Source: Henriciella aquimarina (GTDB lineage Bacteria > Pseudomonadota > Alphaproteobacteria > Caulobacterales > Hyphomonadaceae). From it: a DNA stretch of 64,000 nucleotides. Each line of letters opens with the position of its first letter. Positions within the stretch are counted from its first letter, which is position 1. Shown here one piece after another: positions 1 to 64,000 of this stretch. The stretch spans positions 62,001-126,000 of the forward strand of contig NZ_NCST01000062.1 of the NCBI RefSeq assembly GCF_002088975.1, written 5' to 3'. The notes below the pieces were generated by a model. That model had not been told where the DNA came from, did no database searches, and worked only from the letters and a program-made list of their open reading frames with translations. A program made the position numbers and the translations under genes.

Positions 1-508
1 GAAGGCGCGCGCCCAGGTGGCTGTCGATCTCGCCGACCAGCTCAAGGTCCCCCTCAAGGATGTCGGCCGCAAGGTCGCCCAGCTCAATGAAGAGCGCCGC
101 ACGCTGGAGCGCGATCTTGCCGACGCCAAGCGCAAGCTCGCCATGGGCGGCGGTGGTTCATCCGCGCCGTCGGGCCCGGAAGAGATTGGCGGTTACAAGC
201 TGATCGCGCGCGTCGCCGAAGGCGTTGGCGGCAAGGATCTGCGCGGCCTGGTCGACGAGGCCAAGGCGAAACTCGGCTCCGGCATTGCCGTCTTCATCGG
301 TGTGAATGAGGGCAAGGCCGCTGTGGCGGTCGGCGTGACCGACGACCTGACGGACAAGGTGTCCGCGGTCGATCTCGTGCGCGTGGCGGCCGCCGAAGTC
401 GGCGGCAAGGGCGGCGGCGGACGTGCCGACATGGCCCAGGCCGGCGGCCCGGATGGCTCAAAGGCTGAAGCCGCGCTGGAGGCTGTCCGCAAGACGCTGG
501 CCGGCTAG
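1..508 (+). CDS. alaS: Alanine--tRNA ligase, C-terminal fragment
   Basis: The frame is open from base 2 and truncated by the window edge, so only about the last 169 residues are present. Visible are a coiled-coil-like basic/acidic stretch, a glycine-rich linker and then the DHHA1-type C-terminal domain, with a GGKDLRGLVDEAK segment and a glycine-rich tail ending in EAVRKTLAG. This is the C-Ala region of AlaRS, which helps dimerisation and tRNA binding; the catalytic and editing domains lie outside. The gene is convergent with the next one, with only three bases between the stops. Assignment rests on the C-terminal domain alone, but the pattern is characteristic. Confidence 0.9.
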   Translation, partial: KARAQVAVDLADQLKVPLKDVGRKVAQLNEERRTLERDLADAKRKLAMGGGGSSAPSGPEEIGGYKLIARVAEGVGGKDLRGLVDEAKAKLGSGIAVFIGVNEGKAAVAVGVTDDLTDKVSAVDLVRVAAAEVGGKGGGGRADMAQAGGPDGSKAEAALEAVRKTLAG

Positions 509-511
509 GCT

Positions 512-1165
512 TCAGGCCGCAGGCGGGAAGACCGGTTCTTCATCGCCCGGTGTCCATTGCGAAAATTTCGGCATGACGGCCTTGAACCGGGCGCTTTCGA
601 GGTGTCCGGTCAGCCAGCGCTGAAGGTTCGGCAGGGCCTGGGCGTCGAACCAGGCCCGGTCGGCATTCGCGAACTGGCGGACAAAAGGCATGATCGCCAT
701 GTCGGCGAGCGAGACCCGGTCTCCGAACAGTTGCGCGCGGCTTGCCAGCCGCTCATCGAGCCGTGCCAGGAAGGCCAGCCCTTCGCGGCGGTGATGTTCG
801 AAGTCGGCGTCCTCGAAGCGGGCGGCATATTTGTAGCGGTCGAGATGGTGCTTGAAGCCGCCATCGCATTCGGCAATCAGCGCCAGCATATCTTCGAGGG
901 AACCCTCGTCCGGTGTAAGCCAGTCCTCCGGATCGTTTGCGCGCAGGGCGTGCAGCATGACGTCCAGACTCTCTTCGATGACGGTGCCATCCTCCAGAAC
1001 GAGAACCGGCACTGTGCCCTTGGGCGAGGCCTCCAGCATGGCGGCCGGCTTGTCGCGCAGGACGACCTCGCGCAGGCGGCATTCCAGCCCGGCTGAGGCA
1101 ATCGCAAGCCGGGCACGCATGGCATAGGGGCAGCGCCGGAAGGAATAGAGGACCGGCCGGGCCAT
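512..1165 (-). CDS. Glutathione S-transferase family protein
   Basis: A 217-residue protein with an N-terminal thioredoxin fold (LYSFRRCPYAMRARL, residues 6-20, with Cys12-Pro13), the cis-proline region KGTVPVL and a following E-E/S-L-D glutathione-contact segment. The C-terminal all-helical domain carries a typical SLADMAIMPFVRQ motif. Length fits cytosolic GSTs. The start overlaps the stop of the upstream trhO gene by one base (TGATG), so the two are probably translationally coupled. The substrate cannot be inferred; family members conjugate or reduce thiol substrates or act as stress proteins. Confidence 0.85.
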   Translation of the reverse strand: MARPVLYSFRRCPYAMRARLAIASAGLECRLREVVLRDKPAAMLEASPKGTVPVLVLEDGTVIEESLDVMLHALRANDPEDWLTPDEGSLEDMLALIAECDGGFKHHLDRYKYAARFEDADFEHHRREGLAFLARLDERLASRAQLFGDRVSLADMAIMPFVRQFANADRAWFDAQALPNLQRWLTGHLESARFKAVMPKFSQWTPGDEEPVFPPAA

Positions 1166-2103
1166 CAGGTCGAGGATTTGGCCGGTGTCCGCCCGATATG
1201 GTCCATGCCGCGCTGGCGGGCGAGCTCGACCTGCTTCTGGCGTTCGGCAAAGCGTGCGCGTTGTTCCTCGCTGAGGCTGTCATGGCAGGCCGGGCACGAT
1301 ATGCCCTCCTCATATCGCGGATCGGCGCGGTCTTCGGCGCTCACCGGGCGCTTGCAGCCATGGCAGAGTTCATAGGAGCCGAGTTCGAGCCCATGGCCGA
1401 CGGAGACGCGCTGGTCGAAGACGAAGCATTCGCCCTGCCACTTGCTCTCGGGCGCGGGCACGGTTTCGAGGTATTTCAGGATGCCGCCCTTGAGGTGGAA
1501 GACGTCGTCCACGCCCTCTGCCTTGACGAAACTGGTCGCTTTCTCGCAGCGGATGCCGCCGGTGCAGAACATGGCGACCTTCGGTTTTCTGCCTTGGGAT
1601 TCAAGGTCTTGCTGGAAAGAGCGGAACCAGTCCGGGAATTCCCGGAAGGTCTTTGTTTCCGGATCCACCGCGCCTTCGAACGTGCCGATGGCGAATTCAT
1701 AATCATTGCGCGTATCGATGACGACGGTGTCCGGATCGCTGATCAGCGCGTTCCAGTCCTCCGGCTCGACATAGGTGCCGACAAGGGCGTTCGGATCGGT
1801 GCCCGGCACGCCCATGGTGACGATTTCGCGCTTCAGCCGCACCTTGAGGCGCCAGAAGGGCATCGCCTCGGCATGGCTTTCCTTCCAGTCGAGATCGGCG
1901 CAGCCGGGCAGGGCGGTCAGCGCGGCTATGGCCTGATCCAGCGCAGGCCCTTCCGCGGCAATCGTGCCGTTCAGGCCTTCAGCGGCGACAAGGACAGTCC
2001 CTTTCGCGCCGGCCTCGGCCAGGGCCTGCTCGACCCGGGCCCGGATCTCGTCCGGCGCGTCGAAGCGGACAAATTTGTAGAAGGCGGAAACACGAACACT
2101 CAT
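1165..2103 (-). CDS. trhO: tRNA uridine(34) hydroxylase (rhodanese-domain protein)
   Basis: A 312-residue protein matching the YceA/TrhO family, which makes 5-hydroxyuridine at the wobble position of some tRNAs. It has an N-terminal acylphosphatase-like domain ([16 protein letters not shown]), a central rhodanese domain ([10 protein letters not shown]) with the active-site loop CTGGIRCEK around Cys180, and a C-terminal Cys4 element (CHGC and CPAC). A GTG one codon upstream is possible, but the ATG giving MSVRVSAF was preferred. It shares an operon with the GST gene downstream. Confidence 0.9.
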
Positions 2104-2182
2104 CACGCCCGCTTATGCCAGAGGGCGCGATGAGGTTCCAGATTGGTCCGGCAGATGACGGGCCCTGTTATGTGACGTGGTT

Positions 2183-2320
2183 TTACTTGGCTTCGTCGGC
2201 CGCCGAGCTGACGGCATCGCCGGCAGACGAGACGTCCTTGCCCATGCCCGAGATGGTGTTGCAGGCCGCCAGGGCCGGGACAGCGAACAGGGCGATAAAA
2301 ACCAGAGCAAGCTTCTTCAT
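2183..2320 (-). CDS. Entericidin-like small lipoprotein
   Basis: A 45-residue protein with an n-region MKK, a hydrophobic stretch and a lipobox (ALAAC), then a short mature part [19 protein letters not shown]. This matches the entericidin A/B family (EcnAB), small cell-envelope lipoproteins linked in enterics to stationary-phase toxin/antidote behaviour. The longer upstream frame was rejected because a GAGGAG ribosome site lies 7-12 bases before this ATG and the signal peptide starts here. Only one copy is present, so a paired toxin/antitoxin arrangement is not seen. It is divergent from purQ. Confidence 0.82.
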
Positions 2321-2447
2321 GATGAGTCTCCTCAGTAAGGGAGGTGCATATTCTGCCAACCATGAAAATTCGCAATGGGAAAAATTGGCGCGCTTTGCCG
2401 ACATCTCTTATTCCCAAATGTGCCGACTCCCTGCTAATAGGGCGCCC

Positions 2448-3110
2448 ATGAAATCCGCAGTCATCGTTTTCCCCGGTTCGAATTGTGACCGTGATGCCCA
2501 GACGGCGCTTGAGAGTGTCACGGGCGAGGCGCCAGCCATGGTCTGGCACAAGGATGGCGAGATCCCCGAGGGCACCGATCTCATCGTCGTGCCGGGCGGC
2601 TTTTCCTATGGCGACTATCTGCGCTGTGGCGCGATGGCAGCGAATTCGCCGGTCATCGGCGCGCTGAAGCAGCATGCCGAGCGCGGCGGCTATGTCCTCG
2701 GCGTGTGCAATGGCTTCCAGGTGCTCACCGAGACGCGGCTGCTGCCGGGCGCGCTCCTGCGCAATGCCGGGCTGGACTTTGTCTGCAAGCCGCAGCCGCT
2801 CAAGGTCGAGCATGCCAATTCGGCCTTCACCAGCGCCTATGCCGGACAGGGCGAGGTCAGCATTCCGATCGCGCATCATGACGGCAATTACTTTGCCGAT
2901 GACGAGACGCTGGACCGGCTGGAAGGCGAGGGCCGTGTGGCGTTCCGCTATGCCGGCAATCCGAACGGCTCGGCGCGCGACATTGCCGGCATCCTGTCGG
3001 AAAATGGCCGGGTGCTCGGCCTGATGCCGCACCCGGAGCGGGCGATTGGCGGGCATGAAGGCGGCGGCGACGGACGCGCCATGTTCGAAAGCCTGCTCGC
3101 CGCGGTCTAG
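2448..3110 (+). CDS. purQ: Phosphoribosylformylglycinamidine synthase subunit PurQ (glutaminase)
   Basis: A 220-residue class I glutamine amidotransferase that supplies ammonia to PurL in the fourth step of purine synthesis. The nucleophile is Cys87 in GVCNGFQ and the His195/Glu197 pair lies in LMPHPERA; the N-terminus [13 protein letters not shown] is typical of PurQ. The open frame extends upstream, but family alignment supports the ATG giving MKSAVIVF. No purS is seen directly upstream, and purL is 4.6 kb downstream instead of adjacent, with four unrelated genes between. Confidence 0.95.
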
Positions 3111-3127
3111 GCGGGCGCGGCCGCGCC

Positions 3128-4309
3128 TCAGGCGTTCGGCACCTGCTTTCCCACAGACATCCCATCGCGAGGGCTCTGCAGGGCCTCCATTCTTTGCGCA
3201 TGGGCCGATGGCGGGACGAGCCGCAGGGCGAAGAACAGATCGCCTTCGAACCCGGTCGGGACCCAGTAGCGCGCCAGCGTGCCATCCGGGTCGGCAAAGG
3301 CGGCATGAGCAATGTCGTGGCTCTGCATCCGCGTGAAGCGCAGGCCCGTACCCTGGAAACAGATCGGCTCGAACCGGTCGGAAAAGGGCAGGCGCAGCCG
3401 GCTCAGCCTTGCGCGGCGCGTAACGGCAAGGGCGGCCTTGATCAGCTCCGGCACGACGCGGGCCTGGTCGGCGCCGGGGCGCACATCCAGATCAATGATT
3501 TCCAGGTCGGCCGGCTCGAAGGTGTTCGGCTTGGTGATGGCCAGCTGCATCAGCCCGTCCAGTCCGTTGCGGCCCGGCAGGCCGAGCAGGGCAATGCGGC
3601 CGGGCGCATCCGGATCGGCCATCTGCCAGGCATAGACGTCCGCGCGGCGCACCGGTGCGGCGCGGTGGGCATGGCTGGCGGTTTCGTTGAACTCGTTGAG
3701 TCTTTCCGCATCCGACGCTTCGTCCGGATGCAGCGCACAGACTGGCCCGCTGGCGGGCAGGAAGCGCTCCAGCGAGCGCGGCGCGCGGGCAAACCATTCA
3801 CGCCTGGCGAACCAGTCATAGATGGCTTCCTTGCGCGCGGCCCGTGTCAGGGCGACGCCGGCGGCCATGGTGACGGAGTGGACCGGCCATTCCAGGCGCG
3901 CGCGTCCGCCCTGGCCGAGCCAGGCGGTCAGGCCGAGCTTCTTGTGCAGCCGGCCGGCCATTGCATTGTTGTTGAGCGAATAGACGGCGGAGATGCCTTC
4001 TGTTGCCAGCGCCCGGCGCGCCAGTGCGAACCCGGCGCCGCGCCCGTCATGGCTGGCGATGAAGGTATGGCCGTTGATGGCGCGTTCCGGCTTGCCGTTC
4101 ACCATGAAGCTGCGCGTCTGCAGGCCGATTACCGCGAGCATCCGCCGGTCGCGTTCGGCCACCAGGCCCGGTGCGATCTCGCCCTGATCCGGATTGCCGA
4201 ACAGGGCCCAGCGCCAGCCTTCCGCGCTGCGGGCCGGAAAGCCCGCTTCGGCGACCAGGCTCATCAGGCCTTTCATGTCTTCAGGCTTCAAGGTCCGGAT
4301 GGTGATCAT
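3128..4309 (-). CDS. GNAT-family N-acetyltransferase-like protein
   Basis: A 393-residue protein whose N-terminal 130 residues look like a GNAT domain (MITIRTLKPEDMKGLMSLV, then FIASHDGRGAGFALARRAL, which resembles the acyl-CoA binding loop, and a YSLNNNAMAGRLHKKLGL segment where GNATs carry the N-x-x-x-x-x-x-x-x-x-G-F-x end motif). The C-terminal 250 residues probably hold a second, degenerate GNAT fold. No substrate can be proposed. It is convergent with purQ, divergent from the DUF3089 lipoprotein gene, and not part of a purine operon. Confidence 0.6.
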   Translation of the reverse strand: MITIRTLKPEDMKGLMSLVAEAGFPARSAEGWRWALFGNPDQGEIAPGLVAERDRRMLAVIGLQTRSFMVNGKPERAINGHTFIASHDGRGAGFALARRALATEGISAVYSLNNNAMAGRLHKKLGLTAWLGQGGRARLEWPVHSVTMAAGVALTRAARKEAIYDWFARREWFARAPRSLERFLPASGPVCALHPDEASDAERLNEFNETASHAHRAAPVRRADVYAWQMADPDAPGRIALLGLPGRNGLDGLMQLAITKPNTFEPADLEIIDLDVRPGADQARVVPELIKAALAVTRRARLSRLRLPFSDRFEPICFQGTGLRFTRMQSHDIAHAAFADPDGTLARYWVPTGFEGDLFFALRLVPPSAHAQRMEALQSPRDGMSVGKQVPNA

Positions 4310-4415
4310 GTCGGCATTGCCTCCCAGTCTGCCGATATTAACAGGGATTGGCTCAGATCTGCTGAAAGCGGCCTGTTGAATTTGATGCTTTTTGGAAAAG
4401 GCTTTCGTGCCCGCT

Positions 4416-4445
4416 TTGAAGCGGGTTAAGGAAGTGAACTATACC
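4416..4445 (+). promoter_or_regulatory. Candidate sigma70-type promoter for the DUF3089 gene
   Basis: TTGAAG and TATACC are separated by 18 bases and end 20 bases before the start codon of the downstream lipoprotein gene, in the intergenic gap between two divergent genes. The first half overlaps a small perfect hairpin (CCCGCTT/AAGCGGG). This is only a pattern match; no start site is known. Confidence 0.3.
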
Positions 4446-4465
4446 GAACGGGGGAGGACGTAAGG

Positions 4466-5707
4466 ATGAGAACACTGTCGATTGCCGCCCTGGGCGCGGC
4501 CCTTTTCATCGGCGCCTGTGGCGAGTCAAGGGATCTCGGTGAAGAGACGCCAGTGCCCGAAGCGCCCGCCGAGACGCAACCGGATGAAACCGGCGAGGCC
4601 CCGGCTGAGGAGGCCGCTGCCACGCCCGCAGACTACAGCGACATGGCCAACTGGCTCTGCCATCCAGGCAAGAGCGAGGATGCCTGTTCGGGCGATCGCG
4701 ACTACACCCGCGTCCAGGCGGATGGCACGCTGGAGGTCGAGCGGTTCGAAGCTGCCGAGAACCCGCAGATCGACTGCTTCTACGTCTATCCGACCATCTC
4801 CATGGACATGACCCCGAACAGCGACCTCACGCCCGGCCCGGAGGAAAAGCGCGTCACGGCCCTGCAATTTTCCAGCTTTGCCGAGACCTGCCGCCTCTTC
4901 GCGCCCGTCTATCGTCAGGTGACCCTGCCGCACCTCCAGACCATCATGCGCGGCGGGGAATACAAGGCCGACGAGGATCTCGCCTTCGATGATGTGAAGG
5001 CGGCCTGGCATCAGTATCTCGACACCGGGAATGATGGGCGCGGCGTTGTCCTGATCGGGCATTCGCAGGGCGCGCGCATGGTCGAGCGGCTGCTGCGCGA
5101 GGATATAAGCGGCAGCGCGGCCGAAGACCTCATCGTGTCGGCCATGCCGCTCGGTTTTACCATTTATGGCGATGACGAGAGCGGCGCGGTCGGCCCCTTC
5201 GAACTCTGCACCACACAAGGCCAGACCGGCTGTGTGATCAGCTATGTCAGCTTCCGTTCCGATTTTCCGCCGCCGGCCGAAAGCCGTTTCGGTGTGAGCG
5301 ATGAAGACGGTCGCCGCGCTCTCTGCGTCAATCCGGCGGAGCTGTCGGGCGATGACGGCGCGCTCGATGCGCGCCTGTCGAAGGCCGGTTTTTTCGGGCT
5401 TGAGAATGTCAGCTTCGTGGACGACGAGACCATCGAGACGCCCTATGCCGCGCTGCCCGGCATGCTGTCGGGCGAATGCGTTGAAGGCGACAACCACACC
5501 TGGCTCTCGGTCGATGTGGCGGGCGATCCGTCCGATCCGCGTACCGAAGACATTGCCGGCGACGTGGTCGCGGGCGGCGAGATCCTGCGCGACTGGGGCC
5601 TGCACCTGATCGATGTGAATGTCGCCATGGGCAATTTGCTCGACATCGTGGCTGCCCAGGCCGAGACCTGGACGGCCCGCGAAGCCGCCAACGAGACGGG
5701 GGACTAG
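4466..5707 (+). CDS. DUF3089-type alpha/beta-hydrolase lipoprotein
   Basis: A 413-residue lipoprotein: signal peptide with lipobox IGAC (Cys18), a low-complexity Glu/Pro/Ala linker of about 35 residues, then a DUF3089-like domain (CFYVYPTISMD, residues 104-114, and FAPVYRQVTLP). The nucleophile elbow GHSQG (Ser200) shows an alpha/beta-hydrolase fold; the likely catalytic His lies in the late GDNHTWLSVDV segment. Six cysteines could form disulfides in the periplasm. Substrate unknown. A GGGGGAGGA ribosome site precedes the ATG. It lies in the run of exported-protein genes between purQ and purL. Confidence 0.8.
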   Translation: MRTLSIAALGAALFIGACGESRDLGEETPVPEAPAETQPDETGEAPAEEAAATPADYSDMANWLCHPGKSEDACSGDRDYTRVQADGTLEVERFEAAENPQIDCFYVYPTISMDMTPNSDLTPGPEEKRVTALQFSSFAETCRLFAPVYRQVTLPHLQTIMRGGEYKADEDLAFDDVKAAWHQYLDTGNDGRGVVLIGHSQGARMVERLLREDISGSAAEDLIVSAMPLGFTIYGDDESGAVGPFELCTTQGQTGCVISYVSFRSDFPPPAESRFGVSDEDGRRALCVNPAELSGDDGALDARLSKAGFFGLENVSFVDDETIETPYAALPGMLSGECVEGDNHTWLSVDVAGDPSDPRTEDIAGDVVAGGEILRDWGLHLIDVNVAMGNLLDIVAAQAETWTAREAANETGD

Positions 5708-5721
5708 CGCCTGCCGGGCAC

Positions 5722-6852
5722 TCAGGCCGGGGTCGTGATCCGGCTGGCGAGCGCGGCATGGCCTTCCACGATCCGTTTCACCTGGGCCGGGTCCGGCTCG
5801 ATATTGCCATTGCCCATGTCGTGCGTGCCGCCGAGGACGAGCCCCGTGCGCCGGGGAAACATGTAGAGCACGCCTTCATCGCTTGGCGCGACATAGGAAT
5901 AGTCGATCTCCGGCTGGGGCAGGAGGTGGGTGAGCTGGCCGCGGATCGGCGTCAGGCTTTCGTCGCCAAACAGCGCCCCTGCGCCGAGGCCGGTGCAGTT
6001 GACGATCACCTCCTGCGGTAGGCCCATCACCGCCTCGAGACTGTCAAAGTCACGCGCCTCGAACCGGGCGCCGGCCAGCTGCGCATCCTTCATGATCTGG
6101 TCGAGATAATAGTCCGGATCGATGATGATGGCGCGAAAGCGCTCCATATAGGTATAGCCGAACAGCGTGTTCTCATGCACGCGCTGCAACTCGGGATAGA
6201 GGTCGTCGCCGCCCGGCAGGGGCTGGTACTGGCCGGGCTCGCGGCGCGACAGGGCATGGTGATCGGACCAGTAGACGCCATAGCCGGGCCGGTTCACATA
6301 GGGCAGGAAACCGCGATGCGCCGCCCGGATCAGGACCCGGTTGCGGCGCAGGAAATCCTCGCTGGCTACATCCGGGTCGTAATAGCTTGTCGGCAGCCAC
6401 AACACGCCGGCGATATTCGACGTGGTGTGCGGCGGCAGGGCGGCGGCATAGACGCGGACATCGTGGCCGCGCCGTGCGAGGATAAGCGCGGTGGTCAGCC
6501 CCATGACGCCTGCGCCGAGCACGGCGATGGAGCGTCTGCCCTGCGCAGATGCCATGTCGGCCGCGACGGTAGAGGTGCCCCAGGACATGGTAACGCCGCA
6601 TCCGCCATGCCCGTAATTATGGATGACGGCCTTCTCGCCCAGCCTTTCCGCGTCGAGGCGGTAGCCCTGCGGGCGGTAAGGGCGCAGGCCCACCACCGTG
6701 CGGGTGACCCGGTCCATGGAGGAGTGCACCGGCGCATAGCTGCGCCCCGGCAGGTAGGGCTTGCCGGAGGGCGGGCCGGGCGGTGGCGTCAGCGTCGTGC
6801 AGGCGCCGAGTGAAGCAAGCCCCAGACCTGACAGGACGTCGCGCCGTCTCAT
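5722..6852 (-). CDS. Tat-exported, circularly permuted D-amino-acid-oxidase-like flavoprotein
   Basis: A 376-residue flavoenzyme of the DAO/DAAO family. The N-terminus MRRRDVL followed by LGAC (Cys18) suggests a twin-arginine lipoprotein signal, so the enzyme is probably folded with FAD in the cytoplasm and anchored in the periplasm. Family motifs are present but reordered: GLRPYRP (55-61, with Arg57 where the substrate-carboxylate arginine lies) and VIHNYGHGG (76-84), normally near the C-terminus, come first. The FAD-binding GAGVMG (113-118), VNCTG (284-288), RGQ (304-306) and LGGTHDMGN (340-348) then follow. The protein ends about where the moved block would normally begin. The frame is uninterrupted. 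Likely activity is oxidative deamination of a D-amino acid, but this is inferred. Confidence 0.82.
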   Translation of the reverse strand: MRRRDVLSGLGLASLGACTTLTPPPGPPSGKPYLPGRSYAPVHSSMDRVTRTVVGLRPYRPQGYRLDAERLGEKAVIHNYGHGGCGVTMSWGTSTVAADMASAQGRRSIAVLGAGVMGLTTALILARRGHDVRVYAAALPPHTTSNIAGVLWLPTSYYDPDVASEDFLRRNRVLIRAAHRGFLPYVNRPGYGVYWSDHHALSRREPGQYQPLPGGDDLYPELQRVHENTLFGYTYMERFRAIIIDPDYYLDQIMKDAQLAGARFEARDFDSLEAVMGLPQEVIVNCTGLGAGALFGDESLTPIRGQLTHLLPQPEIDYSYVAPSDEGVLYMFPRRTGLVLGGTHDMGNGNIEPDPAQVKRIVEGHAALASRITTPA

Positions 6853-6929
6853 CGTGTGTCTCCATGTGATCCGAAAACCCTATCCTTGCGGCGGTGCCTG
6901 GTCCGGCACAAGCCTTCTGTTTCATCGCG

Positions 6930-6963
6930 CCCAAAGAAAAGACCGGCTGCATGGCAGCCGGTC
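6930..6963 (-). terminator. Rho-independent terminator after the 6996-7622 lipoprotein gene
   Basis: Read on the minus strand, a perfect 10-base stem GACCGGCTGC/GCAGCCGGTC with a three-base loop is followed by TTTTCTTT. It ends transcription of the lipoprotein gene before the flavin oxidase gene, so the two are probably separate units. Confidence 0.85.
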
Positions 6964-6995
6964 GATTCCTGTCAGCGATGATGAATTCGCTAAGC

Positions 6996-7622
6996 TTATT
7001 CGGAGTCTTCCTCGTCCTCTTCGGACACGTCGACCTCGACAGGCTCGTTCGGGTCGAAGGAGAGCCCCGGGCGGCATTCGTCGACGAGGGTGTTGAGCAG
7101 CTCGCCGGCCGGAATGACGACCGTGTCATAGCCGGTGACGATACGGATTTCGCCTTTCGCGGCGCCCAGCATGTTCGCGAAGTGGTCCTGGGCCGACACG
7201 GCGATCTGGGCCGGCGTGCCATTGACCTGGTAGGAGCGCGAACCGGCGGAGGTGTAGACCGCGATGGACGGGTTGTCGCCGGCGACGGCATCCTCGTCGA
7301 CATAGCGGCGCATGACGATCTGGTTCACACTGTCTTCGCCATTGTCCTGGCAGAAGACGACGAGCTGCCGGTCGCCATTGGCATCGGTGAATTCGGCCCC
7401 GTCATTGCCGCTGACCGTGGCGCTCGCCCATTCGCCTTCGATGGCGCTGCCGGACATTTCGGTCGACATGATCGAATTTTCGAACTCGGTCGTGCCGGAA
7501 CTGCTCGGCTCACCGCTTTGGCCTTCCGGGTGCGGGGTGGGCATGGTCGCATCGGGATCGACGCTGCCGCTGCCGCAGGCGGCAAGTGCAAGAGCGGCCA
7601 GGCTCAGAGAGAGATGGCGCAT
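6996..7622 (-). CDS. Putative lipoprotein of unknown function
   Basis: A 208-residue protein with signal peptide MRHLSLSLAALALAAC (lipobox LAAC, Cys16), a Ser/Pro/Gly-rich linker, a beta-rich central part (IEGEWASATVSGNDG, QLVVFCQDN, IVMRRYVDED) and a strongly acidic tail (VDVSEEDEEDSE). Two cysteines in the mature part may pair. I do not recognise the family. The start was chosen at the signal peptide, with GGAGGA ribosome site 7 bases away; the longer upstream frame has no such features. It is divergent from purL and followed by its own terminator. Confidence 0.75.
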   Translation of the reverse strand: MRHLSLSLAALALAACGSGSVDPDATMPTPHPEGQSGEPSSSGTTEFENSIMSTEMSGSAIEGEWASATVSGNDGAEFTDANGDRQLVVFCQDNGEDSVNQIVMRRYVDEDAVAGDNPSIAVYTSAGSRSYQVNGTPAQIAVSAQDHFANMLGAAKGEIRIVTGYDTVVIPAGELLNTLVDECRPGLSFDPNEPVEVDVSEEDEEDSE

Positions 7623-7750
7623 GGAAATATCCTCCAATCCAGTCTGGATAGTAACTCGAAACATGTTCACCGGGTCCGGTTTAAGCAACACTGGCAGGAA
7701 TTTCCACCACCTATCTGGCGACTCGCAGCACATGGCGTTATGGAGCCCGA

Positions 7751-10003
<2,253 letters not shown>

Positions 10004-10331
10004 GCCGCACGCAAAATGGGGCGCTGACCGCCGTCGGAAAAAACTCTCCGCCCGCGGTGATCCAGCCCATGCGGGGGCGCGTATCAGAAGTCATAAAGAG
10101 CCCCTTCGCTGGTCCCCCTCTCATTCTCGCGTCGAGGGCTCCTTCTTCCACCTTGCGCGTTGGCCGCTGCATACGTCCCCGCAGCGCCAACGCGAATTTC
10201 TTGCGCCTTCACGCCCATAGGCAAAAGCGTTTCCCGGCTTTGCCCGCAGGAGAAGGCATGAAATCGCTTCTCCGGCCATTGACCTCCCGCGCGCTTGGCG
10301 CTTCGGTTGCGCCACCATGGAGGTCCCCAAA
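10004..10331. other. Intergenic stretch between purL and the M2 peptidase gene
   Basis: No convincing gene. It holds an inverted repeat at 10156-10170 and 10181-10194 (CGCGTTGGC-CGCTGC against GCAGCG-CCAACGCG, one bulged base, ten-base loop) and a smaller GGAGAAG/CTTCTCC hairpin at about 10250-10276. Neither is followed by a T run, so they are not obvious terminators. They could be structure in a 5' leader of the peptidase mRNA or remnants of dispersed repeats. Confidence 0.5.
10156..10194. repeat. Inverted repeat (14-bp stem with one bulge)
   Basis: Left arm 10156-10170 and right arm 10181-10194 pair almost perfectly around ATACGTCCCC. It sits about 140 bases upstream of the M2 peptidase start. 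There is no T tract, so a terminator role is unlikely; a leader hairpin or repeat relic is possible. Confidence 0.6.
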
Positions 10332-12218
10332 ATGAAAAGAATATTCTTCACCGCCAGTGTCACCGCCCTTGGCTTCGCGATGCTGTCCGGCTGTGCCGGC
10401 AACCGCTCCGACGACCTGCCGCCCGCCGAGGCGCCGATGCCGCCGTCTGAAAGTGCCGGCATGAGCGGTGTTACCGAGGCCGGCCCGACGGTCGCCGATG
10501 CGCGCGCCTTCCTCGCGCGCGCCGAGAGCGAACTGGCGCAGATGTCGAAAGACATCAGCCCGGTTTTCTGGGCGCAGGCGACAAACATCACCGACGAGAC
10601 CAATGCAGCGGCTGCAAAGGCCGGGGCGAAGGCCACGAAGATGGCGGTGTCTCTCGCCAATGAATCCAAGCAGTTCAACGGTCTGGAGCTGCCAGCTGAG
10701 CTGGCGCGCAAGATGGAGCGCCTGCGGTCCGGCGTGACGATCCCGGCGCCGTCCACCGAGGGCGCTGCGGAAGAACTCTCCGAGATCACGACCGGCCTGG
10801 AAGCGACCTATGGCACCGGGACCTTCATGTATCAGGGCGAGGACCTCAATCTCGACGAAGCCTCCAACATCATCGAGCAGAGCCGCGACCCGGAAGCGCT
10901 GAAAGCCGTATGGGAAGGCTGGCGCACCGTCTCCCCACCGATGAAGGACGATTATGCCCGCATGGTCGAGATCGCCAATGAAGGCGCGACCGAGCTGGGC
11001 TACGACAATCTCAAGACGATGTGGCTGTCGAAATACGACATGCCGCCGGAAGAGATGTCGGCCGAGGTCGAGCGTCTCTGGACCCAGGTCTCGCCGCTCT
11101 ATGAAGAGCTGCACTGCTATGTCCGCGCCGAGCTGAACGCGCAGTATGGCGACGAGGTCCAGCCCGAGACCGGTCCGATCCGCGCCGACCTGCTAGGCAA
11201 TATGTGGTCGCAGAGCTGGGCGAACATCTATCCGGTCGTCGAGCCCGAGGGCCTTCCGGGGCAGGGCTATGACCTGACCGAAGAGCTGAAGGCGGCTGAT
11301 TATACCCCGCTCAAGATGGTCGAGACGGGCGAGGCCTTCTTTACCTCGCTCGGCTTCGCGCCGCTGCCGGAGACCTTCTGGGAACGCTCCATGATCGTGC
11401 GCCCCGACGACCGCGAAGTTGTCTGCCACGCGTCTGCCTGGGACCTCGATGACGAGGAGGATGTGCGCATCAAGATGTGCACGGAGGTGAATGCGGAAGA
11501 CTTCTACACCGTCCACCACGAGCTCGGTCACAATTTCTACCAGCGCGCCTACAAGGACGTCGACTATCTCTACAAGGATGGCGCCCATGACGGCTTCCAC
11601 GAGGCGGTCGGGGATTTCGTCGCGCTTTCCATCACGCCGGTCTATCTTGAAAAGATCGGCCTGATCAGTGAAGGCCAGATCCCGGGCGAAGAGGCCGACA
11701 TCTCGCTGCTGCTCAACACCGCGCTCGACAAGATCGCCTTCCTGCCCTTTGCGCTGACCGTCGACAAATGGCGCTGGGACGTGCTCGACGGCACGACGGC
11801 GCCGGCGGACTACAATCCGCACTGGTGGGAGTTGCGCACCGCCTATCAGGGCATCGTGCCGCCGGGCCCGCGTCCGGATGATGCGTTCGACCCGGGCGCG
11901 AAGTATCACATCCCGGCGAACACGCCCTATCTGCGCTACTTCCTCTCCTACATCATGCAGTTCCAGTTCCATAAGGCGGCCTGCGAGCAGGCTGGCTGGG
12001 ACGGTCCGCTGCACCGCTGTTCGATCTACGGCAATGAAGAGGTCGGCCAGCGCTTCAACGCGATGCTCGAAATGGGCGCCTCCGAACCCTGGCCGGACGT
12101 GCTGGAAACTTTCACCGGGTCGCGCGAGATGGATGGCTCGGCCATGGTCGAATATTTCGACCCGCTCGTGGACTGGCTCGAAGAGGAAAATGAAGGCCGT
12201 TCCTGCGGCTGGAAATAA
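10332..12218 (+). CDS. M2-family peptidyl-dipeptidase (ACE-like) lipoprotein
   Basis: A 628-residue zinc metallopeptidase. The signal peptide ends in lipobox LSGC (Cys21). The zinc motif is HELGH (His396-His400, in TVHHELGHNFYQRAY) with the third ligand Glu424 in GFHEAVGDF, the gluzincin arrangement of the angiotensin-converting-enzyme family. Family members remove C-terminal dipeptides; here it would act in the periplasm or on the cell surface on short peptides. The start at MKRIFFTAS was chosen over an upstream ATG five codons earlier because it begins the signal peptide. A terminator follows directly. Confidence 0.92.
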   Translation: MKRIFFTASVTALGFAMLSGCAGNRSDDLPPAEAPMPPSESAGMSGVTEAGPTVADARAFLARAESELAQMSKDISPVFWAQATNITDETNAAAAKAGAKATKMAVSLANESKQFNGLELPAELARKMERLRSGVTIPAPSTEGAAEELSEITTGLEATYGTGTFMYQGEDLNLDEASNIIEQSRDPEALKAVWEGWRTVSPPMKDDYARMVEIANEGATELGYDNLKTMWLSKYDMPPEEMSAEVERLWTQVSPLYEELHCYVRAELNAQYGDEVQPETGPIRADLLGNMWSQSWANIYPVVEPEGLPGQGYDLTEELKAADYTPLKMVETGEAFFTSLGFAPLPETFWERSMIVRPDDREVVCHASAWDLDDEEDVRIKMCTEVNAEDFYTVHHELGHNFYQRAYKDVDYLYKDGAHDGFHEAVGDFVALSITPVYLEKIGLISEGQIPGEEADISLLLNTALDKIAFLPFALTVDKWRWDVLDGTTAPADYNPHWWELRTAYQGIVPPGPRPDDAFDPGAKYHIPANTPYLRYFLSYIMQFQFHKAACEQAGWDGPLHRCSIYGNEEVGQRFNAMLEMGASEPWPDVLETFTGSREMDGSAMVEYFDPLVDWLEEENEGRSCGWK

Positions 12219-12240
12219 GCTCCACAGCGTTTGAAACCGG

Positions 12241-12275
12241 AAAGCCCCGGCGCCGCATAGCCCGGGGCTTTTTCG
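12241..12275 (+). terminator. Rho-independent terminator after the M2 peptidase gene
   Basis: Stem AAAGCCCCGG/CCGGGGCTTT (12241-12250 with 12262-12271), 11-base loop, ending in a run of five T. It lies 22 bases after the stop codon. Confidence 0.9.
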
Positions 12276-12420
12276 ATTTCAGCTCTTTTACAACGTTATA
12301 CAGGCGTCAAACCAACGCGGCCTACCACGCTCTTTCAAACGCCTGACCTTCATCTCCCGCCTCATGTGCTGGCCACCCCTGAAACCAACCCTGGGCCAGC
12401 GCCTCTGAATGGAGAGACGT

Positions 12421-12786
12421 ATGAAAACGATCAAAACACTCATGACCGCTGCGGCCCTTGTGGCCGGCACGGCGGCCGTTGGCGGCCAGGCCAATGCGGC
12501 GATTCCGGAAAACGATTTCCGGTTCGACTACGATCCCGCCCTGCTGAGCAGCATGGCCGGGCGCGTGGAGCTGCGCGAGAGCCTGAAGCTCGAAGCCCGC
12601 GACTACTGCCGTCGCCACACCCAGACGCGCCAGTCCATGCGCATGGAGCGGCGTTGCCAGCATGTCGTGATCGACGACGCGCTGCGCCAGCTGTCTGCCA
12701 GCGAGAAGGTCTCCGGTGACCGTCTCGAAGCGACCGGCGCTTCCTACAGCCTGCGCGACCATTGCACAGGCCGTGCTCGGCGCTGA
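12421..12786 (+). CDS. UrcA-family exported protein
   Basis: A 121-residue protein with a clear Sec signal peptide (MKTIKTLMTAAALVAG ... QANA). The mature part has the UrcA-like pattern: a short beta start FRFDYDP, then helices with SLKLEARDYC and RRCQHVVIDDALRQL and two spaced cysteines that could form a disulfide. UrcA proteins are small periplasmic proteins frequent in Caulobacterales and sphingomonads; their function is unknown. The start was placed at the signal peptide four codons inside the longer frame, with GGAGAG before it. Flanked by terminators on both sides, so monocistronic. Confidence 0.7.
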   Translation: MKTIKTLMTAAALVAGTAAVGGQANAAIPENDFRFDYDPALLSSMAGRVELRESLKLEARDYCRRHTQTRQSMRMERRCQHVVIDDALRQLSASEKVSGDRLEATGASYSLRDHCTGRARR

Positions 12787-12815
12787 TAGGGCCGCATCCT
12801 CATCACGTCGAGACT

Positions 12816-12846
12816 GCCCCGGACCGGCCAGGTCCGGGGCTTTTTT
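12816..12846 (+). terminator. Rho-independent terminator after the UrcA gene
   Basis: Perfect 10-base stem GCCCCGGACC/GGTCCGGGGC with five-base loop GGCCA, then six T. It ends four bases before the stop of the convergent nuclease gene. Confidence 0.92.
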
Positions 12847-12849
12847 CTG

Positions 12850-13353
12850 TCAGGTGCACCAGCTGCGGTTCGGCCCGCCCCAGCGGTGGGCAAGGCCCTC
12901 GCTGACCAGCTTCTCGCCGACCGAGCGGCCATTGACCCGCGCCACACGCAAAAGGCGGCCATACTTGTCGCGGTCGCGTGAGCCGGTCTTTTCCAGCGCC
13001 ACCTGGCCTTCATTCAGCAGTGCCGTCAGGCGTTCGCTGGCGCGGTCGCCCATATGCTTTTCCCAGGTGCATTCCGGGGAGAAGATTTCCGGCGCGTCGA
13101 TATCGGCGAGGCGTACCTTCTCTCCCTCGGCCCAGATCGTGTCGCCGTCGATGACGCAATTGACGCGCGGGCCGCCGCTGCAGGCGGTGAAGCTGACCGT
13201 ATCGGGCAGCGGTGTCAGCTCCGGGCGCGGACGCTCGAAATAGGAAATGCCGATCGCGATGGCGAGCAGGATGAGAAGCGGCAGGATGGAGACATCCCCG
13301 CCCTGGACCCTGAGCCAGCGCCCGAAAAAGAATGACCTGACAAGGCGAACCAT
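12850..13353 (-). CDS. Membrane-anchored thermonuclease-family protein
   Basis: A 167-residue protein with an N-terminal membrane segment (ILPLLILLAIAIGISYF, about residues 23-39) and a staphylococcal-nuclease-like OB fold: CVIDGDTIW, VRLADIDAPE (the calcium-binding and catalytic region), GDRASERL, DKYGRLLRVARVNG and LVSEGLAHRW. Likely a calcium-dependent nuclease held in the inner membrane facing the periplasm. The start at MVRLVRSFFFGR was preferred, with GGGAG upstream; a start ten codons earlier is possible. GTAACC repeats lie just upstream. Confidence 0.85.
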   Translation of the reverse strand: MVRLVRSFFFGRWLRVQGGDVSILPLLILLAIAIGISYFERPRPELTPLPDTVSFTACSGGPRVNCVIDGDTIWAEGEKVRLADIDAPEIFSPECTWEKHMGDRASERLTALLNEGQVALEKTGSRDRDKYGRLLRVARVNGRSVGEKLVSEGLAHRWGGPNRSWCT

Positions 13354-13384
13354 TGGCCTGCTCCCGTGCGAGAGCCGCCACAAT

Positions 13385-13428
13385 GGTTACCCAAAGGTTA
13401 CGAAAACCTTTCCAATTCGTTTGGTTAC
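13385..13428 (-). promoter_or_regulatory. Three GTAACC direct repeats upstream of the nuclease gene
   Basis: GTAACC (minus strand) occurs at 13385-13390, 13396-13401 and 13423-13428, with 11-base spacing for the first two. An AAAGGTT/AACCTTT hairpin overlaps the middle copy. The repeats are 32-75 bases before the nuclease start codon, where an operator or promoter would lie. The protein that would bind is unknown. Confidence 0.4.
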
Positions 13429-13445
13429 GGACGTTTCATGAACGC

Positions 13446-14414
13446 TCAGCGCTTCGCCACCCAGTCGTCGGCGGCCTCGGCCATGAGGATGATGGTATCG
13501 ATGCAGCGCGCGAAGATGGCTGGATCGATGTTCTCTGCGGTGTCACTCGGCTTGTGATAGTCGGCATGATCCTCGACGCCGAGATAGATGAAGGGAATGC
13601 CAGCCTGCAGGAAAGGGGCATGATCCGACAGCAGCGACCAGTCCTGATCGCCCCAGCCCGGGCTGTCATGCCCGCGGAAAAGCGTGATCGGGGCTTTGGC
13701 GGCCACCGCGTCGATCAGCGGGACTAGGTCCGGGAAGTGATAGCCCCCGACGGCATAGAGCTCGCCCTTGTCGGCGCGCGCGACCATGTCGAGATTGATG
13801 TTGAGCGCGATCTTTCCGCGTTCGCCCTCCGACAGCGCCTCGAGGAAATGCTCGGCCCCGCCGAGGCCATACTCTTCCTTGTCGAAGAAAGCGAAAATGA
13901 TTGTGGTTTCAGGGGGGTGGGCCTGAAACCAGGCAATCGTCTCAAGCAGGGCGGCCACACCGGAAGCATTGTCGTCGGCGCCGGGATAGAGCTCGCCGTC
14001 CTGGATGCCGAGATGGTCGTAATGCGCCGAGATCACGATGGCCTTGGGCGAGGCTTCATCCTTGCCGCGGATGAAGGCGACGAGATTGGTGGCCTCGACC
14101 GTCCTGTCCGCATCGTCGGGAGCATCGGTGTCGAAGCTCATGCGGTAGCCCTCGCGCCGGGGCGGCGAGACACCGAGCGAGACGAGCTGCGCCTCGATCC
14201 ATTCCATCGCCTTGCGGTTGCCGGGCTCTCCGGTCTTGCGCCCTTCGAATTGCTCCGAGGCGAGCGTGCCGACAGCCTCCATGGCGCGGGCGGCGTTATG
14301 GTATTGGGCCTGATAGGTGCTCTCCGTCGCGCTCGCCGGACCTTGTGTCTCGAAAGCCGGGGCGTTTGAGCAGGCGGCCAGAAGCAGGGCGGTCGCGAGA
14401 AAAATCTGTTTCAT
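13446..14414 (-). CDS. M28-family metallopeptidase lipoprotein
   Basis: A 322-residue protein: signal peptide with lipobox LAAC (Cys15), then a di-zinc aminopeptidase fold. Metal-site motifs are SAHYDHLG (His131, Asp133), PGADDNASG (Asp147), FDKEEYG (Glu180-Glu181), LNINLDM and the late EDHADYHKPSDT histidine. M28 enzymes such as leucine or glutamate-specific aminopeptidases act outside the cytoplasm on peptides. The start is at the signal peptide; the long upstream part of the frame overlaps the divergent bolA gene and was rejected. With the M2 peptidase it suggests peptide use in the periplasm. Confidence 0.92.
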   Translation of the reverse strand: MKQIFLATALLLAACSNAPAFETQGPASATESTYQAQYHNAARAMEAVGTLASEQFEGRKTGEPGNRKAMEWIEAQLVSLGVSPPRREGYRMSFDTDAPDDADRTVEATNLVAFIRGKDEASPKAIVISAHYDHLGIQDGELYPGADDNASGVAALLETIAWFQAHPPETTIIFAFFDKEEYGLGGAEHFLEALSEGERGKIALNINLDMVARADKGELYAVGGYHFPDLVPLIDAVAAKAPITLFRGHDSPGWGDQDWSLLSDHAPFLQAGIPFIYLGVEDHADYHKPSDTAENIDPAIFARCIDTIILMAEAADDWVAKR

Positions 14415-14492
14415 GCAAAGGGGCTCCGGCGCAGGCAGGCGGCTTGACCCTAGAGCCAATGCGGGCCATGTGCCAGCCGAAGGAGACAGCCT

Positions 14493-14726
14493 ATGGCCAT
14501 GGACCGCGACACGCTCGAAACTCATCTGAAGGACGCCTTTCCGGAGGCCGAAATCACGCTGACCGATCTCGCCGGTGACAATGATCACTGGCAGGCCGAG
14601 ATCGTCTCGCCGCAATTTGCCGGCGTGCCGCGCGTGAAGCAGCATCAGATGGTCTACGCCGCGCTGCGCGGGAAGATGGGCGGCGAGCTGCACGCCCTGG
14701 CGCTGAAGACGCGCGCGCCGGCCTAG
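14493..14726 (+). CDS. bolA: BolA/IbaG-family protein
   Basis: A 77-residue protein with the BolA fold: helix start HLKDAFPEAEITLTDL, the DNDHWQAEIVSPQF strand-turn, and the conserved VKQHQMVYAAL segment with a His that serves as an iron-sulfur ligand in complexes with monothiol glutaredoxin. In many alphaproteobacteria bolA lies between purL and grxD. Here neither is adjacent: the next gene is convergent and its stop codon overlaps (shared CTAG). A second ATG two codons downstream is an equally possible start. Confidence 0.92.
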   Translation: MAMDRDTLETHLKDAFPEAEITLTDLAGDNDHWQAEIVSPQFAGVPRVKQHQMVYAALRGKMGGELHALALKTRAPA

Positions 14727-15475
14727 TTTCCGGGCGTTTCGCCGTCCGGCACGGTGTCGCCGCTGCCCGCGGGCAGGCGGCCTTCGATCCCGGCGGAATC
14801 CTCCAGGTCGCCCGGCAGCCTGTCCACATCCTGCACCGAATAGGAGCGCATACCCGTGCCGGTTGGCTCGGCAGCAGCCTCGCGTTCGTCCTTGCGCACC
14901 CATGGCGGCGGGGAGCGAGGCGTGTCTTTTACCTGCGGTGCGGGTTTGGGCGCTGGCGGGGGCGACATCGCTGGGGCTGGCGGCTCAGAGCTTTCCTGCA
15001 AGCCCGGTTCAGGCGCGCCTTCCAGAGCAGGGGCTTCGCTGCGCCGCAGCGCAGGTTTCGCGGGCGGTGGTGTCTCTGTCACTGGGGCCGGGGCAGGCTC
15101 CGGCGGGATGTCCTGGATCGGTGCTTCCACGACCGGGGCAGCTGGGGTGACAGGCGCGGCGGCTGTGTCCGGCGCCCGCGAAGGCATCCGCCCCGACACG
15201 GCGCCCGGCTGCGCGATGACCTCGCCGGGCGTGTCGTGAAGCTCGCAGCGCGGGCCGATGCGGAAGGTCGGTGGAGTCAGTGTCCAGGCGCGGCACTGGC
15301 TGTCTTCGGCGCACAGGCTCGCACAGGCGTCCGGTGTGGAGCCGCGCACCGACGAATAGGCCGGGCCCGTCCGGGCGGTATTCTTCTCAAAAGAAGCGCT
15401 CTCGCCGGCCTCTTCGGCCAGGGCGGCCGCGCTTAGGAGAACGGGTAGGGCAAGGACTGTCATGGCGCGCCGCAT
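14723..15475 (-). CDS. PAN/apple-domain exported protein with Pro-rich tail
   Basis: A 250-residue protein with a Sec signal peptide (AVLALP-like core ending AALAEE). It is followed by one PAN/apple-like domain with spaced cysteines (TPDACASLCAEDSQCRAWTL and RCELHDTPGEV). The C-terminal half is low-complexity Pro/Ala/Glu, predicted disordered. PAN domains bind proteins or carbohydrates. An AGGAG site is 8 bases before the chosen ATG; a GTG two codons earlier is less well spaced. The stop overlaps that of bolA on the other strand. Confidence 0.75.
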   Translation of the reverse strand: MRRAMTVLALPVLLSAAALAEEAGESASFEKNTARTGPAYSSVRGSTPDACASLCAEDSQCRAWTLTPPTFRIGPRCELHDTPGEVIAQPGAVSGRMPSRAPDTAAAPVTPAAPVVEAPIQDIPPEPAPAPVTETPPPAKPALRRSEAPALEGAPEPGLQESSEPPAPAMSPPPAPKPAPQVKDTPRSPPPWVRKDEREAAAEPTGTGMRSYSVQDVDRLPGDLEDSAGIEGRLPAGSGDTVPDGETPGN

Positions 15476-15543
15476 GGCCACGTCTCCTGAAGAAAGGATC
15501 GTCTTCGCAAGTCTAGGCGGGAAGGCTTTAAGAGGGCGTTGCC

Positions 15544-17367
15544 TTATTCCTTCGCGCCCATTTCCTCTTTCAACGCTTCGATGGCCAGCCAGTCTTCCTC
15601 GGCCTGTTCAAGCTCGCCGCGCGCGGCGACCAGCCGGTCGCTGACGGCCTGGAATTTCTCCGGGTCGGCGTTGAACAGCTCCGGATCGGCCAGCTGGGCC
15701 TCCAGCTCCTCGATCTCCTTGCCGAGCCGGGGCATGGCGTCTTCGGCCTCTTTCAAACGGTGTTTGTCCTTGAAGGACAGCTTCGCCTCGCGCTTGGGCG
15801 CCTGACCGCCGGAGGCAGAGGCGCCTTTGGCCTTCGTTCTGTCCTTCGCTGGGGCGGCTTTCTGAGAGGTCAGCGAGGGTACCTGCCGGGCCGCATCGCT
15901 CCAGCCGCCGGCCGTCTCGACCCATTTGCCGCCGCCCATCGGCACCAGGCAGGAGGTGACGATGGCATCGAGGAAGGCCCGGTCGTGGCTGACCAGGATC
16001 AGCGTGCCGTCGAAATCGGTCAGCATCTCTTCCAGGAGGTCGAGCGTCTGCATGTCGAGATCGTTGGTCGGCTCGTCCAGCACCAGAACATCGGCGGGCT
16101 GGGCGAGCGCGATGGCCAGCGTCAGCCGGTTGCGCTCCCCGCCCGATAGCGCCGAGACAGGCTGGCGCAGCTGTTCGGAGGTGAAGAGAAAGTCCTTGGC
16201 ATAGGCGGCGACATGCTTGGACTTGCCCTGCACCATGATGGAGTCGCCGCCCGCCGGAGTGAGCGCTTCCCAGAGGGTTTCATTGGGCTTCAGCGTCTCG
16301 CGCGTCTGGTCGAGATAGGTGACGGTCAGCGCCTGCGCGATCTTCACCGAACCCGTATCCGGCGTCAGCTCGCCGAGGAGGAGCTTCAGCAGCGTCGTCT
16401 TGCCGACGCCGTTCGGGCCGACAATGCCAATCCGGTCGCCTTTCAGGATGCGCAGGGACAGATCCTTCGCGATCACCGTCTCGCCAAACGCCTTGGACAG
16501 GCCGAAGGCTTCCAGCACCTTGCGGCTCTGGCTGTCGCCGCTCTCGGCCGAGAGCCCGGCGGTCGACTTCGCCTCGTTGAGCAGCGCCTTCTGCTTGGCA
16601 TGCTGGGCGCGCAGCTCGTGCAGTTTGGTGAGCCGGCCCATATTGCGCTTGCGCCGGGCCGTGACCCCGCGTGCCAGCCAGTGCTGTTCGCTCTTCAGCT
16701 GCGTCTTCATGCGCTGCAGCTGCTTTTCCTCTTCCGCCTCGATGCTGGCGGCCCAGTCATCGAACTCGGCATAGCCGCGTGGGCTTTTCCACACCTTGCC
16801 CTGGCGTAGCCAGAGCGTTGTCGTGGTAACGTTTTCGAGGAAGCGCCGGTCGTGGCTGACCAGCAGCACGGCGCCGGGGAAGGCTTTCAGCCGGTCTTCC
16901 AGCGTCTCGATCATCGGCACGTCGAGATGGTTTGTCGGCTCATCGAGCAGCAGGATGTCCGGGCCTTGCGCAAAGGCCTTGGCGAGCGCCGCACGGCGGA
17001 TCTGGCCGCCCGACAGCGTGTTCGGATTAGCGCCCGGATCGATGCCGAACAGGCCAAGCTCGGCTTCGGCCATCCAGGGCTCATCGGTGCCGTCGCTGGC
17101 ATAGTCGAGCACGGTCTCATAGGCCGAGAGATCCGGCTCCTGTTCGACGACGGCGACCTCTGTGCCCGGCTGGCGCCAGACATCGCCGGCATCGGGGTCG
17201 TGGCGGCCGGTGACGAGCCGCATCAGCGTCGACTTGCCCGCCCCGTTGCGCCCGACAAGCGCGGCGCGCTCGCCCTTGGCGAGGGTGAAGGTTACACCGG
17301 TAAAGATCGGCGTCCCGCCAAAGGTCAGCTCGACATCGGCGAGGCGCAGGATGGGAAGCTCTGCCAT
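15544..17367 (-). CDS. uup: ABC-F family ATPase, Uup-like
   Basis: A 607-residue soluble protein with two ABC ATPase domains. Walker A motifs are GRNGAGKS (39-46) and GPNGVGKT, with signatures LSGGQIRRA and LSGGERNRL and two LLLDEPTNHLD/LVLDEPTNDLD Walker B motifs. The interdomain linker is Lys/Arg-rich, and the acidic and basic coiled-coil tail of about 90 residues is typical of Uup rather than EttA. ABC-F proteins act on the ribosome or, for Uup, on branched DNA and translation stress. No membrane segment is present. Confidence 0.9.
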   Translation of the reverse strand: MAELPILRLADVELTFGGTPIFTGVTFTLAKGERAALVGRNGAGKSTLMRLVTGRHDPDAGDVWRQPGTEVAVVEQEPDLSAYETVLDYASDGTDEPWMAEAELGLFGIDPGANPNTLSGGQIRRAALAKAFAQGPDILLLDEPTNHLDVPMIETLEDRLKAFPGAVLLVSHDRRFLENVTTTTLWLRQGKVWKSPRGYAEFDDWAASIEAEEEKQLQRMKTQLKSEQHWLARGVTARRKRNMGRLTKLHELRAQHAKQKALLNEAKSTAGLSAESGDSQSRKVLEAFGLSKAFGETVIAKDLSLRILKGDRIGIVGPNGVGKTTLLKLLLGELTPDTGSVKIAQALTVTYLDQTRETLKPNETLWEALTPAGGDSIMVQGKSKHVAAYAKDFLFTSEQLRQPVSALSGGERNRLTLAIALAQPADVLVLDEPTNDLDMQTLDLLEEMLTDFDGTLILVSHDRAFLDAIVTSCLVPMGGGKWVETAGGWSDAARQVPSLTSQKAAPAKDRTKAKGASASGGQAPKREAKLSFKDKHRLKEAEDAMPRLGKEIEELEAQLADPELFNADPEKFQAVSDRLVAARGELEQAEEDWLAIEALKEEMGAKE

Positions 17368-17412
17368 TTGTGTTTCGTGTCCGCCCTGGGCGAAAGGGTC
17401 AAGCCGCCGCGA

Positions 17413-18252
17413 TCAGGCCTTCAGCTTGTAGCCGATTTTGAACAGCCACCAGACCCAGAGACAGGCCAGGAAGGTAAAGGCGGCCGACGCCGCCATGCCG
17501 ATCATCGGGTCGGAATTGGACACCCCGATAAAGCCGGAACGGAAGCCGTCGATCAGGTAGAAGATCGGGTCGAAATGGGCCGCTTCCTGGAAGGGAGAGA
17601 CCAGCACCTTGATGTCGTAGAAGGTGCCGGAGAGGAAGGTCAGCGGCACGATCACGAAATTGGTGATGGCGGCGAGGTGGTCGAACTTCTCCGCCCAGAT
17701 CCCGCCGACCGCGCCGAGCGCGGCGAGGAAGGCGGTTGCCATCAGGCTGAACCAGATGATCGGCCACAGATTGACGATATTGAGGTCCGCCAGCCCGGTC
17801 AGGTGAATGGCCAGCGCACCGATCACGCCGACCATGATGCCACGGGTCATCGCGCCTAGGATAAAGCCGAGCGTCAGCTCGAGCGGCGAGAGCGGCGGCA
17901 TCAGGAAGTCGACCTGGCTGCCCTGCACCTTGGCGATGGTCAGCGAGGAGGAGGTGTTCTGGAAAGCGTTCTGCAGCATCGACATGACGACCAGGCCCGG
18001 CGCCAGGAAGTTGTTGTAGTCGAGCCCGGCAAAGTCGCCGGTCAGCTGCCCGCGGTCGCCGAAGGCCAGCTTGAAGACCGTCATGAAGAGAAGGGTGGTG
18101 ATCACCGGGGCGAACAGGGTCTGCATCCAGACCTTCAGGAACCGGCCCACTTCGCGCTTGTAGAGCGTCCAGAGCCCGACCCAGTTGACGGCGCCATAGC
18201 GTCTTGGGGGCTTCGGAAGCGGGCGGGCGGCTGCAGAAATCTGATCGGTCAT
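17413..18252 (-). CDS. ABC-2 type transporter permease
   Basis: A 279-residue membrane protein with about six hydrophobic segments and a cytoplasmic N-terminus. It carries the ABC2_membrane pattern (YNNFLAPGLVVMSMLQNAFQNTSSSL and the late FLSGTFYDIKVLVSPFQ loop), as in YadH/NodJ-type permeases. Such proteins export drugs, lipids or polysaccharide. The ATPase partner is not next to it: upstream is gcrA on the other strand and downstream the soluble ABC-F gene, so the ATPase is expected elsewhere. Confidence 0.88.
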   Translation of the reverse strand: MTDQISAAARPLPKPPRRYGAVNWVGLWTLYKREVGRFLKVWMQTLFAPVITTLLFMTVFKLAFGDRGQLTGDFAGLDYNNFLAPGLVVMSMLQNAFQNTSSSLTIAKVQGSQVDFLMPPLSPLELTLGFILGAMTRGIMVGVIGALAIHLTGLADLNIVNLWPIIWFSLMATAFLAALGAVGGIWAEKFDHLAAITNFVIVPLTFLSGTFYDIKVLVSPFQEAAHFDPIFYLIDGFRSGFIGVSNSDPMIGMAASAAFTFLACLWVWWLFKIGYKLKA

Positions 18253-18366
18253 CGCCGCTATTTAGGAGCGATTGGCCACGATGACGATAGGTAAGTGGCT
18301 TCGTCGCAATGATTTTTTCAGTCTGTCCACAAGCCCATACTATATATTGAAAGGTTGTGGAGAACC

Positions 18367-18474
18367 GATTCCCCTATATTGTGTTTCGTTTCGTGATGGA
18401 TACGATATCTAGATATCAACGGGGGCGGCTGAAAACAGCTGCTACAATATCTAGCGGTGCTTTGCGCCAGGAGG
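18367..18474 (+). promoter_or_regulatory. gcrA upstream region with GANTC site, palindrome and ribosome site
   Basis: The 228-base gap before gcrA is AT-richer than its surroundings. It holds one CcrM-type GANTC site (GATTC at 18367-18371), a perfect 14-base palindrome GATATCTAGATATC (18404-18417), a second ATATCTAG at 18447-18454 and an AGGAGG ribosome site at 18469-18474. The repeated ATATCTAG core could be an operator. Control of gcrA by methylation is an inference from Caulobacter. Confidence 0.45.
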
Positions 18475-18480
18475 CAAGTC

Positions 18481-19008
18481 ATGTCTTGGACCGAAGAACG
18501 TGTTGAAGTTCTCAAGAAGCTCTGGGCCGAGGGCCATTCTGCCAGCCAGATCGCCAAGCAGCTCGGCGGAGTGACCCGCAACGCTGTGATCGGCAAGGTG
18601 CACCGGCTCGGCCTGTCGGGGCGCGCGACGCCGTCGCGCCCGGTCAAGCGCCCGCCGCGTCTGGCCCGGCCGAAACCACGTGTGAGTGTCGATGGAAGTT
18701 CGGCATCGCCCCCGCAGCAGCAGCCGGAACCGCGCCTGCGCCGCTCGGATCACACCGCGATTGTTTCCGCGCTGCAGCCGGCCCCCGTGGCCGATGGTGA
18801 AGCCGCCACCATCCTCACCCTGCGGGATTCCATGTGCAAATGGCCGATCGGTGACCCGGCCGACCCGAAGTTCGCCTTCTGCGGCCGCAAGTCCGATTGC
18901 GGGCCCTATTGCGCCGAGCATGCGAAGATCGCCTTCCAGCCGCAGCGCAAGCGTGACCGCAAGCGCGGCGAGGAAGAAACGTTCGAGGCGCGCAAGATCG
19001 CCGGCTAG
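18481..19008 (+). CDS. gcrA: Cell-cycle regulator GcrA
   Basis: A 175-residue protein with the GcrA N-terminal DNA-binding domain (MSWTEERVEVLKKLWAEGHSASQIA, then GVTRNAVIGKVHRLGLSGR), a variable basic/Pro linker and the conserved C-terminal sigma70-interacting part (DSMCKWPIGDP, FCGR, GPYCAEH). GcrA binds methylated GANTC sites and activates division-phase genes together with CcrM. This is a strong marker of Alphaproteobacteria. The start has an excellent AGGAGG site; the eight-codon-longer frame does not. Followed by a terminator, so monocistronic. Confidence 0.97.
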   Translation: MSWTEERVEVLKKLWAEGHSASQIAKQLGGVTRNAVIGKVHRLGLSGRATPSRPVKRPPRLARPKPRVSVDGSSASPPQQQPEPRLRRSDHTAIVSALQPAPVADGEAATILTLRDSMCKWPIGDPADPKFAFCGRKSDCGPYCAEHAKIAFQPQRKRDRKRGEEETFEARKIAG

Positions 19009-19036
19009 AGGCGGGCGCCTGAGACGCGACAGTATG

Positions 19037-19066
19037 GGGCCGGCCTGCAAGGGCTGGCCCTTTTTT
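19037..19066 (+). terminator. Rho-independent terminator after gcrA
   Basis: Nine-base stem GGGCCGGCC/GGCTGGCCC (one G-T wobble), short loop, then six T. It lies between gcrA and the convergent antiporter gene. Confidence 0.88.
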
Positions 19067-19084
19067 CTTGGGGGTGAGCCTGGC

Positions 19085-20839
19085 TCAGGCGGCTTCGGTT
19101 TCGGTCTCGGCCGGCTCGGAGACGTCGGACGGATTGCCGACGTCGAAGCGGTCGGCCTCGCGTGACATCCATTCGGCCACCTTGGCCTCTTCCACGCCCA
19201 GCTTGCGCAGCACGTCGGCGGCCATCTCGATGCCCTTGGGTTCGCCCATGGACAGCCAGGCGCGCATGCCGAGCGCGGCGAACCGCTCCCGGTCGGCTTC
19301 ATTGTCGACGCTGACGAAGCGCGGCGTGTTCGGGAATTCGCGTTGCGCGGCCGGGGTCAGGTCACGGGAGGTCTCATAGCGCGGGGCGCCGATAACGACG
19401 GCGCGCGGATTGGGCCCGGCAACCGCCTCGACCAGGCGCATATTGGCCGCATTGCCGAAGCTCACCTTGTAGCCGTCGGCGATGGCAGAGACGAAACGGT
19501 CCGGCTCGGCATCGAGGCAGACATGCGGAATGTCGAAGTCGGCCAGCGCATCGGCGGCGACACGCCCGGCGGACGTCATGCCGAAGATGATGACGGGCCG
19601 GTCCGGGGCCACCGGTGTGATCTCGTTGACTGGCCGGGTCTGGCCCTTGAAGATCGCGGCGAACTTCCGCGACAGCTGCATGCCGGCGGCTGCCCAGAAG
19701 GGCGCAATGGCGAGCGAGATGGCGATGCCGGCGACCGCGATGGTCTCGATGACAGGCGGCACGCCGTCGGCCGCCGTGGCGAGGATCGACAGCACGACGA
19801 GGGTGAATTCCGAGCCCTGGGCGAGCAGGAAGGTCAGCTGGATGCTGCCGGGATTGCTCCACTTGTTGAGGCGCGCGGCCACGAAGCCGAACAGCGTCTT
19901 CACCGTCAGGATGGAGGCCGCCACAAGCAGCACCAGCGGCCAGTCCCGGGCGAGCACGGTGAGATCGACCGACAGCCCGACAGACATGAAGAAGAAGGAG
20001 AGCAGCAGCCCGCGGAACGGGCCGGTCTCCATCTGCACCTGGTGACGGAAGGCTGTCCCCGAGACGGCAAGCCCGGCCAGGAAAGCGCCGAGCGTCAGCG
20101 ATAGGCCGATCTGGGCGGTGGCCGAGGCCGCGCCGAGGACAAGCAGCAGCGTCACGGCGGTGAAGGCTTCCTGGTTGCGCGTATGGGCCAGCCCGCGAAA
20201 GATCGGTCCCATGAGATAATGGCCGGCGGCAAACGCGATCACGAAGGCGACGATGGCATAGCCGGCCGCCCGCGCCAGCTCGATGGCGAGCGCCATGCCG
20301 TCGGCGCCATTGCTGATGGAGTTGGCGAAGATCAGCAGGAAGATTGCGACAATGTCCTGGAAGATCAGGACATGTGTGGACGAGCGCCCGAGCGGGCACG
20401 AGCCGAGCCCGCGTTCGGCCATCACGCGGGAGACCACGGCCGTCGAGGAGAGCCCGAAAGACAGGCCGAGCGCCAGCGCGATCGGCCAGGCGAGGCCGAA
20501 CAGCATGAGCGTGATGGTGAAGGGCAGGGCCGTTAGGACCAGGTGGGCCGGGGCCAGCCCGATCAGGTCGCGCCGGCTTTCGCGTAGCTCCCGCAGCGAG
20601 ACGTGCAGCCCGATGTCGAACAGCAGGAAGACCACGCCCAGCTCGGCCAGAAGGTGTGTTGCCGGACTCTCGTCGATCAGGCCGAAGGCATGCGGGCCGA
20701 TCAGGACACCGACAATCAGATAACCGACGATTGGCGAGAGTTTGAGCGCCTTTGAGACAAGCGCAGCCGCGCCCCCGGCCGCGAGCAGGGTCATGGCCGG
20801 GATCAGTGCATCTACAGGGGTTGTTGCCGCGTCTGCCAT
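19085..20839 (-). CDS. CPA2-family cation:proton antiporter with RCK domain
   Basis: A 584-residue protein: about 12-13 membrane segments of the Na+/H+ exchanger fold (LIVGVLIGPHAFGL; VFLLFDIGLHVSLREL; GLSFGLSSTAVVS), then a TrkA-N/RCK-like cytosolic domain from about residue 410 (VIIFGMTSAGRVAADAL). It resembles YbaL/KefB-type potassium efflux antiporters. The nucleotide-binding glycine motif reads GMTSAG instead of GxGxxG, so dinucleotide binding may be altered. The ATG was chosen over a GTG one codon earlier because GGGAGG is 6 bases away. Together with trkH nearby it points to potassium homeostasis, although the genes are not linked in an operon. Confidence 0.92.
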   Translation of the reverse strand: MADAATTPVDALIPAMTLLAAGGAAALVSKALKLSPIVGYLIVGVLIGPHAFGLIDESPATHLLAELGVVFLLFDIGLHVSLRELRESRRDLIGLAPAHLVLTALPFTITLMLFGLAWPIALALGLSFGLSSTAVVSRVMAERGLGSCPLGRSSTHVLIFQDIVAIFLLIFANSISNGADGMALAIELARAAGYAIVAFVIAFAAGHYLMGPIFRGLAHTRNQEAFTAVTLLLVLGAASATAQIGLSLTLGAFLAGLAVSGTAFRHQVQMETGPFRGLLLSFFFMSVGLSVDLTVLARDWPLVLLVAASILTVKTLFGFVAARLNKWSNPGSIQLTFLLAQGSEFTLVVLSILATAADGVPPVIETIAVAGIAISLAIAPFWAAAGMQLSRKFAAIFKGQTRPVNEITPVAPDRPVIIFGMTSAGRVAADALADFDIPHVCLDAEPDRFVSAIADGYKVSFGNAANMRLVEAVAGPNPRAVVIGAPRYETSRDLTPAAQREFPNTPRFVSVDNEADRERFAALGMRAWLSMGEPKGIEMAADVLRKLGVEEAKVAEWMSREADRFDVGNPSDVSEPAETETEAA

Positions 20840-20878
20840 CACCAGCCTCCCACTCTGTCATATTGGAGACTATTTGGG

Positions 20879-20915
20879 CAAAAGAAAGACCGCCGCTCCA
20901 ATGGAGCGGCGGTCT
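20879..20915 (-). terminator. Rho-independent terminator after the TorF porin gene
   Basis: On the minus strand a 13-base stem AGACCGCCGCTCC/GGAGCGGCGGTCT with a tiny loop is followed by TTCTTTT. It separates the porin gene from the antiporter gene downstream on the same strand. Confidence 0.92.
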
Positions 20916-20977
20916 CGTCACCTGACCGGGGATTTACAGGAGGGCAAAACCCGGCCCGGCGTTTGGCGGTGTTGGCC

Positions 20978-21658
20978 CTAGAGCGCGCGGCTCACCGACA
21001 CGACGAAGGACTCATCGACGGAGTCGAGGTCGGTATCGATGTAACGGAAGTCGAAGTCGAAGCCTTCGACCGACGTCGTCAGGCCGATCGACCAGTCGGT
21101 ATAGTCGGTGAAGCCTTCATCCTCGTCGCCCGAGGAATAGCCGACGCTGGCATCGACGCCGAAATACTCGCCGAGCGGGATGCCCGCGCTGGCGGAGTAG
21201 TAGAAGGCGTCGCCGGTTTCGCCGTAGAATTCCGGCGAATAGGCGATCGAGGCGCCGACATCGACGAACTCACCCAGCGTCGTGCTGGCGCCGGCATAGA
21301 CTTCGGCGAAGTTCTGCTCCGGATCGTCCGGGGCGTCCGGGTAGTAGTAATAGATGGCGCCGATATCGAGATCGAAGACGCCGACCGTCGGGGTCCAGCC
21401 GCCATAGAAGTCGATCTCGGCCGAGGTGCCGTTGTCATAGTCAATCGCGGACGCCCAGGTGCCGACATAGAAGCTGTCGGACGCATAGTCGAAACCACCC
21501 TGGACGGCTGGCCCTTCATCCGTCTGGGTGATGCCGCGGAAGACATAATTGGATGTCAGCGTGACATTCCCGCTCCATTCCCCCTCGGCGATCGCCGGCG
21601 TCGCCATGACGCTCGCAGCGGCCGCTAGAACAGCTAGGCGTGTGAATGATTTGCTCAT
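20978..21658 (-). CDS. TorF-family putative outer-membrane porin
   Basis: A 226-residue protein with a Sec signal (MSKSFTRLAVLAAAASVMATPAIA by parts) and a mature beta-barrel-like sequence: SGNVTLTSNYVFRGITQTDEGPA, then alternating aromatic strands (IDFYGGWTP, IGAIYYYYPD) and a C-terminal strand ending in VSVSRAL. This matches the Gcw_chp/TorF family of proteobacterial porin-like proteins. The mature part is strongly acidic. AAAGGAGG precedes the chosen ATG by six bases; the longer upstream frame was rejected. Monocistronic with a terminator. Confidence 0.85.
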   Translation of the reverse strand: MSKSFTRLAVLAAAASVMATPAIAEGEWSGNVTLTSNYVFRGITQTDEGPAVQGGFDYASDSFYVGTWASAIDYDNGTSAEIDFYGGWTPTVGVFDLDIGAIYYYYPDAPDDPEQNFAEVYAGASTTLGEFVDVGASIAYSPEFYGETGDAFYYSASAGIPLGEYFGVDASVGYSSGDEDEGFTDYTDWSIGLTTSVEGFDFDFRYIDTDLDSVDESFVVSVSRAL

Positions 21659-21816
21659 TGGTAACCTCCTTTGCATCCTCATCACGGAGCGCAGAGTGGA
21701 GGTGAGCCGCGTCATATTTCCATTACAGTGCAAAACGGCATGCCAAATTTTGCGCCGCAGCACGAAAATCGGGCAGCAAGAGCAAAAATCGCCTGCAAAA
21801 AAGGCGCTCGAACTGC

Positions 21817-22629
21817 CTAACGGGCGACCAAAGGTGCGTAACCAAGGTGCATTCCGGCATCAACCAGAAGTGTTTCGCCGGTGACGTGACGCGAGGCATC
21901 CGTCAGGAAAAACACTGCAGAATCAGCGATGTCGTCCGGTCCGCTGGCCGCTTTCAGGGGCGTGGATTCCGCGACACCCGATTCCATCCGCTGGTATTGA
22001 TTCTCATCCATACGGTCCTTGAACCACCGCGTGCCGATAAAGCCCGGGCAGACGGCATTCACCCGGATGGCCGGCGCAAGCGCGCGGGCCAGAGACAGGG
22101 TCATGGTGTTGAGCGCGCCCTTGGTCGCGGCATAGGCGACAGACGAGCCGATGCCGGTCACCCCGGCAATGGAGGACACGTTGAGCACGGCCGCCGCGCG
22201 CCCGGTCTCCTGATAGGTCTTTTCGAGCAGGGGCTTGCAGGCCTGCATCACCAGGAAGGGCCCGGCGACGTTGACGGCATAGGTGTCCATGAAGTCCTGC
22301 CGGGTCAGCGCGTCGAGATCGGCATGGTCGCGGGCATGGCGGGTGATCCCGGCATTGTTGACCAGGATGTCGAGCCGGCCCCAGCTGGCAGCGGCCTCGG
22401 CCAGTTTCGCACAGCCTTCTTCGGTGGAGACGTCGGCGGCGACCAGTTGCGTCTCGGCGCCCAGCTTCTTACATTCGGCGACCGTCTCCTCGGCTTCGGC
22501 GAGGCTGCGGGTGCAGTTGATGATGAGATCGGCGCCGCGTTCGGCGAGCTTCAGCGCGATCGAGCGGCCAAGCCCTGTGGCCGAGCCGGTCACCAGCGCC
22601 TTGCGTCCTTCGAGATCCTTGTCCGCCAT
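21817..22629 (-). CDS. SDR-family NAD(P)-dependent oxidoreductase
   Basis: A 270-residue classical short-chain dehydrogenase: cofactor motif TGSATGLGR (15-22), NNAG in LVNNAGITRHA, catalytic Ser in LNVSSIAGV, and YAATK with the Tyr and Lys. The C-terminal PGFIGTRWFKD segment and VDAGMHLGY ending are usual for the family. Substrate cannot be predicted; FabG-like and sugar or hydroxy-acid dehydrogenases share this form. GGAGGAG precedes the chosen ATG. Downstream on the same strand is the porin, upstream rlmH. Confidence 0.88.
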   Translation of the reverse strand: MADKDLEGRKALVTGSATGLGRSIALKLAERGADLIINCTRSLAEAEETVAECKKLGAETQLVAADVSTEEGCAKLAEAAASWGRLDILVNNAGITRHARDHADLDALTRQDFMDTYAVNVAGPFLVMQACKPLLEKTYQETGRAAAVLNVSSIAGVTGIGSSVAYAATKGALNTMTLSLARALAPAIRVNAVCPGFIGTRWFKDRMDENQYQRMESGVAESTPLKAASGPDDIADSAVFFLTDASRHVTGETLLVDAGMHLGYAPLVAR

Positions 22630-22710
22630 GTCGTTCTCCTCCGTTGCCGATTGTTCTCGATTGACGAAACCAATGCGCACCCCGGGGCAGGGTGTCAAAC
22701 GCCGCGCCGT

Positions 22711-23175
22711 CTATGCCTTGTGATAGGGCAGCCCGGCTTCGATGCTGACGGCGCGGTAGAGCTGTTCGGCGAGCATGGCGCGGACCAGCCGGTGTGGCCA
22801 GGTCTGCTTGCCGAACGCCATGGTCTCCGGCACGGCCTGGGTGACCGTGGCGCCATAGCCTTCGGCGCCGCCGATCAGGAAGCAGAGGTCCGGCGTACCC
22901 TGGTCGCGCAGGCGGGCGAGATAGCTGGAAAAGGCCGTTGAGCGGTGCTCCTTGCCGAACTCGTCGAGCCGGATGGCGTGGGCGCCCTGCGGGAGCTTGG
23001 CCACCAGCCGTTCGGCTTCGGCGTCGAGCCCGCCGCCGCTATCGGTTTCGATGAGGTCTGCGCTGCGATAGCCGAGCGCACGGCCAGCCTTGCGGAAACG
23101 GTCGAGATAATCCTCGCAAAGCTCACGCTCGGGGCCCGATTTCAGGCGCCCGACGGTCAGGATGGTGATGCGCAC
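22711..23175 (-). CDS. rlmH: 23S rRNA (pseudouridine1915-N3)-methyltransferase RlmH
   Basis: A 154-residue SPOUT methyltransferase that modifies pseudouridine 1915 in helix 69 of 23S rRNA. Typical features are the start MRITILTVGRLK, the SAM-binding knot FLIGGAEGYG and the C-terminal QTWPHRLVRAMLAEQLYRA with an end HKA close to the usual YHK. Length is standard. It follows rsfS with 19 bases between, in the conserved order proA-nadD-rsfS-rlmH. Confidence 0.96.
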   Translation of the reverse strand: MRITILTVGRLKSGPERELCEDYLDRFRKAGRALGYRSADLIETDSGGGLDAEAERLVAKLPQGAHAIRLDEFGKEHRSTAFSSYLARLRDQGTPDLCFLIGGAEGYGATVTQAVPETMAFGKQTWPHRLVRAMLAEQLYRAVSIEAGLPYHKA

Positions 23176-23194
23176 GCCGGCTCAGACGCCTGGA

Positions 23195-23602
23195 TCAGGC
23201 GTGGCCGTGGGCGCTGTCGTCCGACCAGATCTTTTCGAGATTGTAGAAGGCGCGCACTTCCGGGCGGAAGAGGTGGATGATGATGTCGCCGATGTCGAGC
23301 AGCACCCAGTCAGCATTCGGCAGCCCTTCCAGCTTTACGGGCCGGCCGGTGGCGTCCTTGACGGTCTGGGCAAGATGGTCCGCAATCGCGGCGACATGGC
23401 GGGCCGAACGGCCTGAGGCGATGACCATCATGTCTGCAAGCGAGGACTTTCCTTCCAGGTCGATGACCGTGATGTCTTCGGCCTTGTCGTCCTCAAGGCT
23501 GCTGATGACCGTATCCGCAATCGCGCGAATGTCGTCAGCGCTGGCTTTGGCGGCCTTCAGAGGCTGCGTATGGGTAGAAGGCAGGGCTTCGGTTCCTTTC
23601 AT
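23195..23602 (-). CDS. rsfS: Ribosome silencing factor RsfS (Iojap family)
   Basis: A 135-residue protein with the Iojap fold: DITVIDLEGKSSLADMMV, ASGRSARHVAAIADHL, then DWVLLDIGDIIIHLF and RPEVRAFYNLEKIW. RsfS binds ribosomal protein L14 and keeps the subunits apart when nutrients are short. The first 25 residues form a variable extension. Its place between nadD and rlmH is the widely conserved order. Confidence 0.96.
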   Translation of the reverse strand: MKGTEALPSTHTQPLKAAKASADDIRAIADTVISSLEDDKAEDITVIDLEGKSSLADMMVIASGRSARHVAAIADHLAQTVKDATGRPVKLEGLPNADWVLLDIGDIIIHLFRPEVRAFYNLEKIWSDDSAHGHA

Positions 23603-23641
23603 CTCGACTCAAAGAAATATATCACGCCAGAGGCGCGCTCT

Positions 23642-24262
23642 CTACCATTTTTGAGCGTCTGTTCGCAGTTGTGTTGAAGAGGTGCGGTCGAAGGGCGCCT
23701 TGAGGAAAACCCAGGCCGGCGGGGCGAGGAAGGGCAGGCGGGCGGCATTGCGCTCGGGAAGGCGGACCCCGGCATAGCGGCGCGCATAGGGCGAGCGCAG
23801 CGCGCGCGGGCCCGCTTCGGGGCGCGAGACGACGCAGATCGGGATGTTTTCGGCCACGCTCTGCCAGGCTTTCCAGTCGTGGAAATTCATCAGGCTGTCG
23901 GCGCCCATCAGCCAGACAAAGCGGGCCGTGGGCGAATGGCGCATGAAGGCGCCGAGCACGTCGACGGTGTAGCGCACACCGGCCCAGTGCTCGAAATCGC
24001 TGACGAACATGCGCGGATGATGGCCGATCAGCTCACGCACGGCATGGACCCGGTCATAAAAGTCTGCCGGCTTGTCCTTCAGCGGGTTGCCGCGGGCGGG
24101 CAGCCAGTAAATCCAGTCCAGCTGCAGGCGTTTCAGCGCGGTCTCGGCGACATGCAGGTGGCCGGAATGCGGCGGGTTGAACGAGCCGCCGAACAGGCCG
24201 ATGCGCTGCGTCGTCCCTGACGGTGGCAGGGTGCGCACAGGGGGCAGGATGGGAGAACTCAA
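23642..24262 (-). CDS. nadD: Nicotinate-nucleotide adenylyltransferase
   Basis: A 206-residue nucleotidyltransferase that makes deamido-NAD from NaMN and ATP. Motifs are GLFGGSFNPPHSGHL with the HxGH site, LPARGNPLKDK, FVWLMGADSL and the late SSTQLR (ISSTxIR-type) motif. Fourteen bases separate its start from the proA stop, so the two are in one operon. A start at the first ATG fits the family with a 20-residue N-terminal extension. Confidence 0.95.
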   Translation of the reverse strand: MSSPILPPVRTLPPSGTTQRIGLFGGSFNPPHSGHLHVAETALKRLQLDWIYWLPARGNPLKDKPADFYDRVHAVRELIGHHPRMFVSDFEHWAGVRYTVDVLGAFMRHSPTARFVWLMGADSLMNFHDWKAWQSVAENIPICVVSRPEAGPRALRSPYARRYAGVRLPERNAARLPFLAPPAWVFLKAPFDRTSSTQLRTDAQKW

Positions 24263-24276
24263 CCGGTCAGCAATCT

Positions 24277-25563
24277 CTATGGCCGTGTCTCGCCATGGCC
24301 GCGCACCACATATTTGAAGATGGTGAGCTGCTCGGCGCCGACGGGTCCGCGCGCATGGATGCGTCCGGTCGCGATGCCGATTTCCGCGCCCATGCCGAAC
24401 TGGCCGCCATCGGCGAACTGGGTCGAGGCGTTGTGCAGCACGATCCCCGCATCGACATCGGCGAGGAAGCGCTCTGCCGTCGAGGCGTTCTCGGTGATGA
24501 TCAGCTCGGTATGGCCGGTGCCGTAATGGGCGATATGGTCGAGCGCGGCGTCGAGATCGTCGACGATCTTCACCGACAGGATCGGCGCGAGATATTCGGT
24601 CTGCCAGTCTTCTTCCGTGGCCGCGGCGATGTCCGGCAGGATCTCGCAGGCCGCCTTGTCGCCGCGCAGCTCACAGCCGGCATCGCGCAGCGGGGCGGCG
24701 ATGGCCGGCAGCAACGTCTCGGCGACAGAGCGGTTGACGAGCAGCGTCTCGAGCGCGCCGCAGATGCCGGTCCGGCGCATCTTGGCATTGAGCACGATAT
24801 TGACCGCCTTGTCGGCGTCGGCATCGGCGTCGACATAGGCGTGGCAGAGGCCCTCCAGGTGGCCAATCACCGGCACGCGGGCATCGGCCTGGACGCGGGC
24901 GACCAGCCCCTTGCCGCCGCGCGGCACGATGACGTCGATATTGCCCTCAAGGCCCGCCAGCATATAGCCGACCGCATCGCGGTTGGGCGTATTGACCAGC
25001 TGGATGGCATCGGCCGGCAGGCCCGCACCTTCCAGGCCGGAGCGCAGTGCCGTGGCGATGGCGAGCGCCGATTGCAGGCTTTCGCTGCCGGCGCGCAGGA
25101 TCGCGGCATTGCCCGAGCGCAGGCATAGTGCGGCGGCGTCGGCGGTGACGTTCGGGCGGGCTTCATAGATGATGCCGATCACCCCGAGAGGCGTGCGCAC
25201 ACGGGCGATGTCGAGCCCGGAAGGTACGGTCCAGCGGGCAATCTCCGTGCCGACCGGATCGGGCAGGCGGGCAACGTCGCGCACGGCATTGGCGATACCG
25301 TGCAGCCGGTCCGGGTCGAGCGCCAGACGGTCGAGCATGGCGTCAGTGAGGCCCTTGCTTTTGGCGGCGGCCATGTCGCGCTTGTTGGCGTCGAGGATCA
25401 GCGTCTCGGCGGTTTCGAGCGCGTCGGCCATGGCGTTGAGCCCGCGCGTGCGCTGCTCGCTTGTCATGGACGCCAGCCGGGCCGAGGCGGCACGGGCGCG
25501 CTGGCCCATTTCGCGCATGGCGTCTTCAAGCGATATTTCGTGTGTCCTCAGGATCTGGCTCAT
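24277..25563 (-). CDS. proA: Gamma-glutamyl phosphate reductase
   Basis: A 428-residue NADPH-dependent enzyme of proline synthesis (second step, glutamate 5-phosphate to the semialdehyde). It has the aldehyde-dehydrogenase fold, with PLGVIGIIYEARPNVT, LCLRSGNAAILR and the catalytic cysteine in RRTGICGALETLL. The ATG was chosen over a TTG two codons earlier. proB, often upstream, is not here: trkH lies upstream instead. It leads the operon proA-nadD-rsfS-rlmH. Confidence 0.96.
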   Translation of the reverse strand: MSQILRTHEISLEDAMREMGQRARAASARLASMTSEQRTRGLNAMADALETAETLILDANKRDMAAAKSKGLTDAMLDRLALDPDRLHGIANAVRDVARLPDPVGTEIARWTVPSGLDIARVRTPLGVIGIIYEARPNVTADAAALCLRSGNAAILRAGSESLQSALAIATALRSGLEGAGLPADAIQLVNTPNRDAVGYMLAGLEGNIDVIVPRGGKGLVARVQADARVPVIGHLEGLCHAYVDADADADKAVNIVLNAKMRRTGICGALETLLVNRSVAETLLPAIAAPLRDAGCELRGDKAACEILPDIAAATEEDWQTEYLAPILSVKIVDDLDAALDHIAHYGTGHTELIITENASTAERFLADVDAGIVLHNASTQFADGGQFGMGAEIGIATGRIHARGPVGAEQLTIFKYVVRGHGETRP

Positions 25564-25641
25564 GAACAAGTCTCTGTGCAGCGAATGGCTGTAACCGGTC
25601 TCTCTAAGGGTAATTTAGAAGAAGGTGAAGGCATGCAAGCC

Positions 25642-27096
25642 CTAACCGCGCCAGAAACGTGCGGTCAGGATGGTGAAGACCGCCACGAATTCGAGCCGGC
25701 CGAGCAGCATGGCGGTGATGCAGACCCATTTGGCGACGTCTGTCAGGCTCTGGAAGGTCGTTGACGGGCCGACGACGGGGCCGAGGCCCGGGCCGACATT
25801 CGAGACGGTCGTGGCCGAGGCGGAGATGGCGGTCATCAGGTCTTCGCCCGTCATCGAGATCAGGACGGCCCCGGTCACGAAGGTCGCCATGTAGAGAAAG
25901 ACGAAGACCATGACCGATTGCAGGGTTTCCGAGGGCACGGTGCGCCCGGCATAACGCACCCGCACGACCCGGTTCGGCCGCACGATCTGGGCGGCATAGG
26001 CGAACACCGCCTTGAAGCTGATTTCCAGCCGGAACATCTTGATCCCGCAGGCCGCCGAGCCGGCACACCCGCCGAGGAAGGTTGCCACCAGGAAGATGAC
26101 CGTCGCCGGCTGGCCCCAGGTGTCATAAGGCGCCGAGGCATAGCCGGTGCCTGTCATGATCGAGATGATGTTGAACAGCGCGGTGCGGAAACCGTGGAAG
26201 ATGTGGTCGAAGATCGGCGGATCGACGACCGCCTCGTGCCAGATGACGATGACGGTCGCAAAGCCCACCGCCAGCCAGAAATAGAGCCGCGGCTGCGGGT
26301 CGCTGAACATCGGCCGCCAGCGCCCGTGCAGGATCATCAGTGTCACGAGCGCGAAGGGCAGACCGGCCACGAACATGAAGAAGGTCGCCGCATAGGCCGC
26401 CGGCGTGTCGGAGAAATAGCCGAACGAGGCGTCATGGGTGGAGAAGCCGCCCGCCGACATGGTCGTCATCGAATGGGTGATCGCGTCGAAGGCCGTCATG
26501 CCACAGGCGGCATAGCTGATCGCGCACAGCACGGAGACAAGCAGATAGGCGATGCTCGTCTGCATGGCGATCTCGTTGATGCGCGGCAGGAACTTGCCCG
26601 ACATGTCCGAGCTCTCGATCTGGAAGAGCTGCATGCCGCCAACCTTCAGCATCGGCAGGATGACGATGGCCGTCACGATGATGCCGATGCCGCCGATCCA
26701 TTGCAGGATGGCCCGCCAGAGCAGGATCCCGCGCGATGTCGTGTCGAGGCCGGTCATCACCGTCGCGCCGGTGGTCGTCATGCCCGAGACCGTCTCGAAG
26801 AAGGCATCGGTGAAGGACAGGCCGTAGCTGATGAAGGGGATCGTCGCGATGAGCGGCAGCACCACCCAGATCAGCACGGTCAGCAGGAAGGCTTCGCGCG
26901 CGCTGGTCGAGGAGGGCGCGCCGCCTGACAGGACGCCGAGGCCCAGCCCGATCAGGACGCTGATCGCCGAGGAGACCAGGAAGATCGGCCACTGGTCACT
27001 GCCATCGGCAATGTCCAGCAGGGCGGATGGCAGCATGGCCACGCCCAGGATGGCGATCATGATGCCGATGGCAAATATGACGGCGCGAATTTGCAT
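25642..27096 (-). CDS. trkH: TrkH-family potassium uptake protein
   Basis: A 484-residue membrane protein of the Trk/Ktr type with four selectivity-filter-like repeats. Visible filter segments are SGMTTTGATV, HSMTTMSAGGFSTHD, IMTGTGYASAP and SATTVSNVGPGLG. About ten membrane helices surround them. It imports potassium with TrkA as cytoplasmic gating partner; trkA is not in the window. It is divergent from the dcw cluster and precedes proA on the same strand with 78 bases between. Confidence 0.93.
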   Translation of the reverse strand: MQIRAVIFAIGIMIAILGVAMLPSALLDIADGSDQWPIFLVSSAISVLIGLGLGVLSGGAPSSTSAREAFLLTVLIWVVLPLIATIPFISYGLSFTDAFFETVSGMTTTGATVMTGLDTTSRGILLWRAILQWIGGIGIIVTAIVILPMLKVGGMQLFQIESSDMSGKFLPRINEIAMQTSIAYLLVSVLCAISYAACGMTAFDAITHSMTTMSAGGFSTHDASFGYFSDTPAAYAATFFMFVAGLPFALVTLMILHGRWRPMFSDPQPRLYFWLAVGFATVIVIWHEAVVDPPIFDHIFHGFRTALFNIISIMTGTGYASAPYDTWGQPATVIFLVATFLGGCAGSAACGIKMFRLEISFKAVFAYAAQIVRPNRVVRVRYAGRTVPSETLQSVMVFVFLYMATFVTGAVLISMTGEDLMTAISASATTVSNVGPGLGPVVGPSTTFQSLTDVAKWVCITAMLLGRLEFVAVFTILTARFWRG

Positions 27097-27236
27097 GTCG
27101 CGGAGCCCTTAACACCGAAAATCCTGAGAAGCCGTCAATTTCTTCACTTTCTGCCTGACGGGGGCGGCAGGGCTGCAGAGCGGGCTGCAAGACATGGTCC
27201 GGAATGCAAAAAAATCTGTGCTTTTCTTCGCTATCC

Positions 27237-27251
27237 TTAATGCTCTGTAAA
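27237..27251 (+). promoter_or_regulatory. Candidate CtrA box upstream of mraZ (7 of 8)
   Basis: TTAA, seven bases, TAAA. The Caulobacter CtrA consensus is TTAA-N7-TTAA; one position differs. It is about 210 bases upstream of mraZ. One near-match in an AT-rich gap has limited weight. Confidence 0.3.
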
Positions 27252-27368
27252 CAAAGCCTTTTCAATTGATTAACGCGCTGGACGCCCCATGCCTATTGAG
27301 GGCGTTCATCTATTTTCTGCTTCTGTTCTTGCTTTGGCCTCTTGTGGAGGGAGCGAATCGTGTTGCTT

Positions 27369-27403
27369 CCCCATTGGTTCCCAAGTTTGCCCATGCTATC
27401 CCA
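27369..27403 (-). promoter_or_regulatory. MraZ operator: four TGGGN boxes at 10-base spacing
   Basis: On the minus strand TGGGG, TGGGA, TGGGC and TGGGA lie at 27369-27373, 27379-27383, 27389-27393 and 27399-27403, that is TGGGN with exact 5-base spacers. Escherichia coli MraZ binds three such repeats in front of its own gene and represses the dcw operon. Another TGGGA lies at 27420-27424. The array ends 57 bases before mraZ, so autoregulation is the natural reading. Confidence 0.82.
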
Positions 27404-27459
27404 ATTCTTGATGAACTTATCCCAAGAAATGGGGTAACGGGGCATAAGGGATACGGCTG

Positions 27460-27954
27460 GTGTTTGTTTCCACCTATGAGACATCGCTTGATGCGAAGGG
27501 ACGGGTATCGGTACCCGCACCCTTTCGCGCGGCCCTGTCTGGCGGAAACCGGATTTTCCTGTGGCCGGCCATCGACGGGTCGGGCTGCCTCGAGGGCGGC
27601 GGCGACGAGCTGATGGCGCTCTACCGCCAGACCCTGGCCCGCATGGCGCCGAACGATCCGAACCGCCGCGCCTTCATGCATACGATCTTCACCCGCTCGG
27701 CTGACCTGAAGATGGACGATACGGGCCGCATCTCGATCCCGCAGGGCCTGCTGGACGCGGCCGGTATCGAGAAGAAGCTGGTCTTCGCCGGCGGCTTCGA
27801 CCGTTTCCACATCTGGGAGCCGTCGCGCTTTGCCGCCTTCGATGCGCAGATGGCCGAGACCGCCAAGGAAAACCAGGATGCGCTGGCCGAACCCTTCCAG
27901 CAGGCCATGGCTGCCGGCGGACTGCCGGGCCTCGACCGGGCAGGAGGTGAGTGA
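27460..27954 (+). CDS. mraZ: Transcriptional regulator MraZ
   Basis: A 164-residue protein with two AbrB/SpoVT-like DNA-binding halves: SLDAKGRVSVPAPFR near residues 9-23 and KMDDTGRISIPQGLL near 84-98. MraZ forms a ring-like oligomer that binds TGGGN repeats upstream of the dcw cluster. The start is GTG with a weak AAGGG site; the first residues MFVSTYETSLD match the family. Its stop overlaps the start of rsmH. It is the first gene of the cluster. Confidence 0.95.
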   Translation: MFVSTYETSLDAKGRVSVPAPFRAALSGGNRIFLWPAIDGSGCLEGGGDELMALYRQTLARMAPNDPNRRAFMHTIFTRSADLKMDDTGRISIPQGLLDAAGIEKKLVFAGGFDRFHIWEPSRFAAFDAQMAETAKENQDALAEPFQQAMAAGGLPGLDRAGGE

Positions 27955-28946
27955 TGGGTCACAAGCCGGTCCTGCTCGATGAGGTTGTCACCGCCATGGC
28001 GCCGAAGGATGGCGAGGTGCTGGTCGACGGCACCTATGGCGGCGGGGGCTATGCCCGCGCGCTGCTGGCGGCGGCGAAATGCCGGGTCCTCGGCCTCGAC
28101 CGGGATCTCGACGCCATCGAACGCGCCGGCCTCGCCGCCGAGAAAGAGCCACGCCTGACCCCGATCCTCGGGCGCTTCAGTGACATGATCCGGCTGGTCG
28201 AGGAGGCGGGCTTCTCCAGCGTCGACGCCATTACGCTCGATCTTGGCGTCTCTTCCTTCCAGCTAGACCAGGCCGAGCGCGGCTTCTCCTTCATGCGCGA
28301 CGGGCCGCTCGTCATGCGTATGGGCCGCTCGGGGCCCAGCGCGGCCGACGTCGTCAACCAGATGGACGAGCGCGATCTCGCCACCATCTTCTTCCGGCTC
28401 GGCGAGGAAAAGCAGTCGCGCCGCATCGCGCGCGCCATCGTCCAGCGCCGCCTTAAGGCTCCCTTCACCACAACCCTCGATCTTGCAGGCCTGATCGAGG
28501 AAGTGCTCGGGGGACGCAGGGGCGCGAAGACCCATCCGGCCACCCGCTCCTTCCAGGCGATCAGAATGTTCGTCAATGACGAGCTGGGCGAACTGGCCCG
28601 GGCGCTGGAAGCCTCCGAGCACCTTCTGAGCGAGGGCGGACGGCTCGTCATCGTGACCTTCCATTCGCTGGAGGACAGGATGGTGAAACTTTTCATGCGC
28701 GAACGCGCCGGCCTGCAGGGCGGCGGATCGCGCCACCTGCCGCAGAAGGGTGATGGCCCGCGCCCAAGCTTCGACATGCCCTCGAAAAAGGCCATCGAGC
28801 CGTCAGAGGCAGAGCTTGCCGAGAACCCGCGCGCCCGCTCCTCGCGGCTGCGCGTCGCTGTGCGCACAGCCGCGCCGGCCATGGATCTGCCGGTCTCGAC
28901 CGGTGTCGACCTGCCGGATCTCGCCCGTCTGGAGGCCAGCTCATGA
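27954..28946 (+). CDS. rsmH: 16S rRNA (cytosine1402-N4)-methyltransferase
   Basis: A 330-residue SAM enzyme that methylates C1402 of 16S rRNA. Motifs are HKPVLLDEVV at the N-terminus, DGTYGGGGYARALL for SAM binding, LDLGVSSFQLD, and the C-terminal RLVIVTFHSLEDRMVK. The ATG overlapping the mraZ stop (TGATG) was chosen over the GTG one codon before; AGGAGG is 7 bases away. The stop overlaps ftsL by four bases. Confidence 0.96.
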   Translation: MGHKPVLLDEVVTAMAPKDGEVLVDGTYGGGGYARALLAAAKCRVLGLDRDLDAIERAGLAAEKEPRLTPILGRFSDMIRLVEEAGFSSVDAITLDLGVSSFQLDQAERGFSFMRDGPLVMRMGRSGPSAADVVNQMDERDLATIFFRLGEEKQSRRIARAIVQRRLKAPFTTTLDLAGLIEEVLGGRRGAKTHPATRSFQAIRMFVNDELGELARALEASEHLLSEGGRLVIVTFHSLEDRMVKLFMRERAGLQGGGSRHLPQKGDGPRPSFDMPSKKAIEPSEAELAENPRARSSRLRVAVRTAAPAMDLPVSTGVDLPDLARLEASS

Positions 28947-29287
28947 GCCGCCGCGCCTTCATCGCCGGGCTGGTCATTATCGGCCTGCTGATCTTCAGCC
29001 TCTACCGCGCGAAATACGGCGCGCAGGAAAGCGCCGAGGAGATCGCCGCCGTCGAGGCCGAGATCGAGGACGCCATCCAGGAGCGCAAGGTGCTGCTCGG
29101 GGAGCTGAGCCACCTCTCGCGTCAGGAGTGGATCGAGGAATATGCCCGCGAGGAGCTCGGCATGGCTCCGGCCCGCGCCGAACAGTTCGCCCGCCCGGAA
29201 GACCTCGAACAGCTGGTCGGCCCGCCTGTCATCAGCGACGAAACCGGCGAGCCCCGCCGCAACCGGAAGGAGGCCGACAATGGATGA
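28943..29287 (+). CDS. ftsL: Cell division protein FtsL
   Basis: A 114-residue single-pass membrane protein: membrane segment FIAGLVIIGLLIFSLY (residues 6-21), then a charged coiled-coil (EEIAAVEAEIEDAIQERK) and a short Pro-rich tail. Topology, length and position between rsmH and ftsI identify FtsL, the partner of FtsB and FtsQ. Sequence similarity to FtsL is always low. It overlaps rsmH by four and ftsI by eight bases. Confidence 0.88.
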   Translation: MSRRAFIAGLVIIGLLIFSLYRAKYGAQESAEEIAAVEAEIEDAIQERKVLLGELSHLSRQEWIEEYAREELGMAPARAEQFARPEDLEQLVGPPVISDETGEPRRNRKEADNG

Positions 29288-30935
29288 GTTCCGTTTCGCC
29301 GGCCCCGTCGATGGTTCTTCGATGCGCACCAAGCTCGTCTCGCTGGCCATGTGCCTCGGCTTTGCTGTCATTGCCGCCAAGGCCGGTCTCGTCGCGATGA
29401 CCGGGTCGGAAGGCGGCACCGGGGTCTCGCACGCCTTCGAGGAGCCGGTGCGCCGGGCCGACATTGTCGACCGCCATGGCGAGCTGCTGGCCACATCCGT
29501 GGCGGTCTACTCGCTATTTGCCGATCCGCGCGCCATCTGGGACCCGGCCGAAGTTGCCAACGGGCTCGCCGGCGTCCTGCCGGATATCGACGTGGAAGAG
29601 CTGACCGCCGATCTTTCGGACCGGGACCGGGCCTTTGTCTGGGTGCGCCGCGGGCTGACCCCGCGCCAGCGCCGCGCCGTCTTCGAGCTTGGTCTGGAGG
29701 GGCTGGGCTTTCGCGAGGAAAGCCGCCGGGCCTATCCGCGCGGCACGCTCGCCGGCCATCTGCTCGGCTATGCTAATACTGACGGGCAGGGGCTCTCCGG
29801 GGTGGAATACTCCATGGACACCGACCTGGCCGATGGTGGCGATCCGCTGAAGCTGACCGTCGATTCCAATGTGCAGTTCGCGCTGGAGGCCGAGCTTTCC
29901 GCCGCTGCCGGCGAGTATGAAGCCGAAGGCGCCGCCGGCATCGTGCTGAATGCGCGCAATGGCGAAGTGCTGGGCCTCGCCAGCTGGCCGCCGGTTGATC
30001 CGAACCGCGCCCATGAGCTTGACCGCAACGACCCGGCCAAGCTCAACCGTGCCGCTGGCGCCGTCTTTGAACTGGGTTCGGTCTTCAAGCCGATCACGGT
30101 GGCCGCCGGGCTCGATACCGGCGCGATCCGCCCGAGTGACCGCTTCGACGTTCGCGAGCCGGTCGTGATTTCCGGGCGTACCATCACCGACACCCATGCT
30201 ATCGACGGGCCGGCCACGCCGTCGACCATCGTTTCGGAAAGCTCCAATATCGGGACGGTGAAAATCTCCATCATGCTTGGTGCGCGCCGCCAGCAGGAGA
30301 TGCTCGCCAATCTCGGTCTGTTCGACCGCTCGCCGATCGAGCTCGCTGACAGCGCCGCGCCGATCCTGCCGCAGCAATTCGATGACATCCACTCCGCCAC
30401 GGTCAGCTATGGCCACGGCATCGCCGTGTCGCCCATCGCCTTTGCCAGCGCCTTCTCCGTCTTTGCCAATGGCGGCGAAGTCGTCGACCCGACCCTGGTT
30501 CTGGACCGCAAGCGCCAGCGCTCGCGCCGTGTGATCTCCGCGCCGACCGCCGCGCTGGTGACGCAGATGCTGCGCGAAACCGTGCTCACCGGCACGGGCG
30601 AGCATGCTGCTGTCGCCGGTTACCGCGTCGCGGGCAAGACGGGCACCGCCGAAAAGCCTGTGCCGGGCGGCTATTCCGACGATGCGAACATGGCCTCCTT
30701 TGCTGCAATCTTCCCGGCTGACAGCCCTGATTATGTCGTATTGATCGTGCTCGATGATCCCAAAGAAGGAGAGGGCCGCGGACGCACGGCAGCCTGGAAT
30801 GCTGCGCCGACGGCTGGCCGGGTGATCGAACGCATTGCGCCCATGCTGGGTGTCGAGCCGAAATTCGAGGATCTGGGCCGGGGTCGGCAGGCGCCGATGG
30901 TCCGCTCCGTCTCTGAGAGAAGGAGCTCGCTATGA
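29280..30935 (+). CDS. ftsI: Septal peptidoglycan transpeptidase FtsI (PBP3)
   Basis: A 551-residue class B penicillin-binding protein. One membrane anchor (about 17-40), a pedestal domain with RRADIVDRHGELLA, and a transpeptidase domain with SVFK (Ser267, Lys270), SSN (321-323) and KTG (453-455). It crosslinks septal peptidoglycan with FtsW. The start was set at the ATG preceded by AAGGAGG, inside the ftsL end; a longer frame starting at 29142 was rejected. Note ELGS replaces the common EPGS before the SxxK motif. Overlaps murE by four bases. Confidence 0.96.
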   Translation: MDEFRFAGPVDGSSMRTKLVSLAMCLGFAVIAAKAGLVAMTGSEGGTGVSHAFEEPVRRADIVDRHGELLATSVAVYSLFADPRAIWDPAEVANGLAGVLPDIDVEELTADLSDRDRAFVWVRRGLTPRQRRAVFELGLEGLGFREESRRAYPRGTLAGHLLGYANTDGQGLSGVEYSMDTDLADGGDPLKLTVDSNVQFALEAELSAAAGEYEAEGAAGIVLNARNGEVLGLASWPPVDPNRAHELDRNDPAKLNRAAGAVFELGSVFKPITVAAGLDTGAIRPSDRFDVREPVVISGRTITDTHAIDGPATPSTIVSESSNIGTVKISIMLGARRQQEMLANLGLFDRSPIELADSAAPILPQQFDDIHSATVSYGHGIAVSPIAFASAFSVFANGGEVVDPTLVLDRKRQRSRRVISAPTAALVTQMLRETVLTGTGEHAAVAGYRVAGKTGTAEKPVPGGYSDDANMASFAAIFPADSPDYVVLIVLDDPKEGEGRGRTAAWNAAPTAGRVIERIAPMLGVEPKFEDLGRGRQAPMVRSVSERRSSL

Positions 30936-32368
30936 AACTGACCGCCCTGTTCCCCGGACACGATGTCGATGCCGTCACCGAAGTGACGGGCCTCTCGGCC
31001 GACAGCCGCAAGATCAAGCCCGGCTTTGTCTTTGCCGCCCTGCAAGGCGTGACCGCCGATGGCCGGGACTATATCCCGCAAGCGATTGCCAATGGCGCGG
31101 TCGCCATTCTCGGCAAGGACCTGCCGGACACGGGCACCATCACCGCCATCGAGGTCGACGAGCCGCGTCTCGCCCTGGCGGTCGCCTCGGCGGCCTTCTT
31201 CGCGCGCCAGCCGGAAACCGTCGTCGCCGTCACTGGCACCAACGGCAAAAGCTCGACGGTCGATTTTCTGCGCCAGATCTGGGAGAGCGCCGGGCTCGGC
31301 GCGGCCTCCATGGGCACGCTCGGTGCCATCGGGCCGCAGGGCCATATCGATCTCGGCCACACCACGCCGGACCCGGTCGCCATCCACGAGACGCTCGCAA
31401 CGCTGGCCGGGCAGGGCGTCACACATTGCGCGATGGAAGCCTCCTCGCATGGCCTGGCGCAATACCGCCTCGATGCGGTGAAGCTCGCCGCTTGCGCCTT
31501 CACCAATCTGACGCAGGACCATCTCGACTATCACCACGACATGGACGAGTACCGCGCCGCCAAGCTTCGGCTCTTCAGCGAGCTGATGCCGGAAGGCGCG
31601 CCGGCTATCGTCAATGCCGACAGCAATGAACGCGGGGCGTTCGAGGAGGCCGCCAGGGCCGCCGGGCTCAAGCCGGTCTCCGTCGGCTGGCGCGGCGAGG
31701 ACCTGAAGATCTGCGAACTGATGCCGCGCGCGACGGGGCAGAAACTCTTCCTCAAATGGCGCGGCGAAGAAGTCGAGGTCGAGCTGCCGCTGATCGGCGA
31801 GTTCCAGGCGCTGAACGCGCTGACCGCCGCCGGGCTCGCCCTTTCGCTCGGCACGTCGCTGGCGGATGTCTGCGAGGGCATGGCCGCGCTGCAGCCTGTG
31901 AAGGGCCGGCTTGAATATGTCGGCGAGACGAAAGACGGGGCCGGGGTCTTTGTCGACTATGCCCATACGCCCGACGGCCTCGACGTGCTGATCCGGGCGG
32001 CGCGCCCGCACACGGCAGGCAAGCTCGTCGTCATCTTTGGCGCCGGTGGCGACCGCGACCGCAAGAAGCGTCCGCTCATGGGCGAGGTGGCCGCCAAGCA
32101 TGCCGATCTCGTGATCGTCACCGACGACAATCCGCGTTCGGAAGATCCTGCCAGCATTCGCAAGGCGATCCTTGAAGCGGTGCCGAACGGCATCGAGATC
32201 GGCGACCGTGGCGAGGCGATCCGCAAGGCGGTGGCCGATTTGCGCGCCGGCGACACGCTGCTGATCGCGGGCAAGGGCCACGAGACCGGCCAGATCGTCG
32301 GCTCCACCGTCATCCCGTTCTCCGACCAGGAGACCGCCCAGGCCGCACTGGAGGGGGTGAACGCATGA
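30932..32368 (+). CDS. murE: UDP-MurNAc-L-Ala-D-Glu:meso-DAP ligase MurE
   Basis: A 478-residue Mur ligase adding the third residue of the peptide stem. The ATP site is VTGTNGKSST, the carbamoylated lysine lies in the DYHHDMDEYRAAKLRLF region, and the DNPR motif (TDDNPRSED) is the mark for meso-diaminopimelate, which fits dapB in this window. It overlaps murF by four bases. Confidence 0.96.
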   Translation: MKLTALFPGHDVDAVTEVTGLSADSRKIKPGFVFAALQGVTADGRDYIPQAIANGAVAILGKDLPDTGTITAIEVDEPRLALAVASAAFFARQPETVVAVTGTNGKSSTVDFLRQIWESAGLGAASMGTLGAIGPQGHIDLGHTTPDPVAIHETLATLAGQGVTHCAMEASSHGLAQYRLDAVKLAACAFTNLTQDHLDYHHDMDEYRAAKLRLFSELMPEGAPAIVNADSNERGAFEEAARAAGLKPVSVGWRGEDLKICELMPRATGQKLFLKWRGEEVEVELPLIGEFQALNALTAAGLALSLGTSLADVCEGMAALQPVKGRLEYVGETKDGAGVFVDYAHTPDGLDVLIRAARPHTAGKLVVIFGAGGDRDRKKRPLMGEVAAKHADLVIVTDDNPRSEDPASIRKAILEAVPNGIEIGDRGEAIRKAVADLRAGDTLLIAGKGHETGQIVGSTVIPFSDQETAQAALEGVNA

Positions 32369-33855
32369 GCCGCCCGCTCTGGACCTCCGAGGAGATCGCC
32401 GACGCCACGGGCGGGCGCGTCACCGGCGCCTTCGAAGCGACCGGCGTGTCCATCGATACCCGCTCGCTGGAAAAGGGTGACCTGTTCGTCGCGCTGAAGG
32501 ATATCCGCGACGGCCACGAATTCGTGCCGAGCGCCTTTGAAGCTGGCGCCAGTGCCGCGCTGGTCAGCCGCGAGATCAAGGGCGTTCCAGGGGCGCTCAT
32601 CATTGTCGAGGATGTGATGGCGGCACTGGAAGCCATGGGCCGCTATGCCCGTGAGCGGGCAAAGGACGCCGTGCGCATCGCCGTCACCGGCTCGGTCGGC
32701 AAGACCAGCGTGAAAGAGATGATCGCGCGCATCCATCGCGGACAGGGCAAGGCGCACTGGTCGGTCAAGAGCTTCAACAATCATTGGGGCGTGCCGCTGA
32801 CGCTCGCCCGCATGCCCGCCGAGACCGAATTCGCCGTCTTCGAGATCGGCATGTCGACGCCGGGCGAGATCGCGCCGCGCTCGCACATGGTCCAGCCGCA
32901 TGTCGCCGTGATCACCAAGATCGCGCCCGCCCACCTTGAGGGCCTCGGCTCCATCGAGGGCGTGGCGCGCGAAAAGGCCGACATCGCCGCCGGGCTGGTC
33001 GAGCCGGATGGCATCATGGTCCTGCCCAAGGCCGATCCGATGCTGCCCGTGCTCGCCAAGCGCATCCGCGAGTTGAAGCCCGACGCGCCGATTGCGCTGT
33101 TTGGATGGCGCGAGACCTGGGACCGGGAGACCGGGCTTGGCAATCTCGACGGCTGGTCGGTGATCGAGTCCTACGAGAGCGTGGGCGGCATGAGCCGGAT
33201 CGGGCTCGACACGCTGACCTGCCAGCTCGATGTCGAGATCCATGCCGTTGGCGCCCACTGGGCCGACAATGTCGCCTGCGCGCTGCTGGCGGCTCGTCTG
33301 AACGCGCCGCTCGATCTTTACCAGGCCGCGCTCGACCTGTCGGGCTATACGCCGCCGCCGGGCCGGGGCGCTGCTGAAGTTCTCGAGCTGCCGCAAGGCG
33401 GGCGGATCCTGCTGGTCGATGACGCCTACAATGCCAACCCCGAATCGATGCGCGCGGCGCTTGCCAGTTTTGCGAGCCGGAAAGGCCGGCGCCACATCGT
33501 GGCCCTGGGCGAAATGCTTGAGGTCGGCTCAACGTCAGAGGCAGAGCACAAGGGCCTGGCCGAGCCGGTCCTGGCCTCGGGCGCGAGTGTTGCCTTCTTC
33601 GCGGGAGAGGGGATGAAGCCGCTGGCCGATTCTCTTGAGACGAGAATCGAGACGCATTGGGCGGTCAACGCAAAAGAGCTGGATTCGGTTGTTAAAAACT
33701 CATTAACCAACGGCGATCTCCTCTTGATCAAAGGCTCGAATGCATCCGGGATGGGTTTGCTCGCAGACAGGCTGCGCCAATGGAGTGTGGCCGCTGACGG
33801 GCAAGTGATGGATCGCGGTCCAGAAGGGGCTGCAGGGGGTATGGATGCTGTATGA
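32365..33855 (+). CDS. murF: UDP-MurNAc-tripeptide:D-Ala-D-Ala ligase MurF
   Basis: A 496-residue Mur ligase. The ATP site is [33 protein letters not shown] and [13 protein letters not shown] are typical MurF segments. It adds D-Ala-D-Ala made by Ddl. It overlaps mraY by 11 bases. A lower-GC patch with AAAAACTCATTAACC is seen near its 3' end (about 33690), without effect on the reading frame. Confidence 0.96.
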
Positions 33856-35038
33856 GCTGCTGGCATCAGACGACGGATTATTCCGTCTTTTCAACTACAC
33901 GACGTTCCGCACCGGCGGTGCGGTCGTCACCGCGTTCCTCTTCTCCGTTCTCGTCGGCGACTGGGTGATCACGCAGCTGCGTGCCCGCCAGGGCAAGGGC
34001 CAGCCGATCCGCGATCTCTCGCTCGAAGCCCAGCTCTCCAAGCAGGGTACGCCGACCATGGGCGGCCTGCTCATCTGGATCGGCCTGATCGTCGCCACGC
34101 TGCTCTGGGCCGATTTGGGCAACCCCTATATCTGGACGGTCCTCTTCGTCAGCGTCTCCTACGCCTTCCTCGGTTTCCTCGATGACTATGCGAAAGTCAC
34201 CAAGCAGGACGATGCCGGCGTCTCGGCCAAGGTGCGCCTGCTGGTCGAGTTTGTCGTGGCCGCGCTTGCCGGCGCCTTCATAATGGGCCTGCACGGCGCG
34301 AACACGCCGCTCGGCCATGCCGAGTGGGGGCCGCTCAACGATGTCGCGCAGGCCATTGCCGCGATTGCGCCGGAAACCACCGTCGAGCCGAACGATCAAA
34401 GCTTCTCCGGCGGCGTCGCGGTGCCTTTCGTCAACGACTATTTCGTCCCGCTGGGCGGGCTCTTCATCGTCTTTGCGATGATCGTCATCGTCGGTGCGGC
34501 CAATGCGGTGAACTTCACCGATGGCCTCGACGGCCTCGCCATCGTGCCGATGATGTTCGCCGGCGCCTCCTATGCCCTGATCGCCTATCTCACCGGCAAC
34601 TTCATCTTCTCCGACTATCTCGGCATCCAGTTCACGCCGGGCGCCGGGGAAATGGGTGTCCTGCTCGGCTCGATGATCGGGGCGGGCATGGGCTTTCTCT
34701 GGTTCAACGCCTATCCGGCCAAGGTCTTCATGGGCGACACCGGCTCGCTCGGCCTGGGCGGGCTGATCGGCGTTGTCGCCGTGGCGGTGAAGCACGAATT
34801 CGCGCTCGCCATCATTGGCGGCCTGTTCGTGCTGGAAGCGCTGTCGGTGATGATGCAGGTCTCCTGGTTCAAGATCACCCGGAAGCTCACCGGCACCGGC
34901 AAGCGCATCTTCCTGATGGCGCCGCTGCACCACCATTTCCAGAAGAAGAACTGGCCCGAAACCCGGGTCGTGGTCCGCTTCTGGATCCTGTCCGTTCTGT
35001 TCGCCCTTGCGGGCCTCGCAACGCTGAAGCTGAGGTGA
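33845..35038 (+). CDS. mraY: Phospho-MurNAc-pentapeptide transferase MraY
   Basis: A 397-residue integral membrane enzyme making lipid I. About ten helices and the family motifs [11 protein letters not shown] (aspartate-rich), [13 protein letters not shown] and [11 protein letters not shown], with [16 protein letters not shown] near the end. Length is a little above the usual 360, because of an insertion around residues 140-200 (a periplasmic loop rich in Pro/Thr/Glu). Ten bases separate it from murD. Confidence 0.97.
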
Positions 35039-35048
35039 GGCCGAACCC

Positions 35049-36473
35049 ATGATCCCGATTACCGAGTATGCAGGACGCGATGTGGCAGTCTTCGGACTGG
35101 GCCGCACCGGGCTGGCCGCCGCAAAGGCGCTCAGGGCCGGCAATGCGCGCGTGCATGCCTGGGACGACAATGAAGAGACCCGGGCCAAGGCCGAAGCCGC
35201 CGGGATCCCGCTGTCGGATCTCAACAAGCGCGACTGGCAGAGCTTTGCCGCGCTCGTCCTCTCGCCGGGCATCCCCTACCGCTTCCCGCAGCCGCACCGC
35301 CTGGTCCGCCTCGCGCAGATGACCAATGTGCCGGTGGTCGGCGACATGGAGCTGTTCGCGCGCGCCGTGCAGTCGCTGCCCGAGCGCGGCCGGCCCAAGG
35401 TGATCGGTGTCACCGGCACGAACGGAAAGTCGACCACGACCGCGCTGATCGGCCATATCCTGAAAGAGTGCGGCATGGATGCCCGCGTCGGCGGCAATAT
35501 CGGCAAGGGCGTGCTCGACATGGCGCCGCTGCATGCCAATGCCGTCTATGTGCTGGAGCTCTCCTCCTACCAGCTCGACCTGGTGAAAAGCCTGCATTGC
35601 GACGTCTCGGTCCTGCTCAACATCTCGCCGGACCATCTCGACCGGCATGGCGGGATGAAGGGCTATATCGATGCCAAGCGCCGCATCTTCCTGAACCAGC
35701 AGCCGGGCGACACCGCCGTCATCGCGGTCGACGACACCATCACCCAGACGCTCGCCATGGATCTCGCGACCCGCGGCGGCGTGCGCGTCAGCCAGGTCTC
35801 GTCGGAGTTTGCGCTTGGCCGCGGCATCAGCGCGGTGAACGGCAAGCTCTATGACAGCCTGCTCGGCAATGCGATCCGGGTCGGCGATCTTGCCGATGCC
35901 GCCACGCTGCCCGGCCGGCACAATTTCCAGAATGCGGCGGCTGCCTATGCCGCCTGCCGCGCGCTCGGGCTCGAGCCGGGCCGGATCTTCGCCGCCATCC
36001 TCAGCTTCCCGGGTCTCGCCCACCGCATGGAGCAGGTCGGCGAGATCGACGGTGTGCGCTTCGTCAACGATTCCAAGGCGACCAATGCCCAAGCCGCCGA
36101 ACAGGCGCTGCGCGCCTATCCCAAGGTCTACTGGATCGCCGGCGGCGTCCCGAAGGCCGAAGGGATTGGCCCGCTCGCGCCCTATTTCGATCATGTCGCC
36201 AAGGCCTATCTCATCGGGGACGCCGCCGACGCCTTCGCCCGCACGCTGGATGGCAAGGCCGTCTATGAGAAGTGCGGCACGCTCGAGAATGCCGTCTCGG
36301 CGGCCTATGAGGATGCGCGCGCCTCCGGTGAGGCCAATCCGGTTGTGCTCCTGTCGCCGGCCTGTGCGAGCTTCGACCAGTACAAGGATTTCGAAGCACG
36401 CGGCGACGCCTTCCGCGATATCGTCGAGGACCTTGGCGGCAACTCGCTCGTGAAGATCAAGGAATCGGCATGA
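35049..36473 (+). CDS. murD: UDP-MurNAc-L-alanine:D-glutamate ligase MurD
   Basis: A 474-residue Mur ligase. N-terminal Rossmann-like start VAVFGLGRTGLAAAKAL, ATP site VTGTNGKSTTTAL, then NISPDHLDRHGGMKGY with the modified lysine region and the C-terminal LLSPACASFDQYKDFEARG. It adds the second stem residue. It overlaps ftsW by four bases. Confidence 0.97.
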   Translation: MIPITEYAGRDVAVFGLGRTGLAAAKALRAGNARVHAWDDNEETRAKAEAAGIPLSDLNKRDWQSFAALVLSPGIPYRFPQPHRLVRLAQMTNVPVVGDMELFARAVQSLPERGRPKVIGVTGTNGKSTTTALIGHILKECGMDARVGGNIGKGVLDMAPLHANAVYVLELSSYQLDLVKSLHCDVSVLLNISPDHLDRHGGMKGYIDAKRRIFLNQQPGDTAVIAVDDTITQTLAMDLATRGGVRVSQVSSEFALGRGISAVNGKLYDSLLGNAIRVGDLADAATLPGRHNFQNAAAAYAACRALGLEPGRIFAAILSFPGLAHRMEQVGEIDGVRFVNDSKATNAQAAEQALRAYPKVYWIAGGVPKAEGIGPLAPYFDHVAKAYLIGDAADAFARTLDGKAVYEKCGTLENAVSAAYEDARASGEANPVVLLSPACASFDQYKDFEARGDAFRDIVEDLGGNSLVKIKESA

Positions 36474-37627
36474 GCGTGCAGATGGGCGACAGCCTCATCC
36501 TGCCCCGGGCCGATGGCTCGCATGTTACCGAATGGCGCCGCAGCGTCGACTGGCAGATCCTGGCCGCCTCGACCATGCTGTTGGGCCTGGGCCTGATGCT
36601 GTCTCTGGCGGCCGGTCCGCCGGCGGCTGAACGGCTCGACCTCACCGACGCCTTCTATTTCGTCAAACGCCATGTCGTCTTCGCCGGCGCCGCGCTTGTC
36701 CTGATGGTTGGCACCAGCATGCTCGACCGCGTCTGGGTGCGGCGGATTTCGGCGGTCGTCTTCTGCGGCTCTTTCGTGATGCTGGCCGCCATCCTGATTA
36801 TCGGCCACGAGGCCAAGGGCGCGCAGCGCTGGATCGAGCTTGGCGGCTTCACGCTGCAACCGTCCGAGTTCGCCAAGCCGGCACTCGTCGTCATGGCGGG
36901 CTGGCTGCTCGCCCAGCGCCAGCTCTATCCCGGCGGGCCGTGGGCGGTCGTCGCGCTGGTCTTCTATGTCGTCACGCTCGGCCTGCTCCTGCTGCAGCCG
37001 GATGTCGGCCAGTCGGCGCTGCTGACAGCCGCCTTCATCGTGACTTTCTTCGTCTCGGGCCTGCCCTGGCGCTGGGCGGCCATGTTCTTCGGTGGCGGGC
37101 TCGGCCTGTCGGTCGCGCTCTACGGGCTGCTGCCGCATGTGCGCCACCGGGTGAACAGCTTCATCAACCCGTCCGACTATGACACCTACCAGATCGACAA
37201 GGCATCCGAAGCGATTGCGCGCGGCGGCTTTCTCGGCGCCGGGCCGGGCGAGGGGACGGTGAAGACGCACCTGCCGGATGCCCATACCGACTTCATCTAT
37301 GCCGTGCTGGGCGAGGAGTTCGGCTATATCGCCGCGCTCGCACTCATCGCGCTTTACGGCTTCATCTGCTGGCGCGGCCTGCGCGGTGCCTCGCGGGTGC
37401 GTGACCCGTATCCGCGCTCGGCAGCGGCCGGACTCTTTGCCCTTTTCGGCCTTCAGGCTGCCATCAATATCGCGGTGAATGTGAGCCTCATCCCGCCGAA
37501 GGGCATGACCTTGCCCTTCATTTCCTATGGAGGCTCCTCGATGTTGGGGATCGCGTTGACTCTGGGCCTCGCCCTGGCGCTAATTCGGCGTCAGAGCACA
37601 GCAGCGGCCTGGAGTGAGCATGGCTGA
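36470..37627 (+). CDS. ftsW: Peptidoglycan glycosyltransferase FtsW
   Basis: A 385-residue SEDS-family protein with about ten helices. Signatures are the [22 protein letters not shown] segment (shown in parts), [10 protein letters not shown], and the C-terminal [16 protein letters not shown]. It polymerises septal glycan with FtsI. The first about 25 residues are cytosolic. The stop overlaps the start of murG by eight bases. Confidence 0.97.
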
Positions 37628-38723
37628 GAGCGAGACAGACAAACCGCTCGTCATCATCGGGGCAGGGGGCACCGGCGGACACATGTTTCCGGCGGCGGCC
37701 TTTGCCGACGAGATGCGCGCGCGCGGCTGGGCTGTCGGCCTGATGAGCGATGCGCGCGGCCTGCGCTATGCCGGGGACTTTCCCGCCGACTGGAAGGAAG
37801 AGGTCCGCGCCGCCAGCCCCAACATGCGCAAGCCCTGGACGTTGCCCGGCGCGGCACTGAAAATCTGGGGCGGCATCAATTCCGCCGCGCGCACCATGAA
37901 ACGGCTGCAGCCCGCGCTGGTGGCCGGCTTTGGCGGCTATCCGGCCTTTCCGGCGCTCAGTGCCGCGACGCGCCGCAAGGTGCCGATCCTGATCCATGAA
38001 CAGAACGCCGTGCTCGGCCGGGTGAACCGGCGCTTTGCGGGCAAGGCGGCCATCGTCGCCTCCGGCTTCGAGCGGCTCGACCGTCTGCCGGGCGGGGCGG
38101 TACACCATGCCGTCGGCAATCCGGTGCGGTCTGCCGTCGCCGCCAAGCGCGAGGTGCCCTATCCGCCGACCGATGGCGAGCTGACCATCTTCATCACCGG
38201 CGGCAGCCAGGGCGCGAAGATCCTCGGCGACATCCTGCCGCTGGCGATTGCGAACCACACGCCCCCGACGCTGCGCGCGCGGCTGAAAGTCGTCCAGCAG
38301 GTGCGCGAGGAGCAGATGGATCAGGTGCGCGCGGTCTATGACAAGGTCCAGCTCCGCCACGAGCTGAAACCCTTCTTCTCCGACATGCCCGACCGGCTGG
38401 CCGCCGCCCATCTCATCATTGCGCGCTCGGGTGCCGGCACCGTCAGCGAGATAGCCGCGGTGGGCCGGCCCTCCATCCTCATCCCGCTCAAGATCGCGAT
38501 GGACAATCACCAGGAAGCCAATGCCGAGGCGCTGGTCGAGGCGGGTGCCGCCGACATGATTGTCGAGGACAATCTCTATCCGAACCTGCTGGGGGAGCTG
38601 ATCGCCGCGCGTCTGGGCGATGCCGGCGAGTTGAAGAACCGGGCCGCGCTCGCACGGGTGACGGGCACGGTGACAGCGGCGAGCGACCTGGCCGATCTCG
38701 CCGAACAGGTGGCGAAACGCTAG
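37620..38723 (+). CDS. murG: UDP-GlcNAc:lipid I N-acetylglucosaminyltransferase MurG
   Basis: A 367-residue GT-B glycosyltransferase converting lipid I to lipid II. Motifs are [37 protein letters not shown] and [13 protein letters not shown], ending with [11 protein letters not shown]. The ATG with GGAG six bases before was chosen over a GTG two codons upstream. Its stop overlaps that of the convergent DUF3291 gene (CTAG), ending the first transcriptional block of the cluster. Confidence 0.97.
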
Positions 38724-39205
38724 GCCGCCGAGCGGCAGGCATGACTGATGTGCATCTCGGCGTCCTTCAGCCAGTCCCAGCCGAACGCCTCTTCGCTGTC
38801 GCCATGCTGGCGGCGCATCTCCAGCCGTGCCAGCGCGTCCTCCAGCGTCGGCTGATGGCCTTCGGGCACCCACCACATGACGAAATGCATCTCGCCCAGC
38901 ACCTCGAACCAGTCGGCCCGGCGCTCATAGAAACGTTTGTGGATGGTGCCCCAGACGAAGCGTTCGAGGCTTTTGACGTCCTTCCAGACGGTGAGGTTGG
39001 AGACGAGCTGCGGGTCGCCGCCGATCTTGGTTTCGGTGTTGCCGGTGCCCGGCTCGCCCGAGCCCTCCATCATCCAGACAAAGCCCGGCATGCGTTTGCC
39101 CAGCCCGTTGATGAGGTCGAGATTGTCCATGAAGTCCTTGACCCGCGGGTCACCCGGCGGAGCGATGAGGCGGCCGACATTCAGCTCGGCAAGGTGCATG
39201 GTCAT
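38720..39205 (-). CDS. DUF3291-type protein inserted in the dcw cluster
   Basis: A 161-residue soluble protein matching the DUF3291 form: [20 protein letters not shown], a [14 protein letters not shown] segment, [19 protein letters not shown] and [13 protein letters not shown], ending in a [15 protein letters not shown] strand-loop. These are ferredoxin-like, ABM/monooxygenase-type folds; no activity is known. It lies on the opposite strand between murG and murC, with base composition like its neighbours, so it is not a recent foreign insertion. Confidence 0.8.
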
Positions 39206-39370
39206 GGGCGGGCCTTTCAGTGCGTTTCCTCAGGGTAACCTTATGGAAGCGCGGCCCATTGCAAGTGAAAGACGCGTTATATGCCCTGAAAATGCCCTCC
39301 TGCCGCCATGCTCAGCATCCGGTCCTTGCCTAGGCCGGGCAGTGCACGCTATCGCGAGGAGATCTCACCC

Positions 39371-40828
39371 ATGCCTTTTGAAGACACCGCGCACATGACC
39401 CTGAAACCTTCTCCCTTCGATATCGGCCCGGCCCACCTTGTCGGGATCGGTGGTATCGGCATGTCCGGCATCGCCGAGATCATGATGAATCTCGGCTACA
39501 AGGTGCAGGGCTCCGACGTGAAGGAGAGCGCCAATGTCGAGCGCTTGCGCGAGAAGGGCGCCACTGTCCATATCGGTCACAAGCCCGAGAATGTCGCCGG
39601 TGCCGGGGCGGTGATCATTTCGTCTGCCATCAAAGGCGACAATGTCGAGGTGCAGGCCGCGCGCGCCCGGGGCATTCCGGTGGTGCGTCGCGCCGACATG
39701 CTGGCCGAGATCATCCGCATGAAGTGGACGGTCGCCTGCGCGGGCACCCATGGCAAGACGACCACGACCACCATGGTCGCCGCGCTGCTTGACGGCGCCG
39801 GCATCGACCCCACCGTCATCAATGGCGGGATCATCAACGCCTATGGCTCCAACGCCAAGGCCGGCACGGGCGACTGGATCGTGCTGGAAGCCGATGAAAG
39901 CGACGGCACCTTCATCAAGCTGCGCCCGACCATTGCCATCGTCACCAATATGGACCCCGAACACATGGAGCATTACGGCTCCATGGAGGCGCTGAGGAAG
40001 GCGTTCGACACCTATGTCGGCAATATTCCCTTCTATGGTTTCGGCGTGCTCTGCACCGACCATCCGGAAGTTTCCGCCATGGTCAGCCGCGTCTCCGACC
40101 GGCGCATCATCACTTACGGCTTCAACCGCCAGTCCGATGTGCGCGCGGTGAACCTGCAGTCCGATCCGGACGGGGTGACCTTCGACGTCATGGTCCGTGG
40201 CCGGCAGGGCCGCGAGGACCGGACGATTACCGGTGTGCGCCTGCCCATGGCGGGCGATCACAATGTCGCCAATGCGCTGGCCGCGATCACCGTCGCCCTC
40301 GAACTCGGCGCCACCGTCGAGCAGATCAAGCACAGCTTCGAGACCTTTGGCGGGGTGAAGCGCCGCTTTACCCCGGCTGGCGAATGGGTGCCCGAAGGCG
40401 CCGGGCCGGATGGCCGCGTGCGCGTTATCGATGACTATGGCCACCACCCGGTCGAGATTTCCGCCGTGCTGAAAGCCGCGCGTGCCATGCAGGGCCAGAA
40501 CCGCGTCATCGCGGTCGCCCAGCCGCACCGCTATTCGCGCCTCCACGACCTGTTCGAGGACTTCTCGCAATGCTTCCGCGAGGCCGACATCGCCCTCATC
40601 GCGCCGGTCTATGCCGCTGGCGAAGACCCGATCGAAGGCGCGACGCACACCGAACTCGTCGACAGCATCACCGCGCATGGCCACAAGGATGCGCGCACGC
40701 TCTCATCGCTGGATGAGCTGCCGGATGTCATCCGCGAGATCGTGCAGCCGGGCGACCTGATCGTCTGCCTCGGCGCGGGCGACATCACCGCCCATGCCAA
40801 TGCGCTCGCCGGGAAATTCGGGGCGTGA
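39371..40828 (+). CDS. murC: UDP-MurNAc:L-alanine ligase MurC
   Basis: A 485-residue Mur ligase. N-terminal [20 protein letters not shown] site [16 protein letters not shown]-type [13 protein letters not shown] and YGHHPVEI are all typical. It adds the first stem residue. The start MPFEDTAHM was chosen because GAGGAGA lies 9-15 bases before it; an ATG eight codons later is possible. Its promoter must lie in the gap after the opposite-strand DUF3291 gene. Confidence 0.96.
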
Positions 40829-40832
40829 GGCC

Positions 40833-40942
40833 CATGCTTCGACAAGCTCAGCATGAGGTCTTTCCAAGAGACGGATGGCAGGCAAGCGCGTCTCTCATCC
40901 TGAATCTCCCGACCTTCATCCTGAACCTGTCGAAGGATGAGG
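40833..40942. repeat. Dispersed repeat copies between murC and murB
   Basis: One copy at 40833-40857 (core CTTCGACAAGCTCAGCATG, itself with a CATGCT/AGCATG dyad) is matched by an inverted copy at 40918-40942 (reverse: CTTCGACAGGTTCAGGATG). A partial third copy CTCATCCTGAATC lies at about 40894. Repeats of this CTTCGACA-GCTCAG-ATGA type are scattered between genes in many alphaproteobacterial genomes. They sit in a non-coding gap of 249 bases. Confidence 0.75.
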
Positions 40943-40967
40943 CTTGCGGAAGGTTTCAGTCCCGCTT

Positions 40968-41053
40968 CACCACGGCTTGTCCGTGGTGCCCATCTCATGC
41001 CGGTGCAGCAAGACGCCCATGCATGAGATGGATCCCACGGACAAGCCGTGGGA
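40968..41053. repeat. Long inverted repeat just upstream of murB
   Basis: Two 33-base arms (40968-41000 and 41021-41053) match at 28 of 33 positions around a 20-base loop. Each arm also holds its own palindrome CCACGG-CTTGT-CCGTGG. The second arm ends 10 bases before the murB ribosome site (GGAAAGGG). It could fold as a strong RNA hairpin in the murC-murB transcript. Composition resembles REP/BIME-type elements. Confidence 0.85.
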
Positions 41054-41077
41054 CAGCCAATCCGGAAAGGGTCTGCC

Positions 41078-42028
41078 ATGTGGCGTGATAATCTCCCACC
41101 CGTGCGTGGCAAGCTGCTACGCGACCAGGCGCTCGCGCCCTATACGTGGTTCCGGGTCGGCGGGCCGGCCGATGTGCTCTTCCTGCCGAAGGATGAGGAC
41201 GACCTGGCCGACTTCCTGAAGGCGTTGCCCGAAGAGGTGCCGGTCCATTTCATGGGCGTGGCCTCGAACTCGATCATCCGTGATGGCGGGATCGAGGGCG
41301 TCACCATCCGGCTGATGGGCGGATACTGGGGCAAGGTCGAGCCGGCCGGGCCGCATTCGCTCTTTGCCCGCGCCGGGGCGCTCGACCTGGCGGTTGCGAA
41401 GACCGCCGCGAAGGAAGGCATTGCCGGGCTCTCCTTCTTCTCCGGCATTCCGGGCTCGGTGGGCGGTGCGGTGCGCACCAATGCCGGCTGTTATGGCCGC
41501 GAGCTGAAGGACGTCGCCAACCAGATCGAGGGCATCACCCGGTCCGGCGAGAAAGTGCGTTTCGAAGCCGAGATCGCGCAATATGGCGATCCGAAGATCG
41601 ACTTCTCCTACCGCCATTCCAATTTCCCGGACGACATCATCGTCACCGGCATCCTGCTGACAGGCTCGGGCGATGGCGATCCGGCCGCACTGGACCAGGA
41701 GATCGCCGAGCATCAGCTGCGCCGCGCCGAAACCCAGCCGATCCGCGAAAAGACCGGAGGCTCCACTTTCGCCAATCCCGATCCGCCCGGCACGCCCAAC
41801 CAGCGCTCAAGCTGGAAGCTGGTCGATGCGGCCGGCTGCCGGGGCCTGAAAGTGGGCGGCGCGCAGGTCAGCGAGAAGCACTGCAACTTCCTGATCAATA
41901 CCGGCGAGGCGAGCGCCGCCGATATCGAGGCGTTGGGGGAGCTCGTGCGCGCCCGCGTCCTGGATGTCACCGGCGTCGATTTGCGCTGGGAGATCCGCCG
42001 CATCGGGCGACTGAAAGCGCCCGAATAG
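41078..42028 (+). CDS. murB: UDP-N-acetylenolpyruvoylglucosamine reductase MurB
   Basis: A 316-residue flavoenzyme producing UDP-MurNAc. FAD motifs: [14 protein letters not shown], then [16 protein letters not shown] and [22 protein letters not shown]; the C-terminal [14 protein letters not shown] holds the catalytic Ser, with the late Glu in [11 protein letters not shown]. The short form (type IIb-like) fits alphaproteobacteria. The start ATG follows GGAAAGGG; an in-frame GTG ten codons before lies inside the repeat and was rejected. Confidence 0.96.
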
Positions 42029-42037
42029 GCGCCCGGT

Positions 42038-42901
42038 TCAGCGCGACTTCTCCGGCTCCTGCACTTCGGCATGGACCTGTCCCCAGGCCAGCATGGCGAA
42101 GAGGCCGGCCCCGCCGATAATGTTGCCCATCAGGGTCGGCAGCAGATTGACCCCGATCAGTTTCAGAAAGCTCTGATCGCCTTCGAACCCGACCAGGAAC
42201 AGCTCCGTCGCGCCCACCACAACGTGGGCGAAATCGCCAAGCGCGATGAGGTAGGTGAAGAAGACGATCACCCAGAACTCATTGCCTTCCGAACCGGGCC
42301 GGATCCAGACCAGCGCGGCCACGAGGAAGCCCGCCGGCATGGCTTTCAGGAAGGTCTCCCAGGCCGTCCAGCCGGCGACATGGTGGCCGATTTCGACAGC
42401 GGCCTGCTTGACCTCGGGCTGCAGGGCGCCGCCATAAACGAAGAAGGCAGCCGCCACCGCCGTGCCGATCATATTGGCAAGGAAGACCGTGCTCCACAGC
42501 CGCGCCGTGCCGAGAATGGTGCGCTTGCACGGGTCTGCCAGTGTTGGCAGGACAACGGTCAGCGTGTTCTCGGTAAACAGCTGCATGCGCCCGAGCATCA
42601 CGATGAGGAAGCCGGAGGCATACCCGAAATTCTCGATCAGGGGGCGCCACTCCCGGTCCGGCAGGCCGGTGCGCAGCATGGCTTCCATGGCGAGCGATAT
42701 CGAGATGCTGATGCCCGCGGCGATGCCCGACCACCAGATGGAGGATTGCGGGCGCGAGAGCTCCGAGCGGCCCTCCTGGCGGATAACCTCATAGACCATC
42801 CGGGATTTCAGCTTGGTCAGCCGCGCGGCTTCAAAGCGTTCCTCCTCGGTAATCTGGTCTTCTTCTGCGTGTTCCGGGGATTTCTGGACCGTACCTGACA
42901 T
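42038..42901 (-). CDS. Formate/nitrite transporter family protein (YfdC-like)
   Basis: A 287-residue membrane protein of the FNT/aquaporin-like fold with about six helices. N-terminal cytosolic acidic part, then [36 protein letters not shown] and [17 protein letters not shown]. It resembles the long YfdC branch of FNT channels, whose substrate is unsettled. It lies opposite to murB and ddl, breaking the cluster a second time. Composition is like its neighbours. Confidence 0.88.
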
Positions 42902-43046
42902 GAGGGTCTCAACGCCGGGCGCGCGGCAATGTTCATTTCATTCCGCGTGTGCAGTGTCCGGAAGGACTGCCTTAATTTCTCGCCCTCACCATGATTGGTT
43001 AAGTCCGGGGCCGGTTTGGGGCCCTGAGACAATTCTGGAGGAAGAC

Positions 43047-43955
43047 ATGAAGCGTGTCGCGGTCGTTTATGGTGGCTGGTCGTCGGAGCGGGAGGTGTCC
43101 ATCTCGTCGGGCGAGCAGATGCTGCGCGCGGCGAAGGCAGCCGGTTATGACGCGGTCGGCATCGATGCGACCCGTGACCTTGCCCGCCAGATCGCGGAAG
43201 CAAAGCCCGATGTGATCCTCAACGGCCTGCACGGGCCCTGGGGCGAGGATGGCTGCGTGCAGGGCCTCTTCGAGATTCTCGACATTCCATACACCCATTC
43301 CGGCGTCACCGCGTCGGCCATCGCCATGGACAAGCGCAAGTCCAAGGCGGTCTATGTCCAGGCCGGGCTCGATGTGGCGAAGGATGTCGCCGTCACCCGC
43401 GAAGAGGCTGCCCGCGCCCATCCGCTGGCGCCGCCCTATGTCATCAAGCCGGTCAATGAAGGCTCGAGCTTCGGGGTGGTTTTCGTGCGCGAGCAGAGCA
43501 ATGGCCCGTCCCAGATCGTGCTGTCGGAGGAGTGGCACTATGGCGACAATCTCATGGCCGAGGAATACATCCCCGGGCGCGAACTCACCGTTGCCGTGAT
43601 CGGCGACAGGCCGCTGGCTGTCACCGAGATCACAACGTTAAGGGAGTTTTACGATTTTGATGCAAAATATGCAGCTGGCGGATCGCGTCACGAGGTGCCG
43701 GCAGACGTTCCGGAGTCCGTAGCGAAACAGGCTCTGGAGGCCGCGCTCAAGGCACATGAAGCCCTGGGCTGCCGGGGTGTGTCGCGGTCGGATTTTCGTT
43801 TTGACGAGGAAAAGGACCGGCTCGTGATACTGGAAACAAATACCCAGCCAGGCATGACGCCGACCTCGCTTGTCCCCGAACAGGCCGCCCATACGGGCAT
43901 GACCTTCGAGGACCTCGTCGCGTGGATGATCGAGGACGCTTCATGCCGCAGGTAA
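43047..43955 (+). CDS. ddl: D-alanine--D-alanine ligase
   Basis: A 302-residue ATP-grasp enzyme. N-terminal [19 protein letters not shown], the [12 protein letters not shown] loop, [27 protein letters not shown] and [11 protein letters not shown] (metal and substrate site) are diagnostic. The start ATG has GGAGGAAG before it; the longer upstream frame overlaps the FNT gene region and was rejected. It overlaps ftsQ by 13 bases. Confidence 0.97.
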
Positions 43956-44815
43956 GAGGCAGACAGACCCAGCAGACCGGCAAGGGCCGCAGCCGGCGCA
44001 AGGCGCCGCCGCCCCCGCCCGAGCCGGAATATGATCGCGTCGAGGCCTCATCGGTGGTCTTCGGCCTGGTCATGGTGTTTGCCGTGATCGTCACGGGTGC
44101 GGCCCTGATGGGCGGCTCGCTCGCCAAGATCGGCGACCGGTTCGGCGGCGCGATTGACGGCACGGCCGGCGCGCTCGGCTTTGGCGTGGCCGACGTGAAG
44201 GTCGTCGGGCTGGAAACCGACCGCCAGCTGGCCGGCATGGTCGAGCGTTTCACCGAGATCGAGCATGGCGACAACATGTTCCGCGCCAATCCGCATGCCA
44301 TTCGCCGCCGCATCATGGCGACCGGACAAGTCACCGATGCGCGCGTTTACCGTCTCTGGCCGAACCAGATCCTGGTCCATGCCTCGCCCGCCGAGCCGGT
44401 CGCGCTCTGGCACAATGGCGAGGAATGGAAAGTGGTCGACAGTCTCGGCCGGATCATGACGGCTGCCGATCCGAAGGATCATGCCAGGCTGCTGCGCATT
44501 GCCGGAAAGGCCGCGCCCGATGGCACGCCGGCCCTGATGCGCGCCTTTGCCCGTCATCACGATCTCGCCGGCAAGGTGTCCTATGCCCAGCGCGTCTCGC
44601 AGCGCCGCTGGGATCTCAAATTGAAGTCAGGCATGACCATCCAGCTGCCTTCGGACGCGCGCATCGACCGCGCCGCCGTGGCGCTGGCGGAGCTCGACCA
44701 GTCAGAGAAACTGACATCGCGCGCCGTCGACCGCATCGACCTGCGCGTGCCGGGAAAGACCTATCTGAAACCGACAAGGAGCGTTGGCGCGGGCAGTGCG
44801 CCGGCGGATAGCTAG
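43943..44815 (+). CDS. ftsQ: Cell division protein FtsQ
   Basis: A 290-residue bitopic protein: basic cytosolic tail ([16 protein letters not shown], then a PPPPP run), membrane segment [18 protein letters not shown] (about 40-57), a POTRA domain ([13 protein letters not shown] to [11 protein letters not shown]) and a beta domain. FtsQ bridges FtsL/FtsB. The start inside the end of ddl was chosen because it leaves the usual short N-terminal tail; a start seven codons earlier is possible. Confidence 0.93.
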
Positions 44816-44816
44816 A

Positions 44817-46112
44817 ATGGCCAGAGCAGACGCAAGACTGAAGCCCGCCAAAGCCGCTCGCATCGGCAATGCGATTGCGTCGCTGGATATCGGCTCATCC
44901 AAGATTACCTGCCTGATCGGGCGGTACGATCCGTCCTCGAAGGCCGGCTTCACTTTCCTTGGCGGCGGGCGCCAGCAGAGCCGCGGCTTCAATGGCGGCT
45001 CGATCAAGGACATGGAAGCGCTGGAACGCTCCATCCGCCTCGCCGTGGAAGACGCCGAACGCCAGGCTGGGGAACGCATCGAGCAGGTCGTGCTCGGCAT
45101 CACCGGGCCGAAAGTGACCTGCGATTTCGTCACCGCCGCCATGGACATTGGCGGGCGCGAGATCACGCGCAAGGACATGAAGAAGCTGCACGCCGTCGCG
45201 CTCGGCAAGGTCAATCCGAAACAGCTTGAAGTGCTCTCGGCCCATCCGGTCGTCTATCAACTCGACGACCAGGAAGGCATCAAGGATCCGGCCGGCATGA
45301 TCGGCGACAAGCTGCGCGTGCTTATTTCCGTGATCACCGCGCCGAAATCGCTGGTGCGCAACCTCGTCGAATGCGTTGGCCGCGCGCACTTGCATGTCGA
45401 CCGCATCATCCCGTCAGCCGTGGCCAGCGGGGCCGGCGCGCTGATCGACGATGAAATCGAGAATGGCGCCATCTGCATCGATATGGGCTCTGGTGTGACG
45501 TCTGCCTGCGCCTTCATCAACGGCGCGCCGGCCTGGCTCGGCCTCGTTCCGGCAGGCGGGGCGAAGGTCACCTCCGATATCGCCCAGGGCATCGGCACCA
45601 CCTTTGCCGCTGCCGAGCGCCTGAAGACGGTCTATGGCAATGCCGACACCAAGAGCGCGGGCATGGCCGAACGCATCGAGGCCGCCCGCCTTGGCGACGA
45701 TGGCCGGCTCAATGCCAGCAAGATGGCCCGCGGCGATCTTGCCGCCATCATTGAGCCGCGCATCGAGGAAACCTTCGAATATGCCGCGAAGATGATTTCC
45801 GGCAGCGACCTCAGACGAATCATGCCGAGACGCACCGTACTGACAGGCGGCGGAAGCCTGCTCCCGGGCGTCCGCGACATCGCCGCGCGGCAGCTGAATC
45901 AGCCCGTTCGCCTCGGAAAGCCTGTGGAAGCCGACATTTTGGGCGAATCGCATGCCAATCCCGTCTTTTCCACAGCCGCAGGTCTGTTATCCTACGAGTT
46001 CAGGGGATTCACGGACGTGGCGAAGGCTGGCAGCGCGTCCGACAGTGGAGGAGTGCCGGGCAAGGGCGGACTTCTGAATCGGATCTTTCGCTGGCTCAGT
46101 GAAAATTTTTGA
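44817..46112 (+). CDS. ftsA: Cell division protein FtsA
   Basis: A 431-residue actin-like protein. Phosphate loops AIASLDIGSSKITCLIG and ICIDMGSGVTSACAF, the 1C domain between, LTGGGSLLPGVRD for adenosine binding, and a C-terminal amphipathic helix LLNRIFRWLSENF that anchors it to the membrane. It tethers FtsZ. The ATG just after the ftsQ stop was chosen; an 11-codon-longer frame overlaps ftsQ. Confidence 0.97.
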   Translation: MARADARLKPAKAARIGNAIASLDIGSSKITCLIGRYDPSSKAGFTFLGGGRQQSRGFNGGSIKDMEALERSIRLAVEDAERQAGERIEQVVLGITGPKVTCDFVTAAMDIGGREITRKDMKKLHAVALGKVNPKQLEVLSAHPVVYQLDDQEGIKDPAGMIGDKLRVLISVITAPKSLVRNLVECVGRAHLHVDRIIPSAVASGAGALIDDEIENGAICIDMGSGVTSACAFINGAPAWLGLVPAGGAKVTSDIAQGIGTTFAAAERLKTVYGNADTKSAGMAERIEAARLGDDGRLNASKMARGDLAAIIEPRIEETFEYAAKMISGSDLRRIMPRRTVLTGGGSLLPGVRDIAARQLNQPVRLGKPVEADILGESHANPVFSTAAGLLSYEFRGFTDVAKAGSASDSGGVPGKGGLLNRIFRWLSENF

Positions 46113-46128
46113 GCCGCGTAGGCCTGAC

Positions 46129-46143
46129 TTAACTGTCTTTTAG
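46129..46143 (+). promoter_or_regulatory. Candidate CtrA box upstream of ftsZ
   Basis: TTAA, seven bases, TTAG, matching the Caulobacter CtrA consensus TTAA-N7-TTAA at 7 of 8 positions, 61 bases before the ftsZ start. In Caulobacter CtrA represses ftsZ. GANTC sites lie at 46076-46080 and across the start codon at 46206-46210, the other known control element of this promoter. Function is inferred from position. Confidence 0.6.
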
Positions 46144-46203
46144 TCTGAGACGGTCAGTTTGTTGCCTGAAGCCCCGTATGTAGACTTGCAAAGGCAGACC
46201 AGA

Positions 46204-47634
46204 ATGACTCAGGAACTCAAGCCCCGGATTGTCGTGTTTGGTGTCGGTGGTGCTGGCGGAAACGCTGTCGACAACATGATCGAAGCCAAGCTCCAGGGGG
46301 TCGAGTTCGTCGTCGCCAACACGGACGCGCAGGCGCTTGAGCGGGCGACCACCCAGAACCGCATCCAGCTCGGCCTGGAAACCACCTCCGGCCTGGGCGC
46401 AGGGGCGCGTCCCGATGTCGGGGCGGCGGCTGCCGAAGAGTCCATCGAGGATATCAACGCCTATCTCGAAGGCGCACACATGGTCTTCATCGCTGCCGGG
46501 CTTGGCGGCGGGACGGGCACAGGCGCTGCGCCGATCATTGCCAAGGCCGCGCATGACAAGGGCATCCTGACCGTTGGCGTCGTAACCAAGCCGTTCAGCT
46601 TTGAAGGCGGACGCCGCATGGCGATCGCCGAAGGCGGTCTCGACCGGATGCGCACCGCCGTCGACACGATGATTGTCGTGCCGAACCAGAACCTTTTCCG
46701 CGTCGCCAATGAGCGCACGACCTTCGCCGAAGCCTTCCGCATGGCCGACGACGTGCTCTATTCCGGCGTGCGCGGCATCACCGACCTCATGGTCATGCCG
46801 GGCCTGATCAATCTCGATTTCGCCGACGTGCGCACCATCATGAAGGGCATGGGCTCTGCCATGATGGGCATGGGCGAAGGCGAGGGCGAGGAGCGCGCGC
46901 TCGAAGCCGCCCGCGCCGCCATCGACAATCCGCTGCTCGACGATGTCTCGATGAAGGGCGCCAAGGGCGTGCTCATCAACATCACCGGCGGCTATGACAT
47001 GACGCTGTTCGAGCTGGATGAAGCGGCCAACGAGATCCGCCGCGAGGTGGATCCGGACGCGAACATCATTCTCGGCTCGACCTTCGACGCCGAGCTTGAA
47101 GGCCGCCTGCGGGTCTCCGTGGTTGCCGCCGGTCTCGAGGCCGGCCAGGCGCTCGGGATCCATACCGAGGAAACCGTCGAGATGGCCAAGCCGGTCGAGG
47201 TCGCTACCCCTGAAACCGAAGAGGTTTCCGAGCCGGCCGAACGCCCGAAAGTGGTCGTCAGCGAGACCAAGGCCGAGCCTGAGAGCGACCAGGAAGACAT
47301 GTTCGAGACCGATCCGCGCCCGGACTTCCGTGGCCGCCAGCTTCCGCCCGCCCATATGGAGCGTCAGGAAGGCGATGAGCAGGTCTCTGCCGACCAGGCC
47401 TTCGGACGCAGCAAGCCGAAGCCGGCCGCCAAGTCGGAAGACGATCATGGCGGGGCGGGGTTCGCGAACCTTTTCGGCTGGCGCAAGGGCACCGCTCAGG
47501 GCGACAATGACGAAGATGATGTCGACCTGCCGGAGAAGATCGTCTCCTCGCCGGAAGACCATCCGGATGCGGCCCCGTTCGACGATGCCGACCTCGAGAT
47601 TCCGGCCTTCCTGAGACGGTCTGCAAACCACTGA
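46204..47634 (+). CDS. ftsZ: Cell division GTPase FtsZ
   Basis: A 476-residue tubulin homologue. N-terminal core with [17 protein letters not shown], the tubulin signature GGGTGTG (101-107), [11 protein letters not shown] and the T7 loop nearby. After about residue 320 comes a long acidic, probably disordered linker of some 130 residues, as in other Caulobacterales. The end [13 protein letters not shown] is the conserved tail that binds FtsA. The ATG at MTQELKPR was preferred over one 15 codons upstream. Confidence 0.98.
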
Positions 47635-47670
47635 AAACAGCCCCGTCTGTTACAATAAATTCCCTTCAAG

Positions 47671-47705
47671 AACAGGGCTCTGAGGTGATCGGAGCCCTGT
47701 TTGTC
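47671..47705 (+). terminator. Likely terminator after ftsZ
   Basis: Ten-base perfect stem AACAGGGCTC/GAGCCCTGTT with an 11-base loop, followed by TTGTCAT, a short T tract. It lies 37 bases after the ftsZ stop and before lpxC; termination may be partial. Confidence 0.7.
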
Positions 47706-47784
47706 ATATTGCGAAACATTCCTTGTTTTGAAGTTCTCCCGCGACTCCCTTTCTAAGCAGGGTAAGCCAAAGGGTGCGTATCCC

Positions 47785-48705
47785 ATGAGTAGCGTACAGT
47801 TTCAGCAGACCATCAACTGCCCGGTCGTGTGTGCGGGCGTCGGCGTTCACAGCGGTGAGCGCGCGCGGATCGTCATGAAGCCGGCCCAGCCGGGCACGGG
47901 CATCCGCTTCCGCCGCAGCGACATCACCGACCGCGACAATGTCATCGTGGCCCGTGGCGACCGTGTCAGCGAGGTTCAGCTCGGCACGACGCTGCGCAAC
48001 GAGGCCGGTGTCACCGTCGCGACGGTCGAACACCTGCTGGCCGCTTGCGCCGGTGTCGGCGTGGACAATCTCATCATCGAGATCGACGGCCCGGAAGTGC
48101 CGATCATGGACGGCTCCTCGGCGGTCTATTGCGAGCTGCTGCTCTCGGCCGGTCTGCGCCGCCAGGGCGCGCTGCGCCGCCGTATCCGTATCCTCGACAC
48201 CGTCGAGGTCGGCGACGGCGTGAAGACCGCGCGGCTGGCGCCCTCGGCTGACGATTACCTGTCCATCCATGCCCGCATCGAATTCGAGAGCCGCGCCATC
48301 GGCACGCAGCAGATGTCGCTCAGGCTCCTGCCGGGCATGTTCGCGCGCGACATCGCCTTTGCGCGTACCTTCGGCTTTGCCCAGGACGTGGAGAAACTTC
48401 AGGCCATGGGGCTTGCCCGCGGCGGGTCGCTTGAAAATGCGGTCGTTCTCGATGGCGACAAGGTCGTCAATCCCGAAGGCCTGCGCTCGGGCGACGAGTT
48501 CATCCGGCACAAGATCCTCGATGCCGTGGGCGACCTGATGCTCGCCGGCGCGCCGATTGCGGGCGTCTATGAAGCCCGCCAGCCGGGCCATGCACTCAAC
48601 AACAAGCTCGTGCGTGCCCTGCTCGAGACGCCGTCGGCCTGGTGCTGGGAAACCGACGAGCTGGAAAGCCTGGCCCAGACACGGGCAACAGCCCTCAGCC
48701 GCTAG
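47785..48705 (+). CDS. lpxC: UDP-3-O-acyl-N-acetylglucosamine deacetylase LpxC
   Basis: A 306-residue zinc enzyme, the committed step of lipid A synthesis. Zinc-site motifs are TVATVEHLLAA (His83) and IRHKILDAVGDL (His and Asp); the catalytic His lies in RQPGHALNNKL. It confirms a Gram-negative outer membrane with LPS. The start is the ATG 28 codons inside the longer frame, at MSSVQFQQT, where family members begin. Confidence 0.97.
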   Translation: MSSVQFQQTINCPVVCAGVGVHSGERARIVMKPAQPGTGIRFRRSDITDRDNVIVARGDRVSEVQLGTTLRNEAGVTVATVEHLLAACAGVGVDNLIIEIDGPEVPIMDGSSAVYCELLLSAGLRRQGALRRRIRILDTVEVGDGVKTARLAPSADDYLSIHARIEFESRAIGTQQMSLRLLPGMFARDIAFARTFGFAQDVEKLQAMGLARGGSLENAVVLDGDKVVNPEGLRSGDEFIRHKILDAVGDLMLAGAPIAGVYEARQPGHALNNKLVRALLETPSAWCWETDELESLAQTRATALSR

Positions 48706-48744
48706 ACGCGGCGAGGGACATTTCTGCGGAAAGTCAAAGAAGGG

Positions 48745-48773
48745 AAAGGCCTGGCCTTAGCTGTCCGGCCTTT
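48745..48773. terminator. Possible bidirectional terminator between lpxC and the XRE gene
   Basis: Stem AAAGGCC/GGCCTTT (48745-48751 with 48767-48773) with A- and T-rich flanks on the two sides. It overlaps the last codons of the convergent XRE regulator gene. The stem is short, so the call is tentative. Confidence 0.4.
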
Positions 48774-49206
48774 GTCCTGCATCGCTCAGCGAGCCGGCAA
48801 TGATCGCCGTATCCGGCGAATCCGATTCTGCAAGCGTGCGGATCATGGTGAGAATGGCCGAGCGGACCTTCTCGTCCTTGATGCGCGACATGTTGCGCAC
48901 ACACTCTATGGCCAGACGCGAGGAAGACAGCATGTCGTCATCGCTCTCAGGCTCGGTCTCATCATCCAGTCCGTCGAAAAACCAGGCTGGCGATACGTCG
49001 AGCGTCTGGGACAGCAGATAGAGCCGTCCGGCGCTCACGCGATTCGAGCCGGTCTCGTATTTCTGGATTTGCTGATAGGATACACCCAGCGCTTCGCCCA
49101 GCTGGTCCTGGGTCAGCCCTGTCAGGATACGCCGGCGGCGGATGCGCTCACCGACAATCGTATCAACCTCGGTGGCCGTAAAGCCGCTCTCGTCCTTCTC
49201 TTGCAT
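48757..49206 (-). CDS. XRE-family helix-turn-helix regulator
   Basis: A 149-residue protein with a cro/C1-type domain: IRRRRILTGLTQDQLGEALG, then VSYQQIQKYETGSNRVSAGRL, about residues 22-70. The C-terminal part is acidic then helical (NMSRIKDEKVRSAILTMIRTL), likely for dimerisation. Similar small regulators are common in alphaproteobacteria, but targets are unknown. It lies on the opposite strand between lpxC and bamD; its promoter region is shared with bamD (183-base gap), so it may control envelope genes or itself. Confidence 0.88.
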   Translation of the reverse strand: MQEKDESGFTATEVDTIVGERIRRRRILTGLTQDQLGEALGVSYQQIQKYETGSNRVSAGRLYLLSQTLDVSPAWFFDGLDDETEPESDDDMLSSSRLAIECVRNMSRIKDEKVRSAILTMIRTLAESDSPDTAIIAGSLSDAGQRPDS

Positions 49207-49389
49207 TGTCTTTCGCCTTCCTGCACGGGCGCCAGTAATCCCCGGTTTCGGCGTACTTCCAAGGGGGAAACTAGTCCGCCCTCACATTTCAAACAAGCAA
49301 CATGACGGGAAGTTCCTGTATCCTGGTCTTTACATCAGGGCGCTCCCGGTCAAAGTGCGGGGCGTTGATGACCCAATTCGGACCCGACC

Positions 49390-50193
49390 ATGACGTTTAA
49401 GCTGAAGACTAGCCTGACAATTGCGAGCGCCGTCCTCCTGCTGGCAGCCTGCAACTCGAACCGGCGGGCGCGTGACCTCGCCTATGTCGAGCGGCCCGTC
49501 GAAGCCCTCTACAATGCCGCCGCCGAAGAGATCGACCAGCGCGACTATGTCAGCGCCATCGAGCTGTTCAACGAGGTCGAGCGCCAGCACCCCTACTCGG
49601 AATGGGCCCGCCGGGCGACGATGATGTCGGCCTATGCCTCCTTCCGTTCGCGCCGCTATGACGATGCCATCTCGACCTCGCAGCGCTATCTCTCGCTCAA
49701 TCCGGCCGGGCAGGGCGCAGCCTATGCCTATTACCTGATCGCGCTCAGCTACTTCCAGCAGATCGTCGATGTCGGCCGCGACCAGAAGAGCACCGAAAAC
49801 GCGCTGGCCGCCCTGCAGGACGTGACCCGGCGCTATCCCGACACCGATTATGCCCGCGACGCCGAGATCAAGATCGACATGGTCCGCGACCAGCTGGCCG
49901 GCAAGGAAATGGCCATCGGGCGCTGGTATCTGCGCCGTAACCAGCATCTCGCCGCGGTGAACCGCTTCAAGACCGTCATCGACGAGTATGACACGACCAG
50001 CCACACGCCCGAGGCGCTGTATCGCATGGTGGAGTGCTATCTGTCGCTCGGCCTGTTCGACCAGGCCATCGCGTCGGCCTCCGTGCTCGGCTACAATTAT
50101 CCTGAGAATGAGTGGTACAAGGACGCCTACAGGCTTCTGGACCGTCAGGGCATTGGCGAGCAGGCGCGCACCAGCACGGCGTCCGTCGAATAG
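49390..50193 (+). CDS. bamD: Outer-membrane assembly lipoprotein BamD
   Basis: A 267-residue lipoprotein: signal with lipobox LAAC (Cys21), then TPR-like helical repeats (ALYNAAAEEIDQRDYVSAIELF, AYYLIALSYFQQI, MAIGRWYLRRNQHLAAVNRF shown in part). BamD is an essential part of the BAM complex that inserts beta-barrel proteins. Its position before recN and ligA is the usual alphaproteobacterial order. Confidence 0.96.
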   Translation: MTFKLKTSLTIASAVLLLAACNSNRRARDLAYVERPVEALYNAAAEEIDQRDYVSAIELFNEVERQHPYSEWARRATMMSAYASFRSRRYDDAISTSQRYLSLNPAGQGAAYAYYLIALSYFQQIVDVGRDQKSTENALAALQDVTRRYPDTDYARDAEIKIDMVRDQLAGKEMAIGRWYLRRNQHLAAVNRFKTVIDEYDTTSHTPEALYRMVECYLSLGLFDQAIASASVLGYNYPENEWYKDAYRLLDRQGIGEQARTSTASVE

Positions 50194-50246
50194 GGCGCTG
50201 TCCACAAGAGGCTTGTTCTCTTTTTGTTCCGATGGTATGAGAACGC

Positions 50247-54049
<3,803 letters not shown>

Positions 54050-54055
54050 GTTCCC

Positions 54056-55867
54056 TCAGAGCGGTGCGCACTGCGCTTTCAGCCACTCGCTCACTTCGCC
54101 CTCGACCAGCGGGCCGATCTTCTCCAGCACCTCTGCGTGATAGGCATCCACCCAGTCGCGCTCGGCCTGCGAGAGCCGGTCGAGGTCGATCAGGTCGCGC
54201 GCGAGCGGCGCCCAGGTGAGGTTGCGGAAGCCGAGCATCTTGCGCTCGCCGCCCGGAATGTCGGCCGGCGGGGTGACATATTGCAGGTTCTCGATGCGGA
54301 TGCCGTACTGGCCCTCGCGATAGAAACCCGGCTCGTTGGAGACGATCATGCCGGGCGCCAGCGCGACGCTGTTCCACGGCTTGGCGATGCGTTGCGGGCC
54401 TTCATGCACGCCGAGATAGACGCCGACGCCGTGGCCGGTGCCATGGTCGTAATCGAGCCCGGCCTGCCACAGCGGATAACGCGCCAGCGTGTCGAGATGG
54501 GTGCCGGTCGTGCCTTCCGGGAAGCGCACGGTGGCAAGCGCGATATGGCCCTTCAGCACCAGCGTATAGTGCTGGCGCATGTCGGCCGAAGGTTCGCCGA
54601 TGGGCACGGTGCGGGTCACGTCCGTGGTACCGTCGAGATACTGCCCGCCACTGTCGACGAGATAGAGCGAGCCGCGCTCGAGCTTCAGGTTCGAGGCCGA
54701 GGAGACGCGGTAGTGCGGCAGGGCGCCGTGCGGGCCGGCGCCGGAAATCGTCTCGAAGGAGAGATCGTTCAGGTCCCCCAGAGCCTCGCGGAAGCTTTCG
54801 AGCTTCAGCGCGGCATCGATTTCGGTGACGTCGCCGGACTGGGCGTCGGTGGCGAGCCAGTGCAGGAAGCGCGTCAGCGCCGCCCCGTCGCGGATGTGGG
54901 CGGCTTCGGTGCCCGCAATCTCCGTGTCGTTCTTGCAGGCCTTGGGCAGCAGCACCGGGTCGCGCTTGCGCACGATGTCGGCGCCGGCATCCTCAAGCGC
55001 GCGGAAGAACCAGGCCGAGGCGAGCGCCGGATCGAGGCTCACCGTCTTGCCCTTCAGTTCGGCGAGCGCCGGTTCAAGCTCGTCCATCGGGCGCAGGCGC
55101 ACCTGGTTGCCGAGATGCTCGCGCACCTCGTCGGAGGATTTCTGCGGATCGAGGAAGAGGTCGGCCGAGCCGTCACTGTTCAGGATGGCGCGCGAGAGCG
55201 GCAGGGGCGAGCAGGCGACATCGCCGCCGCGAATGTTGAATGCCCAGGCGACCGAGGCGGGCGAGGTGATGACGGCCGCATCGGCGCCGTCTTCTTTCAG
55301 CGTCTCGGCGATCTTCGCGCGTTTCTCCCCGGCATCCTCGCCGGCATATTTCGTTGCCTGCGGGACGACTTTCGCCATCGGCTCGGCCGGGCGGTCCTCC
55401 CAGGCGGCATCGATCGGATTGGTCTCGACGGCTTTCAGCGAGACGCCGGCCTTCTTCGCGCTCTCTTCCAGCGTGGCGAGATCGTTCGGCGTCATCAGCT
55501 TCGGATCGTAACCGAGCGTCTTGCTTTTCAGCGCCTGTTTCGCGAGCCAGCCGAAGGGGCCGGGCTCGGGCAGGGCCTGCACCTCGATCAGCTCGGGATC
55601 GGTCTGGTCGCGCACCTGCAGGGTGTAGCGCCCGTCGGCAAAGATGACGGCGCTGTCCTGGAAGACCATGGCCGCCCCGGCCGAGCCGGTGAAGCCGGTC
55701 GCCCAGGCCAGCCGGTCATTGCAGGCCGGCAGGTATTCGTTCTGATACTCGTCCTCATGCGGGACATAGAAGCCGTCGAGGCCTTGCGCCCTCATGGCGT
55801 CGCGCAGGCGGGGAAGATTCTGGCGCCCGAGCTGCGGGCCGCCCTTCACATCGAAATTCTGTCTCAT
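54056..55867 (-). CDS. Xaa-Pro aminopeptidase (M24B, aminopeptidase P-like)
   Basis: A 603-residue enzyme of the long three-domain type: two creatinase-like N-terminal domains (residues about 1-300) and a C-terminal pita-bread domain. Metal ligands are seen in LVDSGGQYLDGTTDVTRT (two Asp), GHGVG in YDHGTGHGVGVY, and two Glu in VSNEPGFY and IRIENLQYV. It removes an N-terminal residue before proline. No signal peptide, so cytosolic. A repeat element separates it from prmA upstream on the same strand. Confidence 0.94.
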   Translation of the reverse strand: MRQNFDVKGGPQLGRQNLPRLRDAMRAQGLDGFYVPHEDEYQNEYLPACNDRLAWATGFTGSAGAAMVFQDSAVIFADGRYTLQVRDQTDPELIEVQALPEPGPFGWLAKQALKSKTLGYDPKLMTPNDLATLEESAKKAGVSLKAVETNPIDAAWEDRPAEPMAKVVPQATKYAGEDAGEKRAKIAETLKEDGADAAVITSPASVAWAFNIRGGDVACSPLPLSRAILNSDGSADLFLDPQKSSDEVREHLGNQVRLRPMDELEPALAELKGKTVSLDPALASAWFFRALEDAGADIVRKRDPVLLPKACKNDTEIAGTEAAHIRDGAALTRFLHWLATDAQSGDVTEIDAALKLESFREALGDLNDLSFETISGAGPHGALPHYRVSSASNLKLERGSLYLVDSGGQYLDGTTDVTRTVPIGEPSADMRQHYTLVLKGHIALATVRFPEGTTGTHLDTLARYPLWQAGLDYDHGTGHGVGVYLGVHEGPQRIAKPWNSVALAPGMIVSNEPGFYREGQYGIRIENLQYVTPPADIPGGERKMLGFRNLTWAPLARDLIDLDRLSQAERDWVDAYHAEVLEKIGPLVEGEVSEWLKAQCAPL

Positions 55868-55934
55868 GCCCCAAATCTAGTGCGAAAGCGGCACGAGCGG
55901 AAGAAGGGCACTCATATCGTGCGCTCTTATCTTA

Positions 55935-56053
55935 CCCCGCCTGCGGGGGAAGTGGCCCGCGAATGCGGGTCGAAGGGGGCGAGTCACAAAGAGCGGTATC
56001 TCGTGTGGCACCCCCTCCGCCCTTCGGGCACCTCCCCCGTGAACGGGGGAGGA
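55935..56053. repeat. Hairpin-rich dispersed repeat between prmA and pepP-like gene
   Basis: Several nested palindromes: CCCCGC-CTG-CGGGG and CCCGC-GAAT-GCGGG in the left half (55935-55980), GCCCTTCGGGC and CCTCCCCC-GTGAAC-GGGGGAGG in the right half (56009-56053). The halves are roughly inverted copies of each other. It matches the CCCCCTCCGCCCTTCGGGCA type of intergenic repeat common in alphaproteobacteria. Confidence 0.75.
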
Positions 56054-56058
56054 AAGCG

Positions 56059-56931
56059 CTACACCTTCCGGAACACCAGGCTCGACCAGCCATCCTTGCG
56101 CACGCGGTGCACCAGCGAGAGGCCGCGCGAGCCATAGGCGGCGCGCACCAGCGGTTCCTGCGGCTCGAGCAGGCCCGACAGGATGACATGGCCGCGCGGC
56201 GCCGTCAGGCGGGCGATTTCCGGGGCGAGGCCCACCAGCGGGCGGAACAGGATGTTTGCGAAGACGAGGTCATATGGCCCGTCGCGCCGGATCGTGGCGT
56301 TGAAGCCGCCGCCGGTCTCGAAGGTCTGGAAGGCATTGGCGACATGGTTCTTGGCCGCATTCTCATTGGCGACGCGCACGCTGTCGGCGTCGATCTCCGT
56401 GCCCCAGGCGCGCTTGGCGCCGGCCTTGATCGCGGCAATCGCCAGCACGCCGGAGCCGGTGCCGACATCCAGCACCTTTTTCGGCGCGGCATATTTCAGC
56501 ACATGTTCGAAGCCCATCAGGCAGCCGAGCGTCGTGCCGTGATGGCCGGTGCCGAAGGCGGGGCCGGCCTCGATCAGGATTGGCGTCTTGCCGGGCGCCG
56601 ACTTGGCCAGCACATGGCTGCCGGCGACGATGAAGCGGCCCGCCTCGACCGGCGGCAGCCCTTCCAGTGACAGCGTCACCCAGTCGCGGTCTTCCAGCGC
56701 CTCGATGACGGGGTTCAGCGTGGGCGAAGTCTCCAGGATCATCGCCTTGCAGGCCTCTGCATCCTCTTCGCTCTCGGCATAGGCGTCGAGGCGCCAGGCA
56801 TGGCGGCCGTCTTCCTTGGCATCGACGGCCCCGGCCGGGGATGGATCGGCCCAGGCGAGTGCGTCCCAGGCGGCTTCGATGGCCTCACGCGGGCCTTTTG
56901 CGGTGATCTGATACATGGCGCGATGGGCCAT
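56059..56931 (-). CDS. prmA: Ribosomal protein L11 methyltransferase
   Basis: A 290-residue SAM-dependent enzyme methylating ribosomal protein L11. The N-terminal L11-recognition domain (MYQITAKGPREAIEAAWDA) is followed by AFGTGHHGTTLGC, SAM motif LDVGTGSGVLAIAA and VFANILFRPL, all typical. Start uncertain: MAHRAM at 56931 or MYQIT at 56916, neither with a good ribosome site. The longer frame upstream overlaps the divergent cyclophilin gene and was rejected. Confidence 0.93.
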   Translation of the reverse strand: MAHRAMYQITAKGPREAIEAAWDALAWADPSPAGAVDAKEDGRHAWRLDAYAESEEDAEACKAMILETSPTLNPVIEALEDRDWVTLSLEGLPPVEAGRFIVAGSHVLAKSAPGKTPILIEAGPAFGTGHHGTTLGCLMGFEHVLKYAAPKKVLDVGTGSGVLAIAAIKAGAKRAWGTEIDADSVRVANENAAKNHVANAFQTFETGGGFNATIRRDGPYDLVFANILFRPLVGLAPEIARLTAPRGHVILSGLLEPQEPLVRAAYGSRGLSLVHRVRKDGWSSLVFRKV

Positions 56932-56984
56932 AGCAGAGCGGCGCGAAGCCCGATAGGGTGCACCGCACGCATGAGGACAGGAGT

Positions 56985-58055
56985 ATGGCGATGAGCGCAT
57001 GGAGTTTCTGGAAAGCGGCTGTCGCGGGCCTTGCGCTGGGGCCGCTCCTGCTTGCGCCAGCGAGCCTCGCACAGGAAAGCGACGAGGCCGAGGCTGAGGC
57101 TGGCGCGGACGATGCCATTCCCGAAGATGCCTGGCGCGCGGTCGATCCGGACAATCTGCTGCTCATCGAGACCGAAGAGGGCACCGTCACCATCGAGCTC
57201 AATCCCGGTTTCGCGCCCAACCATGTCGAGCGTATCCGCAAGCTGGCCCAATCGGGCATCCTGAATGGCGAGCATTTCTACCGCGTCATCGACGGCTTCG
57301 TCGCGCAGGCCGGGGTGAATGAGGAAGTCTCCGCGCTCGACTGGCCCGCGCTGGAGGCCGAGAATGACCGGGCCTATGGCAATGAGGGCTTCATCGCGCT
57401 CGGCAATCGGGACCTGTTTGCCCCGGAGGTCGGCCATATCGAGGGTTTCCCTGTGGCCCGCAACCAGCTGCTCCAGCAGGAATGGCTGCTGCATTGTCCG
57501 GGCGCGGTCGCCATGGCGCGCGATACCGGACCGGACACCGGCTCGACGGAATTCTATATCGTGCTGGACGCCCAGCGCTATCTTGACCGCAACCTCACCG
57601 TCTTCGGGCGGGTGATTGACGGCATGGAGCATGTCCAGGCTTTCCCGCGTGGCGACCGCAGCGTCGAGAATGGCGTACTGCAGCCGCCCGAGGCCGGCGA
57701 GACCATTCTCGATTTCTATATCGCCAGCGACCTGCCCGAGGATGAACGCCCGCAATGGCAGGTGATGCAGACCAACAGCATCGCCTTCGAGGATTTCAAG
57801 GTCGCCAAGCGCATCCGCAATGAGGAATTCTTCTACCGCACGCCGCCGGCCATTCTCGACATCTGCAGCTTCCAGGTCCCGGCCCGGCGGATCGATGATG
57901 GCGCGGACGAGGCCGAAGAGGCGGCAGCCCCGGCGGACTCGGCCATGCCGGAAGAGATGGCTGCGCCGGAAGGCGCTGCTGCCGGCGAAGACACTGAAAC
58001 GGAAACGCAGGCCGAGGCGTCTGAGCCTGGTCCTACGCCGGAGACGGCTGACTGA
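56985..58055 (+). CDS. Periplasmic cyclophilin-type peptidylprolyl isomerase
   Basis: A 356-residue protein with a Sec signal peptide (core VAGLALGPLLLAPASLA), an acidic linker, and a cyclophilin domain: GTVTIELNPGFAPNHVERI, EHFYRVIDGFVAQAG (catalytic Arg), ARDTGPDTGSTEFYIVL and YLDRNLTVFGRVIDGM. A 60-residue insertion before the second half and an acidic Ala/Glu tail are unusual. Two close ATGs exist (56985 and 56991). It assists protein folding in the periplasm. Its stop abuts that of the next, convergent gene. Confidence 0.88.
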   Translation: MAMSAWSFWKAAVAGLALGPLLLAPASLAQESDEAEAEAGADDAIPEDAWRAVDPDNLLLIETEEGTVTIELNPGFAPNHVERIRKLAQSGILNGEHFYRVIDGFVAQAGVNEEVSALDWPALEAENDRAYGNEGFIALGNRDLFAPEVGHIEGFPVARNQLLQQEWLLHCPGAVAMARDTGPDTGSTEFYIVLDAQRYLDRNLTVFGRVIDGMEHVQAFPRGDRSVENGVLQPPEAGETILDFYIASDLPEDERPQWQVMQTNSIAFEDFKVAKRIRNEEFFYRTPPAILDICSFQVPARRIDDGADEAEEAAAPADSAMPEEMAAPEGAAAGEDTETETQAEASEPGPTPETAD

Positions 58056-58415
58056 TCAGTTGCGCCAGCCGCGGTTGTAATGCGCCCACGGATCGGCGCG
58101 GTCGTCATGCAGCGGCACGGCGCCATAGCGCCCGCTGCTTGACCAGATGACCGTGCCTTCCTGATAGACCGGCCCGCCATAGGCCTGCTGCTGGCGCTCG
58201 GCCTCCGGGGCGCAGCAACAGCAGTCGTCCAGGGGCTCCTCACGCACGGTCTCGACCGGCTGGACTTCGTCCTCGGGATAGATTTCGGCGGCATGCGGGG
58301 TCAGCGGCTCTGGCCCGCGATTGGGCGGCGGGGCGTCCTTGTAACCGTCGGCAAAGGCGGGCAGGGCCACAAGGCCCAGAAGGCCTGCGCCCAGGATCAG
58401 GGATTTCTGCATCAT
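58056..58415 (-). CDS. Small exported protein with four consecutive cysteines
   Basis: A 119-residue protein with a Sec signal (GAGLLGLVALPAFA, cleavage before DGYK). The mature part is Pro/Glu-rich, carries LDDCCCCAPEAE (Cys65-Cys68) and ends with aromatic RADPWAHYNRGWRN. I do not recognise a family. The cysteine block could bind metal or form intermolecular disulfides. AGGAG precedes the start; there are two adjacent ATGs. It abuts the convergent cyclophilin gene. Confidence 0.65.
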   Translation of the reverse strand: MMQKSLILGAGLLGLVALPAFADGYKDAPPPNRGPEPLTPHAAEIYPEDEVQPVETVREEPLDDCCCCAPEAERQQQAYGGPVYQEGTVIWSSSGRYGAVPLHDDRADPWAHYNRGWRN

Positions 58416-58564
58416 GGCTCTCCTGTCTGCGGCCGGTGTCCGGCGCCGAATGCCCGGATCCAGCAGCAAGGATCATGCCGCGGCATGGCTTTCACCTGAC
58501 AGGCGTGATCGCCCTGACGGTTTGCCTCTAGGCGTACACGGCCAAAAGCGTTTAAGAGACGGCC

Positions 58565-59374
58565 ATGAGCAAAGCATTGAACATCGCCATTGCCGGCGTC
58601 GCAGGCCGCATGGGCCGCCAGATTGCCGCCGCCGCGCTTGAGGCCGGCCACACGATCACCGGCGCCACCGAAGCTGAGGGCTCCCCGCATCTCGGAGAGG
58701 ACATCGGCACCATTCTGGACCGGGCCGAGATTGGCTGCGCTTCCATCGCCGATCCGGCCGAGGCGGCCAGAGGCGCCGATGTCTGGATCGACTTCACCGC
58801 GCCGAAAGCCACGCTGGCCGCCCTGCACGTCCTGAAAGCCCAAGGCGTGAAGGCCGCCGTGATCGGCACGACCGGCTTCGACGGCGCCGAAGAGGCCGAC
58901 ATTGCCGAAGCCGCCGGGGAACTGCCCATCGTCAAGGCGGGCAATTTCTCGCTCGGTGTGAACCTGCTCTGCGCGCTGACGAAACGGGCCGCCGAAAGCC
59001 TCGGCGAGGACTGGGACATCGAGGTGCTCGAGACCCACCATCGCCGCAAGGTGGATGCGCCGTCCGGCACCGCGCTGATGCTGGGCGATGCGGCCGCCAA
59101 GGGCCGCGGGTCGGATCTCAAGACGCTGCGGCGCGGGCCCTATGACGGGCCGGATGCCAAGCGCGAGACCGGCACGATCGGGTTTGCGGTGCGCCGCTCC
59201 GGCGGAGTGATCGGCGAGCATGAAGTCACCTTCGGCTCCGACATGGAAGTCGTCTCGCTCGCCCATACCGCGCTCGACCGGGCGGTCTTCGCCAATGGCG
59301 CGCTCGCCGCGGCCCGCTGGGCCGTCCAGCAGGATCCGGGCCTCTACGACATGGACGATGTGCTCGGCCTCTGA
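58565..59374 (+). CDS. dapB: 4-hydroxy-tetrahydrodipicolinate reductase
   Basis: A 269-residue enzyme of the lysine/meso-DAP pathway. NAD(P) motif NIAIAGVAGRMGRQI, VIGTTGFDGAEE, the substrate-binding and catalytic segment EVLETHHRRKVDAPSGTA, and EVTFGSDMEVVSL near the end. It supplies diaminopimelate for MurE. The ATG at MSKALNIA is well placed. Confidence 0.97.
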   Translation: MSKALNIAIAGVAGRMGRQIAAAALEAGHTITGATEAEGSPHLGEDIGTILDRAEIGCASIADPAEAARGADVWIDFTAPKATLAALHVLKAQGVKAAVIGTTGFDGAEEADIAEAAGELPIVKAGNFSLGVNLLCALTKRAAESLGEDWDIEVLETHHRRKVDAPSGTALMLGDAAAKGRGSDLKTLRRGPYDGPDAKRETGTIGFAVRRSGGVIGEHEVTFGSDMEVVSLAHTALDRAVFANGALAAARWAVQQDPGLYDMDDVLGL

Positions 59375-59479
59375 AGGCCGCCTGCAGCATTTGACGCAAC
59401 GGCATAGATTGCAATTCCCGAAGGGAAGGGGCCTAGCTGCTGCGTGATAGCCATCGTTTAGTATCTTCGGGAGGACATC

Positions 59480-60724
59480 ATGGCAGAGGCATATATCATC
59501 GACGCGGTCCGTACGCCGCGCGGCATCGGCAAGGTCGGCAAGGGCTCGCTCGCCCACCTTCACCCGCAGCATCTCGGCGCGACCGTGCTCGGCGCGATCC
59601 GCGACCGCAACAATCTCGACACCTCGACCGTCGACGATGTGATCTGGGGCACCAGCTCCCAGAAGGGCGCCCAGGGCGCCGATATGGGCCGCATGGCTGC
59701 GCTCGATGCCGGTTATGACGTGTCGGCCTCCGGTGTCACGCTCGACCGGTTCTGCGGCTCGGGCATCACGACGGTCTCTCTGGCCGCCGCGCAGATCATG
59801 TCCGGCATGGAAGACTGCGTCGTCGCAGGCGGCTGCGAGATGATGAGCTACACCGCCGCCACCGCCGATCCGAAGAACCCGCCCATGATGGATGCGGGCA
59901 ACCTTCACCTGCGCGAAATGCACCCGCAGTCCCAGCAGGGCTGCTGCGCCGATGCCATCGCGACGCTGGAAGGCATCGACCGCGAGGCCGTCGACCAGCT
60001 CGCCGTGACCAGCCAGCAACGTGCCAAGCGCGCCATGGATGAGGGCCGTTTCGACAAGTCCGTCATCCCGGTCTACAACCGCGACGGTTCGCTCGCCCTC
60101 GACAAGGACGAGTTCCCGCGCCCGAGCACCACGATGGAAAGCCTGTCGGGCCTGAAGACCGTCTTCAACATGTTCTGGGATGTGCCTGTCGACGAGCAGG
60201 GCTTCACCTATGGCAACATGATCGAGAAGAAGTATCCGCAGATCAAAGGCAAGGTGAACCATGTCCACCATGCGGGGAATTCCTCCGGCGTGGTCGATGG
60301 CGCAGCCGCCATCCTGGTGACCTCGAAGGACTATGCCGACAAGCACGGCCTGAAGCCGCGCGCCCGTATCGTGGCGACCGCGAACATGGGCGACGACCCG
60401 ACGCTGATGCTCAACGCCCCGGTCCCGGCGGCGAAGAAGGTGCTCGAAAAGGCCGGTATGACGACCGACGATATCGACGTCTACGAGATCAATGAGGCCT
60501 TCTCGGTCGTCGCGGAAAAATTCATCCGCGACCTCAAGCTCGACCGCGAAAAGGTCAACATCAATGGCGGCGCCATGGCGCTCGGCCATCCGATCGGCGC
60601 GACCGGCTCCATCCTGATCGGCACCGCCCTGGACGAGCTCGAGCGCTCCGGCGGCAAATATGGCCTCGTCACGATGTGTGCCGCCGGCGGCATGGCCCCG
60701 GCCATCATCATCGAACGCATCTAG
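59480..60724 (+). CDS. Acetyl-CoA C-acyltransferase (thiolase)
   Basis: A 414-residue thiolase. Active-site cysteine Cys92 in LDRFCGSGI, INEAFSVVAEK, GGAMALGHPIGATG (His) and TMCAAGGMAPA with the second cysteine. Whether it works in beta-oxidation or acetoacetyl-CoA formation cannot be told: there is no partner gene nearby. GGGAGGA lies just before the start. A terminator follows, so it may be monocistronic. Confidence 0.94.
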   Translation: MAEAYIIDAVRTPRGIGKVGKGSLAHLHPQHLGATVLGAIRDRNNLDTSTVDDVIWGTSSQKGAQGADMGRMAALDAGYDVSASGVTLDRFCGSGITTVSLAAAQIMSGMEDCVVAGGCEMMSYTAATADPKNPPMMDAGNLHLREMHPQSQQGCCADAIATLEGIDREAVDQLAVTSQQRAKRAMDEGRFDKSVIPVYNRDGSLALDKDEFPRPSTTMESLSGLKTVFNMFWDVPVDEQGFTYGNMIEKKYPQIKGKVNHVHHAGNSSGVVDGAAAILVTSKDYADKHGLKPRARIVATANMGDDPTLMLNAPVPAAKKVLEKAGMTTDDIDVYEINEAFSVVAEKFIRDLKLDREKVNINGGAMALGHPIGATGSILIGTALDELERSGGKYGLVTMCAAGGMAPAIIIERI

Positions 60725-60747
60725 GCGCACGCCCCCGATAAAACTGG

Positions 60748-60784
60748 AAAGCCCGGCCCCTGAAAAAAGGGCCGGGCTTTTTGA
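60748..60784 (+). terminator. Rho-independent terminator after the thiolase gene
   Basis: Perfect 12-base stem AAAGCCCGGCCC/GGGCCGGGCTTT with a nine-base loop CTGAAAAAA, and five T at the end. Lies 24 bases after the stop. Confidence 0.93.
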
Positions 60785-60946
60785 TTCCGCGAAGGCGCCG
60801 CCATGACGGGCGCTGCGGCGGGCGCCGTCCATCCCCGGCAAACTTCCATGAAATTCAAACGACTGGCTGAACCATAACTTGATGTCTGTGTGCCATATCG
60901 GGCCGTAACGAAATGGCCCGGCCGGGTCGAATTACGGGTGATAGGA

Positions 60947-62401
60947 ATGGCTAAGACGGTACTGGTGATCGATGACGATCCCACACAGCGCAGGTTGATT
61001 CAGGCAGCGGTCGAGAAGGCGGGCTTTGCCTGCCGCACGGCTCCTGACGGCGAGACCGGTTTCACCACCGCGACCGAAGCCGGCGCCGATGTCATCCTGC
61101 TCGACCTGACCATGCCGGGCCTGTCGGGCATGGAAACGCTGGAGCGCCTGTCGGAACGCATTCCGAACGTGCCGGTCATCATGCTGACGGCCACGTCCGG
61201 CATCGACACCATCGTCACCTCGATGCGGGCCGGCGCTGTCGATTTCATTGTGAAACCCGCCAATCCCGAGCGCGTCGTGGTGTCGATCCGCAATGCGCTG
61301 AAGATGTCCTCGCTCACCGGCGAAGTGAAGCGGCTCACCCGCAAGTCCGAAGGCGGCATGAGCTTCGATGACATGATCGCCGCGGCGCCTGCCATGCGCC
61401 AGGTCGTGCGCCTCGGCCAGCGCGCCGCCAGTTCCGACATTCCGGTGCTGATCCTCGGCGAAAGCGGCGTCGGCAAGGAAGTGATCGCCCGCTGCATCCA
61501 GGGCGCCTCCGAGCGCGCCGGCAAGCCGTTCGTCACCGTCAATTGCGGCGCTATTCCGGAAAACCTGGTTGAGTCCATCCTGTTCGGCCATGAGAAGGGC
61601 GCGTTTACGGGCGCGGTCTCCAAATCGCTCGGCAAGTTCGTCGAGGCCGATGGCGGCACGCTGTTCCTGGACGAAGTCGGCGAACTGCCGCTCGACATGC
61701 AGGTGAAGCTCCTGCGCGCCCTGCAGGAAGGCGAGGTCGATGCCGTCGGCGCGCGCCGTCCGACCAAGGTGGACGTGCGCATCATCTCCGCGACCAACAA
61801 GGATCTCGCCGAACAGGTGAAGGCCGGGGCCTTCCGTGAGGATCTCTATTACCGCCTCAACGTCTTCCCGGTCGATATGCCGTCGCTGCGCGAACGCAAG
61901 GACGACATCCCGGCGCTGGTCGACCACTTCATCTCGCGCTTCAACGCATCCGAAGACCGTCAGGTGCAAGGCGCCAGCGAGGAGACGCTGCAGATGCTGT
62001 GCGCGCATGACTGGCCGGGCAATGTCCGCCAGCTCGAGAATGCCGTCTTCCGCGCGGTCATCCTGTGCGAGGGCAATGAGCTGCAGCCGCATGACTTCCC
62101 GCAAATCTCGGGCATCATGCCGGAAATGGCCGACCTTCCGGCCGTCGCCGAGCGCAGCAATCCGGCCAATGACGCCGTCGCCCAATCCGGCGCCGCCGGC
62201 TCCGGCCCGGTCGCGATCAAGACAGAAGAGGGCGAGATTCGCACGCTGTCCGATATCGAGCGCGATGTGATCGAATACGCCATCGATTTCTATCAGGGCC
62301 ACATGTCGGAAGTCAGCCGCCGCCTCGGCATCGGCCGGTCGACGCTCTACCGCAAGCTTCGCGAATACGAGCTTGATCCGGATGAGAAAAAGACCGGCTA
62401 A
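60947..62401 (+). CDS. Sigma-54-dependent response regulator (NtrC type)
   Basis: A 484-residue regulator: receiver domain with DDD near residues 9-11, phosphoacceptor Asp53 in LLDLTMPG and Lys103; AAA+ domain with Walker A GESGVGKE (171-178) and the sigma-54 contact loop GAFTGA (218-223); C-terminal Fis-type [24 protein letters not shown]. The ATG at MAKTVLVID was chosen. No histidine kinase is adjacent, so it is an orphan. It may control a stalk, flagellar or nitrogen function, but none is indicated locally. Confidence 0.94.
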
Positions 62402-62447
62402 CGATAGAGGAGGATACACTTAGAGGGAGCAGTGGAGCCTATCTCAA

Positions 62448-62660
62448 TTAGGCCCACTCGTCCCACTTTGTACGGAAGAACTCTGGTCCTTCAACATCTT
62501 GAAAGAAATGTGCAAGCTCGTCGAGTTCCGCTCTACTGAGGAGTTCACCCGAGGCGACGAGTGATTTCGCTTTCGCTTGAGCTCGCCATGCAGCTTGTGC
62601 GAGCTGATACGTCAGGTCTGGATCATCCATCACTTTTTGCACGAAGTGATCGAATTTCAC
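62448..62660 (-). CDS. Small protein of unknown function in an AT-richer islet
   Basis: A 70-residue helical, mostly acidic protein (MKFDHFVQKVMDDPDLTYQL, then AELDELAHFFQDVEGPEF). The start is GTG with GGGAG seven bases before it, which supports a real gene. Codon use is visibly AT-richer than in neighbouring genes. The F..FV.KV..DP.L pattern loosely recalls Nif11-like small proteins, but this is not enough for a call. No signal peptide. Confidence 0.5.
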   Translation of the reverse strand: MKFDHFVQKVMDDPDLTYQLAQAAWRAQAKAKSLVASGELLSRAELDELAHFFQDVEGPEFFRTKWDEWA

Positions 62661-62807
62661 GTCATATCTCCCAATTGGATCTCAGCTATAAAACAGCGAT
62701 TCTTTCCACTTCGTCCTGAGCAGATATCCTTATCCACAGCGAACTTTGCGACCAAGCACCGCAAGAAACGGGTGGAAGCCGTCGTCTGATCGCGCGACAC
62801 TGCGCCC

Positions 62808-63692
62808 ATGACGACCACGCTTCCTTCCCTGCCCGAGCGCTCAGTTGCCTATGAGCGCATGGCCGATGCCCTCGCGCATCTCGGTGAGACCTGGCAGGAT
62901 TGGCCGGACCTTGCCGAATGCGCCCGGGCCATGGACCTGTCGCCGCATCACTTCCAGCGTGAGTTTACCCGCTGGGCCGGGGTTAGCCCGAAACAGTTCC
63001 AGGCCGCGCTCGCCCACGCCCAGGCCGGTGACCTGCTGCGTCAGGGGGCGAGCGTCATGGATGCCGCCTATGAGGCGGGTCTGTCTGGTCCCTCGCGGCT
63101 TCACGATCTTTTTATCGCCCATGAAGGGCTTACGCCCGGCGAGGCCAAGACCGGCGGAGATGGCGCGGCCCTCACCATCGGCGAAGCCCCCACGCCGTTC
63201 GGCACCGGCGTCTTCCTCGTCTCGCCGCGCGGGCTCTGCGGCCTCGGCTTTGCCGATGACGGGGCGGGCGCGAAGACCGGTTTCGAGCACCCCGGCTATC
63301 CGAAAGAGGCGGTCCTCGCCGACCTGGCCGGGCGCTATCCCAAGGCCGGGATCGCCCGTGACGACGCCGAAGCCCGCCGCTGGGCCGAGCGCATCTTCCA
63401 GGGCAGCGAGCCGATCCCGGTCGCGCTCTACGGCACGCCGTTCCGCCGCCAGATCTGGCGCGCGCTGCTCGACATTCCGGCCGGCGAGACGCGCACCTAT
63501 GGCGAAATCGCCGCCGCCGCCGGACAGCCCAAGGCCGCGCGTGCCGCCGGGACGGCGATCGGCGCCAACACCATCGCCTGGCTTATCCCCTGCCATCGTG
63601 CCCTTGCTTCGGACCAGCGGTTACATAATTACCATTGGGGTGTGGCACGTAAGCGTGCCATGCTGACTTATGAGCGCGCGCACGCCGCCTGA
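62808..63692 (+). CDS. Ada-like methylated-DNA--protein-cysteine methyltransferase with AraC-type HTH
   Basis: A 294-residue two-domain protein. Residues 1-115: AraC-type HTH (SPHHFQREFTRWAGVSPKQF and AAYEAGLSGPSRLHDLF). Residues 120-290: O6-alkylguanine transferase with TPFGTGVF, GTPFRRQIWRALLDIPAGETRTYGEIA (in part) and the active site IPCHRAL (Cys262). The N-terminal metal-binding Ada domain is missing, so it is the short, possibly self-regulating form. It repairs alkylated DNA. Confidence 0.93.
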   Translation: MTTTLPSLPERSVAYERMADALAHLGETWQDWPDLAECARAMDLSPHHFQREFTRWAGVSPKQFQAALAHAQAGDLLRQGASVMDAAYEAGLSGPSRLHDLFIAHEGLTPGEAKTGGDGAALTIGEAPTPFGTGVFLVSPRGLCGLGFADDGAGAKTGFEHPGYPKEAVLADLAGRYPKAGIARDDAEARRWAERIFQGSEPIPVALYGTPFRRQIWRALLDIPAGETRTYGEIAAAAGQPKAARAAGTAIGANTIAWLIPCHRALASDQRLHNYHWGVARKRAMLTYERAHAA

Positions 63693-63746
63693 GCCCTGAC
63701 GTCTGCTCGGGCGCCCGCGCCGGACGGATCCGAGGGACCCTTTGCG

Positions 63747-64000
63747 ATGATACTTGGCTTCTATGCGCTGATGTTCGTGGCGCTTGGGATATGGGGGCTC
63801 TGGCTGTTCATGAAGTGGCGCGAACTGCCGGACTTCGCGAACGCCGTCTATATCTCCATGCGCGACAAGGGCCTGTTGTCGGACAGGATCGACCGGGAGT
63901 CCTTTGCCGAAAGCTTCATCCGTTGCGAGGCGCCGCTGGCGGCGACCTATCGCTGGGGCGCGGCGCTGTTCTGCCTGCTCGCCCTGCCGCCGCTGATCGC
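63747..64000 (+). CDS. Membrane protein, 5' part only
   Basis: Open from an ATG after the Ada-like gene and cut by the window end: 84 residues visible. One membrane segment MILGFYALMFVALGIWGLWL, a soluble middle (RELPDFANAVYISMRDKG) and a second hydrophobic stretch GAALFCLLALPPLI. Family not recognised. No clear ribosome site: GAGGGACC is 8-15 bases before the start. Confidence 0.6.
   Translation, partial: MILGFYALMFVALGIWGLWLFMKWRELPDFANAVYISMRDKGLLSDRIDRESFAESFIRCEAPLAATYRWGAALFCLLALPPLI

Follow-up and report, generated by a model that had tools for sequence, protein, structure and literature searches.

D-Amino-acid oxidase (DAAO) is a textbook flavoenzyme that is exploited in biosensors, in the production of antibiotic intermediates and as a genetically encoded source of H2O2. 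It belongs to the wider DAO superfamily, whose members carry their chain in what we call the conventional order, with the FAD-binding motif first and the GxRPxR and YGHGG motifs last; the Pfam DAO profile has the same order. The known enzymes nearest to the protein described here are the DAAOs themselves (EC 1.4.3.3; pig 1KIF/1AN9, human 2DU8, Rasamsonia 7CT4, and 1C0I), and D-aspartate oxidase (DASPO; EC 1.4.3.1; human 6RKF, Cryptococcus 9VPF), of which the human enzyme is the top match in both sequence and structure. Conventional bacterial DAAOs include Rubrobacter RxDAO and proteins of Streptomyces (L067/L068) and Streptantibioticus (L069). ThiO glycine oxidase and the sarcosine oxidases are superfamily members that share the FAD fold and have the conventional order. 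A 2022 survey of new DAAOs assigns to the bacterial enzymes the signature GxRPxR plus YGHGGxG, and the word “permutation” appears nowhere in it (PMC9844085); a 2015 review considers the role of DAAO in bacteria to be largely unknown (PMC4699246). A search of openly licensed full texts found no description of a permuted DAAO.

The window, a stretch of 64,000 nucleotides from a draft genome of the alphaproteobacterium Henriciella aquimarina, carries a DAAO-family gene at positions 5722..6852. The original prediction proposed for it a circularly permuted oxidase with an unbroken frame and a Tat-lipoprotein signal. The frame is indeed intact, with an ATG start and 376 codons plus a stop, and its coding strand, which the prediction did not state, is the minus strand. 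Direct reading located each quoted motif at its quoted residues: RRR...LGAC at 2-18, GLRPYRP at 55-61 (6670..6690; this and all other coordinates within the gene refer to the minus strand), VIHNYGHGG at 76-84 (6601..6627), the FAD dinucleotide-binding motif GAGVMG at 113-118 (6499..6516), VNCTG at 284-288, RGQ at 304-306 and LGGTHDMGN at 340-348. The protein thus has in common with DAAOs the FAD motif, RGQ, NCTG, the arginine of GxRPxR, HNYGHGG and the fold of their first ~270 residues, and with conventional bacterial DAAOs the signature GxRPxR plus YGHGGxG (residues 80-86). Unlike these enzymes, however, it bears the C-terminal 60 residues at the front, together with an export and lipidation signal. 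The Pfam DAO profile (PF01266) matches in the native order in two stretches (E 2.7e-33, 116.4 bits), and none of the curated NCBIfam models reaches its cut-off, the best being that of ThiO (TIGR02352) with 54.8 of 250.8 bits. Homology to the DAAO family, by sequence and by fold, is well supported. Because the FAD motif does not come first and GxRPxR and YGHGG do not come last, the protein is better described as a permuted variant of the DAAO/DASPO family than as an ordinary member.

Searches with phmmer against solved structures placed human DASPO (6rkf) first, followed by DAAOs. The match to 6rkf falls into two parts, with residues 107-368 aligned to positions 13-270 of the chain and residues 51-102 aligned to positions 281-335 (overall E 2.2e-27, well outside the range of chance), and pig DAAO was likewise matched in two swapped stretches. 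Such a pattern is the signature of a circular permutation. When residues 45-104 were moved to the end, so that the sequence read 105-372 and then 45-104, the two stretches fused into one that aligns residues 4-326 to 14-335 of 6rkf, and the score rose from 99.1 bits in the native order to 110.6 bits. Pig and human DAAO behaved in the same way, and the Pfam DAO profile was covered in a single stretch over positions 2-353 of 353, with 128.8 bits as compared with 116.4. Glycine and sarcosine oxidases are far less similar to the rotated sequence (E 0.0009). We also scanned for the best cut point by rotating residues 40-372 at every third residue and scoring each product against four conventional proteins. 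All four targets gave an optimum for cuts at residues 93-108, just ahead of the FAD motif, and for DASPO the best single domain rose from 63.2 bits in the native order to 105.9 bits at the optimal cut. These cuts place the break where the helix that formerly ended the chain meets the FAD-binding strand that formerly began it, at a junction comprising residues 105-112 (6517..6540). By these comparisons, the last sixth of a DAAO-type chain now stands at the front, behind the predicted export tag. The moved block spans residues 45-104 (6541..6720) and corresponds in the phmmer and rotated matches to pig DAAO residues of about 271-330, and residues 105-372 (5737..6540) account for the remaining fold, conventional positions of about 1-270, in both the VIA-align and the Pfam DAO comparisons.

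The permuted proteins make up a stable family that extends across many bacteria. A native-order query found one homologue apiece in 55 of the 105 genomes from the family to which the window belongs, nearly all of them aligned over most of the query, and every one of the first 45 to be fetched matches as a single collinear domain. Wider samples returned homologues in 14 of 385 genomes of the class and in 20 of 398 genomes of the phylum. Permuted proteins also occur in Sessilibacter, in an Alteromonadales metagenome-assembled genome (MAG), in the actinomycete Nonomuraea, and on plasmids of Rhizobium, Bradyrhizobium, Niveispirillum and Kozakia; the same plasmid search recovered proteins of conventional order from Streptomyces, Streptantibioticus, Tsukamurella, M. 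lentiflavum and Burkholderia. With a conventional query, a single conventional form (L074) turned up among 240 sampled genomes of the class, a count that is a lower bound because the query is distant. Where their annotation was seen, the permuted proteins are named only “FAD-dependent oxidoreductase”, and surveys that assume the conventional order could therefore overlook them. The Mesorhizobium copy (L062) appears to carry a frameshift, its annotation consisting of two overlapping genes.

With the genome of the window being a draft of 132 contigs, the order of the chain might be suspected to be an artefact of assembly or annotation. The same order nonetheless recurs in dozens of genomes and plasmids independent of this one, a number of which are single-contig or complete, and the spacing between the HNYGH and GxGxxG motifs is conserved. 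We therefore consider the chance of an artefact to be negligible, and the collinear homologues rule out an assembly error. In all 59 permuted proteins that were aligned this spacing is 33-39 residues, and in 49 of them exactly 35, the near-constant pattern that would be expected of a fixed structural joint. Together with the rotation test, these dozens of same-order homologues bear out the proposed permutation at the sequence level.

A second way to account for the arrangement would be to regard the front block as a duplicate or as an unrelated look-alike domain, the true C-terminus having been lost from a decaying DAAO. The C-terminus does end short of the conventional block. Against this, R57, H78, Y80, G81, H82, G84 and W91 of the front block are invariant in 59 proteins, both copies of the block occur in no protein examined, and the gene is under purifying selection, with dN/dS values of 0.15-0.26 against four relatives, for which dS is near saturation. 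Decay thus appears very improbable, and on this point, as with misassembly, the original prediction has held. An intermediate with two copies of the block, as a duplicate-then-trim origin of the permutation would involve, was likewise absent among the proteins examined. The apparent second copy in one protein (L120) scored -1.3 bits and is due to chance.

We obtained a usable structure model of residues 40-372 from eight sequences, with a mean pLDDT of 72 and a pTM of 0.75; a model from only six gave poor confidence (pLDDT 54). Its best-predicted regions, in the eight-sequence version, include the moved-block helix and the FAD strand that follows it, and the junction is modelled as helix, short loop and strand with block-mean pLDDT values of about 90-96. 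VIA-align placed human DASPO (6rkf) at the top, with a Z score of 12.8 over 234 residues at 4.6 Angstrom (model residues 66..333 against chain residues 2..262), followed by DAAOs with Z scores of 11.4-12.3, and the best glycine oxidase scored 9.7. DAAO and DASPO chains were ranked top by Foldseek as well. The DAAO fold was matched over residues 105-372 of the window protein against the first ~270 residues of DAAO, and this moderate-confidence model supports the adoption of that fold by this region. Both VIA-align and Foldseek report a single sequential range, which leaves the moved block (model residues 1-65) unmatched. Residue-level homology suggests that this block occupies the space that the C-terminal block fills in conventional enzymes.

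An alignment of 59 permuted and nine conventional proteins reveals how far the active site has been retained. The three glycines of the FAD motif (GxGxxG) are invariant in permuted and conventional sequences, and the positions of R57, P58, R60, H78, Y80, G81, H82, G84, G86 and W91 are invariant in all 59 permuted proteins. R57 aligns with pig DAAO R283, the arginine that binds the substrate carboxylate, and VIHNYGHGG aligns with pig DAAO H307-G313; the prediction that the key motifs and this arginine are kept has thus been borne out in the homologues too. The second tyrosine that contacts the carboxylate, Y228 in pig DAAO, is present as Y330 (5863..5865) and is a tyrosine in 47 of the 59 permuted proteins; its equivalent varies among true DAAOs (PMC9844085). 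No clear counterpart of the active-site lid residue Y224 of pig DAAO was found in the permuted alignment, a further point of difference from DAAO. In human DASPO, R216 and R237 are the contacts to acidic substrates. Neither of the aligned positions in the window protein is an arginine, that of R237 being occupied by H344, and an acidic substrate is therefore not supported; it is in this respect, as well as in its permuted chain, that the window protein is unlike human DASPO. Because the parts needed for the DAAO reaction are present, the likeliest activity of the permuted protein would be oxidation of D-amino acids by hydride transfer to FAD. One subclade on a long branch (L038-L043 and L048-L058) has exchanged the GLRPYR glycine for cysteine and carries no LGG motif, and its members may act on a different substrate.

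Residues 1-18 (MRRRDVLSGLGLASLGAC; 6799..6852) combine a twin-arginine motif (RRR-D-V-L) with a lipobox, LGAC, that ends in Cys18 and conforms to the PROSITE lipobox pattern, in agreement with the signal that had been predicted. This signal recurs in most homologues: among 71 permuted proteins, which are non-independent, include some near-copies and in a few cases have uncertain or missing starts, the RR motif is found in 59, the lipobox in 56 and both in 52. The genome of the window encodes TatC, and the Tat route would be appropriate for an enzyme that acquires its FAD in the cytoplasm. We infer from the signal that the window protein is exported by the Tat pathway and lipidated. The N-termini of the conventional proteins of Streptomyces (L067/L068) and Streptantibioticus (L069) contain no evident signal. 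Within the branch of Rhizobium and Nonomuraea in the tree described below, four proteins lack a signal, and one relative (L113) bears a Tat-like signal that has no lipobox. With the signal mostly absent there, permutation and export are separate traits.

We therefore favor, with a probability of roughly 0.78, a reading of the window protein as a natural circular permutant within the D-amino-acid/D-aspartate oxidase family that is Tat-exported and lipid-anchored. The chain would have been opened between the arginine strand and the helix preceding it, such that the last ~60 residues of the conventional enzyme (the arginine strand, the HNYGHGG block that contacts the flavin, and a helix) now precede the FAD-binding strand and are connected to it through a short loop. 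Once folded, the protein would in essence be a DAAO, with the parts of the active site at their usual positions. The twin-arginine signal would direct its export with FAD already bound, and lipidation of Cys18 would tether it to the periplasmic side of a membrane. There, the most probable reaction would be conversion of D-amino acids to 2-oxo acids and ammonia, with the electrons being passed to oxygen, yielding H2O2 in the periplasm, or to a respiratory carrier. The main alternative to oxygen is reoxidation of FAD through cytochrome c or a quinone.

Gene neighborhoods provide only hints on the role of the protein. The window gene lies between purQ and purL, a setting common to several relatives, and no conserved operon partner was found for it; the neighbors vary by branch. 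Its other neighbors are a DUF3089 lipoprotein-like gene and an unannotated open reading frame. The former (4466-5707, plus strand) is convergent with the DAAO gene, encodes an N-terminal lipoprotein-like signal (LFIGAC) and adjoins the permuted gene in several relatives too. The latter (6996-7778, minus strand), upstream of the DAAO gene, encodes a putative lipoprotein-like product, and the part of it that was searched (6999-7619) has no Pfam match. On the Kozakia plasmid, the permuted gene stands between genes for an S9 peptidase and a cytochrome c, with a beta-lactamase-family hydrolase gene nearby (L065:440-5520, in the order hydrolase, peptidase, permuted DAAO, cytochrome c), in what looks like an exported set for the degradation of peptides or D-amino acids. 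In Rhizobium and Bradyrhizobium the permuted gene is flanked by genes for an FAD-binding oxidoreductase, which in Bradyrhizobium is of the berberine type, and for a thiamine-diphosphate enzyme, for which the 2-oxo acid product could serve as a substrate. Across three rhizobial plasmids (L060, L061 and L062), the permuted gene clusters with that of the thiamine-diphosphate enzyme in each, and with that of the oxidoreductase in two.

The cytochrome c neighbor in Kozakia would be compatible with a dehydrogenase too, and not just with an oxidase. It is possible, though on balance unlikely, that the protein is a permuted, exported dehydrogenase of the same fold that passes electrons to cytochrome c or a quinone, or that instead of free D-amino acids it uses such substrates as D-peptides, glycine, or opine-like or N-alkyl amino acids. 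Its predicted export and membrane tether, the Kozakia flanking genes, the loss of lid residue Y224 and of the arginines for acidic substrates, and the subclade that has replaced the GLRP glycine and lacks the LGG motif are all consistent with such a role. On the other hand, the nearest enzymes in sequence and fold are DASPO and DAAO, with glycine and sarcosine oxidases ranking behind them; the carboxylate arginine is kept, as are most of the tyrosines; and the gene neighbors differ among branches. Oxidation of D-amino acids by a member of the DAAO/DASPO family thus remains the reading that we prefer.

Trees were built from rotated sequences with 43 and 57 permuted rows and no outgroup root. 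In both, a single branch with support of 100/99 separates the permuted from the conventional proteins, the Streptomyces and Streptantibioticus enzymes falling on the side opposite to the window protein. A conventional-order DAAO from the class of the window (L074) has a very long branch. The conventional order is probably ancestral, since it is that of the wider DAO superfamily. Horizontal transfer is suggested by the two gammaproteobacterial sequences, which are nested among the proteins of the window's family. The Nonomuraea protein groups with the Rhizobium branch, and when the larger tree is rooted at its midpoint this deep branch comes to lie on the conventional side of the root, as might be seen if the permuted order had arisen more than once. 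Nevertheless, all permuted proteins lie on one side of the single branch in both trees and their chains are broken at the same place, such that repeated origins seem improbable. More tentatively, and with rather less than even odds, one might propose that a single ancient permutation founded a bacterial family consisting mostly of Tat-exported lipoproteins, which would serve an undescribed periplasmic D-amino-acid pathway and deliver electrons to a respiratory carrier or oxygen.

A natural permutation that relocates the substrate arginine together with the flavin-contact block reveals which joints of the fold are free, and permuted DAAOs offer ready starting points for engineered versions of the enzyme. 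If the proposed localization is true, a periplasmic, membrane-tethered oxidase would also be relevant to the bacterial handling of D-amino acids that peptidoglycan sets free. An Asaia “D-amino acid oxidase” listed in a released proteome (PMC12502724) could be a permuted form. Finally, permuted genes on IMG/VR contigs (L071:1420-2454 and L081/L082:2986-4074) adjoin phage-type terminase genes. One of these copies (L071), with a portal-like gene downstream, stops early and is possibly broken. A comparable setting, which includes a ParA-like gene, is seen in an alphaproteobacterial MAG (L005). The permuted genes next to terminases may reside in gene-transfer agents or prophages.

Follow-up and report, generated by a model that had tools for sequence, protein, structure and literature searches.

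Inverted hairpin repeats between murC and murB of Henriciella aquimarina and GIY-YIG nucleases as their candidate movers

Introduction

What are the repeats that separate murC from murB in Henriciella aquimarina, and what could have put them there? We analysed a 64,000-nucleotide stretch of this genome (the window), within which positions are counted from the first letter; genomes, contigs and loci are cited, where needed, by our own G, C and L numbers. The gap between the two genes had been described as a single block of dispersed repeats with a long hairpin, which might act in the murC-murB mRNA or be a target of a REP-associated transposase (RAYT). A published survey of short hairpin repeats, in its passages on CGTC REPs, treats these as apparently lacking a dedicated transposase and leaves open how they spread (Di Nocera, De Gregorio and Rocco 2013, PMC3733652).

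Results

Two dimers in the murC-murB gap

In the ORF list, murC occupies positions 39308-40828 on the plus strand, with its TGA stop codon at 40826-40828, and tblastn places it beside murB in near relatives. The most likely start of murB (41078-42028, plus strand) is the ATG at 41078, as alignments with near relatives begin at residue 2 or 3; a longer murB frame from a GTG at 41048 is also present in the ORF list. Both gene names were taken from the original prediction and agree with the proteins. A probable ribosome site for murB, GGAAAGG, was located at 41064-41070 on the plus strand, with a predicted duplex of -7.3 kcal/mol when computed against an anti-SD string.

The gap is made up of two REP dimers, A and B, each consisting of two short hairpins in inverted orientation. 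Element A (40833-40939, no strand assigned) is an inverted pair of CTTCGACA-type hairpins, identified from the sequence and a repeat search and returned by the inverted-repeat search as pair I2 (29 nt, 79%). Its first hairpin, CATGCT-TCGACAAGCTC-AGCATG, lies at 40833-40855 on the plus strand, and GCTTCGACAAGCTCAGCATGA occurs again in G001, G003 and G004. The second, CATCCT-GAACCTGTCGA-AGGATG, was found in the same two ways at 40917-40939 on the minus strand. These hairpins are the inverted copies of a dispersed repeat that had been described in the gap.

Element B, a dimer akin to CGTC REPs, spans 40958-41063 including model flanks (no strand assigned) and was matched by the model R1 at E 3.1e-23 (C58:102958-103063), this copy being one of the 11 from which R1 was built. 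Its first hairpin, CACCACGG-CTTGT-CCGTGGTG with the tail CCCA, lies at 40968-40988 on the plus strand, and its second, TCCCACGG-ACAAG-CCGTGGGA with the minus-strand tail TCCA, at 41033-41053 on the minus strand. The spacer between them (40989-41032) has complementary ends, CCCATCTCATGC and GCATGAGATGGA, as seen in the sequence and in the inverted-repeat search. The long inverted repeat with nested palindromes described earlier was recovered here with arms of 31 nt (40970-41000 and 41021-41051) that are 90% complementary, and 12 bases separate it from GGAAAGG at 41064. The description as one repeat block therefore holds in that both repeat types lie in the gap, but they form two separate dimers. 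B also ends slightly beyond 41053, where the block had been closed: with its outer tag it extends to ~41059, and the R1 model, which includes ~12 flanking bases, reaches 41063.

Within the window, repeats of the A and B types were found in this gap alone. The gap folds at -124.7 kcal/mol, compared with -87.6 ± 5.4 kcal/mol for 200 dinucleotide shuffles, none of which equalled it (z -6.9). In the surrounding region, long minus-strand ORFs were seen at 38720-39205 (between murG and murC) and at 42038-42901 (after murB and before the following gene on the plus strand), with which the dcw cluster may be broken by genes on the opposite strand.

Local hairpins as the conserved unit of B

Copies of B were aligned in one orientation each (76 copies from 74 loci), with 150 of the 154 model matches included. 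The left hairpin was paired in 593/605 cells and the right in 594/606, against shuffle means of 0.81 and 0.82, and both showed many two-sided changes; the alignment was fitted to a local-hairpin model and leans to local hairpins, and the raw sequences show the same changes. The central stem paired in 476/530 cells, with covariation not above that of shuffles. These patterns indicate that the conserved unit of B is a short local hairpin, present twice. One long RNA hairpin, as originally proposed, does not appear to be the conserved feature, because its outer (484/604) and inner (457/603) long-range pairings fall slightly under their shuffle means, whereas local pairing reaches 98%.

The stems are 8 bp long, the left loop reads CTTGA in 34 and CTTGT in 17 of the 76 copies, and a CCA tail is present in 73/76 left and 72/76 right units. 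Exact CGTC was found at 6 of 150 ends and CGNN at 109; the tag is mostly CGCC, CGAY or CGCT, and the ends of the window copy likewise deviate from CGTC. The outermost modelled pair was C-G in 56/75 copies and T-A in 15/75, and loss of the first stem pair is frequent. Nearly all listed R1 matches cover both units of B, and single units would be missed because R1 was built from dimers; the centre loop of the model measures 24-28 nt in 66/76 copies. Other hairpins of the CTTCGACA, CTTCGCT or CCCCGGCGAAGG kind are nested in an apical loop in six of the 76 copies (L205, L232, L223, L139, L140 and L141), two of these perhaps representing a single locus; the count does not measure target choice because R1 may miss copies with broken stems.

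Distribution of the repeats

R1 is a covariance model of the whole B dimer, trained on 11 copies from the H. aquimarina genome. In this genome it found at least 14 distinct B places (28 matches over both strands), a lower bound, with 150 of 3050 first-look candidates scored. Two of the places, on C22 and C116, are close to the ends of their contigs and may represent the same locus; these copies (C22:140443-140564 and C116:384-505) have similar neighbours and slightly differing sequences, which fits either a repeat or an assembly overlap. By a simple ORF call, eight of the 14 copies lie between convergent genes, six between co-directional genes and none between divergent genes.

B was detected in at least 19 of 29 genomes of the genus and, with the H. 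aquimarina genome included, in at least 28 of 105 of the family and at least 37 of 385 of the class, the family and class counts being lower bounds because filters were stricter and few candidates were scored per genome. The nearest relative, G010, gave no B match at the R1 cut-off used. The core CCACGGACAAGCCGTGG had 22 matches at up to two mismatches, compared with three for the reversed control. The CTTCGACA repeat is present in four copies in H. aquimarina and in 35, 38 and 38 copies in G001, G003 and G017; it was found in at least 20 of the 29 genus genomes, where the reversed pattern was without any match, and among the matches listed it frequently forms inverted pairs ~45-115 bp apart. 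Both types found in the gap are thus dispersed in the genome, as the original prediction had anticipated, and this REP-like material is probably the trace of a mobile process.

Two arrangements of B-like dimers outside H. aquimarina were also seen. At L222 (G026), two closely similar dimers in the same orientation bracket a gene-sized stretch of ~570 bp. G087, from another genus, has 20 dimers (L241-L260) whose heads are mostly CGAY rather than CGCC, and no clade-B gene (see below) was found within 1 kb of any of them.

A derived insertion

The MurB protein of H. aquimarina is 87-89% identical to those of H. algicola, H. pelagia and H. mobilis. The distance from murC to murB is 0-1 nt in 11 out of 13 near relatives (MurB 86-93% identical), and the remaining two, G011 and G003, have other DNA upstream of murB; the 13 leave out 15 other genus genomes (MurB ~68-75%) with different arrangements. 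Because the genes abut in 11 of the 13, we conclude from these comparisons that the gap is a derived insertion, with A and B placed at the junction of the murC stop and the murB start. It probably does no more than separate the two genes, giving murB a new start context and ribosome site. The case illustrates that such repeats can enter between abutting cell-wall genes with both reading frames staying open.

For the B copy at C78:39097, seven of the 13 relatives read have the sequences that match the two convergent flanking genes at a distance of 4-28 bp. The other six, which are sister species, hold a different hairpin repeat at this same junction (L305:730-1000; L369-L381), of the CCCCAACGAAAGTTGGGG kind with the tail CCCA, which makes it a shared insertion place. 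No clean target-site duplication was found at the sites examined. CCATG flanks the murC-murB gap on both sides, but the left CCATG is part of the first hairpin of A and is not claimed as a duplication; at C78:39097, the stop codons may carry an ATTA-like duplication in degenerate form.

GIY-YIG genes beside the repeats

A 100-aa ORF adjoins one B copy of H. aquimarina, and a DNA search with the genome's own two-B region as query found relatives of it beside B copies elsewhere. Proteins of two clades, A and B, were recognised. The clade-B protein of H. aquimarina is a GIY-YIG protein (PF01541, E 9e-16), as is the clade-A protein of G001 (E 1.9e-13); the two proteins tested scored 58.4 and 51 bits against a cut-off of 22.6. 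When 44 proteins were aligned, the columns of the GIY-YIG core residues (Y, Y.G, R, H and E), which have a catalytic role, were conserved in at least 90% of the sequences. At least three gene copies are broken by a stop codon or a frameshift (L213, L383 and L421). NCBIfam contains no family for the clade-A or clade-B nuclease.

A GIY-YIG gene was found at 12 of the 74 B loci (search E 1e-3), in 11 cases no more than 60 bp from the dimer; since five of the 12 loci belong to a single orthologous site, they represent eight distinct sites. No clade-B gene was found within ~1-1.5 kb of the other 62 loci, among which are all 20 G087 loci. Neither 80 control murB loci (542 kb) nor the window contained a GIY-YIG match. 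A further 250-kb set gave no match to a clade-B query and was later found to contain a clade-A gene.

A tblastn search of plasmid records with a GIY-YIG protein returned 34 records, comprising 27 alphaproteobacterial ones, two from Neisseria gonorrhoeae and single records from Planktothrix, Photobacterium, Aeromonas, Spirosoma and Subdoligranulum; the Spirosoma protein as query returned 32 records, essentially the same set. Eighteen plasmid loci, including two Sphingobium and two Shinella loci at apparently identical sites, were inspected by eye. CGTC-type or GTCAT-tagged repeats lay on both sides within ~300 bp at 15 of these, among them the Planktothrix and Spirosoma loci with GTCAT-tagged but atypical hairpins. 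Repeats were one-sided at two loci (Rhizobium tumorigenes and Photobacterium) and absent at one (Subdoligranulum).

As a sequence-blind measure, we scored the best ungapped inverted repeat formed by the two 300-bp flanks of the gene. A score of at least 15 was reached at 19 of 29 GIY-YIG loci and at 0 of 316 control windows, which were fixed places in murB loci, mostly coding and not matched intergenic regions. The 19 comprise 13/18 plasmid loci, 3/4 clade-A plasmid loci, 2/6 genus loci retrieved through DNA similarity, and the locus L408, chosen for its repeats. A strict hairpin-plus-CCA rule was passed by 12/17 plasmid and 5/7 genus clade-B loci compared with 11/316 controls; these clade-B loci were not chosen by the repeat model, and the DNA query that yielded the seven genus loci contained a B dimer as well as the gene. 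Seven of the 24 clade-B loci failed the rule, five of which are plasmid loci where different tails or loops were seen by eye. At L399, L405, L406 and L421, no clear pair of cognate repeats was seen. The repeat beside the GIY-YIG gene of Sinorhizobium meliloti Ak57 had no copy in 200 kb of pSymB of strain 1021.

Nuclease clade and repeat class

In G001, the clade-A gene sits between two A-type repeats, and its relatives in Methylobacterium and Sphingomonas plasmids and in H. aquimarina mostly occur with CTTCGA...CTCAG repeats. With clades assigned by reading the 44-protein alignment rather than from a tree, this motif was present at 5/6 clade-A loci versus 1/37 clade-B loci, and a CGTC-like hairpin at 0/6 versus 28/37; 12 of the 37 clade-B loci had been selected by the B repeat, and L270 and two Henriciella-group clade-A loci were reached through A-type repeat searches. 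Among the clade-A loci found by protein alone, 3/4 had the motif, compared with 4/316 controls. At L270:2476-2751 (G004), a further GIY-YIG gene lies amid CGTCATCCCGG...CCGGGACCCA repeats of a third kind.

The H. aquimarina genome has one nuclease per clade, which matches the two repeats of the gap: a clade-B gene at C34:34895-35197, 22 bp from a B dimer, and a clade-A gene at C29:10804-11088, directly after an A-like repeat. The C34 gene and its dimer are absent from the corresponding site in G023, G006, G016, G004 and G026, the five relatives alignable on both sides, whose interval at this place is shorter by ~590 bp or more. In Azospirillum lipoferum, a GIY-YIG gene with repeats lies between sufB and sufC. 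The absence at C34 and the placement in Azospirillum suggest that gene and repeats move as a unit.

Discussion

We propose, with a probability of roughly 0.6, that each repeat class has its own GIY-YIG nuclease that spreads it, and that the murC-murB gap holds two inserted, dependent dimers. A clade-A or clade-B gene would tend to be bracketed by repeats of its own class. The nuclease would recognise its cognate hairpin, as a cruciform or a single strand, and cut it, with copies then being inserted elsewhere; we infer this recognition, cutting and mobilisation by analogy with RAYTs and GTAG REPs. The autonomous form would consist of the gene together with its repeats, and the dependent, non-autonomous form of dimers like A and B. 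The genomic patterns suggest, without proving, that GIY-YIG nucleases are the missing engine of such hairpin repeats. For the wider proposal, that standalone GIY-YIG nucleases of at least two clades form a second REP system, being dedicated movers of CGTC REPs (including dRS3) and of CTTCGA-type repeats with the gap dimers as dependent passengers, we would put the odds slightly above even. If true, a common dispersed repeat of alphaproteobacteria and Neisseria would gain a testable enzyme, and a nuclease family besides the RAYTs would join the spreaders of short hairpins.

The linkage could also arise if GIY-YIG genes were passengers or frequent neighbours, genes and REPs both gathering where insertion is harmless and the nuclease being inactive on the repeats. 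The 14 H. aquimarina copies of B are placed as harmless insertions would be, 62 of the 74 B loci lack a GIY-YIG gene, and the control windows are mostly coding rather than matched intergenic DNA. We nevertheless consider this explanation unlikely, as the repeats bracket the gene in inverted orientation and often closely, nuclease clade tracks repeat class across genera, and none of the 316 (mostly coding) control windows shows bracketing.

A role of the hairpins as RNA control of the murC-murB mRNA, protecting the murC 3' end or damping murB, would be in keeping with the very stable fold of the gap (z -6.9) and with its location between co-directional genes, where it is presumably transcribed; the survey, in its part on this point, makes a case for the transcription of many repeats of this sort (PMC3733652). 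Recruitment to such a role appears distinctly unlikely, given that 11 of 13 near relatives lack the insertion. Predicted accessibility of the murB ribosome site is broadly alike with or without the upstream leader, shifting little and in no single direction, and gives no clear sign of hiding. An intrinsic terminator was rejected, as CAGCCAATCC follows hairpin 2 of B and no U-run is seen there by eye. Rfam gave no family match in the window at gathering scores.

Under another explanation the nuclease manages the repeats, resolving or trimming REP cruciforms, while the repeats themselves spread by replication slippage or another enzyme. Slx1 is structure-specific. A cluster of Slx1 proteins is contained in the GIY-YIG superfamily, according to the part of PMC1564403 concerned, and the hairpins nested in the apical loop in 6/76 B copies would be expected if loops are cut. 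However, gene and repeats occupy non-orthologous places and even the inside of an operon, as in sufB-GIY-sufC of Azospirillum, which looks like mobility of a unit and leaves mere management improbable.

A transposase gene of the RAYT kind was also considered. The H. aquimarina genome has one Y1_Tnp match (24.3 bits against a 23-bit cut-off), with an A-type copy ~500 bp from the gene, and this gene is bracketed by GTAGGGCGGG-type repeats. Repeats of the GTAGGGCGGGAT...ATCCCGCCCTAC type lie on both sides of it (L042, C81:38582-38923), and it is probably an ordinary RAYT with its own GTAG REPs. Y1 matches were found in 3/29 genus genomes, yet B in at least 19/29; among the 105 family genomes, B occurs in 28, Y1 in 21 and both in five, where ~5.6 are expected by chance. 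That this RAYT mobilises B in trans as a REPIN, the transposase target of the original prediction, is very improbable: no cognate RAYT bracketed by the same repeat was found, and on flanking repeats and genome distribution we rejected a RAYT as the cause of B's spread.

Comparison with known systems

Rhizobium RIME1 and ABC and Caulobacter CIR are intergenic palindromic elements of ~100 bp from alphaproteobacteria. B resembles them in size, palindromes and intergenic place, a likeness by description and not by sequence. R1, which models B and not a RIME sequence, had no match in four 50-kb pieces (200 kb) of S. meliloti 1021 pSymB.

In N. gonorrhoeae, a clade-B GIY-YIG gene is bracketed by GTCATTCCCGC...GCGGGAATC repeats, which we take to be dRS3 from the survey's equation. 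Neisserial dRS3 is CGTC-1 in the relevant section of the survey, where it is reported as large clusters (PMC3733652). Compared with B, dRS3 has a shorter stem and a different loop and is betaproteobacterial.

The proposed partner nuclease is like the small standalone GIY-YIG protein UPF0213 (PDB 1zg2), which it matches over residues 9-86 at E 2.8e-5. A published link of GIY-YIG to REPs, RAYTs or dRS3 was absent among the matches listed, preprints and most subscription journals lying outside the search. The string 'GIY' occurs 0 times in the text of PMC3733652. PMC9465073, in the part concerned, has GIY-YIG and a repeat in one gene list and draws no link, and the passages concerned of PMC12306157 and PMC1564403 contain no link between GIY-YIG and repeats. 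For the string CTTCGACA, the matches listed were unrelated papers.

B is like the CGTC REPs of the survey, as far as its passages on them describe these, in the 8-bp stem, 5-nt loop, CCA tail and inverted dimers with a short spacer, in its location between convergent or co-directional genes, and in being without RAYT association (PMC3733652). The survey's definition, in the part concerned, comprises a stem of 8-9 bp, a loop of 4-5 nt, a CCA tail and mostly inverted dimers with a spacer of 20-100 bp, all of which B has; the terminal unpaired CGTC and the complementary AT in the first two positions of the stem are mostly missing from B (PMC3733652). The arrangement of B would correspond to the survey's 'HH'. 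Since its tag is mostly CGCC, CGAY or CGCT, B is better called a diverged relative of CGTC REPs and, by the tag rule, a non-member. The terminal motif is itself altered to TGTC or CCTC in many repeats, according to the survey's passage on it (PMC3733652). R1 matches across the class often read CGTCATCC...GGATCCA...TGGATCC...GGATGACG, with GTCA before the stem in 19 of 25 printed left ends (by eye), and many of these relatives do carry the CGTC tag, unlike the 76 Hyphomonadaceae copies.

The proposed arrangement is like that of RAYTs and GTAG REPs, as described in the corresponding section of the survey, in that a nuclease gene is flanked by its own repeats and accompanied by seemingly dependent inverted dimers (PMC3733652). 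It differs in that GIY-YIG is not a tyrosine HUH nuclease and the repeat class is another, the local RAYT-like gene being found with other repeats. Whereas CGTC REPs are without a dedicated enzyme in the survey's account of them, a GIY-YIG partner is proposed for them here (PMC3733652).
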